Below are positions 1 through 64,000 of a DNA stretch of 64,000 nucleotides, piece after piece. The notes below the pieces were generated by a model. That model worked only from the letters and a program-made list of their open reading frames with translations. It was not told where the DNA came from and made no database searches. The position numbers and the translations under genes are program-made. The DNA comes from Magnetococcales bacterium WMHbinv6 (lineage in GTDB: Bacteria > Pseudomonadota > Magnetococcia > Magnetococcales > Magnetaquicoccaceae), in NCBI GenBank assembly GCA_002753135.1, contig PDZV01000008.1:1-64000 (forward strand), in the 5' to 3' direction. Within the stretch, counting starts at the first letter, position 1; the number at the start of each line of letters is the position of its first letter.

Positions 1-119
1 AGGGTTTGATGGAACCGCTCCAGGAGCCCCAGTTGCGTTGGAGTGCGGTACTGGATGCGTACATGCTGAAAACCATCAGCGATGAACTCTTGAAACCGTT
101 TGGCCAAAAAGGATATCAC
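1..119 (-). mobile_element. Transposase/integrase C-terminal fragment (DDE family), cut by window edge
   Basis: Translation of the minus strand from 119 to 1 gives about 39 residues that look like the end of an rve-type DDE integrase core: an AKRFQEFI segment, then HVRIQYRTPTQLGLLERF. The Glu of LGLLERF would be the third catalytic acidic residue. The reading frame is open to the window edge, so the rest of the gene lies further left. No N-terminal part (first two Asp residues) is visible upstream, because hicB occupies that DNA, so this is probably a truncated element end. The GTG at 119-117 overlaps the hicB stop codon. The family assignment rests on motif recognition only. Confidence 0.68.
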
Positions 120-469
120 GCGCCAGTACTGCGACCGATTCCTTTTGCCAAATATGTCGTCACCAGGGCGTTGAGGCTGACACCTTCCTGCTTCGCACGA
201 AACGCAAGCTGACCGTGCAGGCTCCTGGGAATCCTGGTCACGAACCTACCGGAAAAACCTCCAGACATCGGCGCAGGAACAGGATGGCCAAGATCAGTCA
301 AGGCGAAAATGGCTGTCCGCAAGGCATCCATGCCGTTTTCAATGGCTTCCTCAATGGTTCCCCCGTCGGAAAAACACTCGTTGAAGTCAGGAAATGTGAT
401 CAGAAATCCGCTGCCTTCATCGGGTGTCATCGGTCTGATCTCAAACGGGTATTCCTCAGGCTGATACAC
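116..469 (-). CDS. hicB: HicB-type antitoxin
   Basis: A 117-residue protein with the two-part layout of HicB antitoxins. Residues 10-60 form a partly degraded RNase-H-like HicB fold (GFLITFPDFNECFSDG, then TIEEAIENGMDAL). The C terminus carries a ribbon-helix-helix type segment (RIPRSLHGQLAFRAKQEGVSLNALV) expected to bind the operator. It starts three bases after the stop of the HicA toxin gene, the usual toxin-first order of hicAB, and would neutralise HicA and autorepress the pair. Its stop codon overlaps the first codon of the adjoining transposase fragment. The start is the only good Met in frame. Confidence 0.85.
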   Translation of the reverse strand: MYQPEEYPFEIRPMTPDEGSGFLITFPDFNECFSDGGTIEEAIENGMDALRTAIFALTDLGHPVPAPMSGGFSGRFVTRIPRSLHGQLAFRAKQEGVSLNALVTTYLAKGIGRSTGA

Positions 470-472
470 GGG

Positions 473-700
473 TCATCCCCCTTTCACAAACTTGATGAAC
501 TTCTTTATGTAAATCGGCTGAATAGGTCTGTGAGCTGGAACCACCAGCATTTGACCGTCAGCTCGAACAAAGGCGCAGTGACTGCCTCCATTGTGACGCC
601 AGACAATGCCGTATTGCTGCGCCACCGTCTGCAACTGGCTGATCTGCCAGTCAACAGGATTGTTCCCCATAGAGGCCAGAAGTTTGGAAGTCGCATTCAT
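473..700 (-). CDS. hicA: HicA-type mRNA interferase toxin
   Basis: A 75-residue protein. HicA toxins are small double-stranded-RNA-binding-fold ribonucleases that cleave mRNA. The catalytic His lies in the segment HNGGSHCAF (residues 41-49), followed by the typical beta strand MLVVPAHRPIQPIYIKKFIK. The Met at 700 was chosen because the protein then has a normal HicA length; an upstream in-frame extension to 805 has no family resemblance. It precedes hicB by three bases in one transcription unit. It could be mobile cargo, since a transposase fragment and phage-like remnants lie on either side. Confidence 0.85.
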   Translation of the reverse strand: MNATSKLLASMGNNPVDWQISQLQTVAQQYGIVWRHNGGSHCAFVRADGQMLVVPAHRPIQPIYIKKFIKFVKGG

Positions 701-818
701 GACGCTACTGATACCACATTTGACACTACCAATCAAGAAACACTTGACGCCCGGAGCAAAAAGTTGCCACCATTGCTGCCGGAGCTTGAACACCTCCACA
801 ATCACCCAAGGCGGTCAC

Positions 819-847
819 CCGCCCCCGACATCTTTGGCGGCTTTTTT
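819..847 (+). terminator. Weak hairpin followed by T tract
   Basis: CCGCC at 819-823 pairs with GGCGG at 836-840 and is followed by CTTTTTT. The stem is only 5 bp with a 12-base loop. It may terminate read-through towards the C4-like RNA, or belong to its promoter region. Another 6-bp hairpin (ACGCGC/GCGCGT, 857-872) follows. Confidence 0.3.
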
Positions 848-896
848 ATGCCTGCAACGCGCTTTGGCGCGTCTCTTGCTGCGTTTCTATTCGCCA

Positions 897-981
897 GTCT
901 CCGGGGGCAACTGGGATGTCCAGGGCGCAAGCCTAAATCCAGTCGGCCCAACCTTGGGTGGGGTGTTCAACCCCCGGAGAC
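897..981 (+). ncRNA. C4-like antisense RNA (phage antirepressor control)
   Basis: The 85-nt segment is closed by a perfect 11-bp stem, GTCTCCGGGGG (897-907) with CCCCCGGAGAC (971-981). Inside are a stem ACTGG(G)AT/ATCCAGT, a GCGCAAGCCT-type tetraloop hairpin, and CCCAA/TTGGG. This multi-stem plan is that of C4 antisense RNAs of phages such as P1 and P7. Two internal segments are complementary to the ribosome binding region of the downstream Bro-N remnant: TGGGATG (912-918) to CATCCCA (1023-1029), and CCTTGGG (952-958) to CCCAAGG (1026-1032), which overlaps AAGGAG before the ATG at 1042. That matches the known two-site antisense mode of C4. I could not run a covariance model. Confidence 0.72.
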
Positions 982-1041
982 GCGGCATCTTGAACCATGC
1001 ACGGCTCCGGCAATTTCCATTGCATCCCAAGGAGCACACGC

Positions 1042-1236
1042 ATGAAAAGCATCAACGCCACAGTTACGTCTTCCAACAACAGCATCATCCCGTTCAGTTT
1101 CCATAACCGGCAAGTCCGGGTCATCATGGATGATCATGGTAACCCCTGCCAAGGCAAGGGAGACTCGCGAAAAACTCGACACAGAGCTTCCTTGCAAGGT
1201 TGCTTTTTTGGTGAGTCGAACCCAATTGACTTATAA
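1042..1236 (+). pseudogene. Bro-N antirepressor remnant
   Basis: An ATG preceded by AAGGAG opens a 64-codon frame whose residues 13-34 read SIIPFSFHNRQVRVIMDDHG. This is the start of a Bro-N (phage antirepressor/BRO family) domain, normally continuing NPWFVAKDVCEAL. Similarity stops right after GNP and the frame ends within about 30 unrelated codons, so only the first strand pair of the domain survives. The upstream C4-like RNA is complementary to its ribosome binding site, the genetic arrangement of phage antirepressor loci. I read this as the scar of a lost prophage or satellite. The short peptide might still be translated. Confidence 0.65.
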
Positions 1237-1340
1237 GCCCACCATTCCCGTTTTCTGCAGGGATGCACTTCGGGGCGGGAATTTCGGGAAGCACCAGTAC
1301 CACGCACCACATCATTGATTAACAAAAATCAGGATTGAGT

Positions 1341-1410
1341 CACGATGACATCGGAAGCATCGTGCAAGGGGGACGGCTACCTGACCGACCCCCTTGCCTG
1401 CCCTCTTTTT
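1341..1410 (+). terminator. Tandem hairpins with T tract (intrinsic terminator)
   Basis: Two hairpins touch. CACGATG (1341-1347) pairs with CATCGTG (1358-1364). GCAAGGGGG (1364-1372) pairs with CCCCCTTGC (1389-1397), followed by TGCCCTCTTTTT. The second has the form of a rho-independent terminator on the plus strand and would separate the C4/Bro remnant transcript from hsdM. Apart from these hairpins nothing was seen between 1237 and 1492. Confidence 0.6.
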
Positions 1411-1492
1411 GTAGACTGGCACCCATCCCTCTGCTAGACTGACTTATCTTTTCCCCATTGGGTCAAATTACAGATGATGGCTTGGAAATCAT

Positions 1493-3040
1493 ATGCTTGA
1501 TGATATTGAGAAAACGCTTTGGGCTGCTGCGGACAAGCTGCGCGCCAACATGGATGCGGCAGAATACAAACATCTGGTGTTGGGACTGATTTTCGTTAAA
1601 TACATCTCCGACACCTTCAATGCCCGTCGCATGGAGTTGACCAAAAGATTTTCCGACCAAAAAGATGAGTACCATTTGCCGGAGGCAACGCCAGAGGATG
1701 TTCAGGCCGAATTGGAGGAGAGGGATTACTACACCGCAGCCAACGTCTTCTGGGTTCCTGAAGCGGCGCGTTGGGAGGCACTTCGCTCATCGGCCAAGCA
1801 GCCCCAGATTGGCAAGCTGATTGATGAGGCTCTGACCCTCATCGAAGCCGAGAATCCCAGGCTCAAGGGGATTTTGGACAAACGCTACGCCCGTGCGCAA
1901 CTGCCGGATGGCAAGCTGGGCGAGCTGATTGACCTGATTTCCACCATCGGATTCAACACCGATGCCGGACAGGTTCGTGATGTGTTGGGTCAGGTCTACG
2001 AATATTTTCTTGGTCAGTTTGCCAGTGCGGAGGGCAAAAAGGGTGGTCAGTTCTACACCCCGGCCTCCATCGTCAAGAGCCTGGTGGCGGTGCTGGCTCC
2101 CCATCATGGCAAGGTCTACGACCCTTGCTGTGGCTCTGGCGGGATGTTCGTGCAGAGCGAAAAGTTTATCGAGGCGCATGGTGGCAAACGTGGTGATACC
2201 TCGATTTATGGTCAGGAGTCCAATCCGACCACATGGCGTTTGGCGGCCATGAATCTGGCCATTCGCGGCATCGATTTCAATCTGGGCCGGGAACCGGCAG
2301 ACACCTTCACCAAAAATCAACATCCCGACCTGAGAGCCGATTTCATCTTGGCCAATCCTCCTTTCAATGTCAGCGATTGGTGGCACGGTTCTTTGACCGG
2401 AGACCCGCGCTGGCTCTACGGAGAGCCACCGGCTGGCAATGCCAACTACGCCTGGTTGCAGCACATGCTCTATCACTTGAAGCCCACCGGACGGGCAGGC
2501 ATCGTGTTGGCCAACGGTTCCATGAGTTCTTCCCAGAACAGCGAAGGCGAGATTCGCCGCCGGATGGTGGAAGCGGACGTGGTGGAGGTGATGGTGGCTT
2601 TGCCGGGTCAACTGTTCTTCAATACCCAAATTCCGGCCTGTTTGTGGTTTTTGGCCAAACGGAAGAGTCATCGCCAGGGGGAGGTGCTGTTCATCGATGC
2701 CCGCAAGCTGGGAACCATGATTAGTCGCTCCCAGGCGGAATTGACCAATCAGGTCATTACTCGAATTGGGGATACGGTGGCGGCATGGCGTGCCGGGTTG
2801 GAGACCTACCAGAATATCCCCGGCTTTTGCCACAGTGTGAAATTGGCAGAGATTGCCGAACATGGCCACGTTCTCACCCCCGGTCGCTATGTGGGAGCCG
2901 AAGAGGTGGCAGATGATGATGAGGTGTTCAACGAGAAAATGAAAAAATTGACTGCAAAACTCGGAGAACAGATGGCCAAGGGTGCCGAACTGGACCAGTT
3001 GATTCGGCAGAAGTTGGGTTCGTTGGGGTATGAGTTCTGA
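1493..3040 (+). CDS. hsdM: Type I restriction-modification DNA methyltransferase subunit HsdM
   Basis: A 515-residue N6-adenine methyltransferase subunit of a type I restriction enzyme, working as M2S or R2M2S complexes. The helical HsdM N domain covers about residues 1-150. The SAM-binding motif I is DPCCGSGG (210-217) and the catalytic motif IV is NPPF (288-291). The length is normal. It opens the operon; its TGA overlaps the ATG of the first HEPT gene by one base, so all genes up to hsdR are probably co-transcribed. The long antisense frame lying over it is a codon-bias shadow. Confidence 0.95.
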
Positions 3041-3474
3041 TGGCGGCATTGATTGAAATGGACCTCTCCCGGCTGGAAAGCGCAGTTGAGCGGCTTGATG
3101 AGGGACTGCGCCGCTATCAACTGGATGTCTCCGATATCCAGATACGGGATGGATTGATTCAACGCTTTGAATTCACCTATGAAATCAGTCACAAGACACT
3201 GAAAAGGTTCCTGGTGATGGCATCCCCATCACCAGATATCTTCGATGATATGCCTTTCTCGGATTTGATTCGCACGGGAAATGAATATGGGTTATTGTCT
3301 GGGAATTGGGAGGACTGGAAGAAGTACCGGGAGAGAAGAGGAAAGAGCAACTATACCTATGATGAGCAGATTGCCATGGACGTGGTGCAGTACATTCCCG
3401 CCTTTTTGGAAGAGGTTCGTTACCTGTTGAATAAACTCAAATCAAGAGTGGGAGACCAGCCATGTCAAGATTGA
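3040..3474 (+). CDS. HEPT-domain protein 1 (HI0074-type nucleotidyltransferase substrate-binding family), altered active site
   Basis: A 144-residue all-helical protein of the HI0074/HepT-like family, the usual partner of minimal nucleotidyltransferases (MNT). Typical segments are RDGLIQRFEFTYEISHKTLKRFL (36-58) and YRERRGKSNYTYDEQ (96-110). HepT toxins carry R-x4-H-x-Y, where Arg and His are the RNase residues and Tyr is AMPylated by MntA. Here the motif reads R100-x4-Y105-x-Y107, so the catalytic His is replaced by Tyr. It is therefore probably not an active RNase and may be a partner or immunity paralogue of the next gene. It overlaps that gene by 13 bases. An alternative start is Met7 at 3058. 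Confidence 0.82.
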   Translation: MAALIEMDLSRLESAVERLDEGLRRYQLDVSDIQIRDGLIQRFEFTYEISHKTLKRFLVMASPSPDIFDDMPFSDLIRTGNEYGLLSGNWEDWKKYRERRGKSNYTYDEQIAMDVVQYIPAFLEEVRYLLNKLKSRVGDQPCQD

Positions 3475-3860
3475 GTATCGAAGCGTTGGAAAAAGCCGTC
3501 GCAACCATCGAGAAAGCAGTGATGGAGTATGAACAACATCCTGATTTGTTAAGCTGCCGTGATGGTGCCATTCAGAGATTTGAAATCACAATGGATTTGT
3601 CATGGAAGTTGCTGCAACGGGTTCTGATGGAACGTTTCAGCGTTCAAATCGGTTTGTTGCGTTCCAAAAAGGATTTATTCCGCGAAGCGGCCACCTATGA
3701 ACTCATCGCCGATACGGAAAGATGGCTGCAACACTACGAATCCAGGAACGACACGTCGCATGTGTACGATGAAGATGTTGCGGCGCGCGTTTTTGAACAT
3801 ATCAAAGAGTTTTTGCCAGATGTACGCGACCTCGTTATCAGGTTGAAAAATGTTGCTTGA
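3462..3860 (+). CDS. HEPT-domain protein 2 (HepT-like toxin candidate), intact R-x4-H-x-Y
   Basis: A 132-residue paralogue of the preceding gene. It keeps the family features: RDGAIQRFEITMDLSWKLLQ (33-52), an EAATYELIAD helix, and SRNDTSHVYDE, in which R95-x4-H100-x-Y102 is the complete HepT motif. In characterised HepT/MntA pairs HepT is an RNase toxin silenced when MntA adds AMP to that Tyr. Its start overlaps HEPT1 by 13 bases and its end overlaps the MNT::hsdS fusion by 11 bases, so translation is likely coupled. Position next to an MNT domain is the standard toxin-antitoxin arrangement; what is unusual is that the MNT belongs to HsdS. Confidence 0.85.
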   Translation: MSRLSIEALEKAVATIEKAVMEYEQHPDLLSCRDGAIQRFEITMDLSWKLLQRVLMERFSVQIGLLRSKKDLFREAATYELIADTERWLQHYESRNDTSHVYDEDVAARVFEHIKEFLPDVRDLVIRLKNVA

Positions 3861-5457
3861 TATCCGCCCGGACCATCTGAAGATTGTTCAGGACATCCTC
3901 AAAAAACATGTTCCCGACCATGAGGTGTGGGCGTTTGGTTCACGGGTCAAATGGACTGCACGGGATTATTCGGACCTGGATTTGTGCGTGATTTCCGACC
4001 AGCCTCTCGGCTGGGGGGTGAAGGGCGATTTGCTGGATGACTTCGCTGAGTCCGATTTGCCCTGGAAGGTGGATGTGGTGGATTGGGCGACGACCAGTGA
4101 GTCGTTCAGGAGGATAATTGAGATGGAGAAGGTGGTAGTGCAGAAAGATAAAGCAAGGCATGACCAATTTCCTAGTTCTTATATTCTTTTGCGAAAGTTG
4201 TTAATCGAGACGAAAGATGGTGAATGGGGAAAAGATGCGCCATTTGAAAATAGTATTCAGATGGCCGTTATTCGCGGAACAGATTTCGATGCTGTGAAGA
4301 TTGGGTCGCTTACAGGAGTTCCGATTCGCTATATTAACAAAAAAGCTGCAAAACGCAAAGCGCTACAACCATTTGATATTCTTATTGAGACAGCGGGAGG
4401 TAGTAAAGGAAAACCAACTGGCAAAACGGTTTTAATAAAACCGTCCCTTTTTGATAAAACTGAATTAGAAATTACTTGCGCATCGTTCGCGCGTTTTATG
4501 CGAATTGATACAACTCTCGCTAAACCAGAATTTATATATATTTATCTTAAATGGTTATACCTTAATGGCGAGATGGAAAATCACCAGATTCAACATACTG
4601 GCGTTGCTCGCTTTCAATTCACAAAATTTGCAGATTCAGTAGAAATTCCTCTTCCGGAAATTTCAATCCAGAAAAATATCTCAGACTTTTTTGGTGCTCT
4701 TGATGACCGCATCACCCTCCTGCGCGAGACCAACGCCACCCTGGAAGCCATTGCCCAGGCGTTGTTCAAATCCTGGTTCATCGATTTCGACCCCGTGCAT
4801 GCCAAGCAGCAGGGATTTGCCCCGGAAGGCATGGATGAAGCCACTGCCGCTCTGTTCCCGGACAGCTTTGAAGAGTCGGAGTTGGGGTTGATTCCGAAGG
4901 GGTGGAGGGTTAAATCATTTAACCAACTTTGTAATATTTCAAGTGGTAAGCGTCCTCTTGAACGAAATGATACTGTAACCAGTATCGCAAAAATTCCTTT
5001 GTATGGTGGTGCTGGAATTATGGGTTTTACCAATTCATCATTATTTGATGTTCCAAAGATTGTAACCGGACGTGTAGGAACTCTTGGAAAAATTTATATC
5101 GCCCATCCACCATTCTGGGCATCAGATAACGCACTGGTGATTTCACCAATAGCAAGCAAAAACATTTATTTCTGTTATGAATGGATTAAAAAGATAGATG
5201 TAAGCGTTCTTAATAAAGGGTCCACTCAACCATTGCTAACTCAGAAAGATTTAGGAAACCAAAAAAATATTGTTCCATTTGATAGTCTTCTTGACTTGTT
5301 TTTTTCTGTTATTAGTCCTGTTTATCGGGCTATTTTTCAAAATACTGAACACGCCCAAACCCTCACCACCCTCCGCGACACCCTCCTCCCCCGCCTCATC
5401 TCCGGCCAACTCCGTCTGCCAGAGGTGGAAGCGTTGCCTGGGGAGGCCAGCAAATGA
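3850..5457 (+). CDS. hsdS: MNT nucleotidyltransferase fused to type I specificity subunit HsdS
   Basis: A 535-residue two-part protein in one uninterrupted frame. Residues 1-100 are a minimal nucleotidyltransferase: G30-S31-x10-D42-x-D44 is the exact GSx10DxD motif of MntA antitoxins, and VDVVDW (74-79) supplies the third Asp. From about residue 105 it is HsdS: first target-recognition domain to about 275, central conserved region LDDRITLLRETNATLEAIAQ (285-304), second domain about 350-500, then the distal repeat TLTTLRDTLLPRLISGQL. HsdS recognises the bipartite DNA site for HsdM and HsdR. Both recognition domains are visibly AT-richer than the conserved parts, as expected from domain exchange. 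Whether the parts are cleaved or expressed separately cannot be seen; no strong internal start sits near 4160. Confidence 0.9.
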   Translation: MLLDIRPDHLKIVQDILKKHVPDHEVWAFGSRVKWTARDYSDLDLCVISDQPLGWGVKGDLLDDFAESDLPWKVDVVDWATTSESFRRIIEMEKVVVQKDKARHDQFPSSYILLRKLLIETKDGEWGKDAPFENSIQMAVIRGTDFDAVKIGSLTGVPIRYINKKAAKRKALQPFDILIETAGGSKGKPTGKTVLIKPSLFDKTELEITCASFARFMRIDTTLAKPEFIYIYLKWLYLNGEMENHQIQHTGVARFQFTKFADSVEIPLPEISIQKNISDFFGALDDRITLLRETNATLEAIAQALFKSWFIDFDPVHAKQQGFAPEGMDEATAALFPDSFEESELGLIPKGWRVKSFNQLCNISSGKRPLERNDTVTSIAKIPLYGGAGIMGFTNSSLFDVPKIVTGRVGTLGKIYIAHPPFWASDNALVISPIASKNIYFCYEWIKKIDVSVLNKGSTQPLLTQKDLGNQKNIVPFDSLLDLFFSVISPVYRAIFQNTEHAQTLTTLRDTLLPRLISGQLRLPEVEALPGEASK

Positions 5458-5489
5458 GTTGGAGGGGGGATGTGGATAGGGTTGTCCCG

Positions 5490-5525
5490 TTTTCTATACA
5501 TGTCGTGGGGGACATGTATAGAAAA
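5490..5525. promoter_or_regulatory. 15-bp perfect palindrome, operator candidate for fic
   Basis: TTTTCTATACATGTC (5490-5504) and GACATGTATAGAAAA (5511-5525) are perfect inverted copies around a 6-base loop, in the 106-bp gap between hsdS and fic. A further half-site like TGCATGTCGTC lies at 5538-5548. There is no T tract on the plus strand after it, so an operator for the winged-helix C-terminal domain of Fic or another regulator is more likely than a terminator. Confidence 0.6.
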
Positions 5526-5563
5526 TGCGATTTTTTATGCATGTCGTCACTGACCGGTGCGCC

Positions 5564-6637
5564 ATGAAGCCGCTTTGCTCGCTGGATCGTTTAAGTGTCG
5601 AGCGTTTCGATACCCCAGCCATCTTGAAGAAATTGGCCAGCAGCAGTCGCCAGTTGGCGGAACTCAAGGGCATGGCGGCCTCCATGCCCAACCAGGGCAT
5701 CCTGATCAGTTCGCTGGGACTGCAAGAAGCCAAGAACAGTTCCGAAATTGAGAACATTGTCACCACCCACGATGAACTGTTCCAAAACGATGTGTTGGCG
5801 GATGAGGCCCCCAATCCAGCGGCCAAAGAGGTATTGCGCTACCGGCAGGCGTTGCGGTTGGGGTTTGACTTGGTGCGCCAGACCGGTTTGATCACCAATA
5901 ACCACATCATCGCCATTCAGGCGGAACTGGAAGAAAATCATGCCGGTTTTCGCAAATTGCCTGGCACCGCGCTAAAAAACAACCACAACGAAACGATCTA
6001 CACCCCGCCCCAGAATTCGGCAGAAATTGTCGCACTGATGAGCGAACTGGAGCGTTTTATCAATGACAGCGGACATTTTGCGGCAGACCCGTTGATCAAG
6101 ATGGCCTTGATTCATCACCAGTTTGAAAGCATTCATCCTTTTTACGACGGCAATGGTCGTACCGGGCGTATCATCAATGTGCTGTATTTGGTCAAGGAAA
6201 GGCTGCTCGACGTGCCGGTACTCTATTTGAGCAGTCATATCGTGCGTAGCAAGGCCCACTATTACCGGTTGTTGCAGAGCGTGCGCGATCACGATGTCTG
6301 GGAAGAGTGGGTGCTTTATATGTTGGATGCGGTGGAGCAAACTGCTGGCCAGACCATCGCCACCATTCGTGACATCAAAACCGCCCTGTTCGATTACAAA
6401 CACCGCATCCGTGCCTCGCATAAATTTTACAGTCAGGATTTAATCAATCACCTGTTCATGCATCCTTACACAAAAATTGATTTTTTGCAGCGCGACCTAA
6501 AGGTGTCCAGACTGACAGCAACCAAATATCTGGATATTTTGACAGAGGCGGGTTTTGTGGGCAAGAAGAAGGCAGGACGTTATAATTATTATATTAATCA
6601 TACTCTTGTCAACATTCTGCTGAAGCCATCATCATGA
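5564..6637 (+). CDS. Fic-family AMPylase with C-terminal winged helix
   Basis: A 357-residue Fic protein. Fic enzymes transfer AMP (or related groups) from a nucleotide to protein hydroxyls. The catalytic motif HPFYDGNGRTGR (about residues 191-202) matches HxFx(D/E)GNGRxxR perfectly. An N-terminal inhibitory helix S-x3-E-N (SSEIEN, about 59-64) makes it a self-inhibited class II Fic. The last 60 residues (LINHLFMHPYTKI...RLTATKYLDIL) resemble a winged helix-turn-helix. The Met at 5564 was chosen because family similarity starts there; an in-frame start at 5525 would lie in the palindrome. It overlaps hsdR by four bases. Fic genes are known passengers of type I loci. Confidence 0.9.
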   Translation: MKPLCSLDRLSVERFDTPAILKKLASSSRQLAELKGMAASMPNQGILISSLGLQEAKNSSEIENIVTTHDELFQNDVLADEAPNPAAKEVLRYRQALRLGFDLVRQTGLITNNHIIAIQAELEENHAGFRKLPGTALKNNHNETIYTPPQNSAEIVALMSELERFINDSGHFAADPLIKMALIHHQFESIHPFYDGNGRTGRIINVLYLVKERLLDVPVLYLSSHIVRSKAHYYRLLQSVRDHDVWEEWVLYMLDAVEQTAGQTIATIRDIKTALFDYKHRIRASHKFYSQDLINHLFMHPYTKIDFLQRDLKVSRLTATKYLDILTEAGFVGKKKAGRYNYYINHTLVNILLKPSS

Positions 6638-9600
6638 CTGAAGAGCAGTTGGAAAAGGAGGTTCTCGGTTGGCTGCGGGAAGTCGGCTATTCCCCCCTGC
6701 ACGGCCCGGATTTGGCCCCGGATGGTCCGGCATCGGAACGCAAGGACTATCGGCAAATCCTCCTGACTGACCGTCTGCGCTCTGCCATCTCACGCCTGAA
6801 TCCCACCACCCCTGCCGCAGCCCAAGAAGATGCCCTCAAACAGGTGATGAATCTGGCCTCTCCGGTGCTGCTGGCCGCCAACCGGTATTTTCATCATCAA
6901 CTGGTAGCCGGGGTGAAGGTGTTGTATCAGAAGGATGGAGAGACACGCGGTGATTTTGTGCAACTCATCGACTGGAAGCAACCGGCCAACAACGAATGGC
7001 TGGCCATCAACCAGTACTCGGTCAAGGGGCCACGCCATACCCGCCGACCAGACATCATCCTGTTTGTGAACGGGTTACCCCTGGTGGTGCTGGAGCTGAA
7101 AAATCCGGCTGATGTGGAGGCCGACATCTGGAAGGCCTTTGAGCAACTCCAGACCTACAAAGAACAAATTCCTGATTTGTTTCAATACAATGAAATTATG
7201 GTCATCGCCGATGGCAGCGAAGCCCGCATGGGTTCTTTGACGGCCAATCAGGAACGGTTCCTGCGCTGGCGTACCATCGATGGTGCCACCTTGGACCCCT
7301 TGGGTCAGTTCAACGAGTTGGAGACCCTTATCCGGGGCGTGCTGTCCCCTGTCTATTTATTGGATTATATACGCTATTTCGTCCTGTTTGAAGAGGATGG
7401 CACCCTGGTGAAAAAGATTGCCGGGTATCATCAGTTTCATGCGGTGCGGGCTGCCATTCAACAGGTGGTGGAGGCATCCCGACCGGGCGGTCAACAGCAG
7501 GCCAAAGGCAAAGGGGGTGTGGTCTGGCACACCCAGGGGAGCGGCAAGAGCATCACCATGACCTGTTTTGCCGCACGGGTGATGCAGGAAGCGGCCATGC
7601 ACAATCCCACCATCGTGGTCATCACCGACCGCAACGATTTGGATGGGCAACTGTTCGGCGTCTTCTCGCTGGCGCAGGATTTGTTGCGTGAACAACCCAT
7701 GCAAGCCACAACCCGTCAAGAGCTGCGTTTGAAACTCAAAAACAGGGCATCCGGGGGTATCCTCTTCACCACCATTCAAAAGTTCATGCCGGGAGAGGAT
7801 GAAGACACCTTCCCGCTGCTCTCCGACCGGCACAACATTGTGGTCATCGCCGATGAGGCCCACCGCACCCAATACGGTTTTGCAGCCTCTTTGAAGGGCA
7901 AGCCGGGCCAGGAGAGGTTTCAGGCAGGTTATGCCCAGCATCTGCGGGATGCCCTGCCCAATGCCACCTTTGTGGCCTTCACCGGAACGCCGGTCTCCTC
8001 GGAAGACAAGGATACCCGTGCTGTCTTTGGCGACTATATCCACGTCTACGACATGCAACAGGCCAAAGAGGATGGAGCCACGGTTGCCATCTACTTTGAG
8101 TCTCGACTGGCCAAACTGGCCATCAACCAGGAAGAGATGCCACTGATTGACCTGGAGGTGGATGAACTGGCCGAGGATGAAGAGGAGAGCCAACAGGACA
8201 AACTGAAAACCCGCTGGGCCGCCCTGGAGAAGGTGGCGGGAGCGGAACCACGACTCATCCGCATCGCAACAGACCTGGTGTCCCACTTCGAGGAGCGCAA
8301 CAAGGCACAAACCGGCAAAGCCATGGTGGTGGCCATGAGCCGTGAAATCTGCGTGCATCTCTACAACGAAATCATCAAATTGCGCCCGGAATGGCAGGAT
8401 GCGGACCCGGAAAAGGGTGTCATCAAAATTGTCATGACCGGTTCTGCCAGCGACAAAGCCCTGCTGCGTCCTCATCTCTACGCTTGTCAGGTCAAAAAAC
8501 GGCTGGAAAAACGGTTCAAAGAGCCGAAAGACCCGCTCCGCTTGGTGATTGTGCGCGATATGTGGTTGACCGGCTTCGATGTACCCTGTCTGCATACCCT
8601 CTACGTCGATAAACCGATGAAGAGCCACAACCTGATGCAGGCGATAGCGCGTGTCAATCGGGTCTTCAAGGATAAGCAGGGCGGTTTGGTGGTGGATTAC
8701 ATCGGCATTGCCAACGAGTTGCAATCGGCTCTCAAAGAGTACACCAACAGCAGAGGTCGTGGTCGTCCTACTGTCGATGCAACAGAAGCCTATGCTTTGC
8801 TGGCCGAAAAGCTGGAGATCATCCGGGGCATGTTGCACGGCTACGACTACAGCGATTTTCTGACCACCGGTCACAAGCGTCTGGCCGGAGCCGCCAATCA
8901 TGTGCTGGAGCAGAAAGAGGGCAAGAAGCGGTTCTGTGATGAAACGTTGGCCATGAGCAAGGCGTTCACCCTCTGCTGCACCCTGGATGAAGCCAAAGCC
9001 GTGCGGGAAGAGGTGGCTTTTTTCCAGGCGGTGCGGATCATTCTGACCAAACGGGACATCAGCCAGAAAAAATTGACCGACGAAGAGAAGGAACTGGCCA
9101 TCCGGCAAATCATCAACGCTGCCGTGGTTTCGGACCAGGTGGTGGATATCTTCGATGCGGTGGGACTGGACAAACCCAACATCGGCATTCTGGATGATGA
9201 ATTTCTGGCTGAGGTCCGCAATCTGCCCGAACGCAATCTGGCGGTCGAGTTGCTGGAGAGATTGCTGCATGGGGAAATCAAGTCCCGCTTCTCCCGCAAT
9301 CTCGTCCAGGGGAAAAAGTTCTCTGAACTGCTTGCCAACGTCATCAAACGCTATCAAAACCGGGGAATCGAGACCGCCCAGGTGATTGAAGAGCTGATTG
9401 AAATGGCCAAAAAATTCCGGGAAGCCTCCAAACGGGAAGGGGAACTGGGACTGAGCGAGGATGAAATCCGTTTCTACGATGCCCTGGCAGACAACGAATC
9501 CGCCGTTCGGGAGTTGGGCGATGAAACCCTGAAGAAGATTGCCCAAGAGTTGACGGAAAATCTCAGAAAAAATCTCACCGTGGACTGGTCATCCCGCGAG

Positions 9601-9735
9601 AGTGTCCGGGCACAGTTACGATTGATGGTCAGGCGCATCCTGCGCAAATACAAATATCCCCCCGACCAGCAGGATGCCGCCGTTGACCTGGTGCTGTTGC
9701 AGGCTCAGGCCATCGGGGAAGAGTGGGTGGTTTGA
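6634..9735 (+). CDS. hsdR: Type I restriction endonuclease subunit HsdR
   Basis: A 1033-residue motor and nuclease subunit. The N-terminal PD-(D/E)xK nuclease has D140, E154 and K156 (PDIILF...LELKNP). The SF2 translocase follows with Walker A HTQGSGKS (299-306), DEAH (407-410) and FTGTP (motif III). The C-terminal helical part contacts HsdM. The length is typical and all motifs are intact, so the restriction enzyme appears functional. ATGA overlap with fic couples the two genes. A long frame on the opposite strand is a shadow. Confidence 0.95.
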   Translation: MTEEQLEKEVLGWLREVGYSPLHGPDLAPDGPASERKDYRQILLTDRLRSAISRLNPTTPAAAQEDALKQVMNLASPVLLAANRYFHHQLVAGVKVLYQKDGETRGDFVQLIDWKQPANNEWLAINQYSVKGPRHTRRPDIILFVNGLPLVVLELKNPADVEADIWKAFEQLQTYKEQIPDLFQYNEIMVIADGSEARMGSLTANQERFLRWRTIDGATLDPLGQFNELETLIRGVLSPVYLLDYIRYFVLFEEDGTLVKKIAGYHQFHAVRAAIQQVVEASRPGGQQQAKGKGGVVWHTQGSGKSITMTCFAARVMQEAAMHNPTIVVITDRNDLDGQLFGVFSLAQDLLREQPMQATTRQELRLKLKNRASGGILFTTIQKFMPGEDEDTFPLLSDRHNIVVIADEAHRTQYGFAASLKGKPGQERFQAGYAQHLRDALPNATFVAFTGTPVSSEDKDTRAVFGDYIHVYDMQQAKEDGATVAIYFESRLAKLAINQEEMPLIDLEVDELAEDEEESQQDKLKTRWAALEKVAGAEPRLIRIATDLVSHFEERNKAQTGKAMVVAMSREICVHLYNEIIKLRPEWQDADPEKGVIKIVMTGSASDKALLRPHLYACQVKKRLEKRFKEPKDPLRLVIVRDMWLTGFDVPCLHTLYVDKPMKSHNLMQAIARVNRVFKDKQGGLVVDYIGIANELQSALKEYTNSRGRGRPTVDATEAYALLAEKLEIIRGMLHGYDYSDFLTTGHKRLAGAANHVLEQKEGKKRFCDETLAMSKAFTLCCTLDEAKAVREEVAFFQAVRIILTKRDISQKKLTDEEKELAIRQIINAAVVSDQVVDIFDAVGLDKPNIGILDDEFLAEVRNLPERNLAVELLERLLHGEIKSRFSRNLVQGKKFSELLANVIKRYQNRGIETAQVIEELIEMAKKFREASKREGELGLSEDEIRFYDALADNESAVRELGDETLKKIAQELTENLRKNLTVDWSSRESVRAQLRLMVRRILRKYKYPPDQQDAAVDLVLLQAQAIGEEWVV

Positions 9736-10011
9736 TGGTGATGCCAAGAGGATATTGCTGCCGATGGCAATCGTCCACGGTTTTCCGACCGTTCTGGGAA
9801 AATTGTTTGCCAGGTTCAAAGTTTTTGGTTCGATGCTGACCATGTGGACAAGGCATTCCAATCGTCAGGAGCCAACAAACAACACACAATGATATAGGGC
9901 ATCCTGCACGCGACCCCCTGATACCAGTGATTTCCAGCAATCATCTGGGAATTATTGGTGTTTTCAGTGGAAACAGGAAATCGGAAAGCGATGTCTGCTC
10001 TGAAGGTATGG
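9736..10011. other. Intergenic region after hsdR
   Basis: No convincing gene, RNA or mobile-element end was seen. The only structure is a weak 5-bp hairpin (ACGGT/ACCGT, near 9776-9794). The island probably ends near or just after the following toxin-antitoxin pair. Confidence 0.4.
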
Positions 10012-10335
10012 TCAAGCAATCGCCTCAAGCCCTTTCTTGGCGACCAGAGAGAGCAGCTTCAGAGCCGGGCCGGCAGGTTTTTTGATACCCCGTTCCCACT
10101 GACTGACCGAATCCTTGGACACGTTCAGATAGTTGGCAAAAATCGATTGGCTCACCTGGGACTTCTCACGCAGTTGCCGGATCTCTTCCGGGGCAAACTG
10201 TTTAACAGGAGTCAGGCACGCCTCATCGAATTCCCGCATGGTCTGTTTATCGACCACCCCGGCTTCGTACATTTCAGACATGGTTTGATGAATAGCCTCC
10301 ATTGCCTCACTTTTATAAATCAGATGTTTTTTCAT
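10012..10335 (-). CDS. HigA/NadS-like XRE antitoxin
   Basis: A 107-residue protein with a Cro/C1 helix-turn-helix at about residues 50-100 (EIRQLREKSQVSQSIFANYLNVSKDSVSQWERG), followed by KKPAGPALKLLSLV. The 45-residue N-terminal extension before the DNA-binding domain is typical of HigA-like antitoxins of the NadS group. It lies 13 bases downstream of a RelE-fold toxin gene, so the toxin is first in the unit, as in higBA. It should bind the toxin and repress their common promoter. Confidence 0.87.
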   Translation of the reverse strand: MKKHLIYKSEAMEAIHQTMSEMYEAGVVDKQTMREFDEACLTPVKQFAPEEIRQLREKSQVSQSIFANYLNVSKDSVSQWERGIKKPAGPALKLLSLVAKKGLEAIA

Positions 10336-10348
10336 GGCATATCACCTC

Positions 10349-10702
10349 TTAATACGTGCCTTTTTCAATGAATCCTGCCAAAACCGTTTCGGACAAAGAA
10401 AACACAAAGTCAGACATCGATTTGAATGCTTTTTCCTCAGAAATCTCGATATTTGCCGTTTCACTCTTTGGAAACCCATACACGAAGAAAGCCCGGTTAC
10501 CCCGCCGGTACAGTATCACGGTCCTGTAACCACCCGACTTTCCCGCACCTTCCCTGGCGATGCGCTTCTTGATGACGCCACCGCCGTAGTCAGCATCCAC
10601 CAACCCGGCTTCCGCCTCCCGTACCGCTGCACACAGGAGAGCATCGCTGATACGCTCTTTTATTGCAAATTTTGCAAACCATCGGTTTTTGAAAACCCTC
10701 AC
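10349..10702 (-). CDS. RelE/HigB-family toxin
   Basis: A 117-residue protein of the RelE-fold group that pairs with NadS-like antitoxins. Recognisable segments are KNRWFAKFAIKERISD at the start, GGVIKKRIAREGAGKSGGYRTVILYRR in the middle (the basic strand-loop region), and FVYGFPKSETANI. Such toxins are ribosome-dependent or free RNases. It is followed by its antitoxin gene 13 bases downstream. The 118-bp gap to the selO stop holds its promoter region on the minus strand. Confidence 0.87.
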   Translation of the reverse strand: MRVFKNRWFAKFAIKERISDALLCAAVREAEAGLVDADYGGGVIKKRIAREGAGKSGGYRTVILYRRGNRAFFVYGFPKSETANIEISEEKAFKSMSDFVFSLSETVLAGFIEKGTY

Positions 10703-10820
10703 GTTTCATCCTTACCGGAAGCAGAAGAGTTGACACCAACATATCGAACTCTGTTCTATGATTCAAGCGGAATGATGAGCAATCGAGGCGATGAAACCCT
10801 GCAGCGCATGTTCGCCAGGG

Positions 10821-12320
10821 TCAGGTGCCACAAAACGTTTGATACTCCCCCCAGGTTGCCGGTGGTGGCTGGCTGAAGGTATCCTGACCCTCCTGCTGTT
10901 GAAAAGGCGTTTGCAGCACCTGGTATAACTGCCGATAGGGCTGCCACTCACCCTGCTCCACGGCGGCGCTTAGTGCGTTTTCGAGCAGATAATTACGCGG
11001 AATATATAGCGGATTGACCGCATTCATCGCGTTTGCCCGCAGGGCATCATCCGGCCCATCTCGCCGCACCACTGCCAACCATTCCGCCAACCAACGTCGA
11101 GCCGCCAACGGGTCACGGAAACCGGCACACCAGGCGGCCTCTCCCTCGGCACCTGTCAGCAGCACCTCTGCCAAGCGACGCAAGGTCAAGGTATAATCTG
11201 CCCTGCCCCGATACATGCACTCCAGCAACCGCTCGATCAACTGGGCATCCGCCGGATCTTTACCGCTCAAACCCAGCTTTGCCCGCATTCCCTGCAACCA
11301 ATTCTCCTGCAACAGCTCGGGAAAAAGTGCCAACATCTCTTGCATGATCCGCTTGCCTTTTCCCGGTTGCTCTGTTTCCAGCAACGGCAACAACGCCTCT
11401 GCCATCCGCCACATGTTCCAGGCAGCGATGGCCGGTTGATTGCCGTAGGCATAGCGACCCCAATGGTCAATGGAACTGAATACCGTGGACGGATCGTAAT
11501 GGTCCATGAAGGCACAGGGCCCATAGTCAATGGTTTCGCCGGAAAGAGCGGTATTGTCGGTATTCATGACCCCATGGATAAACCCCACCTGCAACCAACG
11601 GGCAATCAACTGCGCCTGCTGGCGGATAACCGCCTGCAACAGGCTGCAAGCAGGTTTGTCTCTCTCTTGCCACTCGGGATAATGACGCCGCAGGGTGTAA
11701 TCGAGCAACTGGCGCACCCCCGGCCAATCGTTGCGAGCAGCAAAATATTGCAACGTGCCAACCCGAATATGGCTGGCTGCCACCCGTGTCAACACCGCCC
11801 CCGGCAACACCTGTTCACGAAAAACCGGATCTCCGCTGGTCACCACCGCCAGAGAACGACTGGTGGGAACGCCCAAAGCAAACATCGCCTCTGACACCAG
11901 ATATTCGCGCAGGACCGGCCCCAACCAGGCACGACCATCACCCCGACGCGAATAGGGGGTACGGCCACTCCCTTTCAACTGCACATCCTGTCTGCGCCCC
12001 TGGCGATCGATCACCTCACCCAACAGAATGGCCCGTCCATCGCCCAACTGCGGCACAAATTGGCCAAATTGATCACCGGCATAGGCCAGGGCAATCGGGG
12101 AGGCATCCGGCGGCAACAGATTGCCGGAAAACCATTGCGCCCCAAAGCGCCACAACAGATCGCTCTCCCAGCCTAAAGCGTGGGCCAAAGGTTCATTCAA
12201 CAACACCATCTCCGGCTTGCTGACCGGCTCTGGAGGCAACCGGCTGTAAAAATGTGCCGGCAAACTTTGGTAGCTGTGGCTCAAACCCAAAGCGGGCCCC
12301 AGCGTGGCAGAGGGTAACAT
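10821..12320 (-). CDS. selO: Protein adenylyltransferase SelO (YdiU/UPF0061)
   Basis: A 499-residue pseudokinase-fold enzyme that AMPylates proteins on Ser, Thr or Tyr and is linked to redox homeostasis in bacteria. Family segments are AYAGDQFGQFVPQLGDGRA, VQLKGSGRTPYSRRGDGRA (nucleotide-binding Lys), FIHGVMNTDN with the metal-binding residues, and DYGPCAFMD. The Met at 12320 starts right at family similarity; a longer frame upstream runs into msrB DNA. It begins five bases after the msrB stop, so msrB and selO form one unit, sensible for two oxidative-stress functions. Confidence 0.93.
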   Translation of the reverse strand: MLPSATLGPALGLSHSYQSLPAHFYSRLPPEPVSKPEMVLLNEPLAHALGWESDLLWRFGAQWFSGNLLPPDASPIALAYAGDQFGQFVPQLGDGRAILLGEVIDRQGRRQDVQLKGSGRTPYSRRGDGRAWLGPVLREYLVSEAMFALGVPTSRSLAVVTSGDPVFREQVLPGAVLTRVAASHIRVGTLQYFAARNDWPGVRQLLDYTLRRHYPEWQERDKPACSLLQAVIRQQAQLIARWLQVGFIHGVMNTDNTALSGETIDYGPCAFMDHYDPSTVFSSIDHWGRYAYGNQPAIAAWNMWRMAEALLPLLETEQPGKGKRIMQEMLALFPELLQENWLQGMRAKLGLSGKDPADAQLIERLLECMYRGRADYTLTLRRLAEVLLTGAEGEAAWCAGFRDPLAARRWLAEWLAVVRRDGPDDALRANAMNAVNPLYIPRNYLLENALSAAVEQGEWQPYRQLYQVLQTPFQQQEGQDTFSQPPPATWGEYQTFCGT

Positions 12321-12325
12321 GCCGC

Positions 12326-12727
12326 TTACTCTGCCGCCGGGACAAAACGCAAGGCGACACCATTGTTGCAATAGCGTAATCCGGTCGGCTGCGGGCCGTC
12401 GGGAAAAACATGACCCTGATGGCCGCCACAGCGGGCGCAATGGTATTCCGTGCGCGGCACCAACAGATGATAATCGGTTTTGCTGGCCACGCTCTCCGGC
12501 AGGGCGGCAAAAAAACTGGGCCAACCGCTGCCACTTTCATATTTCGTCGCCGCATCAAACAGCGCCTGCCCACACCCGGCACAATGATAGATGCCCGCTC
12601 TTTTCTCCCGATTGAACGGACTGGAACCTGGTCGTTCCGTCCCCTCCTGGCGCAAAACACGGTACTGTTCCGGCGTCAAACAGTGTTGCCATTCGGCATC
12701 ATTGACAGGTAGTTGCTTCTCTTCCAT
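12326..12727 (-). CDS. msrB: Peptide methionine-R-sulfoxide reductase MsrB
   Basis: A 133-residue cytoplasmic enzyme reducing methionine-R-sulfoxide in proteins. Two CxxC zinc motifs are present (HCAGCG near residue 48 and HCARCG near residue 96), then GHVFPDGP and the active-site segment GLRYCNNGVALRF with the catalytic Cys. Met1 is preceded by AGGAG at good spacing. The gene is first in a two-gene unit with selO. Confidence 0.94.
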   Translation of the reverse strand: MEEKQLPVNDAEWQHCLTPEQYRVLRQEGTERPGSSPFNREKRAGIYHCAGCGQALFDAATKYESGSGWPSFFAALPESVASKTDYHLLVPRTEYHCARCGGHQGHVFPDGPQPTGLRYCNNGVALRFVPAAE

Positions 12728-12884
12728 CTTCTCTGCTCCTGTTCTCGATCATTATCTCCCGCCTGCATGACAATTGGGACCGGTTTTCTTTTGCACCGGT
12801 TCCCCTTATGATGAAGAAAAAAGCGGCAGATCATTTGGCCAATTGCCCCATTTTTCTCTTCCCTCTTTGCCTGATGGATATGGC

Positions 12885-14372
12885 ATGTCAGACGCCAACA
12901 CAGCACCAGCAACCGTAAGCACACTGATTGCGCAGGCTGCCGAACAACTGCGTCAGCAGAATCATGCTGCCGTCAGCCGCTCAGCCCAGCAGATTCTGGC
13001 CATCGACCCGGGCAACAGTGACGCACTCTATCTGCTCGGCATGAGCGCCATGGCCATGAACCGACCTGATCTGGCGGCCAACCTGATCGGCAAGGCTGTC
13101 GAGCGACAGGCAGGACGCCCCTATTATCATCTCAATTTGGGGTTGGCACAAAGCCGCCTCGGTTTGTTGGCAGAGGCTGAAGCCTCGTTATGGCAGGCGC
13201 TGGCTTTGCAAGAAGATCTGCCGGAAGCCTATGTCAACTTGGGCAACCTCTCTTTTGCACGCAACGAACGGCAGCAAGCCGCCGCCTTTTACCACAAGGC
13301 GCTCACCTATCATTCCGGGCTGGAATCGGCTTGGTACAATCTGGGTATTCTCGAACAGGAGGCGGGGCGTCAACAGCAGGCGCTGGCCCATTTTGCCCGC
13401 GCCCTGCAGGCGGATCCCCAGAACGCCAGAACACATATGGGACGGGCGGCCTCCTTGTTAAAACAGGGCGATTATCAGGCCGGATGGCAGGCGTATGAGT
13501 GGCGCTTTCGTCTGCCGGATAATGGACCCCGTATCTGTCCGGTGCCACGATGGCAGGGAGAGCCGTTGCCGGGCAAACGCATTTATCTCTATACCGAACA
13601 AGGATTTGGTGACGCTTTGATGTTTGCCCGTTTTATTGCCCCGCTGCGGGCAATGGGGGCCATTACCCTGCTCGAATGCCGACCGGAACTGCTGGCACTG
13701 TTTCGCCAATCGGAGCTGGCCGACCGCATCGAAGCGCGGGAGATCGGTGACCAGCAACCGCCTCCTTTTGACTATGATCTGCACCTGCCGTTGCTGAGTC
13801 TGCCGCATCTGTTGGCCTGCACCCTGGACAATTTGCCGGCCACGGTGCCCTATTTGTCTGTCGACCCGGCAGTTGCCGCCCGCTGGGCGGCCCGATTCGC
13901 CGCTGACAAGGGGTTCAAGGTCGGCCTCTCCTGGTCCGGCAACCCCGATGCCACGGTCAACCACTACCGCGCCTGTCGCTTGACCGATTTGTTGCCGTTG
14001 CTGCAACTGCCGGGAATCACCTTCTACAGTCTGCAAAAGGGCACACCAGCAGAGCAATTGACAGCGGCGCTGCAGGCAGAATACGCCATTCAGCCGCTGG
14101 CCGAAGCGTTGCATGATTTTCAGGAAACAGCAGCGGCGCTGCAACACCTGGATCTGTTGATCTCTACCGATACCGCCATTGTCCACCTGGCAGGGGCTCT
14201 GGGCAGACCGGTCTGGACCCTGTTGCACAGCGCCGCCGAATGGCGCTGGCTTCAGGAGAGAAGCGACACTCCCTGGTATCCGGGCATGCGTCTGTTCCGG
14301 CAAACAGAGTTGGGAGCCTGGCAGCAACCTGTCCGCCAAATGGTCCAGGCTTTGGCGGACAGATCGCGTTAA
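12885..14372 (+). CDS. TPR protein with glycosyltransferase-9-like C-terminal domain
   Basis: A 495-residue protein. Residues 1-215 are tandem tetratricopeptide repeats (AEASLWQALALQEDLPEAYVNLGN and similar units of 34). The C-terminal half resembles the heptosyltransferase/GT9 fold: LYTEQGFGDALMFARFI, GLSWSGNP, then ISTDTAIVHLAGALGRPVWTLL, the typical nucleotide-sugar-binding end. Proteins of this architecture are common in proteobacteria and are suspected of protein or surface glycosylation; the substrate is unknown. The Met at 12885 is used because the upstream frame has no similarity. Its stop and that of prfB share one TTAA (14369-14372). Confidence 0.82.
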   Translation: MSDANTAPATVSTLIAQAAEQLRQQNHAAVSRSAQQILAIDPGNSDALYLLGMSAMAMNRPDLAANLIGKAVERQAGRPYYHLNLGLAQSRLGLLAEAEASLWQALALQEDLPEAYVNLGNLSFARNERQQAAAFYHKALTYHSGLESAWYNLGILEQEAGRQQQALAHFARALQADPQNARTHMGRAASLLKQGDYQAGWQAYEWRFRLPDNGPRICPVPRWQGEPLPGKRIYLYTEQGFGDALMFARFIAPLRAMGAITLLECRPELLALFRQSELADRIEAREIGDQQPPPFDYDLHLPLLSLPHLLACTLDNLPATVPYLSVDPAVAARWAARFAADKGFKVGLSWSGNPDATVNHYRACRLTDLLPLLQLPGITFYSLQKGTPAEQLTAALQAEYAIQPLAEALHDFQETAAALQHLDLLISTDTAIVHLAGALGRPVWTLLHSAAEWRWLQERSDTPWYPGMRLFRQTELGAWQQPVRQMVQALADRSR

Positions 14373-15473
14373 GAGGTCCCCAGACGACGGGCCAGCGCTG
14401 CCCGCAAAAAATCGTCCAAATCTCCATCCAACACCGCGTCGGCATTGCCTTTTTCTACACCGGTGCGCAAATCCTTGACCATGCGGTAGGGGTGCAACAC
14501 ATAAGAACGAATCTGATGGCCCCAACCGATGTCGGTTTTGGCATCGTTGACCGCCTGGCTCTCTTCCGCCCGTTTGTCCATCTCCAGTTGATAGAGTCGG
14601 GATTTGAGCATGTTCATCGCCTCATCCTTGTTGCGATGTTGCGAACGACCATTTTGGCATTGCACCACGATTCCGGTGGGAAAATGGGTGATGCGAATTG
14701 CGGAACTGGTCTTGTTGACATGCTGCCCACCGGCACCGGAGGCACGAAAGGTATCGATACGCAGATCCTTTTCGTCAATCTCCACCTGAATGGTATCATC
14801 CACCTCCGGGTAGACGTAGACCGAGGCAAAAGAGGTGTGCCGCCGGGCATTGGAATCAAAAGGGCTGATGCGGACTAAACGATGCACCCCGCCTTCGGTT
14901 TTGAGATAGCCGTAAGCAAACTCCCCTTCGATACGCACCGAGACCGATTTGCAGCCCGCCTCGTCCCCTGGCTGATAGTCGCTGATTTCCGCTTTGTAGC
15001 CATGGGCATCACACCAGCGCAGATACATGCGCAGCAACATATCGGCCCAGTCTTGTGACTCCGTACCACCCGCGCCGGGATGAATTTCCAGAAAGGCGTG
15101 GTTGATATCCAACTCACCCGACAACATGCGTTGCAACTCCAGGGCTTCCACCCGTTGCAACAATTCACCGGCCTGTTGCGCCACTTCGGCGACCACCTGC
15201 TGATCGCCCTCCTCTTCCGCCAACTGATAGAGCGCCTCGCTGTCCTCGACCGAGCGTTGCAAAACTTCCCATTCGCCAATGGTCTTTTCCAGCTCGCGTT
15301 TTTCCCGCATCAACCGTTTGGCTTCCGCCGGATTGGCCCACAGTACGGGATCTTCACTCAGGGCGCACAACTCTTCCAACCGTTTTTTGCCTTGTTCGTA
15401 GTCAAAGATGCCCCCTTAGGAGAATCAGCTTCTCCTGGATGGCAGAAAAAATTTTTTGGCTGTTTTCGTCCAT
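14369..15473 (-). CDS. prfB: Peptide chain release factor 2, with programmed +1 frameshift
   Basis: RF2 recognises UGA and UAA and triggers peptide release. The long frame (from 15401 downward, starting D-Y-E-Q-G-K-K-R-L) holds the GGQ motif in SGAGGQHVNKTSSA and the RF2 stop-recognition region SPFDSNARRHTSF. The first 23 or so codons lie in another frame: ATG at 15473, MDENSQKIFSAIQEKLILL-R-G-H-L, ending at UGA 15404-15402. The shift signal CUU-UGA-C is preceded by the Shine-Dalgarno-like AGGGGG, as in Escherichia coli prfB. RF2 thus regulates its own synthesis. A start two codons upstream (15479) is also possible. Confidence 0.95.
15402..15420 (-). promoter_or_regulatory. prfB programmed +1 frameshift site
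   Basis: On the minus strand the sequence is CCTAAGGGGGCATCTTTGACT. AGGGGG acts as internal Shine-Dalgarno three bases before the slippery CTT, followed by the in-frame stop TGA and C. Slow UGA decoding when RF2 is scarce favours the shift into the RF2 frame. Confidence 0.93.
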
Positions 15474-15618
15474 TACCATCACCGTTTTGCTTGAACAGAC
15501 AGACACTTTTGAGGTAATTATACCACCTTATAATTCGTGCGTCACCGGTTGGTCCGGTCTGCCAAACGACAGATCCGACGGTGCGCTTGTTCATTCTCCA
15601 ACGTTAGGAAACCGGAAC

Positions 15619-16074
15619 ATGTCGCAAACGGCTGAAGTCAACCCGGACAAACTGGTTGAATTGCTTGATAAAATTCCATTTTTTCAGGATTTTTCCTCCT
15701 ACGAAAAAAAACGGGTCGCCGGCAATCAAACCGCCTTCAAATCCTACCGCGCCGGAGCCAAGGTGGTCAAAGAGGGGGATACGGACACCTCTTTTTTCAT
15801 CATTTTGTCGGGCACGGTCAGCGTGGTTAAACAGGGTGCTGCGATCATCAACCTGGGCACCGGAGAATTTTTCGGCGAAATGGCTTTTCTGACCAACGAA
15901 CCCAGACAAACCAGCGTTGTGGCACTCGATGATTCGGTTGTTGCCTTGCAGGTCGACCAGGAGCTGATGAAACGGTTGAGCGCCGAAATTCGCGAAAAAG
16001 TCAAAGATCAAATCATTATCAAACTGATCGAACGACTCAACAAAACCACGGAACGGTTGCGGGTGCGGATGTAA
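15619..16074 (+). CDS. Cyclic-nucleotide-binding domain protein
   Basis: A 151-residue single-domain CAP_ED (cNMP-binding) protein. Residues 15-130 show the beta-roll FKSYRAGAKVVKEGDTDTSFFIILSGTV and the phosphate-binding cassette GEFFGEMAFLTNEPRQTSVVAL, which has the conserved Glu but Gln instead of the usual Ala just after the Arg. There is no DNA-binding domain, so it is probably a regulatory subunit acting by protein contact. It is divergent from prfB. The stop codon lies in a 21-bp tandem duplication. Confidence 0.88.
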   Translation: MSQTAEVNPDKLVELLDKIPFFQDFSSYEKKRVAGNQTAFKSYRAGAKVVKEGDTDTSFFIILSGTVSVVKQGAAIINLGTGEFFGEMAFLTNEPRQTSVVALDDSVVALQVDQELMKRLSAEIREKVKDQIIIKLIERLNKTTERLRVRM

Positions 16075-16093
16075 CGGTTGCGGGTGCGGATGT
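16053..16093 (+). repeat. 21-bp tandem duplication across a stop codon
   Basis: ACGGTTGCGGGTGCGGATGT occurs at 16053-16072 and again at 16074-16093. The first copy encodes the last residues of the cNMP-binding protein (R-L-R-V-R-M) and the stop codon TAA falls at the junction; the second copy lies in the gap before the YciI gene. Confidence 0.9.
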
Positions 16094-16109
16094 CATTTAT
16101 AAAAGGGCT

Positions 16110-16412
16110 TTGTTTATGTATTTTGCCATCATCGGCCAGGATGTGGCCGAAAGTTTGCCTTTACGTTTATCCGTTCGCCCGGCCCATCTGCAACGTTTGG
16201 AACAACTCAAGGCGGAGGGGCGTCTGTTATTGGCCGGCCCTTTCCCGGAGATGCAAGACGGCGAATTATCGACCGGTTTCAGTGGCAGCCTGATTGTTGC
16301 CGATTTCCCCTCCTGGGAAGCCTGCCAAACCTGGGCCAACGCCGACCCCTACGTTGCCGCTGGCGTCTACGCGGGGGTGACCATTAAACCTTTCAAGCTG
16401 GTTCTGCCCTGA
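16110..16412 (+). CDS. YciI-family protein
   Basis: A 100-residue ferredoxin-like-fold protein. YciI-family features are YFAIIGQD at the N terminus, VRPAHLQRLEQLKAEGRLLLAGPF (the His of RPAH is the conserved active-site candidate), and a C-terminal SWEACQTWANADPYVAAGVYAGVTIKPF. Members form dimers and some act as dehydrochlorinases or lyases; the substrate here is unknown. Two Met codons (16110 and 16116) could start it. Confidence 0.88.
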   Translation: MFMYFAIIGQDVAESLPLRLSVRPAHLQRLEQLKAEGRLLLAGPFPEMQDGELSTGFSGSLIVADFPSWEACQTWANADPYVAAGVYAGVTIKPFKLVLP

Positions 16413-16441
16413 TTCTGCCCTGATCTAACTCTTTTTGCTCC

Positions 16442-17191
16442 TTAGACTGTCAGCGTCAGCAAATCTTCCGCCAACCGCACCGGACCACGAAAATGGATCC
16501 GGCATTCGGCGAGACGTTCCTCCTCTGGCTGCTCAATCGGGTAGAGATGGCTGGCAATGAGCTGTTTTGCCTCGGCTTGTGCCGCCAAAAAGCCTGCCAG
16601 TCCGGCAGAAAGATGGCCTTTCACTTTGTTGGCATCCAGGGTGGAACAGTCGATGATCAGCAGATCCGCCTCTTTTGCCAGGGTCAACAGGCGAGGGTCG
16701 TAGTCACAATCCCCTGAAAAGACAATACTCTTACCACCGCAGTCAAACCGATAACCCCGGCTCTCGAAACGATCGGAGTGGTGTACGATTTGACTGCGTA
16801 CTGTCACCTCCCCCAGAGAACAGGCCTCTGTCGCCTCCCGGACATGAAAAGGAAATGACTCTGGCGGGGCGGCCACCGGTTGCACAATGTTCTGAAAAAA
16901 GTTGCAAAAACCTGCAGGACCAAAAATGGTAAACGGTTTGCTGCGCCGCAAGCCGGGCAAACGCATGGCATGCACCAACGGGGTCAAATCGCCGATATGG
17001 TCGGCATGGGTATGGGTGATCCACACCCCGTCCAGAGTATGAAACGGTTTATGCAACCGTTCCAGTTGCAACAGGGTGCCACTGCCGCAATCAATCAACC
17101 AGCGGCTTCCGGCCACTTCCAGCAGATAGGCGGGTGCCTGCCGTTGCAGAGAAGGAGTGCCGGTCCCGGAACCTAATATGGTTACAATCAC
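16442..17191 (-). CDS. Metallo-beta-lactamase-fold hydrolase (RNase Z-like)
   Basis: A 249-residue MBL-fold protein. The metal site is THTHADHIGD (H60, H62, D64, H65), with later His in VHHSDRF, Asp in SGDCDYD and His in SHLYP. The overall order resembles the RNase Z/arylsulfatase-like branch, but it lacks the long exosite arm of tRNA-processing RNase Z, so a small-molecule or cyclic-nucleotide phosphodiesterase is also possible. It overlaps the upstream TPR gene by four bases (ATGA type), so the two are co-translated. Confidence 0.85.
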   Translation of the reverse strand: MIVTILGSGTGTPSLQRQAPAYLLEVAGSRWLIDCGSGTLLQLERLHKPFHTLDGVWITHTHADHIGDLTPLVHAMRLPGLRRSKPFTIFGPAGFCNFFQNIVQPVAAPPESFPFHVREATEACSLGEVTVRSQIVHHSDRFESRGYRFDCGGKSIVFSGDCDYDPRLLTLAKEADLLIIDCSTLDANKVKGHLSAGLAGFLAAQAEAKQLIASHLYPIEQPEEERLAECRIHFRGPVRLAEDLLTLTV

Positions 17192-19293
17192 GCGCCATCC
17201 CCTGCCGGAAGGTGGTCAGCCTCGGCGGCAGGAACAGGCTGTTGCAGTTTGCGCAGTTCCTGGAGCTGATATTGACTGGTCTGCACACTGGGGTGTGCGC
17301 TGCCAAACACTTTTTCACGAATGGCCAGGGCACGCGCCACCATCTTTTCCGCCTGGACATAATCCGTGCGGGCATGATAAATGGCGGCCAGATTGGTCAA
17401 CGTGGTGGCCACGTTGGGATGTTCGGCACCAAAAATTTGCTCAAAAATGGCCATGGCGCGGCGATAGAGACTCTCTGCCTCGTCAAAACGCCGCTCGCTG
17501 CGATAGACCAGGGCCAAATTATTCAAACTGCCAGCAACGGTGGCATGCACAGGGCCAAACACCTTTTCGCGAATCTGCAAGGCACGCCGATAGAGCGGTT
17601 CGGCCCGTTGCGGTGCCCCTTGCAGGCGATAAATTTCGGCCAGATTATTCAACGCAGCCGCCACATTGGGATGTTCCCCTCCATAGGCCCGTTCAAAAAC
17701 AGCCAGCGCCCGTTCGTACAACGGTTCGGCCCGATGGTGTTGACCTTGCGCACCATACAACAATGCCAGATTGTTCAAACTGCCAGCCACATCGGGATGA
17801 TCGGCCCCCAACAAGGCCTCGCGAATGGCCAAACCACGCAAAAAGAGCGGCTCTGCCTTGTCGTATTGTCCACGGGCGTTATAAAACGACGCCAGATTAT
17901 TCAAACTTTTTGCCACATCCACATGCTTGTCACCATAGAGCCTGTCACGGATGGCCAAAGCCCGTTGGTAGAGCGGTTCGGCTACGGCATATTGCCCCTG
18001 GCTATCACACAACAGGGCCAAATTGTTCAACACCTGCGCCACGTCGGCATGTTCAGGCCCAAAGTGACGCTCACGAATTTCCAGGGAGCGGCGAAACATC
18101 GGTTCAGCCCGGGCATATTTGCCCTGGGCATAATAAATGGTGCCCATATTGTGCAGACTGGTCGCCACTTCCGGATGCCCCGCCCCCAAGAGACGTTCCC
18201 GATGATCCAAGGCCCTCTGATAGAGCGGTTCAGCCTGGGCATACTGGCCCTGCAAACGATAGAGCTCGGCCAAATCACACAACGTTTTTAACCACTCCGG
18301 ATCGCCCACCCGGAGAATACGTTCCTGAATGGTCATCATCCGGCGACAATACTGGGCCGCCTGGGCATATTGGCCCTGTTGCCGATGCAAAGCGACCAGA
18401 CTGCTTAACGTGGGCAATATTTCCGGATGATCCGGCCCCAGCTTCTGCTCACATAACTCCAAGGCCCGCAAGTGCAACGAACCGGCCTGGCTGAATTGTC
18501 CCTGCACCCGGTACAACTCGGCCAACACCTGTAATCCGGCAACAACATCCGGATGGGTGACCCCGTAATGGATCTCCCGTATCTGCAAGGCCCGTTGATA
18601 GGCCTGCGCTGCTTTGTCCCACTGCTCTCTGCTGCGGTAGAGTTCTGCCAGAACGCTGAGATTTTTTGCCACCTCAGGATGGTCTGGCCCCAACTGCTCC
18701 TCTCGCAGGCGCAAGGCCCGTTCCAGCAACGGCTCCGCCTGCGGATAACCACCTTGTACCCGATAAAGAGCCGCCAACTGATCCAGCACAGTCGCCAGTT
18801 CGAGGGCATCGATCTCCGGTTGACTTTCAAGACGCCGAACCGCCTGCAACAAACAGACCTCAGCGTGGCGATGCTCTCCCTGGCTGTAATACAACGCGGC
18901 CAGATTGCTCAAGGTGGTGGCCACCGCACCCGGTTCGGGGCGCGTTTCCTGCTCAAACTGCAGCAGCGCCCCTTTATAGCAGGCCACGGCTTCATTAAGC
19001 CGCCCCTGGCTGCGATAGAGCATACCCAAATTATTCAAACTGGTCGCCAGCTGCACGAGGCCGCTTTTTCCCAGATCAATCGCCACTTGCGCCGCCCGTT
19101 CGGCCAACTCCACCGCCTGTTGGCGGTTGCCTTGTTGAAATTGGATCAGCAACTGTTTGTTTAACAGCTGCCACTCCAGTTGCAGGGAGTGCAGCAGCAC
19201 CTCTTCTGACATGAACAGACGATACAACCAGGGAAACAGCCGCCTCTGCAGCCACTCCTTGATCTCCAACCAATTATGTCTGAGTCTATCCAT
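17188..19293 (-). CDS. Long kinesin-light-chain-like TPR protein
   Basis: A 701-residue protein built almost wholly from about 14 tandem TPR units of 42 residues (126 bases), of the type found in kinesin light chains (LGADHPDVAGSLNNLALLYGAQGQ and ALAIREKVFGSAHPS). A short N-terminal segment (residues 1-45) has a hydrophobic patch but no clear signal peptide. TPR_10/12 arrays are protein-protein scaffolds; the partner is unknown, though the gene is coupled to the MBL hydrolase. Its 5' end lies head-to-head with topB. Confidence 0.85.
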   Translation of the reverse strand: MDRLRHNWLEIKEWLQRRLFPWLYRLFMSEEVLLHSLQLEWQLLNKQLLIQFQQGNRQQAVELAERAAQVAIDLGKSGLVQLATSLNNLGMLYRSQGRLNEAVACYKGALLQFEQETRPEPGAVATTLSNLAALYYSQGEHRHAEVCLLQAVRRLESQPEIDALELATVLDQLAALYRVQGGYPQAEPLLERALRLREEQLGPDHPEVAKNLSVLAELYRSREQWDKAAQAYQRALQIREIHYGVTHPDVVAGLQVLAELYRVQGQFSQAGSLHLRALELCEQKLGPDHPEILPTLSSLVALHRQQGQYAQAAQYCRRMMTIQERILRVGDPEWLKTLCDLAELYRLQGQYAQAEPLYQRALDHRERLLGAGHPEVATSLHNMGTIYYAQGKYARAEPMFRRSLEIRERHFGPEHADVAQVLNNLALLCDSQGQYAVAEPLYQRALAIRDRLYGDKHVDVAKSLNNLASFYNARGQYDKAEPLFLRGLAIREALLGADHPDVAGSLNNLALLYGAQGQHHRAEPLYERALAVFERAYGGEHPNVAAALNNLAEIYRLQGAPQRAEPLYRRALQIREKVFGPVHATVAGSLNNLALVYRSERRFDEAESLYRRAMAIFEQIFGAEHPNVATTLTNLAAIYHARTDYVQAEKMVARALAIREKVFGSAHPSVQTSQYQLQELRKLQQPVPAAEADHLPAGDGA

Positions 19294-19383
19294 GCCGATT
19301 CACCGTTCATGCACCCTTTGCACGCCATTGCGCTTGATTATCTACGCAATATTTATTCCAACAAAATCGGCCATGAGTCAAAA

Positions 19384-21552
19384 ATGCCTCGATTCAACCC
19401 CCCCTCATCCCCTGCCCTTGCGCTTACCCAGCGACTTTTTTTGTGCGAAAAACCATCGCAGGCCCGTGATATTGCGCAGGTATTGTCTGCAACTTGGCAG
19501 AGAAACGGCTATCTGGAAGGAGCGCAATGCCGCGTTACCTGGTGTCTGGGCCATCTGCTGGAAATGGTGATGCCGGAGGCCTATCACCCGCAATGGAAAA
19601 GCTGGCGTTGGCAAACGTTACCGATTTTGCCAAATGAATGGCAGCTGGCCGTGCGCCAGGAGGTCAGCCAACAATTTCAGATCATTCAAAAGCTGCTGAC
19701 CGCCTGCCGGGAGGTGGTGCTGGCCACGGATGCTGACCGGGAAGGAGAGACCATTGGCCGGGAAATTTTGCAGCAATGCGCGTATCGTGGTCGCGTTACC
19801 CGACTGTGGTTATCGGCATTGGATGAAACCAGCATCCGCAAGGCACTGCAGGCCTTGCGACCGGGAGAACAGAGCGAACCGCTCTATTATGCGGGCATCG
19901 GCAGGGCCAGGGCCGATTGGTTGGTTGGCATCAATCTTTCCCGGGCCTACACGCTGTTGGGACGCAGCCTGGGCTACGATGGGGTATTGAGTGTCGGTCG
20001 GGTACAAACGCCAACCCTGAAACTGGTGGTCGATCGGGATCGCCACATCGAACAGTTTCAACCAGTCAGTTATCACGAAGTTTGGGCAGATCTGCACAGT
20101 CGGCATGGTCCGTTGCGTGCCCAATGGCAACCAGAGCCTGAACAGACCGACAGCGAAGGCAGATGTGTGCAGCGACCTCTGGCAGAACAGGTGGTCGAAC
20201 GGGTGCAGAGGGCGGCAGGGGTTGTGCAGTCGGCCCAAACCAAACGGGTCAAAGAGGCCCCGCCTCTGCCGTTGGATCTCTCCACCTTGCAACAGGAGGG
20301 TTCACGCCGTTGGAGCCTGGGGGCTGGACATACCTTACAAATTGCCCAGGCACTTTACGAAACCCACAAAATCATCACCTACCCGCGTACCGATTGCCGT
20401 TATTTGCCCAGCAGTCAATGGGCAGAGGCCAGCCGTATTCTGCATACCCTGGGCACAAACGACCCCACGCTCGCCCCGTTGCTGGCGCAGGCTCAGCCCT
20501 CTCTCCGCTCCCGCGCCTGGGACGATGGCCGCATCACTGCCCACCACGCGATGATTCCCACTGGCATTGCCTACCCCCTGAACCGTTTGACAGCAGAAGA
20601 ACGACGGGTCTATGATCTGATTCAACGACACTATCTGGCACAATTTTTTCCGGCTTATGAATATGACCAAAGCGTGATCGAACTGTTGCTGGCCGGATGC
20701 CGTTTTCGGGCAAGCGGGCGGGTCAGCCGCATGGCGGGCTGGAAAACGGTCATGCACGGCGACTCCGGTAAAAAAAATTCCGAACAAGAGGAGAAAGAAC
20801 ACCCTCTGCCACCGTTACAACGGGGTGATGCGGTCACGGTCGCGGCGGCGACCCTGCTCGACAAACAGAGCAAGCCGCCCGAACGGTTCAGCGAAGGCAC
20901 CTTGATCCAAGCCATGAAGCAGGTCGGCAAAGAGGTGGAAAATCCCCGTCTGCGGCAAATACTCCGCGAAACCGCCGGTATCGGCACCGAAGCCACCCGG
21001 GCCGCCATCATCGACACCCTGCTCAAACGGCAACTGCTGTTGCAAGAGGGAAAAAATCGCCTGATCAGTTCGGCAGCAGGCCGTTTGCTGGTGGATCTGC
21101 TGCCACACAGCGTCACCGATGCGGCAACAACAGCGGTCTGGGAACAGGCTCTGGAGGATATTGCCCAGGGAGAGGGTTCTCTGCAGGCGTTTCAGGAAAA
21201 GGTGGTGCTTTGGGTCAACCGCCTGATAGAACAGGTCAAGCTGCGCAGCCAGGCAACCGAATCGCTCCCCCTTTTCACCCCCGGCCCCCCACCTGCTCAG
21301 CGGCAGGTGCCAGACAGACCATCCCCCGCCCGGTTGCGACGCAGCAAAAGCGTCACCCCCTCCACGGCAAAAAGCAAACAGCAGAGCAGCCCGCAGGAGA
21401 GCCAGCAGAGAGAGAGCTGTTGTCCGTTATGTCGGCAAGGCAATCTGGTCAAACGACTGGCAGGCCGGGGCAAGCAGGCCGGAAGCCACTTTTGGGGATG
21501 TTCGCGCTATCCTGCCTGCCGCTACACCCACCCTTGCGATCAACAAAAATAG
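19384..21552 (+). CDS. topB: DNA topoisomerase III
   Basis: A type IA topoisomerase of about 722 residues that decatenates DNA. The Toprim domain starts at LFLCEKPSQARDIAQVL and has ATDADREGE. The catalytic Tyr is in ITYPRTDCRYLP (about residue 333). After the core comes a Pro/Ser-rich linker and one zinc ribbon (CCPLCRQGNL...GCSRYPACRYTHPC). The Met at 19384 was chosen because similarity begins about 16 residues later; an upstream Met at 19276 would overlap the divergent TPR gene. Its TAG directly abuts the nosL stop with no spacer. Confidence 0.93.
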   Translation: MPRFNPPSSPALALTQRLFLCEKPSQARDIAQVLSATWQRNGYLEGAQCRVTWCLGHLLEMVMPEAYHPQWKSWRWQTLPILPNEWQLAVRQEVSQQFQIIQKLLTACREVVLATDADREGETIGREILQQCAYRGRVTRLWLSALDETSIRKALQALRPGEQSEPLYYAGIGRARADWLVGINLSRAYTLLGRSLGYDGVLSVGRVQTPTLKLVVDRDRHIEQFQPVSYHEVWADLHSRHGPLRAQWQPEPEQTDSEGRCVQRPLAEQVVERVQRAAGVVQSAQTKRVKEAPPLPLDLSTLQQEGSRRWSLGAGHTLQIAQALYETHKIITYPRTDCRYLPSSQWAEASRILHTLGTNDPTLAPLLAQAQPSLRSRAWDDGRITAHHAMIPTGIAYPLNRLTAEERRVYDLIQRHYLAQFFPAYEYDQSVIELLLAGCRFRASGRVSRMAGWKTVMHGDSGKKNSEQEEKEHPLPPLQRGDAVTVAAATLLDKQSKPPERFSEGTLIQAMKQVGKEVENPRLRQILRETAGIGTEATRAAIIDTLLKRQLLLQEGKNRLISSAAGRLLVDLLPHSVTDAATTAVWEQALEDIAQGEGSLQAFQEKVVLWVNRLIEQVKLRSQATESLPLFTPGPPPAQRQVPDRPSPARLRRSKSVTPSTAKSKQQSSPQESQQRESCCPLCRQGNLVKRLAGRGKQAGSHFWGCSRYPACRYTHPCDQQK

Positions 21553-22062
21553 TCAGCGCTTGCCAGACAACGGGGATTCGCTGACAAACAGATTGCTGGA
21601 GAGGGCCTCCTGATAAGAGAGCAGCCGGCCACCATACTGTTTGATAAAGGTTTCGGCAGCGGCGGTATCGCCAAAGGGGACCATTTCACTGCCTCCCATA
21701 CCGCCATCGCGGCGTGAACCGGTGACAAAATGGGCCTCACTCGCCACCATCCAGCTGTCGGAACGGGGCTGCTGCCAATCGGTGCGTCCCATGTCATGCA
21801 CATAAATGGCCAGAATGCGCCGGGTTGACCCTTCGTTTTGCAGATAGACAAACAGATCGCGCACGGAAGAAAACCAATAGGGATCGGGCACACCCGCCAC
21901 ATACAACTGCCCTTTCGGTCCCGGATGTTCGATCAGGTTCATGCCGCAATAATAGCCAACGGCGCTTTTACCAGGATCGCGGGCAATCGGTATCGGATCC
22001 TGGGGTGGCGTACAGGCCGACAATATCAGCAGCAGGAATAGGAAGATGCGCCAATTGTTCAC
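21553..22062 (-). CDS. nosL: NosL copper chaperone lipoprotein
   Basis: A 169-residue lipoprotein with signal peptide and lipobox LSAC (Cys about residue 17). NosL delivers Cu(I) to apo-NosZ for CuZ assembly; its copper site includes Cys and Met of YYCGMNL (residues 38-44). The domain ends with KQYGGRLLSYQEAL. It is the last gene of the nos operon and overlaps nosY by four bases. NosX (ApbE-like) is not present in this window. Confidence 0.9.
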   Translation of the reverse strand: MNNWRIFLFLLLILSACTPPQDPIPIARDPGKSAVGYYCGMNLIEHPGPKGQLYVAGVPDPYWFSSVRDLFVYLQNEGSTRRILAIYVHDMGRTDWQQPRSDSWMVASEAHFVTGSRRDGGMGGSEMVPFGDTAAAETFIKQYGGRLLSYQEALSSNLFVSESPLSGKR

Positions 22063-22886
22063 GGTTCACGCCGCCGAAACAACATCGTGGCCAACGACAG
22101 CGGAACGATGATCCACAGCAACAGGGCAAACACCAGTTGCAGGGAAGTAAAAGGAATTTGTCCACTCAGACCAGCCAAACCGGCAAAGGAGCGCACATTG
22201 TCAAAGGCGGTCAGGTTGAGCAGGCGAAAAATATCTGCCGGATTGCCCAGCAACAACCAGGGAAAAATCTGTTCATGAATTTGCCCACGTGTCGCCACCA
22301 ACAGCCCCAGCAACCCCATGTCGTACAAGACCACAAACAACAACCAAATTCCAATCGCCAAACCGGCGGCGGCCCCCCGTTCCCGCACCAGACTGCTGAC
22401 CAGATAGGCCATGGCGATGAAAGCGGCTCCCAACAAGACCGAACTGCCCAGCAACAGGGCAAAGGCACGCCAGCTTTGCGGATCGGCCCCGCCTCCACTC
22501 CAGCCGACCGCCAAACCGGCAGCACCGTAGCCGAGCCAGGTTGCCAAAGCCAAAACCGCCAGATGACCAACAAATTTGCCCAAAAGCAGCTGCCCCTTGC
22601 TGACCGGATAGGTCAGCAGCAACAACAGCGTCCCTCTTTCCGCCTCACCGACCAGGGCATCATAGGCCAGCATCAAGGCAATCAACGGCAGCAGAAAAAT
22701 GGTCAAACTGGCCAGACTGACCACGATGACAGCCAACGGCTTGGCACCGACCGCACCCGCCGGAGCACTGCCCAAAAAGGCCAAACCAAAAGCCAAAGCA
22801 GCCAGCAAGAGGGTGGCACTGACCACCCAACGGTTGCGCAAGGCGTCACGAATCTCCTTGATGGCAATGATCGTGATGGTTTTCAT
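22059..22886 (-). CDS. nosY: NosY ABC transporter permease
   Basis: A 275-residue membrane protein of the ABC-2 type with six predicted membrane segments, starting with IKEIRDALRNRWVVSATLLLAALAFGLA. With NosF it forms the NosFY transporter, which works with NosD in maturing the copper centres of nitrous oxide reductase. EAERGTLLLLLTYPVSKGQLLLGKF is the conserved cytoplasmic coupling region. ATGA overlaps on both sides with nosF and nosL show translational coupling. Confidence 0.93.
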   Translation of the reverse strand: MKTITIIAIKEIRDALRNRWVVSATLLLAALAFGLAFLGSAPAGAVGAKPLAVIVVSLASLTIFLLPLIALMLAYDALVGEAERGTLLLLLTYPVSKGQLLLGKFVGHLAVLALATWLGYGAAGLAVGWSGGGADPQSWRAFALLLGSSVLLGAAFIAMAYLVSSLVRERGAAAGLAIGIWLLFVVLYDMGLLGLLVATRGQIHEQIFPWLLLGNPADIFRLLNLTAFDNVRSFAGLAGLSGQIPFTSLQLVFALLLWIIVPLSLATMLFRRREP

Positions 22887-23806
22887 GCCGCGCTGCTCTC
22901 CTCCGACTGCAAATGGCCAAAATGGTGATAGAGATCGTCCAAGGTTGGCAATTGTATGTCCAGATCATTCACCAAAGGGCCCAGGGAGGTCAAGTGGCGC
23001 ACAACCGTCATTTTTTCCTGGACTGGTACGGCCAGATGCAGCATCTTCTCCTCGCTGCGTACAATCCGTATACCTGCCAGTTGTTCGCTCAACGATTGCG
23101 GTTGTTCGCTGCTGACCCGAATCCGTACCGGCAGGTCAGCCTGCAACCGCAGCGCCTCCAACGAACCTGTGGCCGCCAACCTGCCCTGGCGCAGAATGAT
23201 GGCCAGATCGGTGCGCGCCTCCAATTCGGTCAGCAGGTGCGAAGAGAGTACAATGGTCACCCCCTGACCGCGCAGCGCCAACACCATACGGTAAAACTCC
23301 TGCCGCAAAATGGGATCAAGTCCGGTGGTCGGTTCATCAAGCAACAACAGGCGCGGCCTGCCAAGCAGAGCCTGCGCCAACCCCAAACGTTGCCGCATCC
23401 CTTTGGAGTAGGTTTTCACCCGCCGGTCAGCCGCTTCTGTCAATCCAACCTGGGCCAGCAAGGCCACACACTGTTGCCGATCCACCCCCTTCAGGCGGGC
23501 CAGATAGGCCAGGGTATCCTGCCCGGTCATCTCATCATAAAAGGTGACGCTTTCTGGCAAAAAACCGATTTGTCGACGAAAGCCGGCTCCGGCTGCCGCC
23601 GGATCTTCTGCCAGCACCCGCACCCTGCCGCTGCTTGGACGGGTCAAACCGAGCAAAAGTTTCATCAAGGTGGTTTTACCCGCCCCATTATGGCCCAACA
23701 AGGCCACGCAGGCACCACTGGGCACCGACAGGGTCACCCCATCCAGGGCGCAATGGCGAGGGTACCGTTTCACCACCTGTTCAACAACGCAGGAAAAGTC
23801 TGACAT
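22883..23806 (-). CDS. nosF: NosF ABC transporter ATPase
   Basis: A 307-residue ATPase of the NosDFY complex. Walker A is GHNGAGKTT (about 38-46), the Q-loop region IGFLPESVTFYDEM, the signature YSKGMRQRLGLAQ, Walker B LLLLDEPTTGLDP, and the switch His in LSSHLLTELE. A C-terminal 90-residue extension is usual for this class. Its ATG overlaps the nosD stop by one base and its stop overlaps nosY. Confidence 0.94.
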   Translation of the reverse strand: MSDFSCVVEQVVKRYPRHCALDGVTLSVPSGACVALLGHNGAGKTTLMKLLLGLTRPSSGRVRVLAEDPAAAGAGFRRQIGFLPESVTFYDEMTGQDTLAYLARLKGVDRQQCVALLAQVGLTEAADRRVKTYSKGMRQRLGLAQALLGRPRLLLLDEPTTGLDPILRQEFYRMVLALRGQGVTIVLSSHLLTELEARTDLAIILRQGRLAATGSLEALRLQADLPVRIRVSSEQPQSLSEQLAGIRIVRSEEKMLHLAVPVQEKMTVVRHLTSLGPLVNDLDIQLPTLDDLYHHFGHLQSEESSAA

Positions 23807-25107
23807 TAAGAACCTTCCGCCAAATCAGCCGGTACCGCTACCGGTTGCGATGAAGGACGCATCAAAGGCCAACTGTCCACCACACCACCCGGCGAAATGG
23901 CCGGAAAATGGTTCTGGGCCACCCGCAACGTTTCCATCACCGGGCTGGACAACAATAATTTGGCCATGGGATAGCGCCATAACACCTGATCCATCAAGGT
24001 GTTGGGCCGATAGGCCACATCTGCCACACCGTCACCATTCAAATCAAAGGCTGGATTGTCGCTCCAATAATTGCCTCTCCCGTTCCTGGACCATTCGTAA
24101 TGGACCATGCCGGAATATTTGACCTGGGTACGGTTGTTGATGAAATCGTTGTCATAGATCTCATTTTTTTCCGAACCACCGGTAAAATGGATACCGATTT
24201 CACACCCCTCAAAATGGTTATTGTGGATGCGATTGCGCGTTGAGGTGTAAACGAAGGTGCATTTATCCTTGGTGCGCTGCACCAGATTATACGCCAGTTG
24301 CGAGTTTCGGGAAGAGTGAAACATCAAACCATGATCGCGATCACGCAGGGAGATATTGCGTAACACTTTAAGGTTTTCTGAATACATCAAGGCGTAGCCA
24401 ACCTCATTGTCCACGGAAATATTATCCGTGATTTCGTTATCATTGGCAAACATGTAATGAACGGCAAAACGGAGACGACTGAAGCGGTTGCTGCGGATGA
24501 TGTTACCGTGCGCGGTATGAATATAAAACCCGTCACGCCCCCCTTCAATCACATTGTCGGCAAACAGCGAACCGCTCGAATCCCAGACATTGATACCGTT
24601 GCCCTGATCGTTAAGCCACAAATCGGTGCGGTTGGCGATATGATTGCGCCGTACCGTGGCCGCCTGCGCCCCCTGGATGGCAACTCCGAACAAATTGCCC
24701 AACACCTGATTCTCTTCGATCAGCACCCTGGCTGCCGGTTTATGGGCCAGAATGCCGCTGTCCAGATCCGTCTCCACCTTGCCGGAACCGCTGACGGTCA
24801 ACCCCCGAATCACCACATCGGGTGCGGTAATGGTCAAGACACTCCCCTGGCCGCCGCCATCGACCACAGCCCCTGGCTCACCCAACAAGGCCAGGGTTTT
24901 GTCGACGACTGCCGAGCCATAGCGCCCTTTGGGCAAACGCAGGGTCTCCCCTGGTTGGGCAGCGGCAATCGCCTGACGCAACCCCTCTTCACCCGGTGTT
25001 ACCAGTCGATCGGCCAGAACCGTGCCCGGCAGGAATAAAACGGCGGCCAGGATTCCCCTGGCCGCCCATGACAAACAAACGCTCAAAGCACTGCTCCGCA
25101 GTCGCAA
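23806..25107 (-). CDS. nosD: NosD periplasmic copper-centre assembly protein
   Basis: A 433-residue exported protein. Residues 1-32 are a Sec signal peptide (SWAARGILAAVLFLPGTVLA). The rest is a right-handed parallel beta-helix with repeated N-x-I/F-x-N units (NHIANRTDL, NVIEGGRDGFYIHTAHGN, NFISV-like), the carbohydrate-binding/CASH fold of NosD. It binds NosFY and hands copper to NosZ. The likely start is a TTG that immediately follows the nosZ stop (TAATTG); no ATG is available in frame nearby. Confidence 0.93.
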   Translation of the reverse strand: MRLRSSALSVCLSWAARGILAAVLFLPGTVLADRLVTPGEEGLRQAIAAAQPGETLRLPKGRYGSAVVDKTLALLGEPGAVVDGGGQGSVLTITAPDVVIRGLTVSGSGKVETDLDSGILAHKPAARVLIEENQVLGNLFGVAIQGAQAATVRRNHIANRTDLWLNDQGNGINVWDSSGSLFADNVIEGGRDGFYIHTAHGNIIRSNRFSRLRFAVHYMFANDNEITDNISVDNEVGYALMYSENLKVLRNISLRDRDHGLMFHSSRNSQLAYNLVQRTKDKCTFVYTSTRNRIHNNHFEGCEIGIHFTGGSEKNEIYDNDFINNRTQVKYSGMVHYEWSRNGRGNYWSDNPAFDLNGDGVADVAYRPNTLMDQVLWRYPMAKLLLSSPVMETLRVAQNHFPAISPGGVVDSWPLMRPSSQPVAVPADLAEGS

Positions 25108-27045
25108 TTACTCCACAAACATCCGGCCCTGCATCTCCATGTGCAAGGCATGGCAGAACCATTGGCAATAATAGTACCACACACCGGGACGGTCAGCCTT
25201 GAAGGTTACCGAAGCGGTGGCCTGCGGACCAACTTCCATGCAGACATTATGGCCCACCACCGTGATACCGTGGGCCAGATCGACCACATCATCGGTGTTG
25301 GTGACAATCAGGGTGACCTCATCGCCCTGCTTGACGGAAAATTCGGTCATGCTGAAGGTCGGGGCATGGCTGACCATGTAGACACGCACCTTTTTGGTTT
25401 TGTCATCGCGCAGCACTTTGCTGTCCTTGCCCAACTCCACACCATCGGTTTTGGCCATGGCACGCAGGTCGGCAAACAGGACATCATTTTTGTTGTAGAC
25501 CTCGACCGGGTTGACCTTGGATTTGTGGACAATGATGGCATCGTGCGGTTCCGGGAAGGTGGGACCGTCATGCACCAGTTTCATTTCATCGCCGGAAATA
25601 TCGATCAACTGATCGTTCTCCGGTTTCAGGGGACCGACATTGAGGAAACGGTCTTTGGAAAATTTGCACAGTGCCACCAACCATTTGCCGTCGGCATCTT
25701 TGGTTTCGGCCATCGAGGCATTGGTATGGCCCACCTGATAGTGGACATCCAGTTTCTGGCGAACCGGGTTGACGCTCTTGTCGCCTTGATACTGCTTGAT
25801 GGCGTCGGCAATGTTCCATTTGACAATCTGGCTGTCGAGGAAGACCGAGGTATAAGCGTTGCCACGACCATCAAATGTGGTGTGCAACGGTCCCAAACCC
25901 ACCTCCGGATTGGCCACAATGGTCTCTTTTTCGGTGATTTTGCCCTCGAAGAGTTGGTCAACCTTATCCCACTCGATCACATAGACCGTGGGAGAAAGTT
26001 TGCCACTGACCACCACATATTTGCCATCGGGAGCAGCATTGGCATCGTGGGGGTTGCTGGCAATCGGAATATAGCGGGTAAACTGGGATTTCGCCTCTTT
26101 GCGACCATCCACCACCGGCACACCGTTGACCATTTGTGCCTTGCCAGCCTTGACTGCCTCTTCAATGGCCTTAATGTTGAAAATGACCACATGGTCGGTT
26201 GGAGCAGCGGTCATCTCGGCGGTGGTAAAGCCCTCCTCCGAGTTGTAGCAGGTAGAAATGGCATATTTGCCTTTATAATCGGCATCGCAGTTATCCAGGT
26301 TGCCGCTGATCATCACCTGCCAGGCCATCTTCATCGTTTCGCCATCGACAGCAGAGAAGATACCGACATATTTGGAGACATCACGCATGGTGCTGGGATC
26401 ATTCTGCAACGGACGACGCATTTCGCTGTTGCAGAAAACATAACCGGTTTTCGGATACCGTTGCAGACGCAGACCATGAATGGCATGGGCGTTGGGAATT
26501 TCCAACACGCTGTCCGTTTTCATGACATCAATACGAATCCGGGCGATACGGGTATTGGATTTGTCGTTGATATAGAGATAGCGGCCATCATAGCTGCCAT
26601 CGGTGTAGGACATGCGCGGATGATGGGTATCCCCATGATCGAAGGTGACCTTGCCCTGTTTTTTCAGGAACTCTTTGGTCTCCGGGGTCAAGCCGCTGGA
26701 GAGAATTTTCAGGCTTTCGTTGGTCAGGCCCCAACCGGTGGCGCTTTCGCGGTTGAACACCGGAATGCGCATCAACTCACGCATGGAAGGAAGACCCAAA
26801 ACCCGCACCTCCCCGGAGTGACCGCCACTCCAGAAGCCATAATACTCGTCCAGTTGACCGGGGGGAACATCGGCCTTGCCGGAGGCAGAGGCCGTGGAAG
26901 GCATTGCGGCGGCAGCCGCCATCAAACCACTGCCCAACACCGCCGGGCCAGCGGTCATGTTGGCCAAGCCACCCAGGGCGGCCACTTTGATGCTGTTGCC
27001 CAACAGATCACGACGGGTTACGCCCAATTTGCACTCATTCGACAT
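25108..27045 (-). CDS. nosZ: Nitrous oxide reductase NosZ (clade I, Tat-exported)
   Basis: A 645-residue enzyme reducing N2O to N2 in the periplasm. A twin-arginine signal [16 protein letters not shown] (about residues 9-24) marks clade I. The seven-bladed propeller carries the CuZ His residues ([11 protein letters not shown] and others), and the C-terminal cupredoxin domain has the CuA site GHNVCMEV-like strand and [12 protein letters not shown]. The ATG at 27045 is preceded by GGGGAG. All visible ligands are intact, so the enzyme should be active. A continuous frame on the opposite strand is a shadow. Confidence 0.97.
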
Positions 27046-27138
27046 TGCTTTATTCTCCCCAAGCAAGAAATCCGATCGATAATTACCATAAAAACTGCGC
27101 ACAACCCGGACCGTGCGAAACCGCGATTATCCGCAAGG

Positions 27139-27160
27139 CAAGGTGTGTGAAATCACACAA
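27139..27160. promoter_or_regulatory. Palindromic operator candidate 1 upstream of nosZ
   Basis: TGTGTGA-AA-TCACACA (27144-27159) is a perfect 7-2-7 palindrome about 100 bases upstream of the nosZ ATG. Together with its flank (CAAGG) it matches the second palindrome in reverse orientation except for one base of spacing. The inner two-base spacing excludes the CRP consensus TGTGA-N6-TCACA. The regulator is unknown. Confidence 0.6.
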
Positions 27161-27307
27161 TTAACAGAAACAAACCCCATGATGAACACGATACAAAGGC
27201 TTGCAAACAGTGCAAATCATCTGGTGAAAGCCAGGATTATACAAGGAAAAAAAAGGCCAATAATTAACCTGGATCAATTATTGACCATCTTTTCCCTGCC
27301 AGCTCGC

Positions 27308-27330
27308 TTGTGTGATTTCACACAACCTTG
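27308..27330. promoter_or_regulatory. Palindromic operator candidate 2 upstream of nosZ
   Basis: TTGTGTGA-TT-TCACACAA (27308-27325) is a perfect 8-2-8 palindrome followed by CCTTG. Its reverse complement reads CAAGGTTGTGTGAAATCACACAA, nearly identical to the first site. Centres are 165 bp apart, which would suit looping by one repressor. An alternative is that both are ends of a 192-bp non-coding element. Confidence 0.6.
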
Positions 27331-27433
27331 GCTTGCCTTTGATGAGGGATGCAAAGTTGATACTGCTAAGGGAGAATTGAACCTGTTTGCCCTGGTTGCA
27401 TGAATTGCTCTCCAGGAACAAAAGGGGCTGAAG

Positions 27434-27465
27434 CTCGGTTCACTTGGCAGCTGCTGCCAAGCGAG
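27434..27465. other. Hairpin in nosZ leader
   Basis: CTTGGCAG (27443-27450) and CTGCCAAG (27454-27461) form a perfect 8-bp stem with a 3-base loop, and CTCG/CGAG outside it adds a second short stem. No T tract follows on either strand. Confidence 0.5.
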
Positions 27466-27512
27466 AAGACAAGAGCCGTTTGACTGTGCAGAAGTGTTGC
27501 CAGCCACTGTCA

Positions 27513-27555
27513 CCACAACCGGGAAATCTCTGTCCAGGAGATCTCCCGGTTGTGG
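27513..27555 (-). other. Strong hairpin after nosR
   Basis: CCACAACCGGGA (27513-27524) pairs perfectly with TCCCGGTTGTGG (27544-27555), and ATCTC/GAGAT inside extends the stem. It begins 13 bases after the nosR stop on the minus strand. There is no T tract, so it may be an mRNA 3'-end stabiliser or processing point that sets different nosR and nosZ levels, or a weak terminator. Confidence 0.55.
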
Positions 27556-27568
27556 TTATGAACAGCCA

Positions 27569-29728
27569 TTAATTTGTTTCATCTGTCGCCGTTGCACCAG
27601 AGAGTGCCGCCTTCTTCTCGCGTCGGGTGCGGCGCATGATCAAGGTCGGGCAGACCGCCTCGTTGACATAGTTCAACTGGCAATGCAGGCAATAGATGCA
27701 CTCATTGGGATGAATTTCGCCGTTGGGTTGAATGGCCTGCACCAGGCACTCTTTGCTGCAGTTGGAACAGAGGTCGCCACACTGACGGCGACGTTTCAAC
27801 CAGGCAAAAACCCGCAGGCGACCGGGGATGGCGATGGCGGCACCCAACGGGCAGAGATAACGGCAAAAAATGCGCTCCACAAACAACCCGGCCACCAGAA
27901 TCAGCAAGGCCCAGAGAACAAAAGGCCATTCCCGCACAAAGTGCAACAGGATCACTGTCTTGAACGGCTCAATTTCCGCCAGACGTTCGGCGTAGGCCAT
28001 GGAAGAGAGGGAGACGGCAAAAAGGCCCAGAAAAATGATATATTTGAACGACCACAACCGCTCATGCCAGGCAAAGGGCAGACGAAACTGCGGCACGCCA
28101 AAACGTCTTGCCAGCCAGTTGAGCAGTTCGTGCAAGGCCCCAAACGGACACAACCAGCCACAAAAAGCCCCCCGCCCCCAAAAGAGCAACGACAAAGCCG
28201 TCGCACTCCACAAAATAAAAATCAGCGGCTCCAACAAAAAATAATCCCATTTAAAACCGGTCATCAAGGCATGCAGGAAGGCAAAAACATTGACCACCGA
28301 CAGCTGCGCCTGGGCATAACCGCCGATCCAAACCGCAGAAAAAAGCAAAAAAGAGCGGCGCAACAGGGTGACCAGACGGGGATGAACAATCAACAACTCC
28401 TGAAAGAAAAAGATCAGGGTCAAAATCAGCAGAGAGAGGCTCAAAATCATCACATCGCCCATCCGCTCCGACCAGATACGTTTCCACAAGGGAGGACCGC
28501 TCTCCTCTTCCTCACCGCTGCCGACCATCTCTTTGCCAGCCACAGGGGCAGCGGCAGGGGCAGCAACGACTGGCAGAGAACGCTGCAGAAACCGTTCCGG
28601 CAAGGTATAGTTCAAGGCAAAGCTGGTATAGGCCTTTTCGATCGGACCGGTGGGTCGGTGGGTCAACAGCTCCAGGCTCCAGGGTTGGGCAGGATCAAAA
28701 CTGGCTCCGGGAGGCAGTTTGTACAGACCGATCTCCTCAAACTCCGGCATGTCCGGGCCCAGGTCGCGCAAGCGGCGGTATTGATGATCATGGAACAGAA
28801 TGCTGGAGCCGTCCTGATTGATTTTGAAACGGTCAAAAATCCCCCCCCGCACAAATCCCGATCCCCGAAAAGAGTAGGAACCCTTGGCAAAAATCAACAC
28901 CGCCTGCTGGCCCTCAGCCAACCAATTCTGCATGTTTTTGAACTCGGCTTCACCGAGCAAATTTTTGCCGATGGTTTGCGGGGTGACCAGCGCCACATAC
29001 AAATCGATAAACAGACTCTCCGGGGGCATGGCTTTGACATAGGGCTCCCCGCTGCCCACACCCATTTTTTTGAAAGCCCCGTCCACATCGGCCTGATGCA
29101 GGGTCAGACGGCGTACCGAACCTTCCCCCAACAGGGAAAGCCAGCTGGCAGGCTGAAACGGCGGATCAAGCAGGGTGGTCTGCAGTTTGACCGGTTCGCT
29201 TTTTCCCACGCGGGAAACTTTGAGCGCGGTGCGGCGGATGGCATCGTTGATGACAATGGCCGTCACCGTGGCCCCGCTGATGGCATCGATACTTTGGCTG
29301 CTCTCCCCCCTGGGGGCCTCCATCGGTTTGCGACCGACATAGCGGTTGACAAAATCAAACAGCTTCTGCTCCGGAATGCCGATCAACAGAATCGGTTCGG
29401 CGTGGGCAACCACTTTGGCTCCGGTAATGGTACCATCCAGGGTCATGCCAACCAATACATCGATCGGTTTGCCTGAATAGCCAATATCGCTGCTTAAAAA
29501 TACGGTGCCAACCACTTTACCGTTCTGGTAGGCCTTGCCATGGGGCGGCGTGCCGCTGATCGGATCAAAACGGTCCGCTTGCGGAAAAACCTCACTTGGA
29601 CTCACCGCCACCTCATAGGCACCAAACTCCCGTGCCTGCACCTGCCCCCCCCAGAGCATCACCACCATCGACAACACCCACGCGATCCGGTAAAAAATGT
29701 TTCCGGGCAAAGCATAACCAGCTATCAT
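27569..29728 (-). CDS. nosR: NosR, nitrous oxide reductase electron donor and regulator
   Basis: A membrane flavoprotein of about 719 residues. A signal segment is followed by a periplasmic FMN-binding domain (SIDAISGATVTAIVINDA, the flavin-bonding Thr in the SGATVT motif), then membrane helices with the two CxxxCP motifs (FCGWLCPFG, CRYLCPLGA), and a C-terminal ferredoxin-like part (CGDLCSNCSKEC, CIYCLHC). It passes electrons towards NosZ and is needed for nos expression. It is first in nosRZDFYL. The start could be Met at 29746 or 29728; the latter gives the better signal peptide. Confidence 0.95.
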   Translation of the reverse strand: MIAGYALPGNIFYRIAWVLSMVVMLWGGQVQAREFGAYEVAVSPSEVFPQADRFDPISGTPPHGKAYQNGKVVGTVFLSSDIGYSGKPIDVLVGMTLDGTITGAKVVAHAEPILLIGIPEQKLFDFVNRYVGRKPMEAPRGESSQSIDAISGATVTAIVINDAIRRTALKVSRVGKSEPVKLQTTLLDPPFQPASWLSLLGEGSVRRLTLHQADVDGAFKKMGVGSGEPYVKAMPPESLFIDLYVALVTPQTIGKNLLGEAEFKNMQNWLAEGQQAVLIFAKGSYSFRGSGFVRGGIFDRFKINQDGSSILFHDHQYRRLRDLGPDMPEFEEIGLYKLPPGASFDPAQPWSLELLTHRPTGPIEKAYTSFALNYTLPERFLQRSLPVVAAPAAAPVAGKEMVGSGEEEESGPPLWKRIWSERMGDVMILSLSLLILTLIFFFQELLIVHPRLVTLLRRSFLLFSAVWIGGYAQAQLSVVNVFAFLHALMTGFKWDYFLLEPLIFILWSATALSLLFWGRGAFCGWLCPFGALHELLNWLARRFGVPQFRLPFAWHERLWSFKYIIFLGLFAVSLSSMAYAERLAEIEPFKTVILLHFVREWPFVLWALLILVAGLFVERIFCRYLCPLGAAIAIPGRLRVFAWLKRRRQCGDLCSNCSKECLVQAIQPNGEIHPNECIYCLHCQLNYVNEAVCPTLIMRRTRREKKAALSGATATDETN

Positions 29729-29829
29729 GACACCACACTCCGGCAACGGTTCAACAGAGAAAAGCCACTATCTGCCGGCGATCATACCGCCGGAAGATTT
29801 ATATTAACAAGTAGCAGCCAGCAAACCAC

Positions 29830-29843
29830 TTGACCCAGGTCAA
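29830..29843. promoter_or_regulatory. FNR/NNR/DNR-type box
   Basis: TTGACCCAGGTCAA is a perfect palindrome fitting the TTGA(C/T)-N4-(G/A)TCAA consensus of Crp/Fnr-family regulators of denitrification. It lies about 108 bp upstream of the nosR start and 46 bp upstream of the divergent alcohol dehydrogenase start, so it could activate nosR under low oxygen or nitric oxide. Confidence 0.72.
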
Positions 29844-29888
29844 AAATTTTGACTTTCCTGCCAACCCTCATCTCACGGAAAGCAGAAC

Positions 29889-31037
29889 ATGCAGACATTC
29901 ACTTACCATAATCCGGTGCAAATTGTTTTCGGGCGCGAAACGATTGCCCGGTTGCGTCAGTTGATCCCCTTAAGCAGTCGACTGCTGCTGACCTATGGCC
30001 AAGGCTCCATCATGCGCAATGGGGTCTATCAGCAGGTCAAAGCGGCCCTGGACAAACACACGGTCTATGAGTTTGCCGGGCTGGAGGCCAACCCCCGCTA
30101 TGAAACCTGCTGCAAAGCGGTCGAACTCTGCCAACGGGAGCGGATCGATTTTCTTTTGGCCGTGGGCGGCGGTTCTGTCTTGGACGGCAGCAAATGGATT
30201 GCCGCCGCCGCCCTGCACCAGGGAGATCCGTGGCAACTGGTCACCCGAGAGGCCATGGTGCAGCAGGCCCTGCCGCTGGGCTGTGTCTTGACCCTGCCAG
30301 CCACCGGCTCAGAAATGAACGGCTTTGCCGTCATCTCTCGCCAGGCAACCCAGGAAAAATATGGTTTCGGCAGTCCACACCTCTACCCCCGCTTTGCCAT
30401 TCTGGATCCGACCACCACCTTTTCGCTCGATCAGCGCCAGATTGCCAACGGTATTGTCGATACCTTTGTCCATGTCACCGAACAGTATATCACCACTCCC
30501 TGCGCGGCACCTTTGCAGGATCGACAAGCGGAAGCGATTCTCGCCACACTGGTAGAAGAGGCGGCCAAAGTGCAGAGACAACCAGACAGTTATGAGGTGC
30601 GCGCCAATTTGATGTGGTGTGCCACGCAAGGATTGAACGGTTTGATCGGTTGCGGCGTCGTCCAGGATTGGGCCACCCATCTGATCGGCCATGAGTTGAC
30701 CGCCCTCTACGGCCTGGATCACGGACAGTCGCTGGCCGTGCTGCTGCCGGGAGTCTGGCAGTACACCCGCAACGCCAAACAGGCCAAACTGGCCCAATTT
30801 GCCCGCCGGGTGTGGGGCCAGCAGGGCAACGAGGAAGAACTTGCGCAAAGCGCCATCAGCACGACAGAATCTTTTTTCCGCTCGTTGGGGGTCAAAACCC
30901 GCCTGTCGGAATATGGCATCGGCGAAGAGGCCGCACAGGCTGTTGGCGAACGGATCGAAGCGCGGGGCATGCCTCTGGGTGAGCTGGCCAACCTGGGGGG
31001 TAAAGAGGTGGCGGCTATTGTGCGCCTGCGCCTGTAA
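29889..31037 (+). CDS. Iron-containing (group III) alcohol dehydrogenase, YqhD-like
   Basis: A 382-residue NAD(P)H-dependent dehydrogenase or aldehyde reductase. The cofactor loop is AVGGGSVLDGSKW (about 95-107), followed by LTLPATGSEMNGFAVIS. Metal ligands are provided by Asp/His segments including VDTFVHVTEQY (D and H), HLIGHELTALYGLDHGQSLAVL. YqhD-like enzymes scavenge reactive aldehydes or take part in fermentation. It is divergent from nosR with the FNR-type box between them, suggesting anaerobic expression. Confidence 0.9.
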   Translation: MQTFTYHNPVQIVFGRETIARLRQLIPLSSRLLLTYGQGSIMRNGVYQQVKAALDKHTVYEFAGLEANPRYETCCKAVELCQRERIDFLLAVGGGSVLDGSKWIAAAALHQGDPWQLVTREAMVQQALPLGCVLTLPATGSEMNGFAVISRQATQEKYGFGSPHLYPRFAILDPTTTFSLDQRQIANGIVDTFVHVTEQYITTPCAAPLQDRQAEAILATLVEEAAKVQRQPDSYEVRANLMWCATQGLNGLIGCGVVQDWATHLIGHELTALYGLDHGQSLAVLLPGVWQYTRNAKQAKLAQFARRVWGQQGNEEELAQSAISTTESFFRSLGVKTRLSEYGIGEEAAQAVGERIEARGMPLGELANLGGKEVAAIVRLRL

Positions 31038-31263
31038 ACAGTGCCGTCACGATTCCAACACAGACGAAAACCAGAGAGGGTTGCACAAACCGTTTCCTGT
31101 CAGCAAAGCAACACAAACGAAATTCAGCCGGATTGAAACGCAAGTCATCCTCAGGAGAAATAATAGATAATATATTGAATTATATACAAATTATCACCAT
31201 GGCACACATCATGCTTATTGAGTGTCACGGGCACAGGCCCACGACTACTCGGGAGAATGAAGC

Positions 31264-31461
31264 ATGAACACGACGCACAACAGCACACTGACTGCCATGA
31301 CGGTGGCGGAAAGGTTCCGCAGAAGAATGCGGGCTTTGAGTTGGGAAATTTTGGACGAAGCGGTGGTTTTCTTTTTTCAGGCGCAACAAAACGCAGAACG
31401 GATGAAACAGGCCCTGTGTTGGACGGCTCCGACCGGAGATCGACTGTTGGCTCACCATTGA
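31264..31461 (+). CDS. Small hypothetical protein
   Basis: A 65-residue, Arg- and Ala-rich, probably helical peptide with no family that I recognise (AERFRRRMRALSWEILDEAVVFFFQ). Support for a real gene is the ribosome binding site GGGAG eight bases before the ATG, an AT-rich upstream stretch (31155-31195), and a strong hairpin 29 bases after the stop. Overlapping frames on both strands are less well supported. Confidence 0.45.
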   Translation: MNTTHNSTLTAMTVAERFRRRMRALSWEILDEAVVFFFQAQQNAERMKQALCWTAPTGDRLLAHH

Positions 31462-31489
31462 TCCACTCCTGGCTGCTGCGTTTGTGATC

Positions 31490-31515
31490 GGCAAGCCGGA
31501 GTGATCCGGCTTGCC
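31490..31515. terminator. 11-bp hairpin between convergent genes
   Basis: GGCAAGCCGGA (31490-31500) pairs perfectly with TCCGGCTTGCC (31505-31515) around GTGA. It lies between the end of the small plus-strand gene and the stop of the minus-strand gene after proS, and probably terminates in both directions, though no long T tract follows. Confidence 0.6.
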
Positions 31516-31552
31516 TGCGCACCTCTTGTCAATCGAATGGCGACCCTTTCGC

Positions 31553-31861
31553 CTACAACTGCGCCAATTCGGCGCGAATCATCTGATCCGCAATTATCGG
31601 CAGAGCCTTTTTTACCTCGGATTGCACCAAACGACGGGCGATGGCTTCAATTTGCGGGGCAAAGCTTTCGTGCAACAAAGCAGACCATTCGGCTGGCCAC
31701 TCTTCCGCCACAGCTGCTGTTTGGGCCAGACGCAAGCGGGTCAACTCCTCTTGCACCACACCGGCCACCCATTCCGGTGACAAAGTTTGCATCGCCTGCT
31801 GCAGCAGGATATGTAACGATTCGGCCAATTGGGCTGAAGTCAAGGTTTCCGGATCAGCCAT
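31553..31861 (-). CDS. Conserved-looking hypothetical protein downstream of proS
   Basis: A 102-residue acidic helical protein (ETLTSAQLAESLHILLQQAMQTLSPEWVAGVVQEEL...). No motif was recognised. Its start overlaps the proS stop by eight bases and it precedes a terminator-like hairpin, so it is probably the last gene of folE2-proS. A role in translation cannot be deduced from position alone. Confidence 0.6.
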   Translation of the reverse strand: MADPETLTSAQLAESLHILLQQAMQTLSPEWVAGVVQEELTRLRLAQTAAVAEEWPAEWSALLHESFAPQIEAIARRLVQSEVKKALPIIADQMIRAELAQL

Positions 31862-33569
31862 GCCCCTCTCCTTTCACCAAAGGCAGCAAGGTTGCCAAGG
31901 CATCCTGGATCGGGATGCGTTGCGACAAATCACCGGCTCGGGATTGCAGCTCCACCATCCCCTCTTTGAAGGAGCGCCCACCCACCAGCAGACGCATGGG
32001 ACAACCCAGCAGATCGGCATCCTTGAATTTTACCCCGGCCCGTTCGTCGCGATCATCGAGCAACACCTCCACGCCGGCCTGTTGCAGCGCCTGATAGAGC
32101 TGTTCACCGGTGGCCGCTTCGTTGCTGTCACGGGGGTTCATCAAAATCAATTCGACCTGGAACGGTGCCAGGGAGCGCGGCCAACGGATGCCGTTGGCAT
32201 CATGGTTTTGTTCGATGGCCGCCGCGACGATACGCGATACACCGATCCCATAACAGCCCATCACCAAAATTTGTTCGTTGCCCTGACTGTCCAGCACTTT
32301 GACGTTCATCGCCTTGGAATATTTATCGCCCAGTTTAAAGACATGACCCACCTCAATCCCTTGATGGCGCTGCAGACGGCCACTGTGACAACGGGCACAA
32401 GGCTCTCCGGCGGTGACATTGCGCAGATCGGCAAACTGGGGCACCGGCAGATCCCGCTGCCAGTTGACGTTGCGCAAATGGCAGCCCTCTTCATTGGCCC
32501 CGCAGACAAAGTTGCGCAGGTTGCGCAGTTCGTGGTCGGCAACCACCGGCAGGCGACTCTCCACCGGACCCAAAGAGCCCATGCTGACCCCCGCCCAATA
32601 GGCTGCCCGGTCGGCATCGGGAATGGTTACCTGGGGCAGCTTCAAGGCGTTGGCCGCCTTGATCATGTTCAGGCTGCGGTCACCGCGCACCAACAACAAT
32701 ATCGGCCCTGCCGGGGTCTCCACCAACAGCGATTTGATCAAGCGATCCATGGGGAGTTGAAGAAAACGGGCCACCTCTTCAATGCTTTTTTGTCCCGGAG
32801 TTGCCACTTTTTCCAGCGGCGCGGCAGCCTCTCCGGCCTCCGCATCCGCTTCGGCGGCAATGGCCTTTTCCAGATTGGCGGCATAGTCGCACTGGTCGCA
32901 GGAGATGATCACATCTTCGCCCGACTCGGCCAACACATGAAATTCATGGGAAGAGGCACCGCCAATGGAGCCGGTATCGGCCTCCACGGCACGAAAAGCC
33001 AGGCCGCAGCGTTGAAAAATGCGCTGATAGGCGGCAAACATGCTTTGATAACTGGCATCCAGCCCTTCGGCATCCAGGTCAAAGGAGTAGGCATCTTTCA
33101 TCAAAAATTCCCGACCACGCATGATGCCGAAACGGGGACGAATTTCGTCGCGAAATTTGGTCTGGATCTGATAAAAATTGGCAGGCACCTGCCGATAGGA
33201 GCGAATTTCCCGCCGCACCAGATCGGAGATGACCTCCTCATGCGTCGGCCCGAAACAACAGGGGCGATCATGGCGGTCGGTGAAACGCAACAACTCCTTG
33301 CCGTAAAAATCCCAACGCCCCGACTCCTGCCACAACTCTGCCGGTTGCACGGCAGGCATCAGCACCTCCTGGGCTCCGGCGTTATCCATCTCCTGGCGGA
33401 CGATGGCCTCCACCTTGCGCAAAACGCGCAACCCCAACGGCAACCAGGTATAGATACCAGAACCCAGGGGACGAATCAGACCAGCCCGCAACATCAACCG
33501 ATGCGAAACCACCTGGGCATCGACCGGATCTTCCTTGAGGGTGGGAATCAGGGTTTTATGAAAGCGCAT
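31854..33569 (-). CDS. proS: Prolyl-tRNA synthetase (bacterial type, with editing domain)
   Basis: A 571-residue class II synthetase. Motif 1 region is RLMLRAGLIRPLGSGIYTWLPLG, motif 2 FRDEIRPRFGIMRGREFLMKDAYSFD, and motif 3 CYGIGVSRIVAAAIEQ. The INS editing domain lies between motifs 2 and 3 (about 220-400; FLQLPMDRLIKSLLVE...). The C-terminal anticodon-binding domain is present. The Met at 33569 is preceded by AGGAG. folE2 ends 13 bases upstream, so both genes are probably co-transcribed. Confidence 0.96.
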   Translation of the reverse strand: MRFHKTLIPTLKEDPVDAQVVSHRLMLRAGLIRPLGSGIYTWLPLGLRVLRKVEAIVRQEMDNAGAQEVLMPAVQPAELWQESGRWDFYGKELLRFTDRHDRPCCFGPTHEEVISDLVRREIRSYRQVPANFYQIQTKFRDEIRPRFGIMRGREFLMKDAYSFDLDAEGLDASYQSMFAAYQRIFQRCGLAFRAVEADTGSIGGASSHEFHVLAESGEDVIISCDQCDYAANLEKAIAAEADAEAGEAAAPLEKVATPGQKSIEEVARFLQLPMDRLIKSLLVETPAGPILLLVRGDRSLNMIKAANALKLPQVTIPDADRAAYWAGVSMGSLGPVESRLPVVADHELRNLRNFVCGANEEGCHLRNVNWQRDLPVPQFADLRNVTAGEPCARCHSGRLQRHQGIEVGHVFKLGDKYSKAMNVKVLDSQGNEQILVMGCYGIGVSRIVAAAIEQNHDANGIRWPRSLAPFQVELILMNPRDSNEAATGEQLYQALQQAGVEVLLDDRDERAGVKFKDADLLGCPMRLLVGGRSFKEGMVELQSRAGDLSQRIPIQDALATLLPLVKGEGHG

Positions 33570-33582
33570 GGGGGGGCTCCTT

Positions 33583-34419
33583 CTACTGGCCTCCAGAAAT
33601 GAAGGCATAGGCGGAATGGTTGTGGATGGATTCAAAATTTTCCGATTCGATGGTAAACAGGGTAATGCGTTCATCCTGTTGCAACTCTGCCGCCACCGAG
33701 CGGACAATATCCTCGACGAACATGGGATTGTCGTAGGCCCGTTCGGTGACAAATTTTTCGTCCGGTCGTTTCAGAATGGCGTACAGCTGACAGGAGGCGT
33801 TACGCTCCACCAGTTCGATAATCTCTTCGACCCAGATAAATTTTTTATAGCGCAAGGTGACGGTGACATGCGACCGTTGATTATGGGCTCCGTAACGGGA
33901 AATCTCCTTGGAACAGGGACACAGAGAGGTGACCGGCACGGTGACACCCAGCGTCAACTGATATTTTTCTCCCGTGCGCACCCCGGAAAAACGGACCTGA
34001 TAATCCATCAAGGCCGAGGCACGGGAAACCGGTGCCTCCTTGCGCATAAAATAGGGAAACTCCAGTTCAATATGGGCCTCTTCGACATCCAGCGTCTGCT
34101 GGATGCGGCGCAAAATTTCCGGCAGATTTTCCACGGAAATCACCTCGTTCTGTTCGGCCAACACCTCCAGAAAACGAGACATATGGGTGCCCTTGAACTG
34201 ATGCGGCAGTTTGACATACATGTTGACCGAGGCGATGGTATGTTGTTTGCCCCGGTCGCGGTCGCGGACCAGAATCGGGTAGCGAATATTTTTGACCCCA
34301 ACTTTATCAATGCTCAGTTGGCGGCTATCCTCCTGGGCCTGCACATCCTGCAGGGGTTCGCCGGAGAGTGGGCAACCGCCTGCGTTTTCCTCGCTGCTGT
34401 TGGTCTCCTCTTTAGGCAT
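33583..34419 (-). CDS. folE2: GTP cyclohydrolase I type 2 (FolE2)
   Basis: A 278-residue zinc-independent-type GTP cyclohydrolase (COG1469) giving 7,8-dihydroneopterin triphosphate for folate or queuosine synthesis. Family features are SMYVKLPHQFKGTHMSRFLEVL-like segment, LGVTVPVTSLCPCSKEIS with the catalytic Cys, GAHNQRSHVTV, and IHNHSAYAFI near the end. It is divergent from nadK. FolE2 can replace FolE under zinc limitation; no Zur site was recognised. Confidence 0.94.
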   Translation of the reverse strand: MPKEETNSSEENAGGCPLSGEPLQDVQAQEDSRQLSIDKVGVKNIRYPILVRDRDRGKQHTIASVNMYVKLPHQFKGTHMSRFLEVLAEQNEVISVENLPEILRRIQQTLDVEEAHIELEFPYFMRKEAPVSRASALMDYQVRFSGVRTGEKYQLTLGVTVPVTSLCPCSKEISRYGAHNQRSHVTVTLRYKKFIWVEEIIELVERNASCQLYAILKRPDEKFVTERAYDNPMFVEDIVRSVAAELQQDERITLFTIESENFESIHNHSAYAFISGGQ

Positions 34420-34568
34420 GCGGCCTTTCCTTCCTTACGCTGGGAAAAGCAGTCATCCTGCTGCTTCTCGTTTGGCTATGGCACTGCAATTGGTGTATAG
34501 TGCCTTTCCGGCAAATGAGCAAGTGTCGGGCAACTTTTTTCGTATTTGGCAATCAGGCGGAACAGAGA

Positions 34569-35474
34569 ATGCAGAATATCGGGATTATTACCAAAAAATC
34601 GGATCCAGATGCCTGGGATGCCACCAAGAGGCTGGCCCTTTGGTTGCATCATCGCGGCAAACAGGTCACCATCTGTTCGGAAACCGCTTCAGCAATCGGT
34701 TTGGATCCAGAGGTCGCCCGGCACAAACCGCAGGATGATCTGCCGGAAGGGCAGGATATGGTGGTGGTCATTGGTGGCGATGGCACCTTTTTGGCTGGTT
34801 TTCGCGCCATCGGCAGCCGCGACGTACCTTTGTTGGGCATCAACATGGGACGTCTGGGCTTTTTGACCGAAGTGCCCAGCGATGCCATGCTGGAGACCAT
34901 GGACAAGGTGCTGGACGGACATTATCGCCAGGAAGAGCGCACCCTGCTGAATATCGACGTCCTGCGCCATGACAAAAAGGTGTTGTCGCACTGTGTGATG
35001 AACGATGTGGTGGTCCACAAGGGCACCCTGGCGCGCATGATCGAATTTCAGGTATCGATTGACGACCAGTTTGTCTATACCGCCCGCGCCGACGGCCTGA
35101 TTTTGGCCACCCCGACCGGTTCGACGGCCTATGCCTTATCGGCGGGCGGACCGATCCTCCACCCCGGTATCGATGCCCTGCTGTTGACCCCCATCTGCCC
35201 ACACACCCTGACCAATCGCCCGATTGCCGTCCCCGGTTATGGCGAAATCAACATCACCTTTCCGGGCCGCCACGGCCAGATTATCGACCGCCACCAGGAG
35301 CAACGGGATCGGTTATTGACCCTGGATGGTCAGACCGGTTTTACCCTGACGGATGGCGACCGGATCCAGGTCAAACGTTCCCAACATCGTTTAAAAGTGC
35401 TGCATGCTCCCGATCGCAACTACTATGCGGTATTGCGTGAAAAACTGCACTGGGGCGAACAGATCGGCAGTTGA
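34569..35474 (+). CDS. nadK: NAD kinase
   Basis: A 301-residue ATP-NAD kinase producing NADP. The GGDGT motif is at 69-73 (VVVIGGDGTFL), followed by LGINMGRLGFLTE, the NAD-binding VMNDVVVHKGTLARMIEF, and the glycine-rich GLILATPTGSTAYALSAGGPI. The ATG at 34569 starts right at the family N terminus (MQNIGIITKK). An open frame upstream has no similarity. Confidence 0.95.
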   Translation: MQNIGIITKKSDPDAWDATKRLALWLHHRGKQVTICSETASAIGLDPEVARHKPQDDLPEGQDMVVVIGGDGTFLAGFRAIGSRDVPLLGINMGRLGFLTEVPSDAMLETMDKVLDGHYRQEERTLLNIDVLRHDKKVLSHCVMNDVVVHKGTLARMIEFQVSIDDQFVYTARADGLILATPTGSTAYALSAGGPILHPGIDALLLTPICPHTLTNRPIAVPGYGEINITFPGRHGQIIDRHQEQRDRLLTLDGQTGFTLTDGDRIQVKRSQHRLKVLHAPDRNYYAVLREKLHWGEQIGS

Positions 35475-35517
35475 TGGGTCTTGAACAGCAAATTTTCTGC
35501 CCGCAAGGAAACCTGGC

Positions 35518-35925
35518 ATGAAACAGATGGTACGCATACCGCTTTTTCTGTATTTATTCTTTATCTATAACGCCATCGTCTTTGCCGAACAGACGGTGAG
35601 CGGTTTTGCCCTGGAGACGGTGCTGTACCGTTTTTCGCTGCCGTCGGGGGCGACGTTGGTGATCAACATCGGTGAATCGTTGTTGTTGGTCGGCCTGGTG
35701 GCCTGGTATGCAGAGTGGATGCGCCTGCAACGTGCTGCCTCCGGCAGTCGTCTGCCGGTGCTGGTCGCCCTCCTTTTTCTCTTGGAAGGGTTGCTGGTAG
35801 CCAAAGCCGCAACGGCCATATTTTATACCCTGCTGTTGATGGATCTGCTGCTGGTCATCGCCGCCTACAGCCAAGCCCTGCAGCGCACCCGGCGTGACTT
35901 GGGGTTGGGGGAGATTTCGGGTTAA
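35518..35925 (+). CDS. Small integral membrane protein, unknown function
   Basis: A 135-residue protein with about four hydrophobic segments (LFLYLFFIYNAIVFA, LVINIGESLLLVGLVAWYA, LVALLFLLEGLLVA, IFYTLLLMDLLLVIAAYSQ) and a basic C terminus. No family recognised. It has a clean start (GGAAACCTGGC ATG) 44 bases after nadK and precedes the response-regulator pair. Confidence 0.72.
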   Translation: MKQMVRIPLFLYLFFIYNAIVFAEQTVSGFALETVLYRFSLPSGATLVINIGESLLLVGLVAWYAEWMRLQRAASGSRLPVLVALLFLLEGLLVAKAATAIFYTLLLMDLLLVIAAYSQALQRTRRDLGLGEISG

Positions 35926-36038
35926 ATCGTTCTGCTGTCAGAGAATCATTTACCTGCCAATCGATCTGACCCTGAAAAATGCAAGTGCATGTGGCGTACA
36001 TCATATCTCCCGCCCACACCCAGCCAAACCGGTTCACC

Positions 36039-37157
36039 ATGAAACCTACCATTCTGGTCGTCGATGACACTCCGGAAAATATTGATGTCCTGAAAGGGGC
36101 GCTGACGCCGGAGTATACGGTGCGCCCGGCGACCAGCGGGGCGGTGGCGCTGAAAATTGCCTGTATCATGCCCCTGCCCGATCTGATTCTGCTCGATATC
36201 ATGATGCCGGGTATGGATGGGTACGAAGTGTGCCGCCAACTGAAGGCCAATCCTGTCACCCGCGATATTCCCATTATTTTCGTCACCGCCCGCAACAGCG
36301 AAAGCGATGAACTGCACGGCCTGCACCTGGGAGCCGTCGACTATATCACCAAACCTTTCCGTATCGCCGTGGTCCGTTCCCGCATCAGCACCCACCTGGC
36401 CTTGCGCCTGGCAACCCGGCAACTGGCCGAACAAAACCGCCTGCTGGTCGACGAACGCGAATTGATCGAAAGCATTCTGCTGAAAATGCGGCAGGGCGAT
36501 CTGTTCCATCCGCAACATATCCGCTCTCTGGTCTCGCCGGTGGAACGAACCGCCGGTGATCTGCTGCTCTCGGTCTTTACCCCGGATCAACGGCAGTTGA
36601 TCCTGCTCGGCGACTTTACCGGACACGGGCTGCCCGCTGCCATCGGCGGACCTCTGGTCGATTTTATCCTGCACGATATGGCACAACGCAATCAACCGGC
36701 TCTGGCGATTATCCAGTCCATCAACCGGCAACTCTGCGACCGCCTGCCGACCGGGCTGTTTCTGGCCGCCTGTTTACTGGAAATCCAACCCAACCGCCGC
36801 CAGGCCCAACTCTGGAACTGTGGACTGCCCAGCCTTTTTTGGCTGCGTCAGGGCAGCGTGTTGGGGGAGTTTCCCTCCAACCAACCGCCGCTCGGCATCC
36901 TGGCCAGCCTGGATCTGGCCGCAGGAGTCATGCCGCTCACACTGCAACCAGGCGACCATCTCTACGCCTTCTCCGACGGGGTGATCGAAGTCTCCTCCCC
37001 AGAGGGAACCCTGTTCTCTTACGATCGACTGCTCCCTTTTCTGCAAAAGGCCAGTCTCGGGCGCATCCCACTGGAAATTTTACTGGAACAGTTGACCGCT
37101 TTCAGCACAAGCGATACCTTTGCAGACGATATTACCCTGGCCGAAATTGAATTGTGA
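36039..37157 (+). CDS. Response regulator with PP2C (SpoIIE) phosphatase output
   Basis: A 372-residue protein. A CheY-like receiver (residues 1-125) has DD near the start (ILVVDDTPENIDVL), phosphoacceptor in LILLDIMMPGMDG, and Lys in ITKPF. A short coiled coil leads to an RsbU/SpoIIE-type PP2C domain (LLLSVFTPDQRQLILLGDFTGHGLPAA; LYAFSDGVIEVSSPEG). Such proteins dephosphorylate anti-sigma-factor antagonists. Start chosen at the receiver Met (36039). It overlaps the next gene by four bases. Confidence 0.9.
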   Translation: MKPTILVVDDTPENIDVLKGALTPEYTVRPATSGAVALKIACIMPLPDLILLDIMMPGMDGYEVCRQLKANPVTRDIPIIFVTARNSESDELHGLHLGAVDYITKPFRIAVVRSRISTHLALRLATRQLAEQNRLLVDERELIESILLKMRQGDLFHPQHIRSLVSPVERTAGDLLLSVFTPDQRQLILLGDFTGHGLPAAIGGPLVDFILHDMAQRNQPALAIIQSINRQLCDRLPTGLFLAACLLEIQPNRRQAQLWNCGLPSLFWLRQGSVLGEFPSNQPPLGILASLDLAAGVMPLTLQPGDHLYAFSDGVIEVSSPEGTLFSYDRLLPFLQKASLGRIPLEILLEQLTAFSTSDTFADDITLAEIEL

Positions 37158-38266
37158 TGCAGACGCTCGTTGCCAAAACCAACAAAAAAGGGACCATCCT
37201 GCTGGTTGAAGATCAGCCGGAACATATCGATGTGGTCAAAGCGGCCCTCGATGGCCATTTTACCGTCAAGATTGCCACCCACGGCGAACTGGGCCTGCGC
37301 CTGGCCAAACAGAGTCTGCCAGACCTGATTCTGCTCGACATCATGATGCCTGGCATGGATGGCTTTGAGGTCTGTCGGCAACTGAAGGCCAATCCGGCCA
37401 CGCAAGAAATTCCGGTCGTCTTTCTCACCGCCAAACAAAACTATGATGACGAAACCTACGGCTTAAGCCTGGGTGCCATGGATTTTATCCGCAAACCGAG
37501 CAACCCAGCCATCATTTTGGCCCGCATCACCAATCTGGTGGAGTTGCACCGGGTCAAAAAAGAGCTGTTGCAGCGCAATCAGGAGCTGTTGCACACCCTG
37601 CATATTCGTGAAGATATGGAAAATTTGGCGCGTCACGACCTCAAAGGTCCGCTGGTCGGCATTCTCGGCTTGCCAGAACTGTTGCTTGCCGATGGCAACC
37701 TCAATGAAGAACAACGGACCATGATTCAGGTGATCGAGACCAACGGCTATACCATGTTGGAGATGATCAACCGGTCGCTGGATCTGTTCAAGATGGAAAG
37801 CGGCCAGTATCCCCTGCAAGCGGAAAAATTTGACCTGAATGGGGTGTTGAAACGGGTGATTCTCGATCTGGAGCGGCACACCATCCCGCTGCACATTCAT
37901 CTGGTGCCGCCCAAAGCCAAAACACCCTTTTTTGTCTTGGGTGAACGTCTGCTCTGTTACTCGTTGTTTTACAACCTGCTGCTCAACGCGGTTCAGGCTG
38001 CCGAGGCCAAAGGCAGTGTGACGGTACAGCCAATCAGCGACACAACGGTCAACCGGATCATCATCCGCAATCCCGGCGAAGTACCGCCCGCCATTCGCCC
38101 CCGTTTTTTTGAAAAATATGTCACGGCTGGCAAGCAGGGAGGCACCGGATTAGGCACCTATTCGGCCTGGCTGGCTGCCAAAACCCAAGGGGGCAACATT
38201 GTGTTGGACTGCAGCCAGGAGGGCGAAACCATCATCACCGTCACCTTGCCCAAAGTGGAACAATAA
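37154..38266 (+). CDS. Hybrid receiver-histidine kinase
   Basis: A 370-residue protein: receiver at residues 13-130 (ILLVEDQPEHIDVV, LILLDIMMPGMDGFEV, IRKPS), coiled coil, then a histidine kinase with H-box MENLARHDLKGPLVG and an ATPase domain (NLLLNAVQAAEAKG, GGTGLGTYSA as G box). There is no membrane segment, so it is a soluble kinase. The receiver is highly similar to that of the preceding gene (same LLDIMMPGMDG and CRQLKANP segments), which points to a duplicated, jointly controlled pair. Confidence 0.88.
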   Translation: MMQTLVAKTNKKGTILLVEDQPEHIDVVKAALDGHFTVKIATHGELGLRLAKQSLPDLILLDIMMPGMDGFEVCRQLKANPATQEIPVVFLTAKQNYDDETYGLSLGAMDFIRKPSNPAIILARITNLVELHRVKKELLQRNQELLHTLHIREDMENLARHDLKGPLVGILGLPELLLADGNLNEEQRTMIQVIETNGYTMLEMINRSLDLFKMESGQYPLQAEKFDLNGVLKRVILDLERHTIPLHIHLVPPKAKTPFFVLGERLLCYSLFYNLLLNAVQAAEAKGSVTVQPISDTTVNRIIIRNPGEVPPAIRPRFFEKYVTAGKQGGTGLGTYSAWLAAKTQGGNIVLDCSQEGETIITVTLPKVEQ

Positions 38267-38273
38267 ACCCCGG

Positions 38274-40259
38274 TCAGCGGCTTTTTTCCCGTCCCATCCG
38301 CCCGTCGCCATGCAACAAATCGGAAGGTGCCGTTCCCCAACGCAACGGTAAACGGAACAGCAACAGCAGCGTCACCACCAGCACGGCACCCAACACTTCG
38401 CCCAACGTGACCATGATCGGCTGCCAGGGCAGCGGCAATATTTCAAAATCATAACCAGGAGGCAGCAAATCCTGGTAATGGGCGATAATTCCCTTGAAAC
38501 CGTCTTCCAACAGCAGGCGCAGCAAGGGAATAAACCCAAACACCGCCACCGCCCCTCCGACCGAAGTGGCGAGAATCATCTGCCAGATCAATTTGGCATA
38601 AATCCCGGACCAGGTAAAACCACGGCTCAACAGAATGCCGTAATGATGCCGCCGGTGACCGATCAGCGCCCCAACCTGCGCCAACAACAACGCCGACAAA
38701 AACAGGCCGAAGCTCAAAGCATAGGCCGGAACCATGGTTGTCAACAAGTCGCTCAACAGGTTGAAGCGGTTCAGGGCATCCTGATACATGGTCTGAATGC
38801 TCAAGGCGCGCACGTCGTCCGACGTACGCAACGCCAACAGTCCCTGAATCCCCCGACTCAAGCGGGTCGGATCCGGCACATAGACATGCACCGCCGCCAG
38901 GGAGTTGCCGTCACTGGTCACATCCCAGGGCACAAACAACGGTGTGATCACCGCATTGGGTTTGCTCTCTTCCGGACACAACATGCCGCGCATGGCGTTG
39001 CTGCGCGGCAAACGCTGGCAGGGCAACCAGAGACGGTTGTTGCTGTCATGGTTCAAGGTATCCCACAGTTCCGACTGCCCGCCCTCGTGCCGCAACCCTT
39101 GCGCCAACGGTTTGGTCTCATTTTTCAACGGTCGAATATCCGCCGCCGAAGGTTTGGCACACACCTCTTCCCGTACCCGGGGCAGGTCGGTCAGCCCTGT
39201 CGCCGCCACGGCGGTGTGAATACAACGTTCGTAGGCGGTCAACATCTCTTTGGGAAAGGTGGACGAACTCAACCAGCGATAATGCTCGGCATCTCCCTTG
39301 CCCAAATTGAGCGGATCATAGCGCAATTCGGGAAAATGGTAAGCCGCCATCAAGGCATGATAGGTGGTCATCGGAAACAAAAAGGCCACTTTTTCCATGC
39401 TGGGAATATGATGCACCCAACGCACGTTGAAGGGCAGAATCTCTTCCCGATTGCCTACGGTCACCTTCAACCAGAGGGTGCTGAGGGCATTTTTCAAATC
39501 ACCCTGCGGCGGTTTGGCAGGCAAGCGGCGTAATTTTTTCTTCTGCAACAGCGGTTGAATCGCTTCCCGATAGGCGTTGTAGTCGAACTGTTTGGCAAAC
39601 AACGATTCACTCAACACCACCGTCAGCGGCAACCCTTGCCAACCCCGGCTCTTTTCTTCTGCGCTCAACCCGGCAGCGGTCGCCACCGTCTCACGCTCCT
39701 CCCCTTTGGCGGCCTCTTTCTCCTGACTCTCGCCAGTCGGGGATGCAACCGGGGCCGACGAGGCTTCACCCGGTGACATGGTCAAATTCCATAACGGATC
39801 GCTGCCGTAGACCGCCCAACCTACCCACGGCACCCCGGAGGTCCAGATTCCTTCCACCGGCAGACGAATGTGGGGCGCACTCTCGGCCACACGGCGATAC
39901 GGATGCACGGAAACAGCAAAATTTTCCCCTGGCACCCGTTTTTCAAACTCTTTCAGACGATCCAACAAGCTGCTTTGGATCCCTTCATGGTTTTCCCAAT
40001 GGGAAGTTACCCAAATCGGCACCCCATGCGGACGCAGGGTGCCCAGAATGGCATCGGTAAACCGTTCCACCAACCCGGCCCGTGTTCCCACCAGCAACAA
40101 AGCCATGCTGATGACCAGCGCCAGCAACAGGGTCAACCAAAAAAAATCCCGGCCGCCGCCGACACAGCCAAAGCGTCCACAAACAAAGGAACGCCAATAG
40201 GCTCGTCCACCCAAGGTCGCCCAAACCGGAATAAAACGCCGCGTTCGTCTTGTTTCCAT
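38274..40259 (-). CDS. FtsX/MacB-like ABC permease with large periplasmic domain (TagS-like)
   Basis: A 661-residue membrane protein. One N-terminal membrane segment (FFWLTLLLALVISMALLLVG, about 39-58) is followed by a periplasmic region of more than 400 residues and three C-terminal helices (ALSFGLFLSALLLAQVGALIG; MILATSVGGAVAVFGFIPLLRLL; VLGAVLVVTLLLLFRLPL). This is the type VII ABC (LolCE/MacB/FtsX) plan, which performs mechanical work in the envelope rather than transport. It is the last gene of a four-gene unit and starts 23 bases after the ATPase gene. Similar permeases (TagS) operate in type VI secretion signalling. Confidence 0.82.
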   Translation of the reverse strand: METRRTRRFIPVWATLGGRAYWRSFVCGRFGCVGGGRDFFWLTLLLALVISMALLLVGTRAGLVERFTDAILGTLRPHGVPIWVTSHWENHEGIQSSLLDRLKEFEKRVPGENFAVSVHPYRRVAESAPHIRLPVEGIWTSGVPWVGWAVYGSDPLWNLTMSPGEASSAPVASPTGESQEKEAAKGEERETVATAAGLSAEEKSRGWQGLPLTVVLSESLFAKQFDYNAYREAIQPLLQKKKLRRLPAKPPQGDLKNALSTLWLKVTVGNREEILPFNVRWVHHIPSMEKVAFLFPMTTYHALMAAYHFPELRYDPLNLGKGDAEHYRWLSSSTFPKEMLTAYERCIHTAVAATGLTDLPRVREEVCAKPSAADIRPLKNETKPLAQGLRHEGGQSELWDTLNHDSNNRLWLPCQRLPRSNAMRGMLCPEESKPNAVITPLFVPWDVTSDGNSLAAVHVYVPDPTRLSRGIQGLLALRTSDDVRALSIQTMYQDALNRFNLLSDLLTTMVPAYALSFGLFLSALLLAQVGALIGHRRHHYGILLSRGFTWSGIYAKLIWQMILATSVGGAVAVFGFIPLLRLLLEDGFKGIIAHYQDLLPPGYDFEILPLPWQPIMVTLGEVLGAVLVVTLLLLFRLPLRWGTAPSDLLHGDGRMGREKSR

Positions 40260-40282
40260 CGTTGTTCTGCCTGTCGTGAAAA

Positions 40283-41086
40283 CTATCCAGAGGCCTCGGC
40301 TTCATTGGCCGCACTCTTTTTGCCCCCCTTCAAACGTAACAGGCAACGGTTGTTGGCCACCATAAGCCAATGGCTGACCCGCGGATCGACTGCATCAGAA
40401 CGGTGATGGGTCACCCAAATCACCATCCGATCGCCCTTGGCCAACCAACGATCCACCAAACCCATTACTTCCTGGCGGGTATCGGCATCCAGATTGCCTG
40501 TCGGTTCATCGGCAAACAAAACATGCGGATCATGAATCATCGCCTGCGCCAACGCCACCCGCTGAAATTGCCCGCCAGAGAGTTCATTGGGATAACGGTC
40601 CAAAAACTCTTCCGGCGAGGTATCCTCCACCCGCGCCCCCAAATCATCCCGCAGTTACACCCGATCCATGGCCGCATGCACCCGACGGTCCATCTCTGCT
40701 TTGCTGAAGCCGCCCAACAACTCCAGCGGATAGCGCAAATTTTCCCGCACGCGCAGATAAGGGGTCAAGGTGCTGTTCTGGTAAGCAAAACCAAAACATT
40801 GCCGCCGGATCTGGGTCAAATCCAGGGTCGATTCCTGCGGGTCCAACCCTTTCGGCCCCCAGACCGCCCGATGACCATCGGGAAAACTCCAACGTACCGA
40901 CCCTTCGCTGGGACGTTTTAAAAAAGTCATCAAATACAGCAACGTACTCTTACCACTGCCACTGCGACCCAGCACCGGCAAACGACCAGAAATCTGGTTG
41001 CTGTCCAGCTTCAAGCCCCCCACCTGCAAATTGAATGAGTTGCCCCAGGAGACTGAGGCCGTGCGCACCTGTACTCCCCAACTCAT
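40283..41086 (-). pseudogene. ABC ATPase of the FtsX-like permease, interrupted by one in-frame stop
   Basis: The frame from 41086 to 40283 encodes a complete 266-residue ATPase apart from a TAA at 40657-40655 (codon 144). Before the stop are Walker A GRSGSGKSTLL and the Q loop YQNSTLTPYLRVREN. After it, in the same frame, come the signature LSGGQFQRVALAQ, Walker B VLFADEPTGNLD, and the switch region WVTHHRSDAV. A single change such as CAA to TAA would explain it; no bases are lost. It may be a true null allele, a sequencing error, or a read-through site. The start (ATGA) overlaps the vWA gene stop. Confidence 0.87.
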
Positions 41087-43725
41087 GGCAAAAATTCCTG
41101 CGGAATCCAATAGCCACGCCGTCCGCCCAAGGTATGGGCATAGTGGTAGGATTTATCCGGTCCCAGCGGTTCGCGCTGTACCGCACCCTCCACCTTCAAC
41201 AAGGCCCGACCATTGGGGGTGGCATCGGGACAACTGCGGGCCTGATGGGTGGTGGCCTGAAAAACCGGTTTAAAGAAATCCCGCTCGATCACTTCCAAAA
41301 TCTCCTTGGATTTGATCGCCCACAAAGACAAACGGCGCAGTTCACAGACCGGTGCGGCCAGAATGGGTTGTCCTTTGTTGTCCAGCATCGGTTTTTTCTC
41401 TTTGTCCAATACCACCAGGCGGCCATCCATGTTGCGTTCCACCTGCTCTGCCGACAAGGCGTTGACATTGTAGCTCAATAACGGGGAGTGACGCCGTACC
41501 GGCAGACCACCACGTCGCTGGGCATACTCTGCCGGTGTTTCACCCGCCACATCGATGGGCGGACGACGAATCTCCTGCTGCAGACCCAAAACCAAGGCAC
41601 TGATCAAAGCCCGGCGCAACTGGGTCTCCGGCAAATCGAAATAACCTTCAAAACCACGCAAAATGCGGATCCAGGAGGATAATTCACCGCTGTTGATCCA
41701 CAACTCTTCGACAATTTTGTCATCGGCCTCAATGTAGGCAATCTGTGTGGTATCATACACGCGGCGTTCGCACTGTTCGCCCAACTCGCCACACGCCCCC
41801 TGCTTGAGAATATGCCAGTAGACGCCGGGAATATCCACCCGCTCACGCCGCAAACGCTCAATCACCGCTGTCAGGGCGGCCCCGCCGCGCACATCGAGAA
41901 TAATTTCGTTGATCAGTTCGGAACTGGCCAGTTTTTCCACCGTCTGCAGCACGCGGGAGACCAGATTGTTGTCACCCAACTGGAAAAAATGTTCACCGGT
42001 CTTGCTGGTGGCTGGCAGGCTGTTGCTCAGAAGCGTGTTGGCCTGGGCACCAAACAGTTCATAGGCATTTTTGTAGAGATTGGGATTTTTCGCCTGCTGC
42101 GCCAACGAAGGGGTACGAATAAAAAAGGGAATGACATTGTTGCTTTTACCACCCGCAACATCCCCACCACGCAACAGATGCGCCAGGGTATCTGTCCTGA
42201 CCGGATGACGATATTTGGCACCTCGAACCGGGTGGGTATCGCGATAACCACTGTCGCCGATCATGAACAACAATTTCACATGATCCGGGCAGGCGGTCAT
42301 ATCTTTTTTCAGGGCCTGTTCCAAACCACCGAAACTGTTCTCTTCGTAGTCATCGGCATCATCACTGGTCACCTGCACCTTGGCGATGGCCTCCTGAAAT
42401 TTTTCCAGCGACTGTTTTTGTTGCTCCGCGTTCAGGGTACACCCTTCCGGGAGGGGAAATCCTTCTCCGATACCGTCACCCAAACCGTTCGGCAATCGAC
42501 TGTCGGCATAGGTATCGCGGTAGATCCGGAAACCGAAACGGAATTGCGTCTCGCGGAACCCCTGCGTACTTTTGAGGGAGTGAATGATCTCCTGAATCAC
42601 CCCCGCCTGTTTGTCGGTACCACGCACCGCATCGATCACCGGCTCCATGCTGGCGGTGGCATCCAGCAAAAAGAAAATATCCACATGCTTTTTGGTGCTG
42701 AGTGACTGCACCTGCGGCATGATCTCCTTGGCCAGCGAAGGGGCAATGGCCACGGTGTCCGAATCGATGCGTCGGGCAACCAGGCCAGGCCGGGCCAGAG
42801 CAACCTTGTAAAAGCGCCGTCCACTGCTTGAGGAGCCTGCCGCCAATTCGTTGGGAGAGACATTTTCCCCCTTGGTATTCAACAAATCCAACACCGGAAT
42901 ACGCAGCGGCGACTGAAACCAGGAGCTGCCTCCCTCTACGGGTTGACAACTTTTTTGATCCTGACTGATGGCGTCCGCCAGCTTTTCGTAGGTACAAACC
43001 GTCCCATTACCCTTGCCATCCGGCGCTTTCAAATCTTCCCGGGGCCGCAAACTGAAGGCATTGTTCCAGATAAAACCATCCTTGCGCGCCGCCCACCCCA
43101 ACAACACATCATCCTCTTCCAGACGATAGCGATCTCCCAACAAGACGGCATGATCGGTCTGGTCAAAGACAAAATACATGTGAAAACGGGAGGCCCCTTC
43201 CCGGCAGTTCTCTTTGCCGCCGGTACACTCTTTCAACTCCGGATCCTGAAACACACGGACCATCGGCTCGCGGTTTTCGGTATTGCGGGCAACCGTATCG
43301 GTTTTGATGAAAAATTTCATCTCCAACCCGGAATCACTCTTGATCGGCGTGTTGCGGCATAACAGATCACTTTTACGCACCCAACCAACAGCCGGCTCTT
43401 TTTTCTTGAAGCGGTGCGTGCGCACTTTGACCCGCTCCTTGCTCTCTTCGCTAATCTCCATCTGCTGGTTGAAATCCAGCGAGCCTTCCCGCTGATTGCC
43501 GCTTGCTTCGGCATACAAAGGGGACTCTTGCCGCATGGACCGGGCGACACCGACCCATTTCAAACGGCCATTTTCATAAAAACGGCTAAAATCCAGACGG
43601 GCACAACTGCCGGATGACTCCTCATCGGCCCAGCCTGGCACCCCCTGCAGCAGTGCCAGCAAACAGCCGATCATTGCGATTCCCATGGCCTGATGATTAT
43701 CGATCCGTTTTCTGTTCACGGTCAT
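41083..43725 (-). CDS. Periplasmic vWA-domain protein
   Basis: An 880-residue exported protein. A signal peptide (AMGIAMIGCLLALLQGVPGWA) precedes an SH3-like segment (ESPLYAEASG...VGWVRKSDLLC). A von Willebrand factor A domain begins near residue 348 with the MIDAS-like DATASM in VDIFFLLDATASMEPV (D-x-T-x-S rather than the classical D-x-S-x-S); an inserted region with HPVRGAKYRHPVRTDT follows. The ATG at 43725 has a good GGGGGATGGG upstream. In PpkA of type VI secretion a periplasmic vWA-like part senses TagR; here there is no kinase domain. It overlaps the ATPase gene by four bases. Confidence 0.83.
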   Translation of the reverse strand: MTVNRKRIDNHQAMGIAMIGCLLALLQGVPGWADEESSGSCARLDFSRFYENGRLKWVGVARSMRQESPLYAEASGNQREGSLDFNQQMEISEESKERVKVRTHRFKKKEPAVGWVRKSDLLCRNTPIKSDSGLEMKFFIKTDTVARNTENREPMVRVFQDPELKECTGGKENCREGASRFHMYFVFDQTDHAVLLGDRYRLEEDDVLLGWAARKDGFIWNNAFSLRPREDLKAPDGKGNGTVCTYEKLADAISQDQKSCQPVEGGSSWFQSPLRIPVLDLLNTKGENVSPNELAAGSSSSGRRFYKVALARPGLVARRIDSDTVAIAPSLAKEIMPQVQSLSTKKHVDIFFLLDATASMEPVIDAVRGTDKQAGVIQEIIHSLKSTQGFRETQFRFGFRIYRDTYADSRLPNGLGDGIGEGFPLPEGCTLNAEQQKQSLEKFQEAIAKVQVTSDDADDYEENSFGGLEQALKKDMTACPDHVKLLFMIGDSGYRDTHPVRGAKYRHPVRTDTLAHLLRGGDVAGGKSNNVIPFFIRTPSLAQQAKNPNLYKNAYELFGAQANTLLSNSLPATSKTGEHFFQLGDNNLVSRVLQTVEKLASSELINEIILDVRGGAALTAVIERLRRERVDIPGVYWHILKQGACGELGEQCERRVYDTTQIAYIEADDKIVEELWINSGELSSWIRILRGFEGYFDLPETQLRRALISALVLGLQQEIRRPPIDVAGETPAEYAQRRGGLPVRRHSPLLSYNVNALSAEQVERNMDGRLVVLDKEKKPMLDNKGQPILAAPVCELRRLSLWAIKSKEILEVIERDFFKPVFQATTHQARSCPDATPNGRALLKVEGAVQREPLGPDKSYHYAHTLGGRRGYWIPQEFLP

Positions 43726-43875
43726 CCCATCCCCCTGACAGCCTGTTGATATAACCTGATCCACGGGCTCCCACCTGTGGATAGCGTCGCCATCCCCCCC
43801 AAAACCGCGTTGTGCGCCGATTGGTGAGCAAAAGCAAGCCCAACCGGTTCAGGGTATGGTCTTTTGCAACTTTAT

Positions 43876-44934
43876 TCAATGGTTGCTCTTCGCCTCGTCC
43901 GTATCGGCGGCAGCCGTGCTGGCGCGGGCCGGATGAATCACCATCCGGAAACCGGCCACCGAAAACAAATTCGGAATACAGCTTGGCTGTCCATCCCGCA
44001 TGCCCGCTCCCCAATCCTCTTCACCCACCAGATAATAACCGACCGGACAAGGAGATCGGGTCCACTCGTTTCCACCTTGCAACAACGATTTGAGAGGGGT
44101 GGCATCAAAGCCATCGCTGGGTTTGGGCAATGGCACCCCTGACTGAAACAGATGGATAATTGCCGCCGCCCACTCCTCGCGAGAAGGAATTTGAAAGTGG
44201 CAATGGGTTTGTTGCGCCAACCAGCGGCTGAAATCCATGGCCGCTTCCAGAGAGACACCGCGCACCGCTGGAGAAACGCTCTCTTTTTTGTTCCAGAACA
44301 TACCGATATGGGCCAGTTTTTCCTCTTTTTCCTCTCCGGATGGCATCTGTTCCACCGCATCCACATACTGTTTGAACAAGGCAATGGAGACCGCTTGTTC
44401 CTGAATCAAAACCGGCTCCGGCAAAACAATTTCGCTTAAACGATGGGATGGCAAAAAGGGATGCAAAGGCGAGTTGGCCGCAGGCAACTCATAACGTCCT
44501 GCCGGAATGGTCAACATGTTGACCGGGCCCACCGTGCGGGAAGCATTTGCTGTCCCGGCCATGACACAGGTTGCGCCTTCGTTGACCACGACTGCCGACG
44601 GCGGATCATTGCTGCGGTGTGCAAAAAATGAGCTGCCCGCAAACCAGTGTCCCATCGACAACTCAGGCATGGACCAGGTTGCCCAACTCGGCCAGGACCA
44701 CTCTGGCACAGACCACGACAATGATCGTCCCGCCAACAGCAGCACTCCAAATAAAGCCAGCAGAATCAATGCATTGGCTGCCCGGCGTCGGGAAGGTGTC
44801 GCGGGCGGTTCACTGCCGCTGTCTGGTCGTTTAATACGCACGGCCCCTGGTTGTTGGGCACGGGTGGCAAAACGACGCGGTTGCCCTGCCGCACGAAGCG
44901 GTTCACGCGGCGAAGATAGGTTACGACCACTCAA
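43876..44934 (-). CDS. Membrane-anchored FGE/SUMF1-domain protein (TagR-like)
   Basis: A 352-residue protein with TTG start. A Pro/Arg-rich cytoplasmic head (1-50) and one membrane helix (ANALILLALFGVLLLAG) place the rest in the periplasm. Residues 150-340 resemble the formylglycine-generating-enzyme fold: VSIALFKQYVDAVEQ, VRGVSLEAAMDFSRWLAQQTHCHFQIPSREEW, GGNEWTRSPCPVGYYL, and GFRMV at the end. The copper-site Cys pair of true FGE is not evident, so a structural or sensory role is more likely, as for TagR in type VI secretion. First gene of the module. Confidence 0.8.
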   Translation of the reverse strand: MSGRNLSSPREPLRAAGQPRRFATRAQQPGAVRIKRPDSGSEPPATPSRRRAANALILLALFGVLLLAGRSLSWSVPEWSWPSWATWSMPELSMGHWFAGSSFFAHRSNDPPSAVVVNEGATCVMAGTANASRTVGPVNMLTIPAGRYELPAANSPLHPFLPSHRLSEIVLPEPVLIQEQAVSIALFKQYVDAVEQMPSGEEKEEKLAHIGMFWNKKESVSPAVRGVSLEAAMDFSRWLAQQTHCHFQIPSREEWAAAIIHLFQSGVPLPKPSDGFDATPLKSLLQGGNEWTRSPCPVGYYLVGEEDWGAGMRDGQPSCIPNLFSVAGFRMVIHPARASTAAADTDEAKSNH

Positions 44935-45157
44935 TCCGTACTCTCCCTGTCATACTCCTCTGGGCGATACTGGCCAGCAGGAAAACCGATAGCAAAGGCT
45001 TGACCATCCACCCAGGATACACGTACAGTGGTGCCTTTTTCTGTTGCGGCGCACCAACGGGTCTATTTTGCCCTTTTCCTGCCCGACAGACAATGGCTGC
45101 CATGTATTTATCAGGTTGATGGCGCATCAACCGCTTGTTCGCGGATGAGGATCACTC

Positions 45158-45979
45158 ATGACAGGCCTGTCGCAGCAGCTTGTGGTCATTTTGGATCGTC
45201 CGGCCCACGCCGGCAACATCGGTGCGGTTGCCCGCGCCATGGGTAACATGGGGTTGCTGCGTCTGCGCCTGGTCAACCCGCGCCAGTTTCCGCATGAAGA
45301 TGCCCGGCAGTTTGCCGCCAGCCATGGCGCAATTCTGGATCAGACAGAAATTTTTCCCGATCTGGGCAGCGCCCTGGCCGATCTCCACTTTTTGGTCGCC
45401 ACCAGCAACCGACCCCGTGGCCAGCGCCATACCGTGCTGACCCCCCGACAACTGGCGGCGCAACTGCCTGCCGTTCTCGCCCATCCGGGCACCACCGTCG
45501 GACTGCTGTTCGGCACCGAACGGACCGGTCTGGAAACCAGCGATCTGGAACGGGCCCATTGGATTTGCAATATTCCCACCCATCTGGGCAACGGTTCCCT
45601 CAATTTGGCGCAGGCGGTTCTGCTCGTTGCCTACGAATTGATGCTTGGCAACGAGCAAGGAGACAGCTTTGCCTTTGATCCCAGCCATGATGGCGTACGG
45701 GCCAGCGTCGCCGACCTGGACCGTTTTTTTGAACATCTGCGCACCACCCTGCTCACCATTGGCTTTCTGCGTGATGAGCAAAACCGCCATATCATGGGCA
45801 GTATCAAGGCCCTTTTTCTGCGCGCCGTGCCCGATCGTCGCGAAATTGCCATCCTGCGCGGTATGCTCAACGAAATGTTGGCCTTTCGCCGACAACACAT
45901 CGCCTCTCTCGATTTGGCAGCGCACGATCGGTTATTGACGGAAGCCCGGGAACCGGGGATACTGTCATCTCACAGGTAA
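45158..45979 (+). CDS. trmJ: TrmJ-type tRNA 2'-O-methyltransferase (SPOUT)
   Basis: A 273-residue SpoU/SPOUT methyltransferase. Motif 1 is LDRPAHAGNIGAVARAMGNMG, motif 2 GLLFGTERTGL, and motif 3 NIPTHLGNGSLNLAQAVLLVAYEL, the knot that binds SAM. Length and C-terminal helical extension agree with TrmJ, which methylates position 32 of tRNAs. It stands alone upstream of hflK. The exact target cannot be told from sequence alone. Confidence 0.87.
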   Translation: MTGLSQQLVVILDRPAHAGNIGAVARAMGNMGLLRLRLVNPRQFPHEDARQFAASHGAILDQTEIFPDLGSALADLHFLVATSNRPRGQRHTVLTPRQLAAQLPAVLAHPGTTVGLLFGTERTGLETSDLERAHWICNIPTHLGNGSLNLAQAVLLVAYELMLGNEQGDSFAFDPSHDGVRASVADLDRFFEHLRTTLLTIGFLRDEQNRHIMGSIKALFLRAVPDRREIAILRGMLNEMLAFRRQHIASLDLAAHDRLLTEAREPGILSSHR

Positions 45980-46004
45980 CATCGGATAGCTAAAGGAGTA
46001 TAAT

Positions 46005-47075
46005 ATGCCTTGGAACGATAGCGGTGGTCATGGGCCCTGGGGAACCGGCCAGGTACCTCCCCAACCACCCGACATTGACAAAATGATCGAACAAATGCGT
46101 GAACGACTACAGGGAAAGTTGCAGGGCAACCGTTTCTGGTCCCTGGTGGGCACCCTGGCCCTGTTGCTGTGGATGGCAACAGGCATCTATCTGGTTGCGC
46201 CAGACGAAAAAGGGGTCGTCATGCGTTTCGGGCGCTATGTGGAAACCACCGATTCCGGTCCCCACTACCATCTGCCCTATCCGATCGAAACCGTCTACAC
46301 CCCCAAAGTCACCCAGGTACAGCGGGTGGAAATCGGTTATCGCACCCGTGGCCGCACCACGGTCAATGTGGCTGAAGAGGCCCTGATGTTGACCGGTGAT
46401 GAAAACATCATCGACATCAACATGAGCGTGCAATACCGCCTCGAAGAGGCCGGTGCCGCCAATTTTCTCTTCAACGTCAAAAATCCCAGCAGTGACCCGC
46501 ACATGCTGGTTCGCAACGCCTCCGAAGCCTCAATCCGCCAGGTCATCGGTCGCAACAGCATCGATACCGCCTTGACCACCGGCAAGGAAAAAATTCAGGC
46601 CGATACCAAACAAACCCTGCAAGCGATTCTCGACGCCTACCGCAGCGGCTTGCGGGTCATCGCTGTGCAATTGCAGCAAGTGGCTCCCCCCGAAGAGGTG
46701 ATTCATGCCTTCAAGGATGTGGCCAGCGCTCGTGAGGATCGGGAACGGGCCATCAACGAGGCGGAAGGGTATGCCAACGACATTCTGCCCAAAGCCAAGG
46801 GGGAAGCCGCCAAGCAGATCCAGGAAGCCGAAGCCTATAAAACCGCCAAACAGACCAAAGCGGAAGGAGATGTACATCGTTTTCTCTCTCTGCTCAACGA
46901 ATACAACAAAGCCAAAGAGATAACGCGCACCCGGCTTTATCTGGAAACCATGGAAAAAATTCTGCCTGACATCAACAAAGTGGTGGTACAACCCGGTACG
47001 CATCAAGGCGTGCTTCCCTACCTGCCAATGCCGGGAAGACACCCCTCCAGCAGCGAAAAAGGAGCCGCGCAATGA
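46005..47075 (+). CDS. hflK: HflK, SPFH/prohibitin-family FtsH regulator
   Basis: A 356-residue membrane protein. A Gly/Pro-rich cytoplasmic head (MPWNDSGGHGPWG) precedes one membrane helix ([18 protein letters not shown]) and a periplasmic SPFH domain (VMRFGRYVETTDSGPHYHLPYP; TGDENIIDINMSVQYRL), then a long coiled coil. HflK and HflC form the cage around FtsH. It overlaps hflC by four bases. Confidence 0.96.
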   Translation: MPWNDSGGHGPWGTGQVPPQPPDIDKMIEQMRERLQGKLQGNRFWSLVGTLALLLWMATGIYLVAPDEKGVVMRFGRYVETTDSGPHYHLPYPIETVYTPKVTQVQRVEIGYRTRGRTTVNVAEEALMLTGDENIIDINMSVQYRLEEAGAANFLFNVKNPSSDPHMLVRNASEASIRQVIGRNSIDTALTTGKEKIQADTKQTLQAILDAYRSGLRVIAVQLQQVAPPEEVIHAFKDVASAREDRERAINEAEGYANDILPKAKGEAAKQIQEAEAYKTAKQTKAEGDVHRFLSLLNEYNKAKEITRTRLYLETMEKILPDINKVVVQPGTHQGVLPYLPMPGRHPSSSEKGAAQ

Positions 47076-47986
47076 ATCAGACCCATCTGTTGAAAGGCTC
47101 CGCACTGATTGTTGTTGCCCTGCTGGCAATCATCTTTCAATCGGCGTTTACCGTCCACCAGGTCGAACAGGTATTGATCGTGCAGTTGGGTAAACCGATC
47201 CGACCGATCAGCGAACCGGGATTGCACTTCAAGATTCCCTTTATCCAGGAGATACTCTCCTTTGATCGCCGCCTGCTGATTTTTGATCAGGATCCCCAGG
47301 AGGTTCTCTCCTCAGACAAAAAAAATCTGAAGGTGGACAACTATGCCCTGTGGCGCATCCTCGACCCGTTAAAATATTATCAGACCGTGCGTCACGAAGA
47401 GGGAGCGACCTCTCGGCTGAGCGACATCATCTATTCCAATATTCGTGAAGTATTGGGACAGTACACCATGATGGAAATCGTGGCCGGTTCCCGTGCTGAT
47501 CTGGTCACCCGCATTCGCGATCAGGCCAATCAGCAGGCTGCCCAATACGGTATTGAGATTGTCGATGTACGCATTCAGCGCACCGATCTGCCGCCAGAAA
47601 ACTCCAAAGCCGTTTTCCGTCGCATGCAGACCGAACGGGAACGACAAGCCAAAACCTATCGCGCACAAGGGGAAGAGGAAGCGGTCAAGATTCGTTCGCA
47701 AGCAGCCCGCGAAAGAGAAGTTCTGCTGGCAAACGCCTACAAAGAGTCCCAGGAACTGCGTGGACAGGGTGATGCCGACGCTGCCCGGATCTATGCCGAT
47801 GCCTATCGTCGTGACCCGGAATTTTACGAGTTCAAGCGCATGCTGGATGCGTACGAAAAATCGTTTGGCAAAGATACGACTCTACTCTTGGAATCCAACG
47901 GCTTTTTCCGCTATCTGCAAGGCAACGTCGAGCTGAAGGGTGGAACTGCCATGCCACGCCTGGGTGGAGCGGGTCGCGGTGAATGA
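47072..47986 (+). CDS. hflC: HflC, SPFH/prohibitin-family FtsH regulator
   Basis: A 304-residue partner of HflK. N-terminal membrane helix (ALIVVALLAIIFQSAF), SPFH domain (VLIVQLGKPIRPISEPGLHFKIPFIQ; DNYALWRILDPLKYYQ), and coiled coil with RMQTERERQAKTYRAQGEEEA, typical of HflC. ATGA overlap with hflK upstream and an overlap of eight bases with the DUF2065 gene downstream show translational coupling. Confidence 0.96.
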   Translation: MNQTHLLKGSALIVVALLAIIFQSAFTVHQVEQVLIVQLGKPIRPISEPGLHFKIPFIQEILSFDRRLLIFDQDPQEVLSSDKKNLKVDNYALWRILDPLKYYQTVRHEEGATSRLSDIIYSNIREVLGQYTMMEIVAGSRADLVTRIRDQANQQAAQYGIEIVDVRIQRTDLPPENSKAVFRRMQTERERQAKTYRAQGEEEAVKIRSQAAREREVLLANAYKESQELRGQGDADAARIYADAYRRDPEFYEFKRMLDAYEKSFGKDTTLLLESNGFFRYLQGNVELKGGTAMPRLGGAGRGE

Positions 47987-48164
47987 TTTTTTGACCGCTC
48001 TCGGTTTGGTGATGATCCTGGAGGGTATTCCCTACTTTGCTCTCCCGGATCGCATGCGCCGTTTGGTGATCCATATTGCTGAACTGCCGGACTCTTTTTT
48101 GCGTCGGACCGGCTTTTTGATGATGTGTCTGGGGCTGTTGGTCATCTATCTGGTCCGGAGTTAA
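47979..48164 (+). CDS. DUF2065 small membrane protein
   Basis: A 61-residue protein starting at a GTG that lies inside the hflC end. Two hydrophobic segments (FLTALGLVMILEGIPYFALP and GFLMMCLGLLVIYLV) separated by RMRRLVIHIAELPDSFLRR match the DUF2065 (YjeT) family, which commonly follows hflC in proteobacteria. Function unknown, possibly an accessory of the HflKC-FtsH complex. An in-frame ATG upstream at 47940 is less likely because it extends far into hflC. Confidence 0.87.
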   Translation: MNDFLTALGLVMILEGIPYFALPDRMRRLVIHIAELPDSFLRRTGFLMMCLGLLVIYLVRS

Positions 48165-48167
48165 GCG

Positions 48168-48770
48168 ATGAGCAAACAGAGTCCGCACATCCCCTTTGCC
48201 CCGGTTCTGCTCGACCCGGCGGCAGAAGAAATGGTCCCTCGACACAATTTGAGTGAAGCAGGGATTGACTTGGAGGGGGTTCGTCGGTTATCTAAGCGGT
48301 TCCATGGCTTTCTTCCCAGCGCGCGACTGCAGGTATTGATCGCGGAAAGTGAATTGACCGGGCCTGCCGAGGCCGATTTGACCGCCAGCATGGCCAAAGG
48401 GGTGTTGCGCCTCACCGGCGAGGTCAGTTGCCCGGTCCGTCAGGCGTGCGCCCGTTGTCTGGTCCACTTCGACAGTCGGTTGCGAGCGGAGGTGGAGCGT
48501 GCTTTCGTGCCAGGAAATGATCCGGCAGAAGCCGACAGCCAGCAGGAGATGGTCGAAGAGATCACCTACCTGCCTGATTATCATCTGGCCATCGCCTCGG
48601 TAATCGAAGAAGAGCTGTTGTTGGCCCTGCCGATGATTCCGCTCTGCAAACCGGATTGCGCTGGTTTGTGTCCCGACTGCGGCACCGATCGCAATCGGGA
48701 AAAGTGCCATTGCCATCCGGCGAATCAGGAGAGTCCGTTTGCTGTATTGAAAAATTTTAACAAGGTTTGA
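48168..48770 (+). CDS. yceD: YceD/DUF177 family protein
   Basis: A 200-residue protein of the YceD family (Pfam DUF177), almost always placed before rpmF and needed for normal 23S rRNA accumulation in some organisms. Features are SCPVRQACARCLVHFDSRLRAEVERAF with a CxxC pair and the zinc-type C terminus CKPDCAGLCPDCGTDRN. It has an ATG three bases after the DUF2065 stop, and rpmF starts 16 bases downstream. Confidence 0.92.
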   Translation: MSKQSPHIPFAPVLLDPAAEEMVPRHNLSEAGIDLEGVRRLSKRFHGFLPSARLQVLIAESELTGPAEADLTASMAKGVLRLTGEVSCPVRQACARCLVHFDSRLRAEVERAFVPGNDPAEADSQQEMVEEITYLPDYHLAIASVIEEELLLALPMIPLCKPDCAGLCPDCGTDRNREKCHCHPANQESPFAVLKNFNKV

Positions 48771-48786
48771 CTTCAGGAGAAAAAAA

Positions 48787-48966
48787 ATGGCAGTACCTAA
48801 AAAGAAAAGTTCCTCCTCTCGTGGTGGTCATCGCCGTTCCCACGACGCCATCGCCATCCCCAATCTGGCAGTCTGTCCCAACTGTCAGGAGACACGCCCT
48901 TCCCATCGCATTTGCCCCAAGTGCGGCTGGTACGATGGTCGCGAGGTGATTCGTCAAGAGGAATAA
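48787..48966 (+). CDS. rpmF: 50S ribosomal protein L32
   Basis: A 59-residue ribosomal protein. The N terminus MAVPKKKSSSSRGGHRRSHD and the zinc-binding C-x2-C...C-x2-C pattern (CPNCQETRPSHRICPKCGWYDG) are unmistakable. The start follows AGGAG closely. It lies between yceD and plsX, the standard arrangement linking translation with lipid synthesis. Confidence 0.98.
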   Translation: MAVPKKKSSSSRGGHRRSHDAIAIPNLAVCPNCQETRPSHRICPKCGWYDGREVIRQEE

Positions 48967-48987
48967 ACTGCTCTGACGCGCCGGACC

Positions 48988-50073
48988 GTGTCCACTACCC
49001 TGCAAACGCCGATCCGCATCGCTCTGGATGCCATGGGGGGAGATCATGCTCCCCATTCCGTGCTGGAGGGGGCTATGTTGGCCATCAAGGCGGGCAGTCG
49101 AGCCGAATATACCCTGGTCGGGCGAGAAGACGTCATTTTGCTCGAACTGCAAAAAATGGCGGTCGATCAAACCCTTTTTCGCATCCAACCGGCTTCGCAA
49201 GTGGTGGGTATGGGCGAAAAACCTGCCCAGGCCATGCGCAACAAAAAAGACTCCTCTTTGCGGGTTGGTGCCAACCTGGTCAAGGAGGGCAAGGTGGATG
49301 CCTTCGTCTCTGCCGGAAACACCGGTGCCCTGATGGCCACGGCACGCTTTGTGCTGAAAACATTGCCCGGTATTGATCGGCCTGCCATCGCCTCTTTGAT
49401 GCCGTCGACCACCGGACAAGTTTTGATGCTTGATCTGGGTGCCAACGTCGATTGCACTGCGGAGCATTTGACCCAGTTCGCCCTGATGGGCGAAGTCTAT
49501 GCCCATGCGGTGTTGAATATTGACAATCCCAAAGTGGGACTGCTCAATATCGGCTCAGAAGAGGAAAAAGGCAACGAAGTGGTCAAAGAGGCAGGGGAAC
49601 GATTAAAAAATGTCACCCCCTGTTTTGTGGGCAACGTGGAAGCAACCGGTATCTTTCAAGGCAAAGTCGACGTGGTGGTCTGCGATGGTTTTGTCGGCAA
49701 CGTCAGCCTGAAAACCGCTGAAGGTGTCGCCAGCATGTTGGTCCATTTTCTGCGCGAATCTTTCAACCAATCCTGGTTGGCAAAATTGGGCTACCTGCTG
49801 GCTCGTCCTGCCTTTCGCCGCTTTCGTGATCGCTTTGATCCCCGGGTCTATAATGGTGCCATGCTGCTTGGTTTGAATGGTGTGGTGGTCAAAAGCCATG
49901 GCTCTGCCGACGGTTTTGCCTTTTTCCATGCCATCAAGGCCGCCGAAGAGTTGGTTGCCAACCGGGTCAACGAAAAAACCCAGTCCATTGCGCTGAAAAT
50001 GCAGACCATGACGCCTGCCGCCTCACCATCGCCCCCATCTGCCCTCAACACTGAGGAGAGCCTTGCTTCATGA
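48988..50073 (+). CDS. plsX: Phosphate acyltransferase PlsX
   Basis: A 361-residue peripheral membrane enzyme converting acyl-ACP to acyl phosphate for phospholipid synthesis. Typical segments are [40 protein letters not shown] and [18 protein letters not shown]. The start is GTG (48988). Its stop overlaps the fabH ATG (ATGA). The C-terminal tail (about 30 residues, Ser/Pro-rich) extends beyond the core. Confidence 0.96.
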
Positions 50074-51059
50074 GTACCTTTGCGGCGCGTATTATCGGCA
50101 GTGGTTCCTATCTGCCGCAGCGAATCCTGAGCAATGCCGAATTGGCCAGCCGTCTGGATACCACCGACGAGTGGATCCGCACCCGTACTGGTATCTCGGA
50201 ACGCCGCATCGCTGCTGAGCAGGAGTTTACCTCCGATCTGGCCTGCCATGCCGCCCAACAGGCCCTGCAGATGGCCGGCATCAGCGCCAACACCCTGGAC
50301 ATGATTCTGGTTGCCACCACCACACCGGATTTGGTCAATCCGGCTACCGCCGTGCGTGTGCAACGCAAGCTGGGGGCCTTGCAACGGCAGATTCCCGCCT
50401 TTGATCTGCAAGCCGTGTGTGCCGGATTTATTTATGCCCTGGCGGTCGCAGACAATTTTATTCGCAGCGGATCTGCCCGCCGTATTCTGGTGATCGGTGC
50501 GGAGACCATGAGCCGGGCCATTGACTGGCAGGATCGCACCACCTGTATTCTTTTTGGTGACGGGGCCGGTGCCGTCATTCTGCAAGCCGATCAACAACCC
50601 GGTGTGGGCATCCTCTCCACCCATTTGCATGCCGATGGCCAATATGAAGATCTGTTGCGCACGGAAGGGGGTATTTCGCACGGCATGTTGTTGAACCCCC
50701 TCTCCGGACAGGGTTTTTTGCGCATGCGTGGCAATGAGGTGTTCAAACAGGCGGTCAAGGCTCTGGAAGAGATTGTCGATCAAACCTTGGAAGCCAACGG
50801 CCTGGACAAAGCACAAATCGATTGGCTGGTACCACACCAGGCCAATATCCGCATCATCCAAAGCACCGCCAAACGGCTCGGCATGACCATGGACCGGGTG
50901 GTGCTGACCGTGGACCGCCACGGCAACACCTCCGCCGCCAGCGTGCCACTCGCCCTGGATGAAGCGGTCCGCGACGGTCGCATTCAACCAGGCCATTTGC
51001 TGCTGCTGGAAGCCTTTGGCGGCGGCTTTACCTGGGGTTCCGCTCTGGTTCGCTGGTAA
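50070..51059 (+). CDS. fabH: Beta-ketoacyl-ACP synthase III
   Basis: A 329-residue thiolase-fold enzyme that starts fatty-acid elongation from acetyl-CoA and malonyl-ACP. The catalytic triad is visible: Cys in [12 protein letters not shown], His in [11 protein letters not shown], Asn in [13 protein letters not shown]. Length is normal. It ends the yceD-rpmF-plsX-fabH unit. Only 73 bases separate it from the convergent carbamoyltransferase gene. Confidence 0.97.
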
Positions 51060-51132
51060 CGAACAATAAACAGTCGGTCCGTTGCGCAGTGTGGTCAGGT
51101 TGCGCTCTGTTGGCAGGTAACTTAACGGCTGT

Positions 51133-52995
51133 TCAGACCGTGCGCCGCGCCAGCAAATAGCCATCCAGGTAGAGATAGTCGAGCGGCAAGCGTAAAAAGC
51201 TCTCTACGGCATCACGGGGTGTTTCCACAATCGGTTCGCCGCGTCCATTGAAAGAGGTATTCAACAAAATTTCCATCCCGCAAAGTTGGCCATACTGTTT
51301 CAGCAGGCGATAGACCGGACCACACGCTTCTGTGGCGATCTGAAGGCGCGAGGTGCCATCCACATGGGTCACCGCAGGCAGACACAAATTTTTCACTGTG
51401 GCGTTGAACAACATATAGTAGGAGTCCGCTGGCACATCCAGGTAATAGTGGGCGGCCATTTCTGCGGTCAGGATCGGAGCAAAGGGACGCCACGGTTCGC
51501 GATCCTTGATTCTGTTCACCCGGGCGGCCATCTGGCAATCGTCCGCCCGGGCCAGAATGGAGCGATGGCCCAAGGCGCGGGGGCCAACCTCTGATCTGCC
51601 GTGATAAAAGCCACATACAGCCCCCTCGCGCAACAGCGCCGCCAGTTGCGGCAACACCGCCTCTTCCCCGCTGCCGATCATCTGCAAGCGATCCAGATAG
51701 GCGGGCAACTCCTGATTGACAAACGACGCCACATCGTGGCTTCGCCCCAAATAGGCCAGATGCGCGGGCAGTTTTGGCTTGGCAATAAACATCATGGCTG
51801 CACCCAAGGCGGTGCCTTCATCATTGATCGCCGGCGGAATGAACAAACGGCGATAACGCGCGTACAAAAAAGAGTTGGTTGGACAATTCAAAAATGCCCC
51901 GCCAGTCAAACAAATACCTTCATACGTCAACCCCACTCTTTTGGCAAAGCGAACAGCGGAATCAACCAGTTTGACAATGTTGCGCCTGAACATCTCCTGC
52001 ACGCTGGCAGCAATATTGGCCTGCAGCGCTGGCGGATAGCTCCACATATCCCATGCCAGCAACTGTTGCTGCAGTTGCGCCATCGATTGACCTGTCATGT
52101 TCTGAATATTTTGTAAAAAACGCTGTCTAAACAATGGGGTGACCCCTCCCCTGTCCAGATCGACCAGGCCATGATTGCTCAACTCGGTCAAGGTACCCAC
52201 ATAGGCATCATCACAAAAGACCGGCAAGCCATAGGCGGACAGCCCCATCAGTTTGCCCGGCCCAGACAAATCCTCAAAACCCAACAGGGAACCAAAAAAA
52301 CTGTAAATACTGCCGGTGGGGCTGGCGTGGGCCACTTGCGGATAGAGCGAATGGCCAATATAAAAATAGATCCCTCCCCCCGTGAACGAGTTGCCAACCA
52401 GACCATCGACGGAGACGACAAGGGCAACCCGGAACGGAGAACAGGCAACCACATAACGGGCATGCGCCGCATGGTGCGAGACAAAAAAGGTTGCCTTCGC
52501 AAAGTTGCCATCAATGCCAAAGCGTATCTGTTTGACCATCCTGTTGATCAATTTATCAGTAAAGACGGCTTTTGCTGCGATATGTTCGTAGGAAGAGGCA
52601 TAATTGCGCGGATCGATATACGGGGTAATGGCACTGACATAAAACAGGCGCTGCGGATGGGTGCCATCTGGCAAAGAAATGGCCGGATGGCCGGCCATGA
52701 CATAGTCTTGATAGGATACAACCCGATCATTGCTGCCCGTTTCTATCTCCAGATCGCCATACCAGTCGACCATGAGCATGGGCGCATCGTTCTCTCCCCA
52801 GACAATGGTACAAACGTCAATGTCGGCAAGAGAAAGATGATTATCGGCCAGAAACCGGACAATCTCTCTCGAGGTCAAATAGCGGGCATGTTTTTCCCGA
52901 CGCATCCGCTCCATTTCAACAAAGTCGACCAACTCGCCGTCAACAAACAAAGCCATGCTGGCATCATGAAACAGATGCAAACCGAGAACAATCAT
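51133..52995 (-). CDS. Carbamoyltransferase (NodU/CmcH family)
   Basis: A 620-residue two-domain enzyme. The N-terminal TsaD/Kae1-like domain has LHLFHDASMALFVDGELV, VSHHAAHARYVVA and a Gly-rich ICLTGGAFLNCPTNS; the C-terminal YrdC-like domain has GRSEVGPRALGHRSIL, REPWRPFAPIL and LLNTSFNGRGEPIVETP. The family makes carbamoyl adenylate and transfers the carbamoyl group to an O atom of a sugar, antibiotic or other metabolite. No biosynthetic cluster is seen here, so the acceptor is unknown. Two unknown genes lie just upstream. Start chosen at Met 52995. Confidence 0.9.
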   Translation of the reverse strand: MIVLGLHLFHDASMALFVDGELVDFVEMERMRREKHARYLTSREIVRFLADNHLSLADIDVCTIVWGENDAPMLMVDWYGDLEIETGSNDRVVSYQDYVMAGHPAISLPDGTHPQRLFYVSAITPYIDPRNYASSYEHIAAKAVFTDKLINRMVKQIRFGIDGNFAKATFFVSHHAAHARYVVACSPFRVALVVSVDGLVGNSFTGGGIYFYIGHSLYPQVAHASPTGSIYSFFGSLLGFEDLSGPGKLMGLSAYGLPVFCDDAYVGTLTELSNHGLVDLDRGGVTPLFRQRFLQNIQNMTGQSMAQLQQQLLAWDMWSYPPALQANIAASVQEMFRRNIVKLVDSAVRFAKRVGLTYEGICLTGGAFLNCPTNSFLYARYRRLFIPPAINDEGTALGAAMMFIAKPKLPAHLAYLGRSHDVASFVNQELPAYLDRLQMIGSGEEAVLPQLAALLREGAVCGFYHGRSEVGPRALGHRSILARADDCQMAARVNRIKDREPWRPFAPILTAEMAAHYYLDVPADSYYMLFNATVKNLCLPAVTHVDGTSRLQIATEACGPVYRLLKQYGQLCGMEILLNTSFNGRGEPIVETPRDAVESFLRLPLDYLYLDGYLLARRTV

Positions 52996-53032
52996 GCCCT
53001 CACCACAAAACAGCAAACAGGTTCACAAGCTG

Positions 53033-53548
53033 TCAGGCGCGCCAATATTCGCTGATCAAACGTCCTCCCAACTCCTGGGCCTGTTCCATGCTCAAATGGC
53101 GCAACACCTCCAGGCAAATGCTGCGATAAAAGAGCATAAATCCAGAAAACATTTTATAATCGTGCAAATAATAACGGGTGGTTACATAGAACAACTCCAG
53201 CGGCATATCAAACTTAAGAAAGCTCTCCTGCAGTTTCTTGTAGATATATTCCGGAAACCAACCGGCAAAAGAAAAAGTGCGTGTACTCCCTTCCGGAGCC
53301 GGGCGACCATCCACATCCACGTCAGCCCGCGAAACAACAATTTCCCCATCCATCAGGATGATGCCGCCCTTCAAATCACGGGTAAAATAGCTCCACTTGT
53401 GATCTTTAAGAGATTTAACAAATCCCTCAAATCCATAAAGCTCACGGATAATCAAAAACAGCGCCTCATGGGGCTCCGCGCTCTCAATGATCCGCATGAT
53501 CTCTTCCTTGCTGGCATACGGCCCTGATTGTGCTTCCATTGATTCCAT
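53033..53548 (-). CDS. Hypothetical protein next to carbamoyltransferase
   Basis: A 171-residue protein that I do not recognise. It is rich in aromatic residues and has no membrane segment or signal (ELYGFEGFVKSLKDHKWSYFTRD; GGIILMDGEIVVSRADVDVDGRP; SFAGWFPEYIYKKL). It is 37 bases upstream of the carbamoyltransferase gene and in the same direction, so it may be a partner or a substrate-handling protein of that enzyme. Confidence 0.68.
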   Translation of the reverse strand: MESMEAQSGPYASKEEIMRIIESAEPHEALFLIIRELYGFEGFVKSLKDHKWSYFTRDLKGGIILMDGEIVVSRADVDVDGRPAPEGSTRTFSFAGWFPEYIYKKLQESFLKFDMPLELFYVTTRYYLHDYKMFSGFMLFYRSICLEVLRHLSMEQAQELGGRLISEYWRA

Positions 53549-53611
53549 CTCCTCCTGTGGTACATTTCCAACGGCTGATTGTACGGTACGATCAGACTGC
53601 TCTCACACGAT

Positions 53612-53812
53612 TTATTTACGGTTATGCTGGACCATCCACACCGCAAAGGTTTGCATCGCTCCCCGTAACGCGGTCGCCTCCGGTTGCGCTACCGTCTCGG
53701 ATACGACCACATCCAAATTAAAATCGACTGCCAACTCCTGCACAAACCGCTCCAGCAGCTCCTGGATTGTCTGATTTGACTCTTCCAGAATCTCATCCAC
53801 AGCACATATCAT
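53612..53812 (-). CDS. Small acidic hypothetical protein
   Basis: A 66-residue acidic helical protein (AVDEILEESNQTIQELLERFVQEL) with a good AGGAG eleven bases upstream of its ATG. Its size invites comparison with an acyl carrier protein, but the DSL phosphopantetheine motif is absent. It precedes the hypothetical and carbamoyltransferase genes and may be co-transcribed. Confidence 0.6.
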   Translation of the reverse strand: MICAVDEILEESNQTIQELLERFVQELAVDFNLDVVVSETVAQPEATALRGAMQTFAVWMVQHNRK

Positions 53813-53926
53813 CGTCCTCAAACTCCTTTGGAAAAATACCAACCGCTACAGGATGACATTATCGCAATGCCCGGCTAAAATAAAGCACAATCTCTTTCCA
53901 CCACTCTCTTTTCCCCAAATAAATTC

Positions 53927-55426
53927 ATGCCTGCATTAAGTATAATGATTCAAGGCACCACCTCCTCCGCAGGAAAATCTTTTGTCACCGCTGCGTTATG
54001 CCGTTTATTGCAGCGTCGCGGCCTTCGTGTTGCCCCGTTCAAACCGCAAAACATGTCGCTCAACAGCGCCGTCACCCCTGAAGGGGGGGAGATCGGTCGC
54101 GCCCAAGCCCTGCAAGCCCAGGCTGCCGGTTTGCCCCCTCATACCGACATGAATCCGATTCTGCTCAAACCCAACAGCGATGTGGGTACGCAAGTGATCG
54201 TCAACGGCCAACCCATCGGCAATATGTCTGCTGCCAGCTATCAACAGTTCAAAGCCACCGCCTTGCCCATCGTTCTCGCCGCCCATGCCCGTCTGGCAGC
54301 ACAATATGAGGTTATCGTGATCGAAGGGGCTGGCTCACCGGCAGAAATCAATCTGCGCAGCGGTGACATTGCCAACATGGGCTTTGCGGAAGCGATCGAT
54401 TGTCCGGTCATTCTGGTTGCCGACATTGACCGGGGCGGCGTGTTTGCCCATCTGGTGGGCACTCTGGCGCTGCTCTCCCTCTCGGAACAGCAGCGGGTGG
54501 TCGGCTTTATCATCAACAAATTTCGTGGCGATATTGCCTTGCTGCAACCCGGTCTCGACTGGCTGCAACAGCATACCGGCAAACCGGTCCTGGCCGTGCT
54601 GCCGATGCAATCCGGCCTGACCCTGCCGGAAGAGGACAGTTTTTACACCCGCCAGGCGGCCTCCCTCACCGCCCAGCCTCCGGGTCGGGTGGTGGTCCCC
54701 CGCTTGCCGCGTATCAGCAATCAAACCGATCTGGATCCGTTGCTGGCCCATCCGCAAGTGGCCTTGCATTTGGCGGCAAGCGGGGAGTCTCTTCCCCCTG
54801 CCTTTTTGATCCTTCTGCCGGGCAGCAAAAGCGTGCGTGCCGATCTGGCCTGGCTGCGGCAACAAGGGTGGGAAGCTGCCTTGCAACGTCATCTGCGCTA
54901 CGGTGGCAAAATTTTGGGTCTCTGTGGTGGCTTTCAAATGCTGGGAAGCTGGCTGCATGATCCGGAAGGATGGGAAGGCACCCCCGGATCCAGCCCTGGT
55001 TTCGGCTGGCTTAAGTTGCAGACAACGATCAAACCAGAAAAAATTCTCCGTCAACAGCAAGGCACGCTCTGCCTGCCCGGCCAACCACAGGTCTGTGGCT
55101 ATGAAATCCATATGGGTATTTCTGAGGGGGAAGCGTTACAAAATCCTGCCCTGTTGTGCCAGGATGGTCAAGCAGAGGGAGCCATCAGCAGCGATGGCCA
55201 GGTGATGGGCAGTTATCTGCACGGTCTGTTGGATCACCCGCAGGCGTTGGCCGCCATTCTGCAGTGGGCCCAGATCAGTGCCGCACCCTTTGACCTGCAA
55301 CAAGAACAGGAAAAAAGCCTGAACCGGATGGCCGATCTGCTGCAAAGCCGACTGCTGCCAGAGTGGTTGCGTTACATGCGGGTAACCAAATATTCTGCCA
55401 ACGATTTATCCACAATCAACACATGA
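53927..55426 (+). CDS. cobQ: Cobyric acid synthase
   Basis: A 499-residue ATP- and glutamine-dependent amidase of cobalamin synthesis. The N-terminal dethiobiotin-synthetase-like domain has [20 protein letters not shown] and [11 protein letters not shown], then [11 protein letters not shown]. The glutaminase domain has the nucleophile Cys in [12 protein letters not shown] and the His in [11 protein letters not shown]. No other cob genes are in the window. Its 3' end overlaps the convergent hemerythrin gene by 55 bases. Confidence 0.95.
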
Positions 55427-55779
55427 TTGATCAACCAATCTTTCAGCAAGGCCACCACCTCCATGACCACCTTGTTCCCCTCCGTGCGATAGAGAGAGTG
55501 CGCCTGATTGGCCTGCTCGATCAATTGCGTATGCTGGCGCTTGTGGGCAATAAACTGGCTGTAGCGATAGCTCTGCATCAAACGTTCTTCATGACGAAAG
55601 TGCCATGCCGTATAATTGACCAATTCATCCAACAATCGCCCAACCGTCTCCTGGCTCGCCTGCTCATTCAAGGCGCTGATCAGACCATTGAGCAGAGCAA
55701 CCAGACGTTGATGGTCATCATCAATCTCGGCCAGGCCGACATGAAAGCTGCTATCCCACGGCAACGGTTGCAACATCAA
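55372..55779 (-). CDS. Bacteriohemerythrin 1
   Basis: A 135-residue O2-binding diiron protein. The ligand pattern is intact: H in [14 protein letters not shown], HxxxE in [11 protein letters not shown], HxxxH in [10 protein letters not shown], and HxxxxD in [14 protein letters not shown]. Possible roles are oxygen sensing, storage or supply. It is a close paralogue of the next gene (18 bases upstream), pointing to tandem duplication. It overlaps the end of cobQ. Confidence 0.94.
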
Positions 55780-55797
55780 AGTAAAATCCCCGCTTTG

Positions 55798-56202
55798 TCA
55801 CATATGTTCTACAAGATAGGCGGCCATCTGACGATCGGTCTGCAGCACATGGTGCAACACCCAATCTTTGAGCAGGGCGACCACATCCATGGTCATATCC
55901 TGCTCTCCGGCCAAAAATTTTTGCTGGAATGAGGTGGCCTCCTGAACCAAATCGGCATGTTCCCGTTTATGCGCCATATAACCGGGAAAACGATAGGTTT
56001 GCATCAACCGCTCTTCGTGACGAAAATGCCACGCAGTATAACTCAATAAATTTTCTAAAACAACAATAAGCTCTTCCCGTGCCTGATGTTCAGCAATATG
56101 AGTTGCCAACTCATTGAGCAGAGCAATCAGTTTGCGATGGTCCTCATCAATTTCTGCCACCCCCAAAGAGAGCGACGCATCCCACTGCAGAATTTCCGTC
56201 AT
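55798..56202 (-). CDS. Bacteriohemerythrin 2
   Basis: A 134-residue hemerythrin with the same seven diiron ligands: H in EIDEDHRKLIALLN, HxxxE in [11 protein letters not shown], HxxxH in AHKREHADLV, and HxxxxD in HHVLQTDRQMAAYLV. It lies 24 bases after the SiaA-like phosphatase gene on the same strand, so the two hemerythrins may belong to that signalling unit. Confidence 0.94.
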   Translation of the reverse strand: MTEILQWDASLSLGVAEIDEDHRKLIALLNELATHIAEHQAREELIVVLENLLSYTAWHFRHEERLMQTYRFPGYMAHKREHADLVQEATSFQQKFLAGEQDMTMDVVALLKDWVLHHVLQTDRQMAAYLVEHM

Positions 56203-56226
56203 CCCGTTCTCCGTTCCAACAACCCA

Positions 56227-58797
56227 CTAGGACAGCACCCCCCGAAATCCCATTACCGACACATCATCACGTCGTGTTTCCGCCCCCTGATAATCGGACA
56301 ATGCCTGCCTGATCGCCTGGGCCTGCTCGGCCATGGGAAGCGAACGCAGAGCATGAATCAATTCCATGAAACGAGGTTTACCGAAACTTCTCCTTTTTTC
56401 TCCTCCCAACTGATCGATCAATCCGTCTGAAGTCAGATAATACCCCCACTCCGGGCGCAATTCAACCGCATGGGTGGTAAAGGTGACCCGTCGTGAGACC
56501 CCGCGATAGCCGATACCACTGCGCTCCCCTTTGATCTCACGCACCCCCTCTGTATCGGCAATAAAGAGCGAAAAACGGGCCCCGCTATAGGTTAATCGTT
56601 GCTCCCTTCCCTGCAGGAAACAGGCACCCAGCTCCAGACCATCATCCGACTCGCCCTCATCCCGATCCTGGCCGAGGGCAAACTGGACCAGATGGTGCAT
56701 CCTCTGTAACAAAGTGGCGGTATCTCCGGGTGGTGTCTCCAACAAGGCCTGATCCAGGGCACCATTGGCAATCAGGGTCATGAAGGCCCCCGGTACACCG
56801 TGACCGGTACAATCGGCCAACACCAGCAGGGTTCCCGTCACCCAGGGCCGATGCCAGTACATATCCCCTCCCACCACATCCCGCGGTTCCCAAAGCACGA
56901 AATAGTCCGGCAGTTCGGCGGCCAGCAACCATTCCGGGGCCAGGATGGAACGTTGGATTCGACTGGCATACAAAATACTGCTGGAAATCAGCTGCAACGC
57001 ATCCCGCAACTGTTTTTCCGCCTTTTTGCGCTCGGTAATATCCAATTTGTTGGCCAGATAATGGACCACTTGCTGTTTCTCATCACGAATCGGGGCGATG
57101 GTCATCGCCTCCCAAAACAGTTCGCCGTTTTTCTTGCGATTGAGAACTTCACCGCTCCACGCTTCACCGCGTAGCAGCACACGCCACATCTCCTGATAGG
57201 TCGTTTCCGGCGTTCTGCCGGAACGAATCATCCCGGATGGTTGACCTTGCAACTCTTCCGGCTGATAACCGCTCACCGCACAAAAAGCCGGATTGACATA
57301 CTCCATCCGCGCCTGAGGGTCGGTGATGACAATGGCAACCGGACTTTGTTCCACCGCACTGGAAAGAGTACGAATCTGCTGTTCGGAACGACGACGGGAA
57401 CTGATATCGGAATAGGTGCTGACAAAACCACCGCCCGGCAATGGTCCGCCCTTGATCTCCAGGATCACCCCGTTGGGTCGCACCCGTTCAAATTGGTGCG
57501 GATATTTTTCCTCCAATACCGCAATCTTCTGCTGAAAAATCTGTTCGGGATCCCCTGGTCCGAACTCCTGCCGATCAACATAAAAGCGCAACAACTCCTG
57601 AAAAGTATTGCCCGGCTGCAGCAAATGTTCCGGTATATCCAACAACTCCTTGAAACGATGATTACAAAGAATCAAACGCAATTGACTGTCATAGGCCACC
57701 AACCCCTGCTGCAAATTGGCGATCACCGTCTCCAGCAACACCATCTTGTCGGCCAGTTGATCCTGCAGTTGCAAACGGGCTGTCAACTCCTGTTGCCGGG
57801 CGTGCCTATTTTGCCGGGCCATCCAGACGGCACTGAACAACAAAACACTCAACACAAATCCGGCCAAAAATATCTGCCACTGGGTGCGCACAGAGAGCCA
57901 ACCGGCCACATTCTCCAGCAATACCAATCTCCATGGCCCCATCGGATCATGCCATTGAATCTCGGTCTGCGCCAACGCATGCTCCTGACCGTCCAGCGTA
58001 AGCCACTCCCGGTTCAGATCCATCTCCAAAGGTTTGGGAGGTTGCGACTGAAACAGCTTGCCGAACTGCTTGGATTGACTCAACTCGTTTAACAGGGTCT
58101 TGCTGGCCGGAACAGCCAGACGAAAGAGAAAATCGTCACGATCAGCGGCAAAGACCACTCCTTGCGGTGACAACAGCAGACGATGCACCCCATCGCCCAT
58201 CATCCAGCGGTCGACGGTATCCGGTTTGACTTTGATTACCACCACACCGACAATCGGCGAATTGTGGGTATGTTCACTATGCACCGGGGCGGCAAAATAG
58301 AATCCCCGTTTGCCATTGGTGGTACCAACCGCCGCATAGACACTGGGCTTGCCATGGATGGCCTGTTGAAAATAGGGGCGAAAGCTCAAATCGTTCCCTG
58401 TCCCCGATTTGCCGCCGGAAGCAACCGTCTGGTAGGCGACAATCGTACCACGCGCATTGGTGACAAAGGCATCTTCACCATCGTACTCTTCCAGCATGGT
58501 GCGCAATAAAGACAACACTTCCAACGCATCCCATGGTATCTGTTCCAAGGCAACCCGTTTGATGGCATCATTGATGATGCCCATCAAAATTGCCCCACCC
58601 ATCACCCGACTGTTGATGGTCAACCCTTCAAATTTGCTTTTGTATTCCAGCATCGAATCCTGCAACACCTCGCGATGCTGCAGGCGAACGGTATAGCTAT
58701 AGTAGGACAAGCCTGCCCAACCTGTCGCAAGACTGGCAACAACAACAACAATCACCCAAACCAGGGGGCGCGATGCACGAAAGTCAGACAACACCAC
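56227..58797 (-). CDS. SiaA-like membrane sensor with PAS domains and PP2C phosphatase
   Basis: An 856-residue sensor. Membrane helices at about residues 10-32 and 330-350 enclose a periplasmic dCache-like domain. Two PAS domains follow (VIANLQQGLVAYDSQLRLIL and QSPVAIVITDPQARMEYVN, the latter with PAC). The C-terminal 240 residues are a SpoIIE/PP2C phosphatase (SILAPEWLL; DVVGGDMYWHRPWV; LVLADCTGHGVPGAFMTLIANGAL; YYLTSDGLIDQLGG). In Pseudomonas aeruginosa SiaA dephosphorylates SiaC. It shares a strand with SiaB- and SiaC-like genes upstream. The PAS domains are an addition to the classical SiaA layout. Confidence 0.87.
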   Translation of the reverse strand: MVLSDFRASRPLVWVIVVVVASLATGWAGLSYYSYTVRLQHREVLQDSMLEYKSKFEGLTINSRVMGGAILMGIINDAIKRVALEQIPWDALEVLSLLRTMLEEYDGEDAFVTNARGTIVAYQTVASGGKSGTGNDLSFRPYFQQAIHGKPSVYAAVGTTNGKRGFYFAAPVHSEHTHNSPIVGVVVIKVKPDTVDRWMMGDGVHRLLLSPQGVVFAADRDDFLFRLAVPASKTLLNELSQSKQFGKLFQSQPPKPLEMDLNREWLTLDGQEHALAQTEIQWHDPMGPWRLVLLENVAGWLSVRTQWQIFLAGFVLSVLLFSAVWMARQNRHARQQELTARLQLQDQLADKMVLLETVIANLQQGLVAYDSQLRLILCNHRFKELLDIPEHLLQPGNTFQELLRFYVDRQEFGPGDPEQIFQQKIAVLEEKYPHQFERVRPNGVILEIKGGPLPGGGFVSTYSDISSRRRSEQQIRTLSSAVEQSPVAIVITDPQARMEYVNPAFCAVSGYQPEELQGQPSGMIRSGRTPETTYQEMWRVLLRGEAWSGEVLNRKKNGELFWEAMTIAPIRDEKQQVVHYLANKLDITERKKAEKQLRDALQLISSSILYASRIQRSILAPEWLLAAELPDYFVLWEPRDVVGGDMYWHRPWVTGTLLVLADCTGHGVPGAFMTLIANGALDQALLETPPGDTATLLQRMHHLVQFALGQDRDEGESDDGLELGACFLQGREQRLTYSGARFSLFIADTEGVREIKGERSGIGYRGVSRRVTFTTHAVELRPEWGYYLTSDGLIDQLGGEKRRSFGKPRFMELIHALRSLPMAEQAQAIRQALSDYQGAETRRDDVSVMGFRGVLS

Positions 58798-58805
58798 AAC
58801 CTCTC

Positions 58806-60872
58806 TTAATCCAGATCACTCAAATAACGGCTGACATCCTCGGTATCCAACTGCTTGGGCATCAGAAAACGATCCGAATATTCCCGCCAGACACCGCTGG
58901 ATAAAAACAGATCAAACAAATCTGCATCAATGTGCTGGTCATCACGCATGAAGCTCATGATGCGCAATGCCTCACTCAAGGTTTTTGGCTTCTTGTACGG
59001 GCGATCGGAGGCCGTCAAGGCCTCAAAAATATCGGCAATCGCCAAAATACGCGCCTGGACCGACATATCCTCTTTGTGCAATTGGCGCGGATACCCTTTG
59101 CCATCCATCGTTTCATGATGACAACCGGCAAACTCCGGCACGCGCGCCAAATGGGAAGGAAACGGCAACTGTTCCAACATGATGATGGTCTGGATCACAT
59201 GTTCATTCACTTTAAACCGCTCTTCATCGGTCAAAGTGCCTCGGGCGATGCGCAGATTATACAACTCGCCCATATTGAATAAATACTTTGGCGGCGTCAG
59301 GACAATACCGTGTGCCTGTAAATCATAGCGCACCTGTTTTTCGTTGCGGGGCAGAACATGTTCCGGTCGATCGGATAATAGCGGCTCCTGGGCTGGCAAC
59401 GGAGCCACCGGCAGTTTGGACAACCGTTGCAGTTCGGCATGCGACAAACCCAGACGATCATCAAAATGGCGTACCCAACGGTGCTGGGCAATCTGTTCCA
59501 AACGCGCCAGCTTTTCCGGTGCCATAAATTCACCGCCGACGTTACACTCGGCAACAAAGGCAAACTCCTCTTCCAAAGCCCGGCACTCCTCCTGAAAACG
59601 GAGCCACAGCGCATCCTTCTGGTCAGGATGGCTCTGGATTTCCTGCAAGCAGGCAATCTGCCGATCGCGACGGATCACCTCAAAACGAGTCCGTATCTCA
59701 TGGATCCGATTGTAGATGGTCTCCAGCTTGGTCGCTTTGTCGACCACATACTCCGGTGTGGTCATTTTGCCGCAATCATGCAGCCACGCCGCCAGACGGA
59801 AGGCACGCCACTCTTCGGCATTCATCTCAAACTCGGCGAAGGGGCCCTCCTCGGCATCACACGCCGCTTGCGCCAAACCCATACAAATTTCTGGCACCCG
59901 CTCGCAATGGCCGCCAGTATAGGGCGATTTGTAGTCAATGGCGGTTGCGGTCAACTGGATGATCGATTCCAGCAACCGTTCCTGGGCTTCGGTGAGATTT
60001 TTGTTTTCCATCGCCACCGCCGCCTGGGCCGCCAACGCCGGAACAAAACCGACCACCTCCTCGGAAAAAGAGATAATCTTGCCGGTCTGCGGCTTGCGGG
60101 CATTGAGCAAAACCAGGACCCCGGTCACCTCTCCCTGGCGCGGTTTGAGCGGCACGGCCAATAACGAGGTCGAACGATAGGCATGCTGTTGATCAAAACG
60201 GTGCAAATCGGCAAACTGATACTCGGTCGATTCATAGCAGTTGTCTATCTGCACCGTACGCTTGGTCAACGCCGCATGGACCAACGGATTAAAATAGTTG
60301 GGCAAGCCGCTATTCGGGTCGCGCAACGGCAACGCAGGTTCATCAATCTCATCCCCATTGGCGCGATTGAAACGCAACTCCAGGGTGTCGACCGATAAAA
60401 TTTCCGGGAACAACTGCTCTTCGGCATTGCGTACCAACAAAAAGCCGCCATCCGCTGCCGCCAACTCCTTGGCCCCCTGCAGAATCATCTCCATGAAGCG
60501 CGCCTGATTGCGCTCCATGGAAAGGGCAATCCCCAAACCCACCAGACGTTGCAAACGCCCCTGGGTGATGATCAACTCTTTGGTCCGCTCTTTGACCCGC
60601 TCTTCCAGGGTCTCGGCATGCCGCTCCAATTTGTGGTGGGCCTTTTCCAACTCTGCCTGTTGTGCTTTGATCTTTTCGTTGGCCAACTTCAACACTTCAT
60701 CACTGCGATCACTCATGCGCACCAGACGGCGCGACACCTTGAACAACCGCTTGTAATCTTCCAACAACTGACGATACGCTGCCGTAAAATCCTGACTCTC
60801 CCGATTGGCCAATAACAGTTCGGCCTGATCGATTACCGTCTGTTCCGGCTGAAAAGTATCATAATCCAACAT
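58806..60872 (-). CDS. GAF and HD-GYP domain protein (c-di-GMP phosphodiesterase candidate)
   Basis: A protein of about 688 residues. Counting from the alternative GTG at 60899 (the Met at 60872 is residue 10), a coiled coil (65-110) precedes a GAF domain (about 120-300) and an HD-GYP domain: HDCGK (374-378), a long insert of about 160 residues, then H567, HHETMDGKGYP (594-604) and a C-terminal helix bundle. The residues needed for metal binding and the GYP signature are present, so c-di-GMP hydrolysis is plausible. It sits exactly where SiaD (a diguanylate cyclase) lies in SiaABCD operons. Nine bases separate it from the SiaA-like gene. Confidence 0.87.
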   Translation of the reverse strand: MLDYDTFQPEQTVIDQAELLLANRESQDFTAAYRQLLEDYKRLFKVSRRLVRMSDRSDEVLKLANEKIKAQQAELEKAHHKLERHAETLEERVKERTKELIITQGRLQRLVGLGIALSMERNQARFMEMILQGAKELAAADGGFLLVRNAEEQLFPEILSVDTLELRFNRANGDEIDEPALPLRDPNSGLPNYFNPLVHAALTKRTVQIDNCYESTEYQFADLHRFDQQHAYRSTSLLAVPLKPRQGEVTGVLVLLNARKPQTGKIISFSEEVVGFVPALAAQAAVAMENKNLTEAQERLLESIIQLTATAIDYKSPYTGGHCERVPEICMGLAQAACDAEEGPFAEFEMNAEEWRAFRLAAWLHDCGKMTTPEYVVDKATKLETIYNRIHEIRTRFEVIRRDRQIACLQEIQSHPDQKDALWLRFQEECRALEEEFAFVAECNVGGEFMAPEKLARLEQIAQHRWVRHFDDRLGLSHAELQRLSKLPVAPLPAQEPLLSDRPEHVLPRNEKQVRYDLQAHGIVLTPPKYLFNMGELYNLRIARGTLTDEERFKVNEHVIQTIIMLEQLPFPSHLARVPEFAGCHHETMDGKGYPRQLHKEDMSVQARILAIADIFEALTASDRPYKKPKTLSEALRIMSFMRDDQHIDADLFDLFLSSGVWREYSDRFLMPKQLDTEDVSRYLSDLD

Positions 60873-60948
60873 GCGTTTGTCCCACTCCCCTGCTGCCACG
60901 ACACACTCAAATTGCCATTTTGCCCCGATCCATCAGCAGCTTGTCTGA

Positions 60949-61332
60949 TTAAGCTCCTTTCGCGACCATGCGAAAGCTCGCACGCGCCACATCTTCGCCA
61001 AACTCTTCCCCCAACTCCTGCATGTTGGCGTCATCGGCTTCGTAATGCCAGAAAATTTCAACCTCATTATTTTCCGCCGCCTCATCCAGCAAATCAAACA
61101 GACCGATCAACACTTTGGCACTGCTGCTGTTGAAATAGATCAGTTCAAAATGAAACTCAATACGTGTCCCTGATAATTGACCGATATGGGCTGCCAGAGC
61201 CCGCACCTTTGGTCCATAAAATTCTGCCACATCCTCGGGATAGGATTCTCCTCGGAGCGCAAACCGATTCTGCGCAAAATCAAACTGTATTTGCGGTGTG
61301 CGGTCGGTTGCTTCAACAAGAATATTTTCCAT
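60949..61332 (-). CDS. SiaC-family phospho-switch protein (DUF1987)
   Basis: A 127-residue protein of the SiaC/DUF1987 family. Typical are TPQIQFDFAQNRFALRGESYPEDVAEFYGP and FHFELIYFNSSSAKVLIGLFDLLDEAAENNEVEIFWHYE. In P. aeruginosa SiaC Thr68 in YLNTSS is the site phosphorylated by SiaB; here the same position is Ser69 (YFNSSS). Unphosphorylated SiaC activates its partner enzyme. Its partner is probably the HD-GYP protein encoded 76 bases downstream. Confidence 0.9.
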   Translation of the reverse strand: MENILVEATDRTPQIQFDFAQNRFALRGESYPEDVAEFYGPKVRALAAHIGQLSGTRIEFHFELIYFNSSSAKVLIGLFDLLDEAAENNEVEIFWHYEADDANMQELGEEFGEDVARASFRMVAKGA

Positions 61333-61358
61333 GGTCTGTTATTTCACCCCATTCATCA

Positions 61359-61919
61359 CTAAATAAAAGCCTTCAGGCAAAAATAGGCGTATTCGTCATT
61401 GACATCATGAAAATCAAATTGAAAGCCATGTGTCGCATGACGGGCAATATCGACAAAGCCGACACCTGCCCCTTTGCTGCCCTCCGGGGTGGCCCCGCGC
61501 AGCACCTCTTTGTAGAATGCTTTGAGTTGCTCCCGATCCATCCCCTGAATTTTCGTCAAATTGCCGCGCAGGCGTTCCACATCCTGGCGGGCCACCATGT
61601 TGGCGCAAGAGACAAAATATTTTCCCTGCTTTTGCCCAACCGTGAGCAGACCGTAACGCAACTCCACATCCCCGCCTCTCTCCTGCCGCGCAACCGGCTC
61701 CACCTCCGACGAGTAGCGGATGACGTTTTGCACCTGTTCAACAAACAAGGTGAATACACCACGGGCAATATTTTTATCGGTTTTATCCATGGCCATTTTT
61801 TGTTTCAGGGTATTACCGATACTGGACAAAATCTCCTCGGTCATATAGCCGCTGTAACAAAATAAAATCCCCTCCTGGAACAGCAATTCCCGAAATTGCA
61901 ACACCTGCTTGGCCAACAT
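61359..61919 (-). CDS. SiaB-family protein kinase
   Basis: A 186-residue SiaB-like kinase. It shows EGILFCYSGYMTEEILSSIGNTLKQKMA, then ARGVFTLFVEQVQNVIRYSSE (the GHKL-type N box), LRYGLLTVGQ, and the Gly-rich ATP segment GATPEGSKGAGVGFVDIAR. SiaB phosphorylates SiaC. It is the first gene of the unit siaB-siaC-HD-GYP-siaA, and the divergent promoter region with the small HTH gene lies upstream. Confidence 0.9.
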   Translation of the reverse strand: MLAKQVLQFRELLFQEGILFCYSGYMTEEILSSIGNTLKQKMAMDKTDKNIARGVFTLFVEQVQNVIRYSSEVEPVARQERGGDVELRYGLLTVGQKQGKYFVSCANMVARQDVERLRGNLTKIQGMDREQLKAFYKEVLRGATPEGSKGAGVGFVDIARHATHGFQFDFHDVNDEYAYFCLKAFI

Positions 61920-62020
61920 CCTCCTTCTCCCTTTCTCTTGATGGCATCACCTTTTCCGCACAACACTTCTTGATTACAATACACGATAAGCAGCACGCAT
62001 TGCCAGAGTCTCTCCCCTTG

Positions 62021-62049
62021 TTGACAAAGCGAACAATTTTTTTTATACA
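62021..62049 (+). promoter_or_regulatory. Sigma70-type promoter
   Basis: TTGACA (62021-62026), a 17-base spacer, and TATACA (62044-62049). The transcript would begin near 62057 and carry AAGGAG seven to eight bases before the ATG at 62106. Confidence 0.65.
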
Positions 62050-62105
62050 CTCTTTCGCACACAAGAGAATCGATATTTCGCCAGCAAAAAACAAGGAGTA
62101 AAACC

Positions 62106-62291
62106 ATGACAGAGAGCAACCAGGAAGCGATGCTCAGCGCCAGCCAATTTGCCAAAGAGCTGGGCATCTCGGACGCAAAAGTGAAAAAGGTCATCAAAGA
62201 GTTGAACCTGGAACCCACCGCCAAAAAGGGAATCTGCTGCTTTTACTCGCGGGCATCTCTGGCCCCGGTCAAGGAAAAACTGGCCCCTTGA
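62106..62291 (+). CDS. Small helix-turn-helix protein
   Basis: A 61-residue protein with a helix-turn-helix-like core, ASQFAKELGISDAKVKKVIKEL, followed by a basic C-terminal segment with two adjacent Cys (KKGICCFYSRASL). It resembles the small excisionase/MerR-like DNA-binding folds, but the target is unknown. A strong promoter and ribosome binding site support it. Its 3' end overlaps the convergent RND pump gene by 49 bases. Confidence 0.75.
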   Translation: MTESNQEAMLSASQFAKELGISDAKVKKVIKELNLEPTAKKGICCFYSRASLAPVKEKLAP

Positions 62292-64000
62292 CTTGATGAT
62301 TTTTCACCCCCCCCCTTACCATCGAGCCACCACCCTTTGATTTCAGCATAGACCGCCGGAATCACCAGCAGCGTCAACACCGTGGAGGAGACCATGCCGC
62401 CAACCATCGGAGCCGCGATGCGGCGCATCACCTCCGAACCGGTGCCACTGCTCCACATGATCGGCAACAATCCGGCCATGATGGCCACGACAGTCATCAT
62501 TTTTGGACGCACCCGTTCAACGGCCCCTTCCATGATGGCGGCATGTAAATCCTCTCTGCTGACCAACTGCTGCGCTGCCTGGCGACGATGCGAGATCTCC
62601 TGCCAGGCCGTTTCCAGATAGATCAGCATCACCACACCTGTCTCTGCCGCCACACCGGCCAAAGCGATAAAACCGACCGCCACGGCCACACTGAGATTGA
62701 ACTGCAACCACTCCATCAACCAAATCCCCCCCACCAGGGAAAACGGCAAGGAGAGCATGACAATCCAGGTTTCGGTCATGCGGCCAAAATTAAGGTACAA
62801 TAAAATAAAGATCAAAAAGAGGGTCAACGGTACCACAATCCGCAACCGTTCCTTGGCCCGTTCCATGTATTCAAACTGACCGCTCCACTGCAACGAAGTA
62901 CCTGGCGGCAATATGACCTGTTTTTGCACCGCCTGCCGGGCCTCTTCCACATAACGTCCAATATCCCGGTCGCGTATATCGATATAAATATAGACTGACA
63001 GCAAGGCATTTTCCGTACGAATGGTTGCCGGTCCCTGCTCCAGTCGAATGGCGGCTACCTGTCCCAACGGCAATTGGATGCCGCTTTCGCTGCGCAGCAA
63101 TACCCGACGGGCAATGCTCTCCGGATCGGAACGAAAATCTCGCGGGTAGCGTACGTTGACCGAAAAACGTTCCCGACCTTCCACCGTCGTGGTGACAGTC
63201 TCCCCCCCCAAAGCGGTCAGAATCACCTCTTGCAAATCGGCAATGCTCAAACCGTAACGGGCCAGCGAATCCCGGTCGGGCTCAATACTCAGATAATAGC
63301 CGCCACCCACCCGTTCTGCATAGGCACTGGTGGTGCCTGGCACCTCTTTGACCACTGACTCCACCTGGCGGGCCACCTCCTCCAAGGTTTGCAGCTGTTT
63401 GCCGAATACCTTGACCCCGACCGGTGTGCGAATACCGGTTGACAACATATCGATTCGCGCCTTCATAGGCATGGTCCAGGCGTTGCTGACCCCTGGCATT
63501 TGCAAGGCGGCATCCATCTCGGCCACCAACTTTTCCTGGGTCATGCCGGGACGCCACTCTTCTGCTGGTTTCAGGTTGATCAACGTCTCAAACATTTCGG
63601 TCGGTGCCGGATCGGTCGCTGTGGTCGCTCTGCCTGCCTTGCCCAAAACCGACGCCACCTCCGGAAAGCTTTTAATAATCTTATCCTGGGTTTGCAACAG
63701 CTCTTCCGCCTTGGTCATCGACAAGCCCGGCAAGGTGGTCGGCATGTACAACAAGGTGCCTTCATTGAGATCGGGCATAAATTCACTGCCCAGACGCAGC
63801 GCCGGTTGCACGGTTGCCACCATCAACAGCAGCGCCAGCAGAATACAGCTTTTCCGATAGCGCAAAACCAGTTGAATCATCGGACGGTACAAGGCAATCA
63901 ACAAGCGGTTGACCGGATTTTTCGCCTCCGGCAAAATACGCCCGCGAACAAAGATCAGCATCAAAACCGGCACCAGAGTAACCGACAACAAAGCGGCTCC
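62243..64000 (-). CDS. HME-RND efflux pump, CzcA/CusA type (C-terminal part, runs off the window)
   Basis: About 585 residues of the C-terminal half of a heavy-metal RND pump, open to the window edge. It shows the start of the second porter region (LRLGSEFMPDLNEGTLLYMPTTLPGLSMTKA), the PC1/PC2 domains, and the last membrane helices (IVVPLTLFLIFILLYLNFG; VGFIALAGVAAETGVVMLIYLE; MVGGMVSSTVLTLLVIPAVYA). The FMPDLNEGTLLYMPTTLPG-type segment is diagnostic for CzcA/CusA. The Asp/Glu residues of helix 4 that carry protons lie outside. Whether it exports Cu/Ag or Zn/Co/Cd cannot be told here. Confidence 0.92.
   Translation of the reverse strand, partial: GAALLSVTLVPVLMLIFVRGRILPEAKNPVNRLLIALYRPMIQLVLRYRKSCILLALLLMVATVQPALRLGSEFMPDLNEGTLLYMPTTLPGLSMTKAEELLQTQDKIIKSFPEVASVLGKAGRATTATDPAPTEMFETLINLKPAEEWRPGMTQEKLVAEMDAALQMPGVSNAWTMPMKARIDMLSTGIRTPVGVKVFGKQLQTLEEVARQVESVVKEVPGTTSAYAERVGGGYYLSIEPDRDSLARYGLSIADLQEVILTALGGETVTTTVEGRERFSVNVRYPRDFRSDPESIARRVLLRSESGIQLPLGQVAAIRLEQGPATIRTENALLSVYIYIDIRDRDIGRYVEEARQAVQKQVILPPGTSLQWSGQFEYMERAKERLRIVVPLTLFLIFILLYLNFGRMTETWIVMLSLPFSLVGGIWLMEWLQFNLSVAVAVGFIALAGVAAETGVVMLIYLETAWQEISHRRQAAQQLVSREDLHAAIMEGAVERVRPKMMTVVAIMAGLLPIMWSSGTGSEVMRRIAAPMVGGMVSSTVLTLLVIPAVYAEIKGWWLDGKGGGEKSSSQGASFSLTGARDARE

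Follow-up and report, generated by a model that had tools for sequence, protein, structure and literature searches.

What does a putative antitoxin domain do when it forms part of the specificity subunit of a restriction system? The question is raised by a locus in the window (the whole 64,000-nucleotide stretch of Magnetococcales DNA that was analysed), in which hsdM, HEPN1, HEPN2, MNT::HsdS, fic and hsdR are arranged head to tail on the + strand between positions 1493 and 9735 (Table 1). With HsdM, an HsdS containing two target recognition domains and HsdR encoded in one operon, the locus is a type I restriction-modification (R-M) operon as predicted from its genes. The hsdM stop and HEPN1 start have a single base in common, and the overlaps are 13 bases between HEPN1 and HEPN2 and 11 bases between HEPN2 and the fusion. 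The original prediction had placed two overlapping "HEPT" genes before the fusion. The overlaps were right, but the domain is named HEPN, HepT being the toxin, and both proteins belong to PF08780 and not to DUF86 (PF01934), the family of Shewanella HepT. The degeneracy of HEPN1, fic and hsdR are additions to that prediction.

Table 1. Positions of the operon genes and of their domains and motifs in the window
Feature	Position	Strand	Basis
hsdM, type I N6-adenine methyltransferase subunit, 515 aa	1493..3040	+	PF02384 3e-107, PF12161 2e-23
HEPN1, PF08780/HI0074 family, 144 aa, catalytic His replaced	3040..3474	+	PF08780 2e-28
HEPN1 degenerate motif R100-x4-Y105-x-Y107	3337..3360	+	alignment
HEPN2, PF08780/HI0074 family, 132 aa, predicted RNase toxin	3462..3860	+	PF08780 1e-34
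HEPN2 motif R95-x4-H100-x-Y102, predicted RNase residues and AMP acceptor	3744..3767	+	sequence, alignment
MNT::HsdS fusion, 535 aa	3850..5457	+	one open frame; Polbeta + Methylase_S; AlphaFold2 model
MNT domain, residues 1-101, HI0073-like, predicted AMP-transferring antitoxin	3850..4152	+	1no5 match; phmmer 4e-32
GSx10DxD, G30-S31 ... D42-x-D44	3937..3981	+	sequence
Linker, residues 103-108, low confidence	4156..4173	+	pLDDT <50
HsdS first target recognition domain, about residues 111-267, GC 0.37-0.40	4180..4650	+	AlphaFold2, composition
HsdS second target recognition domain, about residues 340-475	4867..5274	+	PF01420 residues 349-476, AlphaFold2
Fic protein adenylyltransferase, SoFic-like, operon accessory	5525..6637	+	profile matches
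hsdR, type I restriction/translocase subunit, 1033 aa	6634..9735	+	TIGR00348 1e-181, PADLOC REase_I

In the fusion frame a Polbeta/NTP_transf_2 domain (E 2e-10 for Polbeta at residues 14-101) is followed by Methylase_S (E 5e-18). In its AlphaFold2 model (mean pLDDT 87.7), the MNT fold matched HI0073 (1no5; TM 0.96 on target, 0.8 A, 56% identity), and the HsdS part matched 1yf2 and others. The MNT domain runs into the linker without a long C-terminal helix. The frame, the domain matches and the model thus confirmed what had been predicted, a single uninterrupted frame of MNT and two-domain HsdS, and the sequence bore out the motif positions G30-S31, D42 and D44.

Of the two HEPN genes, only HEPN2 looks catalytic. 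Its motif letters, RNDTSHVY, fit RX4HXY, and its AlphaFold2 model (pLDDT 95.9) lay within 1.9-2.0 A of the Legionella HEPN (8xeh and 8xdj, the latter being the AMPylated toxin) and of HI0074 (1jog). In the alignment HEPN1 kept the Arg and the acceptor-position Tyr but had lost the His, and has no Rx4HxY. We rejected the idea that HEPN1 is a pseudogene: of six comparisons, the four that gave a defined dN/dS had values of 0.06-0.13 (with dS, at 1.15-2.25, close to saturation), compared with 0.12-0.20 for HEPN pairs among HEPN1 relatives, which gave no sign of relaxation, yet most of the divergence may predate the loss of the His. HEPN2 and the window MNT make an unusual pair, the near relatives of this MNT being partnered by HEPN1-type proteins.

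We compared the locus with known systems. Yao et al. 2020 (PMC7641770) define Class I HepT/MntA by a PF01934 or PF08780 toxin adjacent to a PF01909 antitoxin, the toxin carrying RX4HXY and the antitoxin GSX10DXD. HEPN2 and MNT have all of these features, whereas HEPN1 lacks RX4HXY. By these marks a HepT/MntA-type toxin-antitoxin cassette is lodged in the type I operon, as predicted from sequence. It has the families, motifs and adjacent overlapping genes of the HI0074/HI0073 subtype of the Class I (type VII) systems; it differs in that MNT, instead of standing free at about 100 aa, forms the N-terminal part of HsdS, and in having two HEPN genes, one of them dead, inside an R-M operon. The locus also resembles PrrC-EcoprrI, in which an anticodon nuclease is masked by a type Ic R-M system and serves as a second line of defence (PMC3710099, PMC3506569); in both, a HEPN-fold RNase, here a predicted one, is found among hsdMSR genes. 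However, PrrC is an ABC-ATPase::HEPN protein held by protein contact, whereas here a small PF08780 HEPN would be controlled by an enzymatic antitoxin on HsdS. The ABC-ATPase fused to HEPN that defines PrrC/RloC is absent from HEPN1 and HEPN2, which at 144 and 132 aa contain PF08780 only.

The statement that no described MNT::HsdS fusion was known holds in part. We found no description in the text of an open-access library, which covers few subscription papers and no bioRxiv preprints or figures. However, the PADLOC profile PDLC03138, "Specificity_I", contains the architecture, since its positions 2-99 match the isolated MNT (E 5e-26) and 229-321 match an HsdS stretch (L012); it is labelled only as a specificity subunit, with MNT and HEPN unmentioned. 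Operons with the gene order seen here were present in Acetobacter, where MNT and HsdS are unfused, and on Zymomonas plasmid pZMOB01, where they are fused; each has one HEPN instead of two, and the genes are annotated separately and generically. A deletion of hsdSp in Zymomonas ZM4 has been described (PMC8432527). We set it aside as evidence on HsdS loss: the MNT plasmid search matched three Zymomonas records, none of them that of ZM4, and the HsdS of the ZM4 plasmid pZM32 is likely without MNT.

The source genome is an 80-contig assembly, and an assembly error or frameshift could in principle have joined two neighbouring genes. This was one of the conditions under which the original prediction would have fallen, and recurrence makes it practically out of the question. 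In one scan the fusion was found in 21 of the best 80 of 343 loci, across eight phyla as named in the records; the scan used the fused protein as query, which biases the frequency, and several phyla are represented by one metagenome-assembled genome each. The carriers include strain or isolate records (Nitrosomonas mobilis, Methylolobus aquaticus, Ferrovum myxofaciens), and the complete plasmid pZMOB01 of Zymomonas mobilis ATCC 10988, a strain that can be cultured and is not a pathogen, has a complete operon with the fusion. Because it recurs in independent assemblies, strain records and a complete plasmid, the fusion is not due to chance or misassembly. Among 100 relatives it was the minority state (10 of the 40 genomes with an MNT match).

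The search that had been suggested, for MNT N-terminal to HsdS with HEPN genes beside it, gave a wide recurrence. Among 81 distinct MNT domains, 32 were fused to HsdS and one to HsdM, and GSx10DxD was kept in all 33. An Rx4HxY HEPN gene lay at most 320 bases upstream of 31 of these 33 (30 of the 32 fused to HsdS). Conversely, 84 of 89 distinct Rx4HxY HEPNs (218 loci) were directly followed by an MNT with 80 or more matched residues; the HMMs were made from the window's own proteins, and distant MNT or HEPN sequences may escape them. Phage-borne MNT relatives were absent from 50,697 phage records at E 1e-5. MNT::HsdM occurred only in G032 among the frames listed for 398 genomes, and three close MNT relatives (83-88%) are free-standing.

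We consider it likely, though well short of certain, that a type VII cassette (HepT/MntA Class I, HI0074/HI0073) came to lie between hsdM and hsdS, that its antitoxin became the N-terminus of HsdS, and that the operon is costly to lose. HEPN2 would be an RNase that stops growth, and the MNT half of the fusion would move AMP from ATP onto Tyr102 of HEPN2, thereby silencing it. HEPN2 would be translated just ahead of the fusion through the overlapping start and stop codons. If HsdS were lost while HEPN2 was still made, unmodified toxin would accumulate; this could happen when hsdS is lost or decays, when HsdS is degraded, or when the operon is lost while toxin mRNA or protein persists. AMPylation is covalent, so that loss of HsdS would free only newly made toxin, or HEPN stripped of its AMP. 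HEPN1 would be a paralogue without catalytic activity that is retained as a protein, possibly as a partner or an AMP-accepting decoy. A type I R-M system is not known to be addictive by itself; because HsdS carries the antitoxin, the operon would become so, which would explain how such a system acquires addictiveness. The fusion would make the system costly to lose and might let it act abortively, as a back-up against phages that remove HsdS. In favour of this reading are the motifs and families shared with Class I HepT/MntA, the HEPN2 model, the Rx4HxY HEPN beside nearly every fused MNT and the MNT downstream of nearly every such HEPN. MNT::HsdS was also kept without HEPN in two fused loci, L034 and L121, the latter with a short HEPN-like stub by eye.

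It is also quite conceivable that the cassette is purely a selfish passenger stabilising the R-M operon or plasmid, the fusion having arisen by loss of a short MNT/HsdS junction with no sensing. In Acetobacter plasmid operons such as NZ_CP021525.1 (hsdM-HEPN-MNT-hsdS-hsdR), MNT and HsdS are separate genes, which in four intact operons share 1-8 bases or are separated by 10, and small changes would therefore suffice to fuse them. The state has changed repeatedly: the MNT tree requires 14 changes between fused and unfused, of which well-supported branches force nine or more, the tree having 96 columns, 81 rows and 16 of its 78 inner branches open. Sequences below 80 aa were left out (L103, L109/L180, which are two truncated MNTs, and L176); the "remnant" class (6 rows) includes L124, with a full hsdM and a contig that ends just after MNT, and 7 of the 35 "alone" rows are on loci of at most 3.3 kb. 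In addition, and equally in favour of the costly-to-lose reading, HEPN-MNT often outlives decayed R-M genes. Six of 11 Acetobacter loci had a broken or missing hsdS and all six kept both HEPN and MNT, although they represent about two lineages in which MNT is a separate gene. Magnetococcales-like genomes had hsdM/hsdR scraps beside HEPN-MNT, and in L119 MNT::HsdS was without recognition domains. Pure addiction, however, leaves unexplained the regular site between hsdM and hsdS and the fusion of MNT to HsdM in L119.

Distances between proteins bear on all of these readings. We compared them in 21 loci with all five proteins, from 79 HEPN-MNT pairs, the loci not being phylogenetically independent. 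MNT distances followed those of HEPN (r 0.58, 0/2000 permutations, n=21), also in fused loci only (r 0.59, 1/2000, n=16 complete loci). In this fused set MNT showed no co-variation with HsdS, HsdM or HsdR (r -0.07 to 0.05; -0.07 for the HsdS half). The positive control, HsdM-HsdR, gave r 0.86-0.88, and HEPN-HsdM, also neighbours, 0.18 (n=21) and -0.12 (n=16). For MNT-HsdS in all 21 loci the value was weakly positive (0.23, 16/2000), which was gone when five Acetobacter rows were cut to one. That MNT co-varies with HEPN only agrees with both the costly-to-lose reading and pure addiction, and the missing MNT-HsdS co-variation in fused loci speaks for a tether and not for a co-adapted sensor. A sensor was what the original prediction had envisaged: anti-restriction proteins would bind, dislodge or destroy M/S, and HEPN2, left unmodified, would abort the infection, as PrrC does behind EcoprrI. 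The physical tie to an R-M subunit stands, the cassette lies inside hsd operons across phyla, and there are the PrrC precedent and the immunity-suicide coupling hypothesis (PMC3710099, PMC3506569). Release by dissociation is weakened by the absent co-variation and by covalent AMPylation, with which inhibition of HsdS need not free the toxin, and split and fused forms both persist. We regard this guard role as doubtful; a PrrC-like back-up against anti-restriction is possible. Improbable, in our view, is a domesticated regulator, in which the MNT half would AMPylate a target other than HEPN (HsdM, HsdR or Fic) and tune restriction, while HEPN would bind the substrate, the role first assigned to HI0074. 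The annotation of HI0074 names it a substrate-binding subunit, and two more AMP-transferase families, Fic and SelO, are nearby. Yet MNT distances track HEPN and not the Hsd subunits, and the Rx4HxY HEPN before nearly every HsdS-fused MNT would be unexpected for a mere binding subunit.

A bolder extension of the likely reading, the costly-to-lose cassette, is that in many lineages a HEPN RNase embedded in the operon has HsdS as its antitoxin, with the state of the restriction complex setting whether new toxin is AMPylated. MNT would have been attached to HsdS repeatedly and to HsdM at least once, and dead HEPN1, with its acceptor-position Tyr, would be a decoy or dimer partner setting the HEPN2 threshold. 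We think this extension rather unlikely; if true, it would be a physical case of a proposal from 2012. Makarova et al. 2012 argued that immunity loci have toxins but lack typical antitoxins, and that immune components may inhibit instead; HEPN toxins that R-M subunits restrain until a virus counters the defence had likewise been proposed (Makarova 2012; Anantharaman 2013; PMC3710099, PMC3506569). The back-up idea is therefore not new, having been published in 2012-2013. Here, in a recurrent operon family, an R-M subunit itself contains a recognisable antitoxin, and the coupling hypothesis becomes testable through one gene. The arrangement in many unrelated bacteria suggests that loss of the defence system would free the toxin.

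Several observations weigh against the costly-to-lose reading. They include the missing MNT-HsdS co-variation, the minority status of the fusion, the unusual pairing of HEPN2 with its MNT, and the few lineages and separate MNT genes behind the decayed Acetobacter loci. In addition, three of the 89 Rx4HxY HEPNs were without a full neighbouring MNT, suggesting that free HEPN may be tolerated. In L109/L180 and L103, HEPN is beside an MNT cut off after the catalytic core, and an Rx4HxY HEPN on another contig of the source genome was followed by 1.1 kb up to the contig end in which no MNT could be recognised. Within the window operon, the Fic protein carries HPFYDGNGRTGR and SSEIEN, the latter a putative inhibitory motif. 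SelO, at 10821-12524, represents a further AMP-transferase family near the operon.

The reading frames named in the original prediction were confirmed, and fic and hsdR extend the operon beyond the range that it gave. The two genes that it called HEPT are both present, but their domain is HEPN: by Pfam and NCBIfam, HEPN1 and HEPN2 belong to the HI0074 family. We found that hsdM and HEPN1 have one base in common and that the overlaps of HEPN1 with HEPN2 and of HEPN2 with MNT::HsdS, the fusion of a nucleotidyltransferase (MNT) to the specificity subunit, are 13 and 11 bases, so that translation is probably coupled across these four genes. HEPN2 carries the toxin motif Rx4HxY as R95-x4-H100-x-Y102. 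In HEPN1 the alignment reads R100-x4-Y105-x-Y107, with the Arg and the acceptor-position Tyr retained and the catalytic His gone. GC content is ~0.35-0.40 in both HsdS recognition domains (window 4150-5350), 0.45-0.47 in the HEPN genes, 0.53 in the MNT part and ~0.50-0.59 in most of hsdM and hsdR; judged from their low GC, the recognition domains look as if they were imported.

Genes of the restriction-modification operon in the window
Gene	Position	Strand	Basis
hsdM	1493-3040	+	reading frame
HEPN1	3040-3474	+	reading frame; PF08780, TIGR01987
HEPN2	3462-3860	+	reading frame; PF08780, TIGR01987
MNT::HsdS	3850-5457	+	reading frame; Pfam: pol-beta nucleotidyltransferase N-terminus, HsdS remainder
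fic	5525-6637	+	reading frame, outside the range of the original prediction
hsdR	6634-9735	+	reading frame, outside the range of the original prediction

Next, predicted structures were compared with the PDB. The top matches of the HEPN2 model (pLDDT 95.9) were the Legionella HEPN-MNT complex and AMPylated HEPN (8xeh, 8xdj), HI0074 (1jog) and Thermus relatives. In the MNT::HsdS model (pLDDT 87.7), residues 1-101 matched HI0073 (1no5; 56% identity, 0.8 A) and the remainder matched HsdS structures such as 1yf2, with low model confidence at residues 103-108 between them. No long C-terminal helix closes the modelled MNT part. According to the Legionella HEPN-MNT paper, the Legionella MNT likewise lacks the alpha-4 helix by which other MntA proteins hold HEPN; in the fusion, HsdS may start at the place of this missing helix.

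MNT::HsdS with adjoining HEPN genes was then sought in other genomes. A genome-contig collection was scanned with the fused protein, and the best 80 of 343 loci were retained and searched with the window's proteins. Among these 80, we found the fusion in 21, MNT and HsdS as adjacent genes in one (L010) and free MNT in three; this search found no MNT in the other 55, some of which lie at contig ends. HEPN lies immediately upstream in 20 of the 21 fused loci, L034 being the exception. The titles of the fusion-bearing records place them in Pseudomonadota, Nitrospirota, Planctomycetota, Chloroflexota, Actinomycetota, Cyanobacteriota, Acidobacteriota and Thermodesulfobacteriota. The observation is confirmed and generalized to other bacteria.

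With loci from plasmids, from 100 relatives and from 398 genomes of the phylum added to those of the scan, the set grew to 81 distinct MNT domains of at least 80 aa: 32 fused to HsdS, one fused to HsdM (L119, by Pfam), seven in unfused hsdM-HEPN-MNT-hsdS order, six beside pieces of hsd operons (one, L124, at a contig end) and 35 alone. The antitoxin motif GSx10DxD is present in all 33 fused MNTs, and an Rx4HxY HEPN accompanies 30 of the 32 HsdS-fused MNTs and the single HsdM-fused one. The two without are L034 and L121; in the latter, by eye, a short HEPN-like stub ends the sequence ahead of MNT. Among the 100 relatives, 10 of 40 MNT-matching genomes have a fused frame of at least 400 aa (nine HsdS, one HsdM), and fusion is a minority state in the window's surroundings, which counts against the reading favoured below. 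At L119 (3575-5692, G032:C222), a 706-aa frame begins with MNT and continues as HsdM; a HEPN of its own precedes it, and next come another HEPN and an MNT::HsdS.

Mapping the fused state on a tree of MNT domains required 14 changes, at least nine of them forced by well-supported branches; the window's MNT grouped within a set of Magnetococcales-like MNTs that were fused, remnant or free. Co-variation was measured on ranks of pairwise distances, with 2000 permutations, in the 21 loci with all five proteins. The values were 0.58 for HEPN-MNT and 0.88 for HsdM-HsdR (0 of 2000 permutations each), compared with 0.18 for HEPN-HsdM (231 of 2000), 0.23 for MNT-HsdS (16 of 2000) and 0.22 for MNT versus conserved HsdS columns (42 of 2000). 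When five Acetobacter rows were reduced to one (n=17), HEPN-MNT stood at 0.57 (0 of 2000) and MNT-HsdS at -0.01 (1075 of 2000). Fused loci only (n=16) gave 0.59 for HEPN-MNT (1 of 2000), 0.86 for HsdM-HsdR and -0.07 for MNT versus conserved HsdS columns. MNT distances track HEPN, not HsdS, indicating that MNT::HsdS is a chimera of two evolutionary histories: the front belongs with HEPN, the back with the R-M genes. HEPN-MNT cassettes have probably been swapped between operons. At L203 (2-1294, minus strand, G015:C191), an MNT::HsdS contains, in order, a complete MNT, the C-terminal portion of a different MNT and HsdS, a possible footprint of cassette exchange.

HEPN1 is 73-76% identical to the HEPNs of L111, L112, L113 and L115, the usual partners of this MNT in related genomes. 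HEPN2 is nearest (56-63%) to HEPNs paired with MNTs just 55-68% identical to the window's; with the HEPN of L008 it shares 59% identity, and the fused MNT of that locus shares 76% with the window's. HEPN2 may have arrived later, between HEPN1 and MNT, and HEPN1 may then have lost its His. The low dN/dS of HEPN1 against relatives (0.06-0.13 where defined) makes it probable that HEPN1 retains some function as a protein. In the Acidobacteria locus L018 (1337-2324), a motif-less HEPN, a motif-intact HEPN and MNT::HsdS succeed one another, paralleling the window's dead/live HEPN pair.

In a census of 89 distinct Rx4HxY HEPNs, 84 are immediately followed by an MNT with 80 or more matched residues. 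In L191 the match is 79 residues, in L181 MNT precedes HEPN, and in L109/L180 and L103 the neighbouring MNT ends after its catalytic core. The fifth exception, a motif-intact HEPN in the window's own genome (G000:C19:43317-43712), lies 1.1 kb from the end of its contig, with no MNT in that interval; the same genome has a free MNT (G000:C15:35924-36166) with no adjacent HEPN. The HEPNs of C19, L109/L180 and L103 count against a toxin-antitoxin reading: a HEPN can survive when the MNT beside it is truncated or absent, because it is silent or inactive or because something elsewhere helps it.

Eleven Acetobacter loci, out of 23 records, were read. Four (L155, L159, L186, L188) have hsdM, HEPN, MNT, hsdS and hsdR intact and separate in the same order, and a fifth (L153) has hsdM split in two. 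In the other six (L158, L160, L183, L184, L185 and L187, the last cut near the 3' end) hsdS is broken or missing, and all six retain Rx4HxY HEPN and MNT; identical HEPN and MNT proteins in five of them reduce these to about two events. Free HEPN-MNT pairs also lie beside hsdM or hsdR scraps in Magnetococcales-like genomes (L111, L113, L125, L126), and the MNT::HsdS of L119 has no recognition domain detectable by Pfam. Together, these loci indicate that R-M genes tend to be lost before the toxin-antitoxin genes. Zymomonas pZMOB01 carries a complete operon of the fused type, and two other Zymomonas plasmids carry a free-standing HEPN-MNT pair.

These families and motifs define Class I HepT/MntA, in which the motif Tyr receives AMP in Shewanella and an archaeon (Yao et al. 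2020, PMC7641770); in the Legionella paper, AMP is on the corresponding Tyr. Comparison gives good support to the toxin-antitoxin reading, and HEPN2 and MNT probably function in this way; we favour, with somewhat less assurance, a toxin-antitoxin pair tied to HsdS as the best explanation of the whole. HEPN2 would be synthesised just ahead of MNT::HsdS, which would AMPylate it; if HsdS production stopped, newly made HEPN2 would remain active.

The original prediction held that loss, dissociation or degradation of HsdS would free the toxin. Degradation is workable, but inhibition or bare dissociation would not at once free existing toxin because AMPylation is covalent, and such a trigger would need continued HEPN synthesis, HsdS degradation or AMP removal. 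The Legionella paper suggests reactivation by low ATP or AMP removal. The same consideration bears on a phage-triggered guard, in which anti-restriction at HsdS releases HEPN toxin: it is plausible, with PrrC-EcoprrI (an anticodon nuclease masked by a type I R-M system) as the published precedent for an R-M-held HEPN, and we regard it as rather unlikely. That R-M operons contain HEPN genes has been published, as has the proposal that their subunits hold HEPNs the way EcoprrI holds PrrC (PMC3506569, PMC3710099).

In the text of the 2013 survey (PMC3710099), R-M-associated HEPNs fuse to nucleases, helicases and ATPases, not methylases, and the word HsdS is absent; in its table, HEPN-M-class domains (PF08780/DUF86) are occasionally fused to MNT and to methylase domains. 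No description of an MNT::HsdS fusion was found in the open-access literature searched, as far as its text was accessible. The PADLOC profile PDLC03138 shares this architecture with the window's fusion under the label Specificity_I.

Toxin-antitoxin genes also lie on either side of the operon. Immediately upstream, at 116-805 (minus strand), are a HicB-family antitoxin gene (PF15919/PF05534) and an adjoining small ORF that is HicA-like by eye, with no Pfam match. Immediately downstream of hsdR are a RelE-family toxin (PF06296, 2e-46) and an HTH antitoxin-like partner (10012-10702, minus strand). At 10821-12727 (minus strand), a SelO protein adenylyltransferase (PF02696) sits beside a SelR/MsrB gene; Fic, MNT and SelO thus place three AMP-transferring enzyme families within ~9 kb, possibly by coincidence.

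Follow-up and report, generated by a model that had tools for sequence, protein, structure and literature searches.

A four-gene FGE-vWA-ABC module conserved in Magnetococcales, a probable sister family to the PpkA-TagRST trigger of type VI secretion

Among the described systems closest to the locus reported here is the TagQRST-PpkA pathway, which detects outer-membrane damage (PMC11881912). In host-associated Deltaproteobacteria, tag/ppkA genes adjoin srfABC, and type VI machinery is present in only one of these bacteria (PMC3608642). No paper naming the present module was found in the open-access literature. The window, i.e. the whole stretch of DNA analysed, comprises 64,000 nucleotides of contig PDZV01000008.1 from Magnetococcales bacterium WMHbinv6 (GenBank:GCA_002753135.1), the genome of which is 3.84 Mb in 80 contigs.

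Layout of the locus and its conservation in Magnetococcales

Between positions 38274 and 44934 of the window, the minus strand carries, all in one direction, the genes for an FGE-like protein, a vWA protein, an ATPase and an FtsX-type permease, in this order; both the four genes and their coordinates, as given in an earlier reading made from the sequence alone (the sequence-only reading), were confirmed. The features are as follows.

43876..44934, minus strand: FGE-like membrane protein (by reading, transmembrane prediction and profile matches)
41083..43725, minus strand: exported vWA protein, 880 aa (by signal peptide, structural model and profile matches)
40283..41086, minus strand: ABC ATPase, 267 codons (by PF00005 with the stop masked, and by tree)
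40655..40657, minus strand: in-frame TAA at codon 144 of the ATPase gene (by comparison with relatives)
38274..40259, minus strand: predicted type VII (LolC/MacB/FtsX-like) ABC permease (by a sub-threshold FtsX match, AlphaFold2 and Foldseek)

The ATGA overlaps described in the sequence-only reading were found at one junction only, that between the vWA and ATPase genes (41083-41086), whereas the FGE and vWA genes are separated by about 150 bp and the ATPase and permease genes by 23 bp. Two-component and housekeeping genes flank the module in the window. Neither a kinase nor a type VI gene adjoins it, and, unlike in the loci L233 and L234 treated below, no SrfB or SrfC gene lies beside it.

The FGE-like protein is predicted to be single-pass, with a basic tail of about 54 residues in the cytosol that contains a PGAVR motif, a transmembrane helix at about residues 55-73, which bears out the membrane anchor claimed earlier, and a periplasmic FGE-like domain of the C-type-lectin fold. 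The basic tail was observed across the order (net charge about +6 to +17), with an A-V-R motif in many of the proteins, and a distinct, conserved Cys pattern marks the C-terminal part. The vWA protein begins with a signal peptide, in agreement with the proposed export, which is followed by a beta-rich N-terminal region, the vWA domain and a C-terminal part that is mostly helical. In 28 vWA relatives, the MIDAS residues D355, T357, S359 and D491 were near-invariant, and 8 Cys were invariant (28/28). The single vWA sequence fell below the Pfam threshold, and the domain was assigned from profiles and from the fold, the AlphaFold2 model (pLDDT 79.6) having integrin I and beta-I domains as its PDB matches; no solved structure was retrieved with the vWA sequence, the vWA profile or the permease profile as query.

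The ATPase, with the stop masked, matched PF00005 (E = 5e-24). In the source genome its frame is broken, a point absent from the sequence-only reading, by the TAA at 40655-40657, at a codon (144) that specifies Leu in the relatives readable there, being TTG in the two closest, and the remainder is 94% identical to the ATPase of the nearest relative; these observations indicate that the stop is probably a recent mutation or an assembly error. The ATPase of the source genome may be dead. The permease has four transmembrane helices, of which the first is set off from the other three by a large periplasmic domain. Its match to the FtsX Pfam family was sub-threshold, but the AlphaFold2 model (pLDDT 81) matched LolCDE best in Foldseek (E = 5e-7), followed by MacB (E = 1e-4), with BceB and FtsX also matching, and the modelled fold points to a type VII (LolC/MacB/FtsX-type) ABC permease with a separate ATPase.

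The vWA gene was found in 43 of the 48 genomes of the order Magnetococcales, and three of the five genomes in which it was not found had a completeness of no more than 75%. The neighbourhood search with the vWA protein, proposed in the sequence-only reading, showed that each of the 19 Magnetococcales loci fetched has the complete set of four, identically ordered. Because of this frequency and this constancy of order, the four-gene set is more than a chance arrangement, and it appears to be vertically inherited. Median identity to the window proteins was highest for the ATPase (75%), followed by the vWA protein (61%), the permease (57%) and the FGE-like protein (40%), which marks the first three as a conserved core and the FGE part as variable. 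The module is uninterrupted in genome G027, which we take to be that of Magnetococcus marinus MC-1. In two relatives of the same genus, an AAA-type gene and a second gene were inserted between the ATPase and permease genes. In Magnetococcales the surroundings of the module are an assortment of housekeeping genes that varies between loci and hence names no client machine. The adjacent genes for a response regulator/SpoIIE protein and for a response regulator/histidine kinase were considered as partners and dropped, as among the order loci they were clearly adjacent only in the close relative L041.

Relatives outside the order

Relatives outside the order were found in Rhodobacteraceae and giant sulfur bacteria (L098-L103, L112, L139, L140 and L252). 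Their vWA protein, ATPase and permease place them in the same family, but they differ in having an extra secreted protein, c3 or c7, and some of them have Tad-pilus neighbours or a kinase/PP2C. Proteins c3 and c7 are homologous to each other; a search for homologues in Magnetococcales, run without a positive control, found none. The arrangement in Alphaproteobacteria is c3/c7-vWA-ATPase-permease; in several cases a gene for a CpaF/VirB11-type ATPase comes next and TadE/TadG-like genes lie close by, and several of these Tad-associated loci showed no FGE gene. A Sagittula plasmid carries FGE-c7-like-vWA-ATPase-permease, annotated as hypothetical except for the FGE protein and the ATPase. This plasmid and a weak Gluconobacter match were all that a plasmid search with the vWA protein returned, and a search with the permease returned none.

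Giant sulfur bacteria and their allies have the order FGE-c3-vWA-ATPase-permease. The FGE protein (1489-3282) of Candidatus Thiomargarita nelsonii (L112) consists of an N-terminal protein-kinase domain, a transmembrane helix and the FGE domain; its gene is overlapped by a PP2C gene (497-1501), both being on the same strand as, and upstream of, c3-vWA-ATPase-permease, with an AAA gene between the kinase-FGE gene and the module. The kinase motif reads HADINAQN with IDYD, HAD standing in place of HRD, and the kinase is therefore putative; the fusion was seen in one relative only. In L140, L142 and L143 (Thiotrichaceae/Parabeggiatoa), the N-terminus of the FGE protein appears by eye to be a Cys-rich, zinc-ribbon-like head. 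A type VI sheath gene was present in 9 of the 18 genomes of outside relatives, and none was found in the examined flanks of their modules.

The Tad-linked operons of several Alphaproteobacteria, the type VII fold and the matches to FtsX, LolC and MacB would suit an inside-out device like FtsEX-EnvC, in which the ATPase-driven permease switches a vWA protein acting on peptidoglycan or on the alphaproteobacterial Tad-type pilus and no signal reaches the cytosol, and the FGE gene not being seen in several such loci fits this as well. However, none of the 19 order loci checked lacks the FGE gene, and the kinase-FGE fusion with its PP2C in Thiomargarita suggests a cytosolic output, so that we regard a purely inside-out device as rather unlikely.

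Relationship to the PpkA-TagRST trigger

For true comparators, TagF was searched in 249 genomes of the phylum and ten regions were fetched; a TagF-PppA-PpkA-TagT-TagS-TagR-TagQ cluster was found in G236 (L208) and used as the comparator. The type VI regions of the relatives' genomes contained no Tag module. Searching with the periplasmic part of PpkA from G236 brought up vWA proteins of the PpkA type, without a kinase, in four further genomes, and in the neighbourhoods of these proteins and of G294, a weak match in the vWA search, TagT-TagS-TagR were found beside a vWA gene in L233, L234, L235 and L236, with SrfB and SrfC adjoining the Tag modules of L233 and L234.

A 43-row profile built from the window-type vWA family matched PpkA-type vWA proteins over 294 columns (P = 98.7%, E = 2.7e-16), and the vWA region alone matched the PpkA vWA in profile-profile comparison with P = 99.2% and E = 3.5e-19. 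Single PpkA-type sequences scored 9e-9 to 3e-11 against the vWA profile, whereas the two unrelated controls, also single sequences, gave E = 0.11 (a vWA protein from L169) and E = 0.63 (a TadG-like protein). The vWA domain of the module is thus specifically related to that of PpkA. Similarity to PpkA was marginal in the N-terminal region (E = 3.6e-4) and lacking in the C-terminal region (E = 0.2), which leaves homology over the full length unsupported. No kinase match was found in the vWA protein (Pfam) or in the module, as the sequence-only reading had stated.

The other three proteins behaved differently. In the tree of ATPases, those of the module formed a clade (100/99) separate from the TagT clade (98/95) and from a third clade of LolD/FtsE/MacB/YbbA-type proteins (95/96), and the module ATPase is therefore probably not a TagT. 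The single FGE-like sequence had no Pfam match; its profile matched ToxD, PvdO, FGE and PorK/GldK in the PDB, and gave E = 1.3e-18 to ordinary FGE domains of its own genome versus 5.9e-6 to TagR, which suggests that it is nearer to the ordinary domains than to TagR. The permease profile matched the TagS profile with E = 4e-6 and single TagS sequences with 2e-4 to 0.03, as compared to 2e-5 for a LolC/MacB-like permease of its own genome (L240); by these comparisons the permease is not demonstrably a TagS. The resemblance to TagRST/PpkA proposed earlier is thus upheld for the vWA domain and for the gene order, vWA-ATPase-permease being the order of PpkA-TagT-TagS, but for neither the ATPase nor the FGE-like protein.

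The absence of visible type VI genes, noted in the sequence-only reading for the window, extended to the order, since the VipB/TssC sheath gene was found in none of its 48 genomes, the E. coli control being positive. Most tellingly, genome G038 (Magnetococcales) has a module of the window type (L054) and, apart from it, a kinase-less module of the Tag type (L235), which indicates that the two are different systems. Considering the ATPase clade, the FGE matches, the lack of the sheath gene and the coexistence in G038, the module is most probably a sister family to the PpkA-TagRST trigger and not a member of it.

It could still be argued that the four genes are a true TagRST-PpkA module whose kinase and type VI secretion system have disappeared, as the vWA kinship and the identical order of the vWA, ATPase and permease genes would allow, and Tag modules lacking both are known (PMC3608642; L233, L234 and L236). 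This appears improbable, since the ATPase tree splits the families, the FGE-like protein is nearer to generic FGE domains, the permease is no nearer to TagS than another FtsX-type permease is, both module types coexist in one Magnetococcales genome, and no TagQ-like lipoprotein gene was found on reading the operon. Although LolCDE and MacB are the best structural matches of the permease, it is highly improbable that the operon encodes an ordinary transporter, for efflux or for lipoproteins, with the vWA protein as an accessory, in view of the single permease with its larger, distinct periplasmic domain, the tight co-conservation with the vWA protein (and with FGE or c3/c7), the lack of a membrane-fusion protein and the position of the ATPases outside the LolD/MacB group.

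Proposed function and comparison with known systems

The reading that we favour, to which we give an even chance, is that of a four-gene transducer of envelope state, sister to the PpkA-TagRST trigger, with its cytosolic output on the FGE subunit. Its sensing role, ligand and direction of signalling we infer as follows. By analogy with FtsEX, BceAB and TagTS, the ABC pair would act as a mechanotransmitter and not as a pump, and the large periplasmic domain of the permease would link the ATP cycle of the pair to the Cys-rich vWA protein with its metal site. The vWA protein and the periplasmic FGE-like domain would bind an envelope ligand (peptidoglycan, the outer membrane or a surface appendage) and so read the state of the envelope, and the output would leave through the N-terminus of the FGE subunit. 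The output part would differ by lineage, being the kinase-like domain with the adjacent PP2C in Thiomargarita, the zinc-ribbon-like head in some Thiotrichaceae/Parabeggiatoa and, in Magnetococcales, the short basic tail, which presumably docks a partner in trans. The best analogy for sensing is TagQRST-PpkA, and that for the opposite, inside-out direction is FtsEX-EnvC. The earlier suggestion that the module senses the envelope for another machine is a plausible one.

More tentatively, the module may represent an undescribed family of envelope-signalling devices in which a constant vWA-ABC core is combined with an FGE-borne output swapped between lineages, the type VI trigger being one specialised branch; we think this possible, though somewhat less than probable. 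It would suggest that the type VI "tit-for-tat" trigger has a sensing half belonging to a more general envelope device with other outputs. A near-universal gene set of Magnetococcales would thereby gain a testable role, for which M. marinus MC-1 (apparently G027) could serve, and the kinase-FGE fusion and PP2C of Thiomargarita predict that FGE is the subunit signalling to the cytosol.

In common with PpkA-TagQRST, the module has a PpkA-type vWA domain, a vWA gene followed by those for an ATPase and an FtsX-type permease, a partner of the FGE fold and exported parts for the presumed sensing. It differs in that its vWA protein bears no kinase, no sheath gene was found in the order, its ATPases form a separate clade, its FGE protein is not TagR-like and its operon has no TagQ; moreover, the FGE protein is membrane-anchored with a cytosolic tail and is encoded upstream, whereas the FGE gene of PpkA-TagQRST lies downstream. 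The SrfABC-linked vWA-TagT-TagS-TagR modules (L233 and L234; PMC3608642) are similar in having a stand-alone, exported, kinase-less vWA protein, an ABC pair and an FGE protein, but they have clear TagT, TagS and TagR homologues together with SrfB/SrfC, and the window module has neither. With the type VII ABC systems FtsEX-EnvC, LolCDE, MacB and BceAB, the module shares the topology and predicted fold of the permease and the type of ATPase, and it is set apart from them by its vWA and FGE-like partners and by a larger periplasmic domain.

Window module and genes beside it

In the ATPase gene of the module (window 38274-44934, minus strand), an in-frame stop codon was located where relatives have Leu; it is either a nonsense mutation or an assembly error. 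Among the other loci of the order, the neighboring regulator pair was clearly adjacent to the module only in L041, from a close relative.

Window 40655-40657, minus strand: TAA codon interrupting the ABC ATPase reading frame
Window 35979-38266, convergent with the module: response regulator with SpoIIE/PP2C phosphatase; response regulator/histidine kinase hybrid
L042:5829-7597 and L043:5421-7213 (Magnetococcales relatives): two genes inserted between the ATPase and permease genes of the module, one for an AAA-type ATPase (judged by eye) and one small
L112:3836-5002 (Candidatus Thiomargarita nelsonii): AAA gene within the locus

One AAA gene was also seen downstream of the module in L140, a relative outside the order. 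In bacterium Gpa_5 (L136:1851-17262), an FGE protein with an N-terminus caspase-like by eye was encoded upstream of the module, and TIR and nSTAND-WD40 genes lay downstream; these surroundings are conflict system-like.

Kinase-FGE and c3/c7 proteins

Elsewhere in the WMHbinv6 genome, kinase and FGE domains sit in frames of equal length at C46:185255-187060, C24:161220-163139 and C69:36932-38920, which suggests three kinase-FGE fusion proteins, possible partners. In L112:497-3282, a kinase-TM-FGE gene, overlapped by a PP2C gene, lay with it upstream of the same kind of module.

Upstream of the vWA gene in alpha and gamma relatives (L098-L103, L112, L136, L139 and L150) were the c3/c7 genes, whose Cys-containing products had no Pfam match; they constitute a so far undescribed, apparently secreted family.

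Kinase-less Tag-type sets

A Magnetococcales locus, L235:8520-15049 (G038:C35), contained a kinase-less set of PpkA-type vWA, TagT, TagS and TagR, with type VI sheath genes absent; this set is separate from the window-type module that genome G038 also carries. Upstream of sets of the same composition were SrfB/SrfC genes in L233 and L234 and, in L236, genes of similar size.
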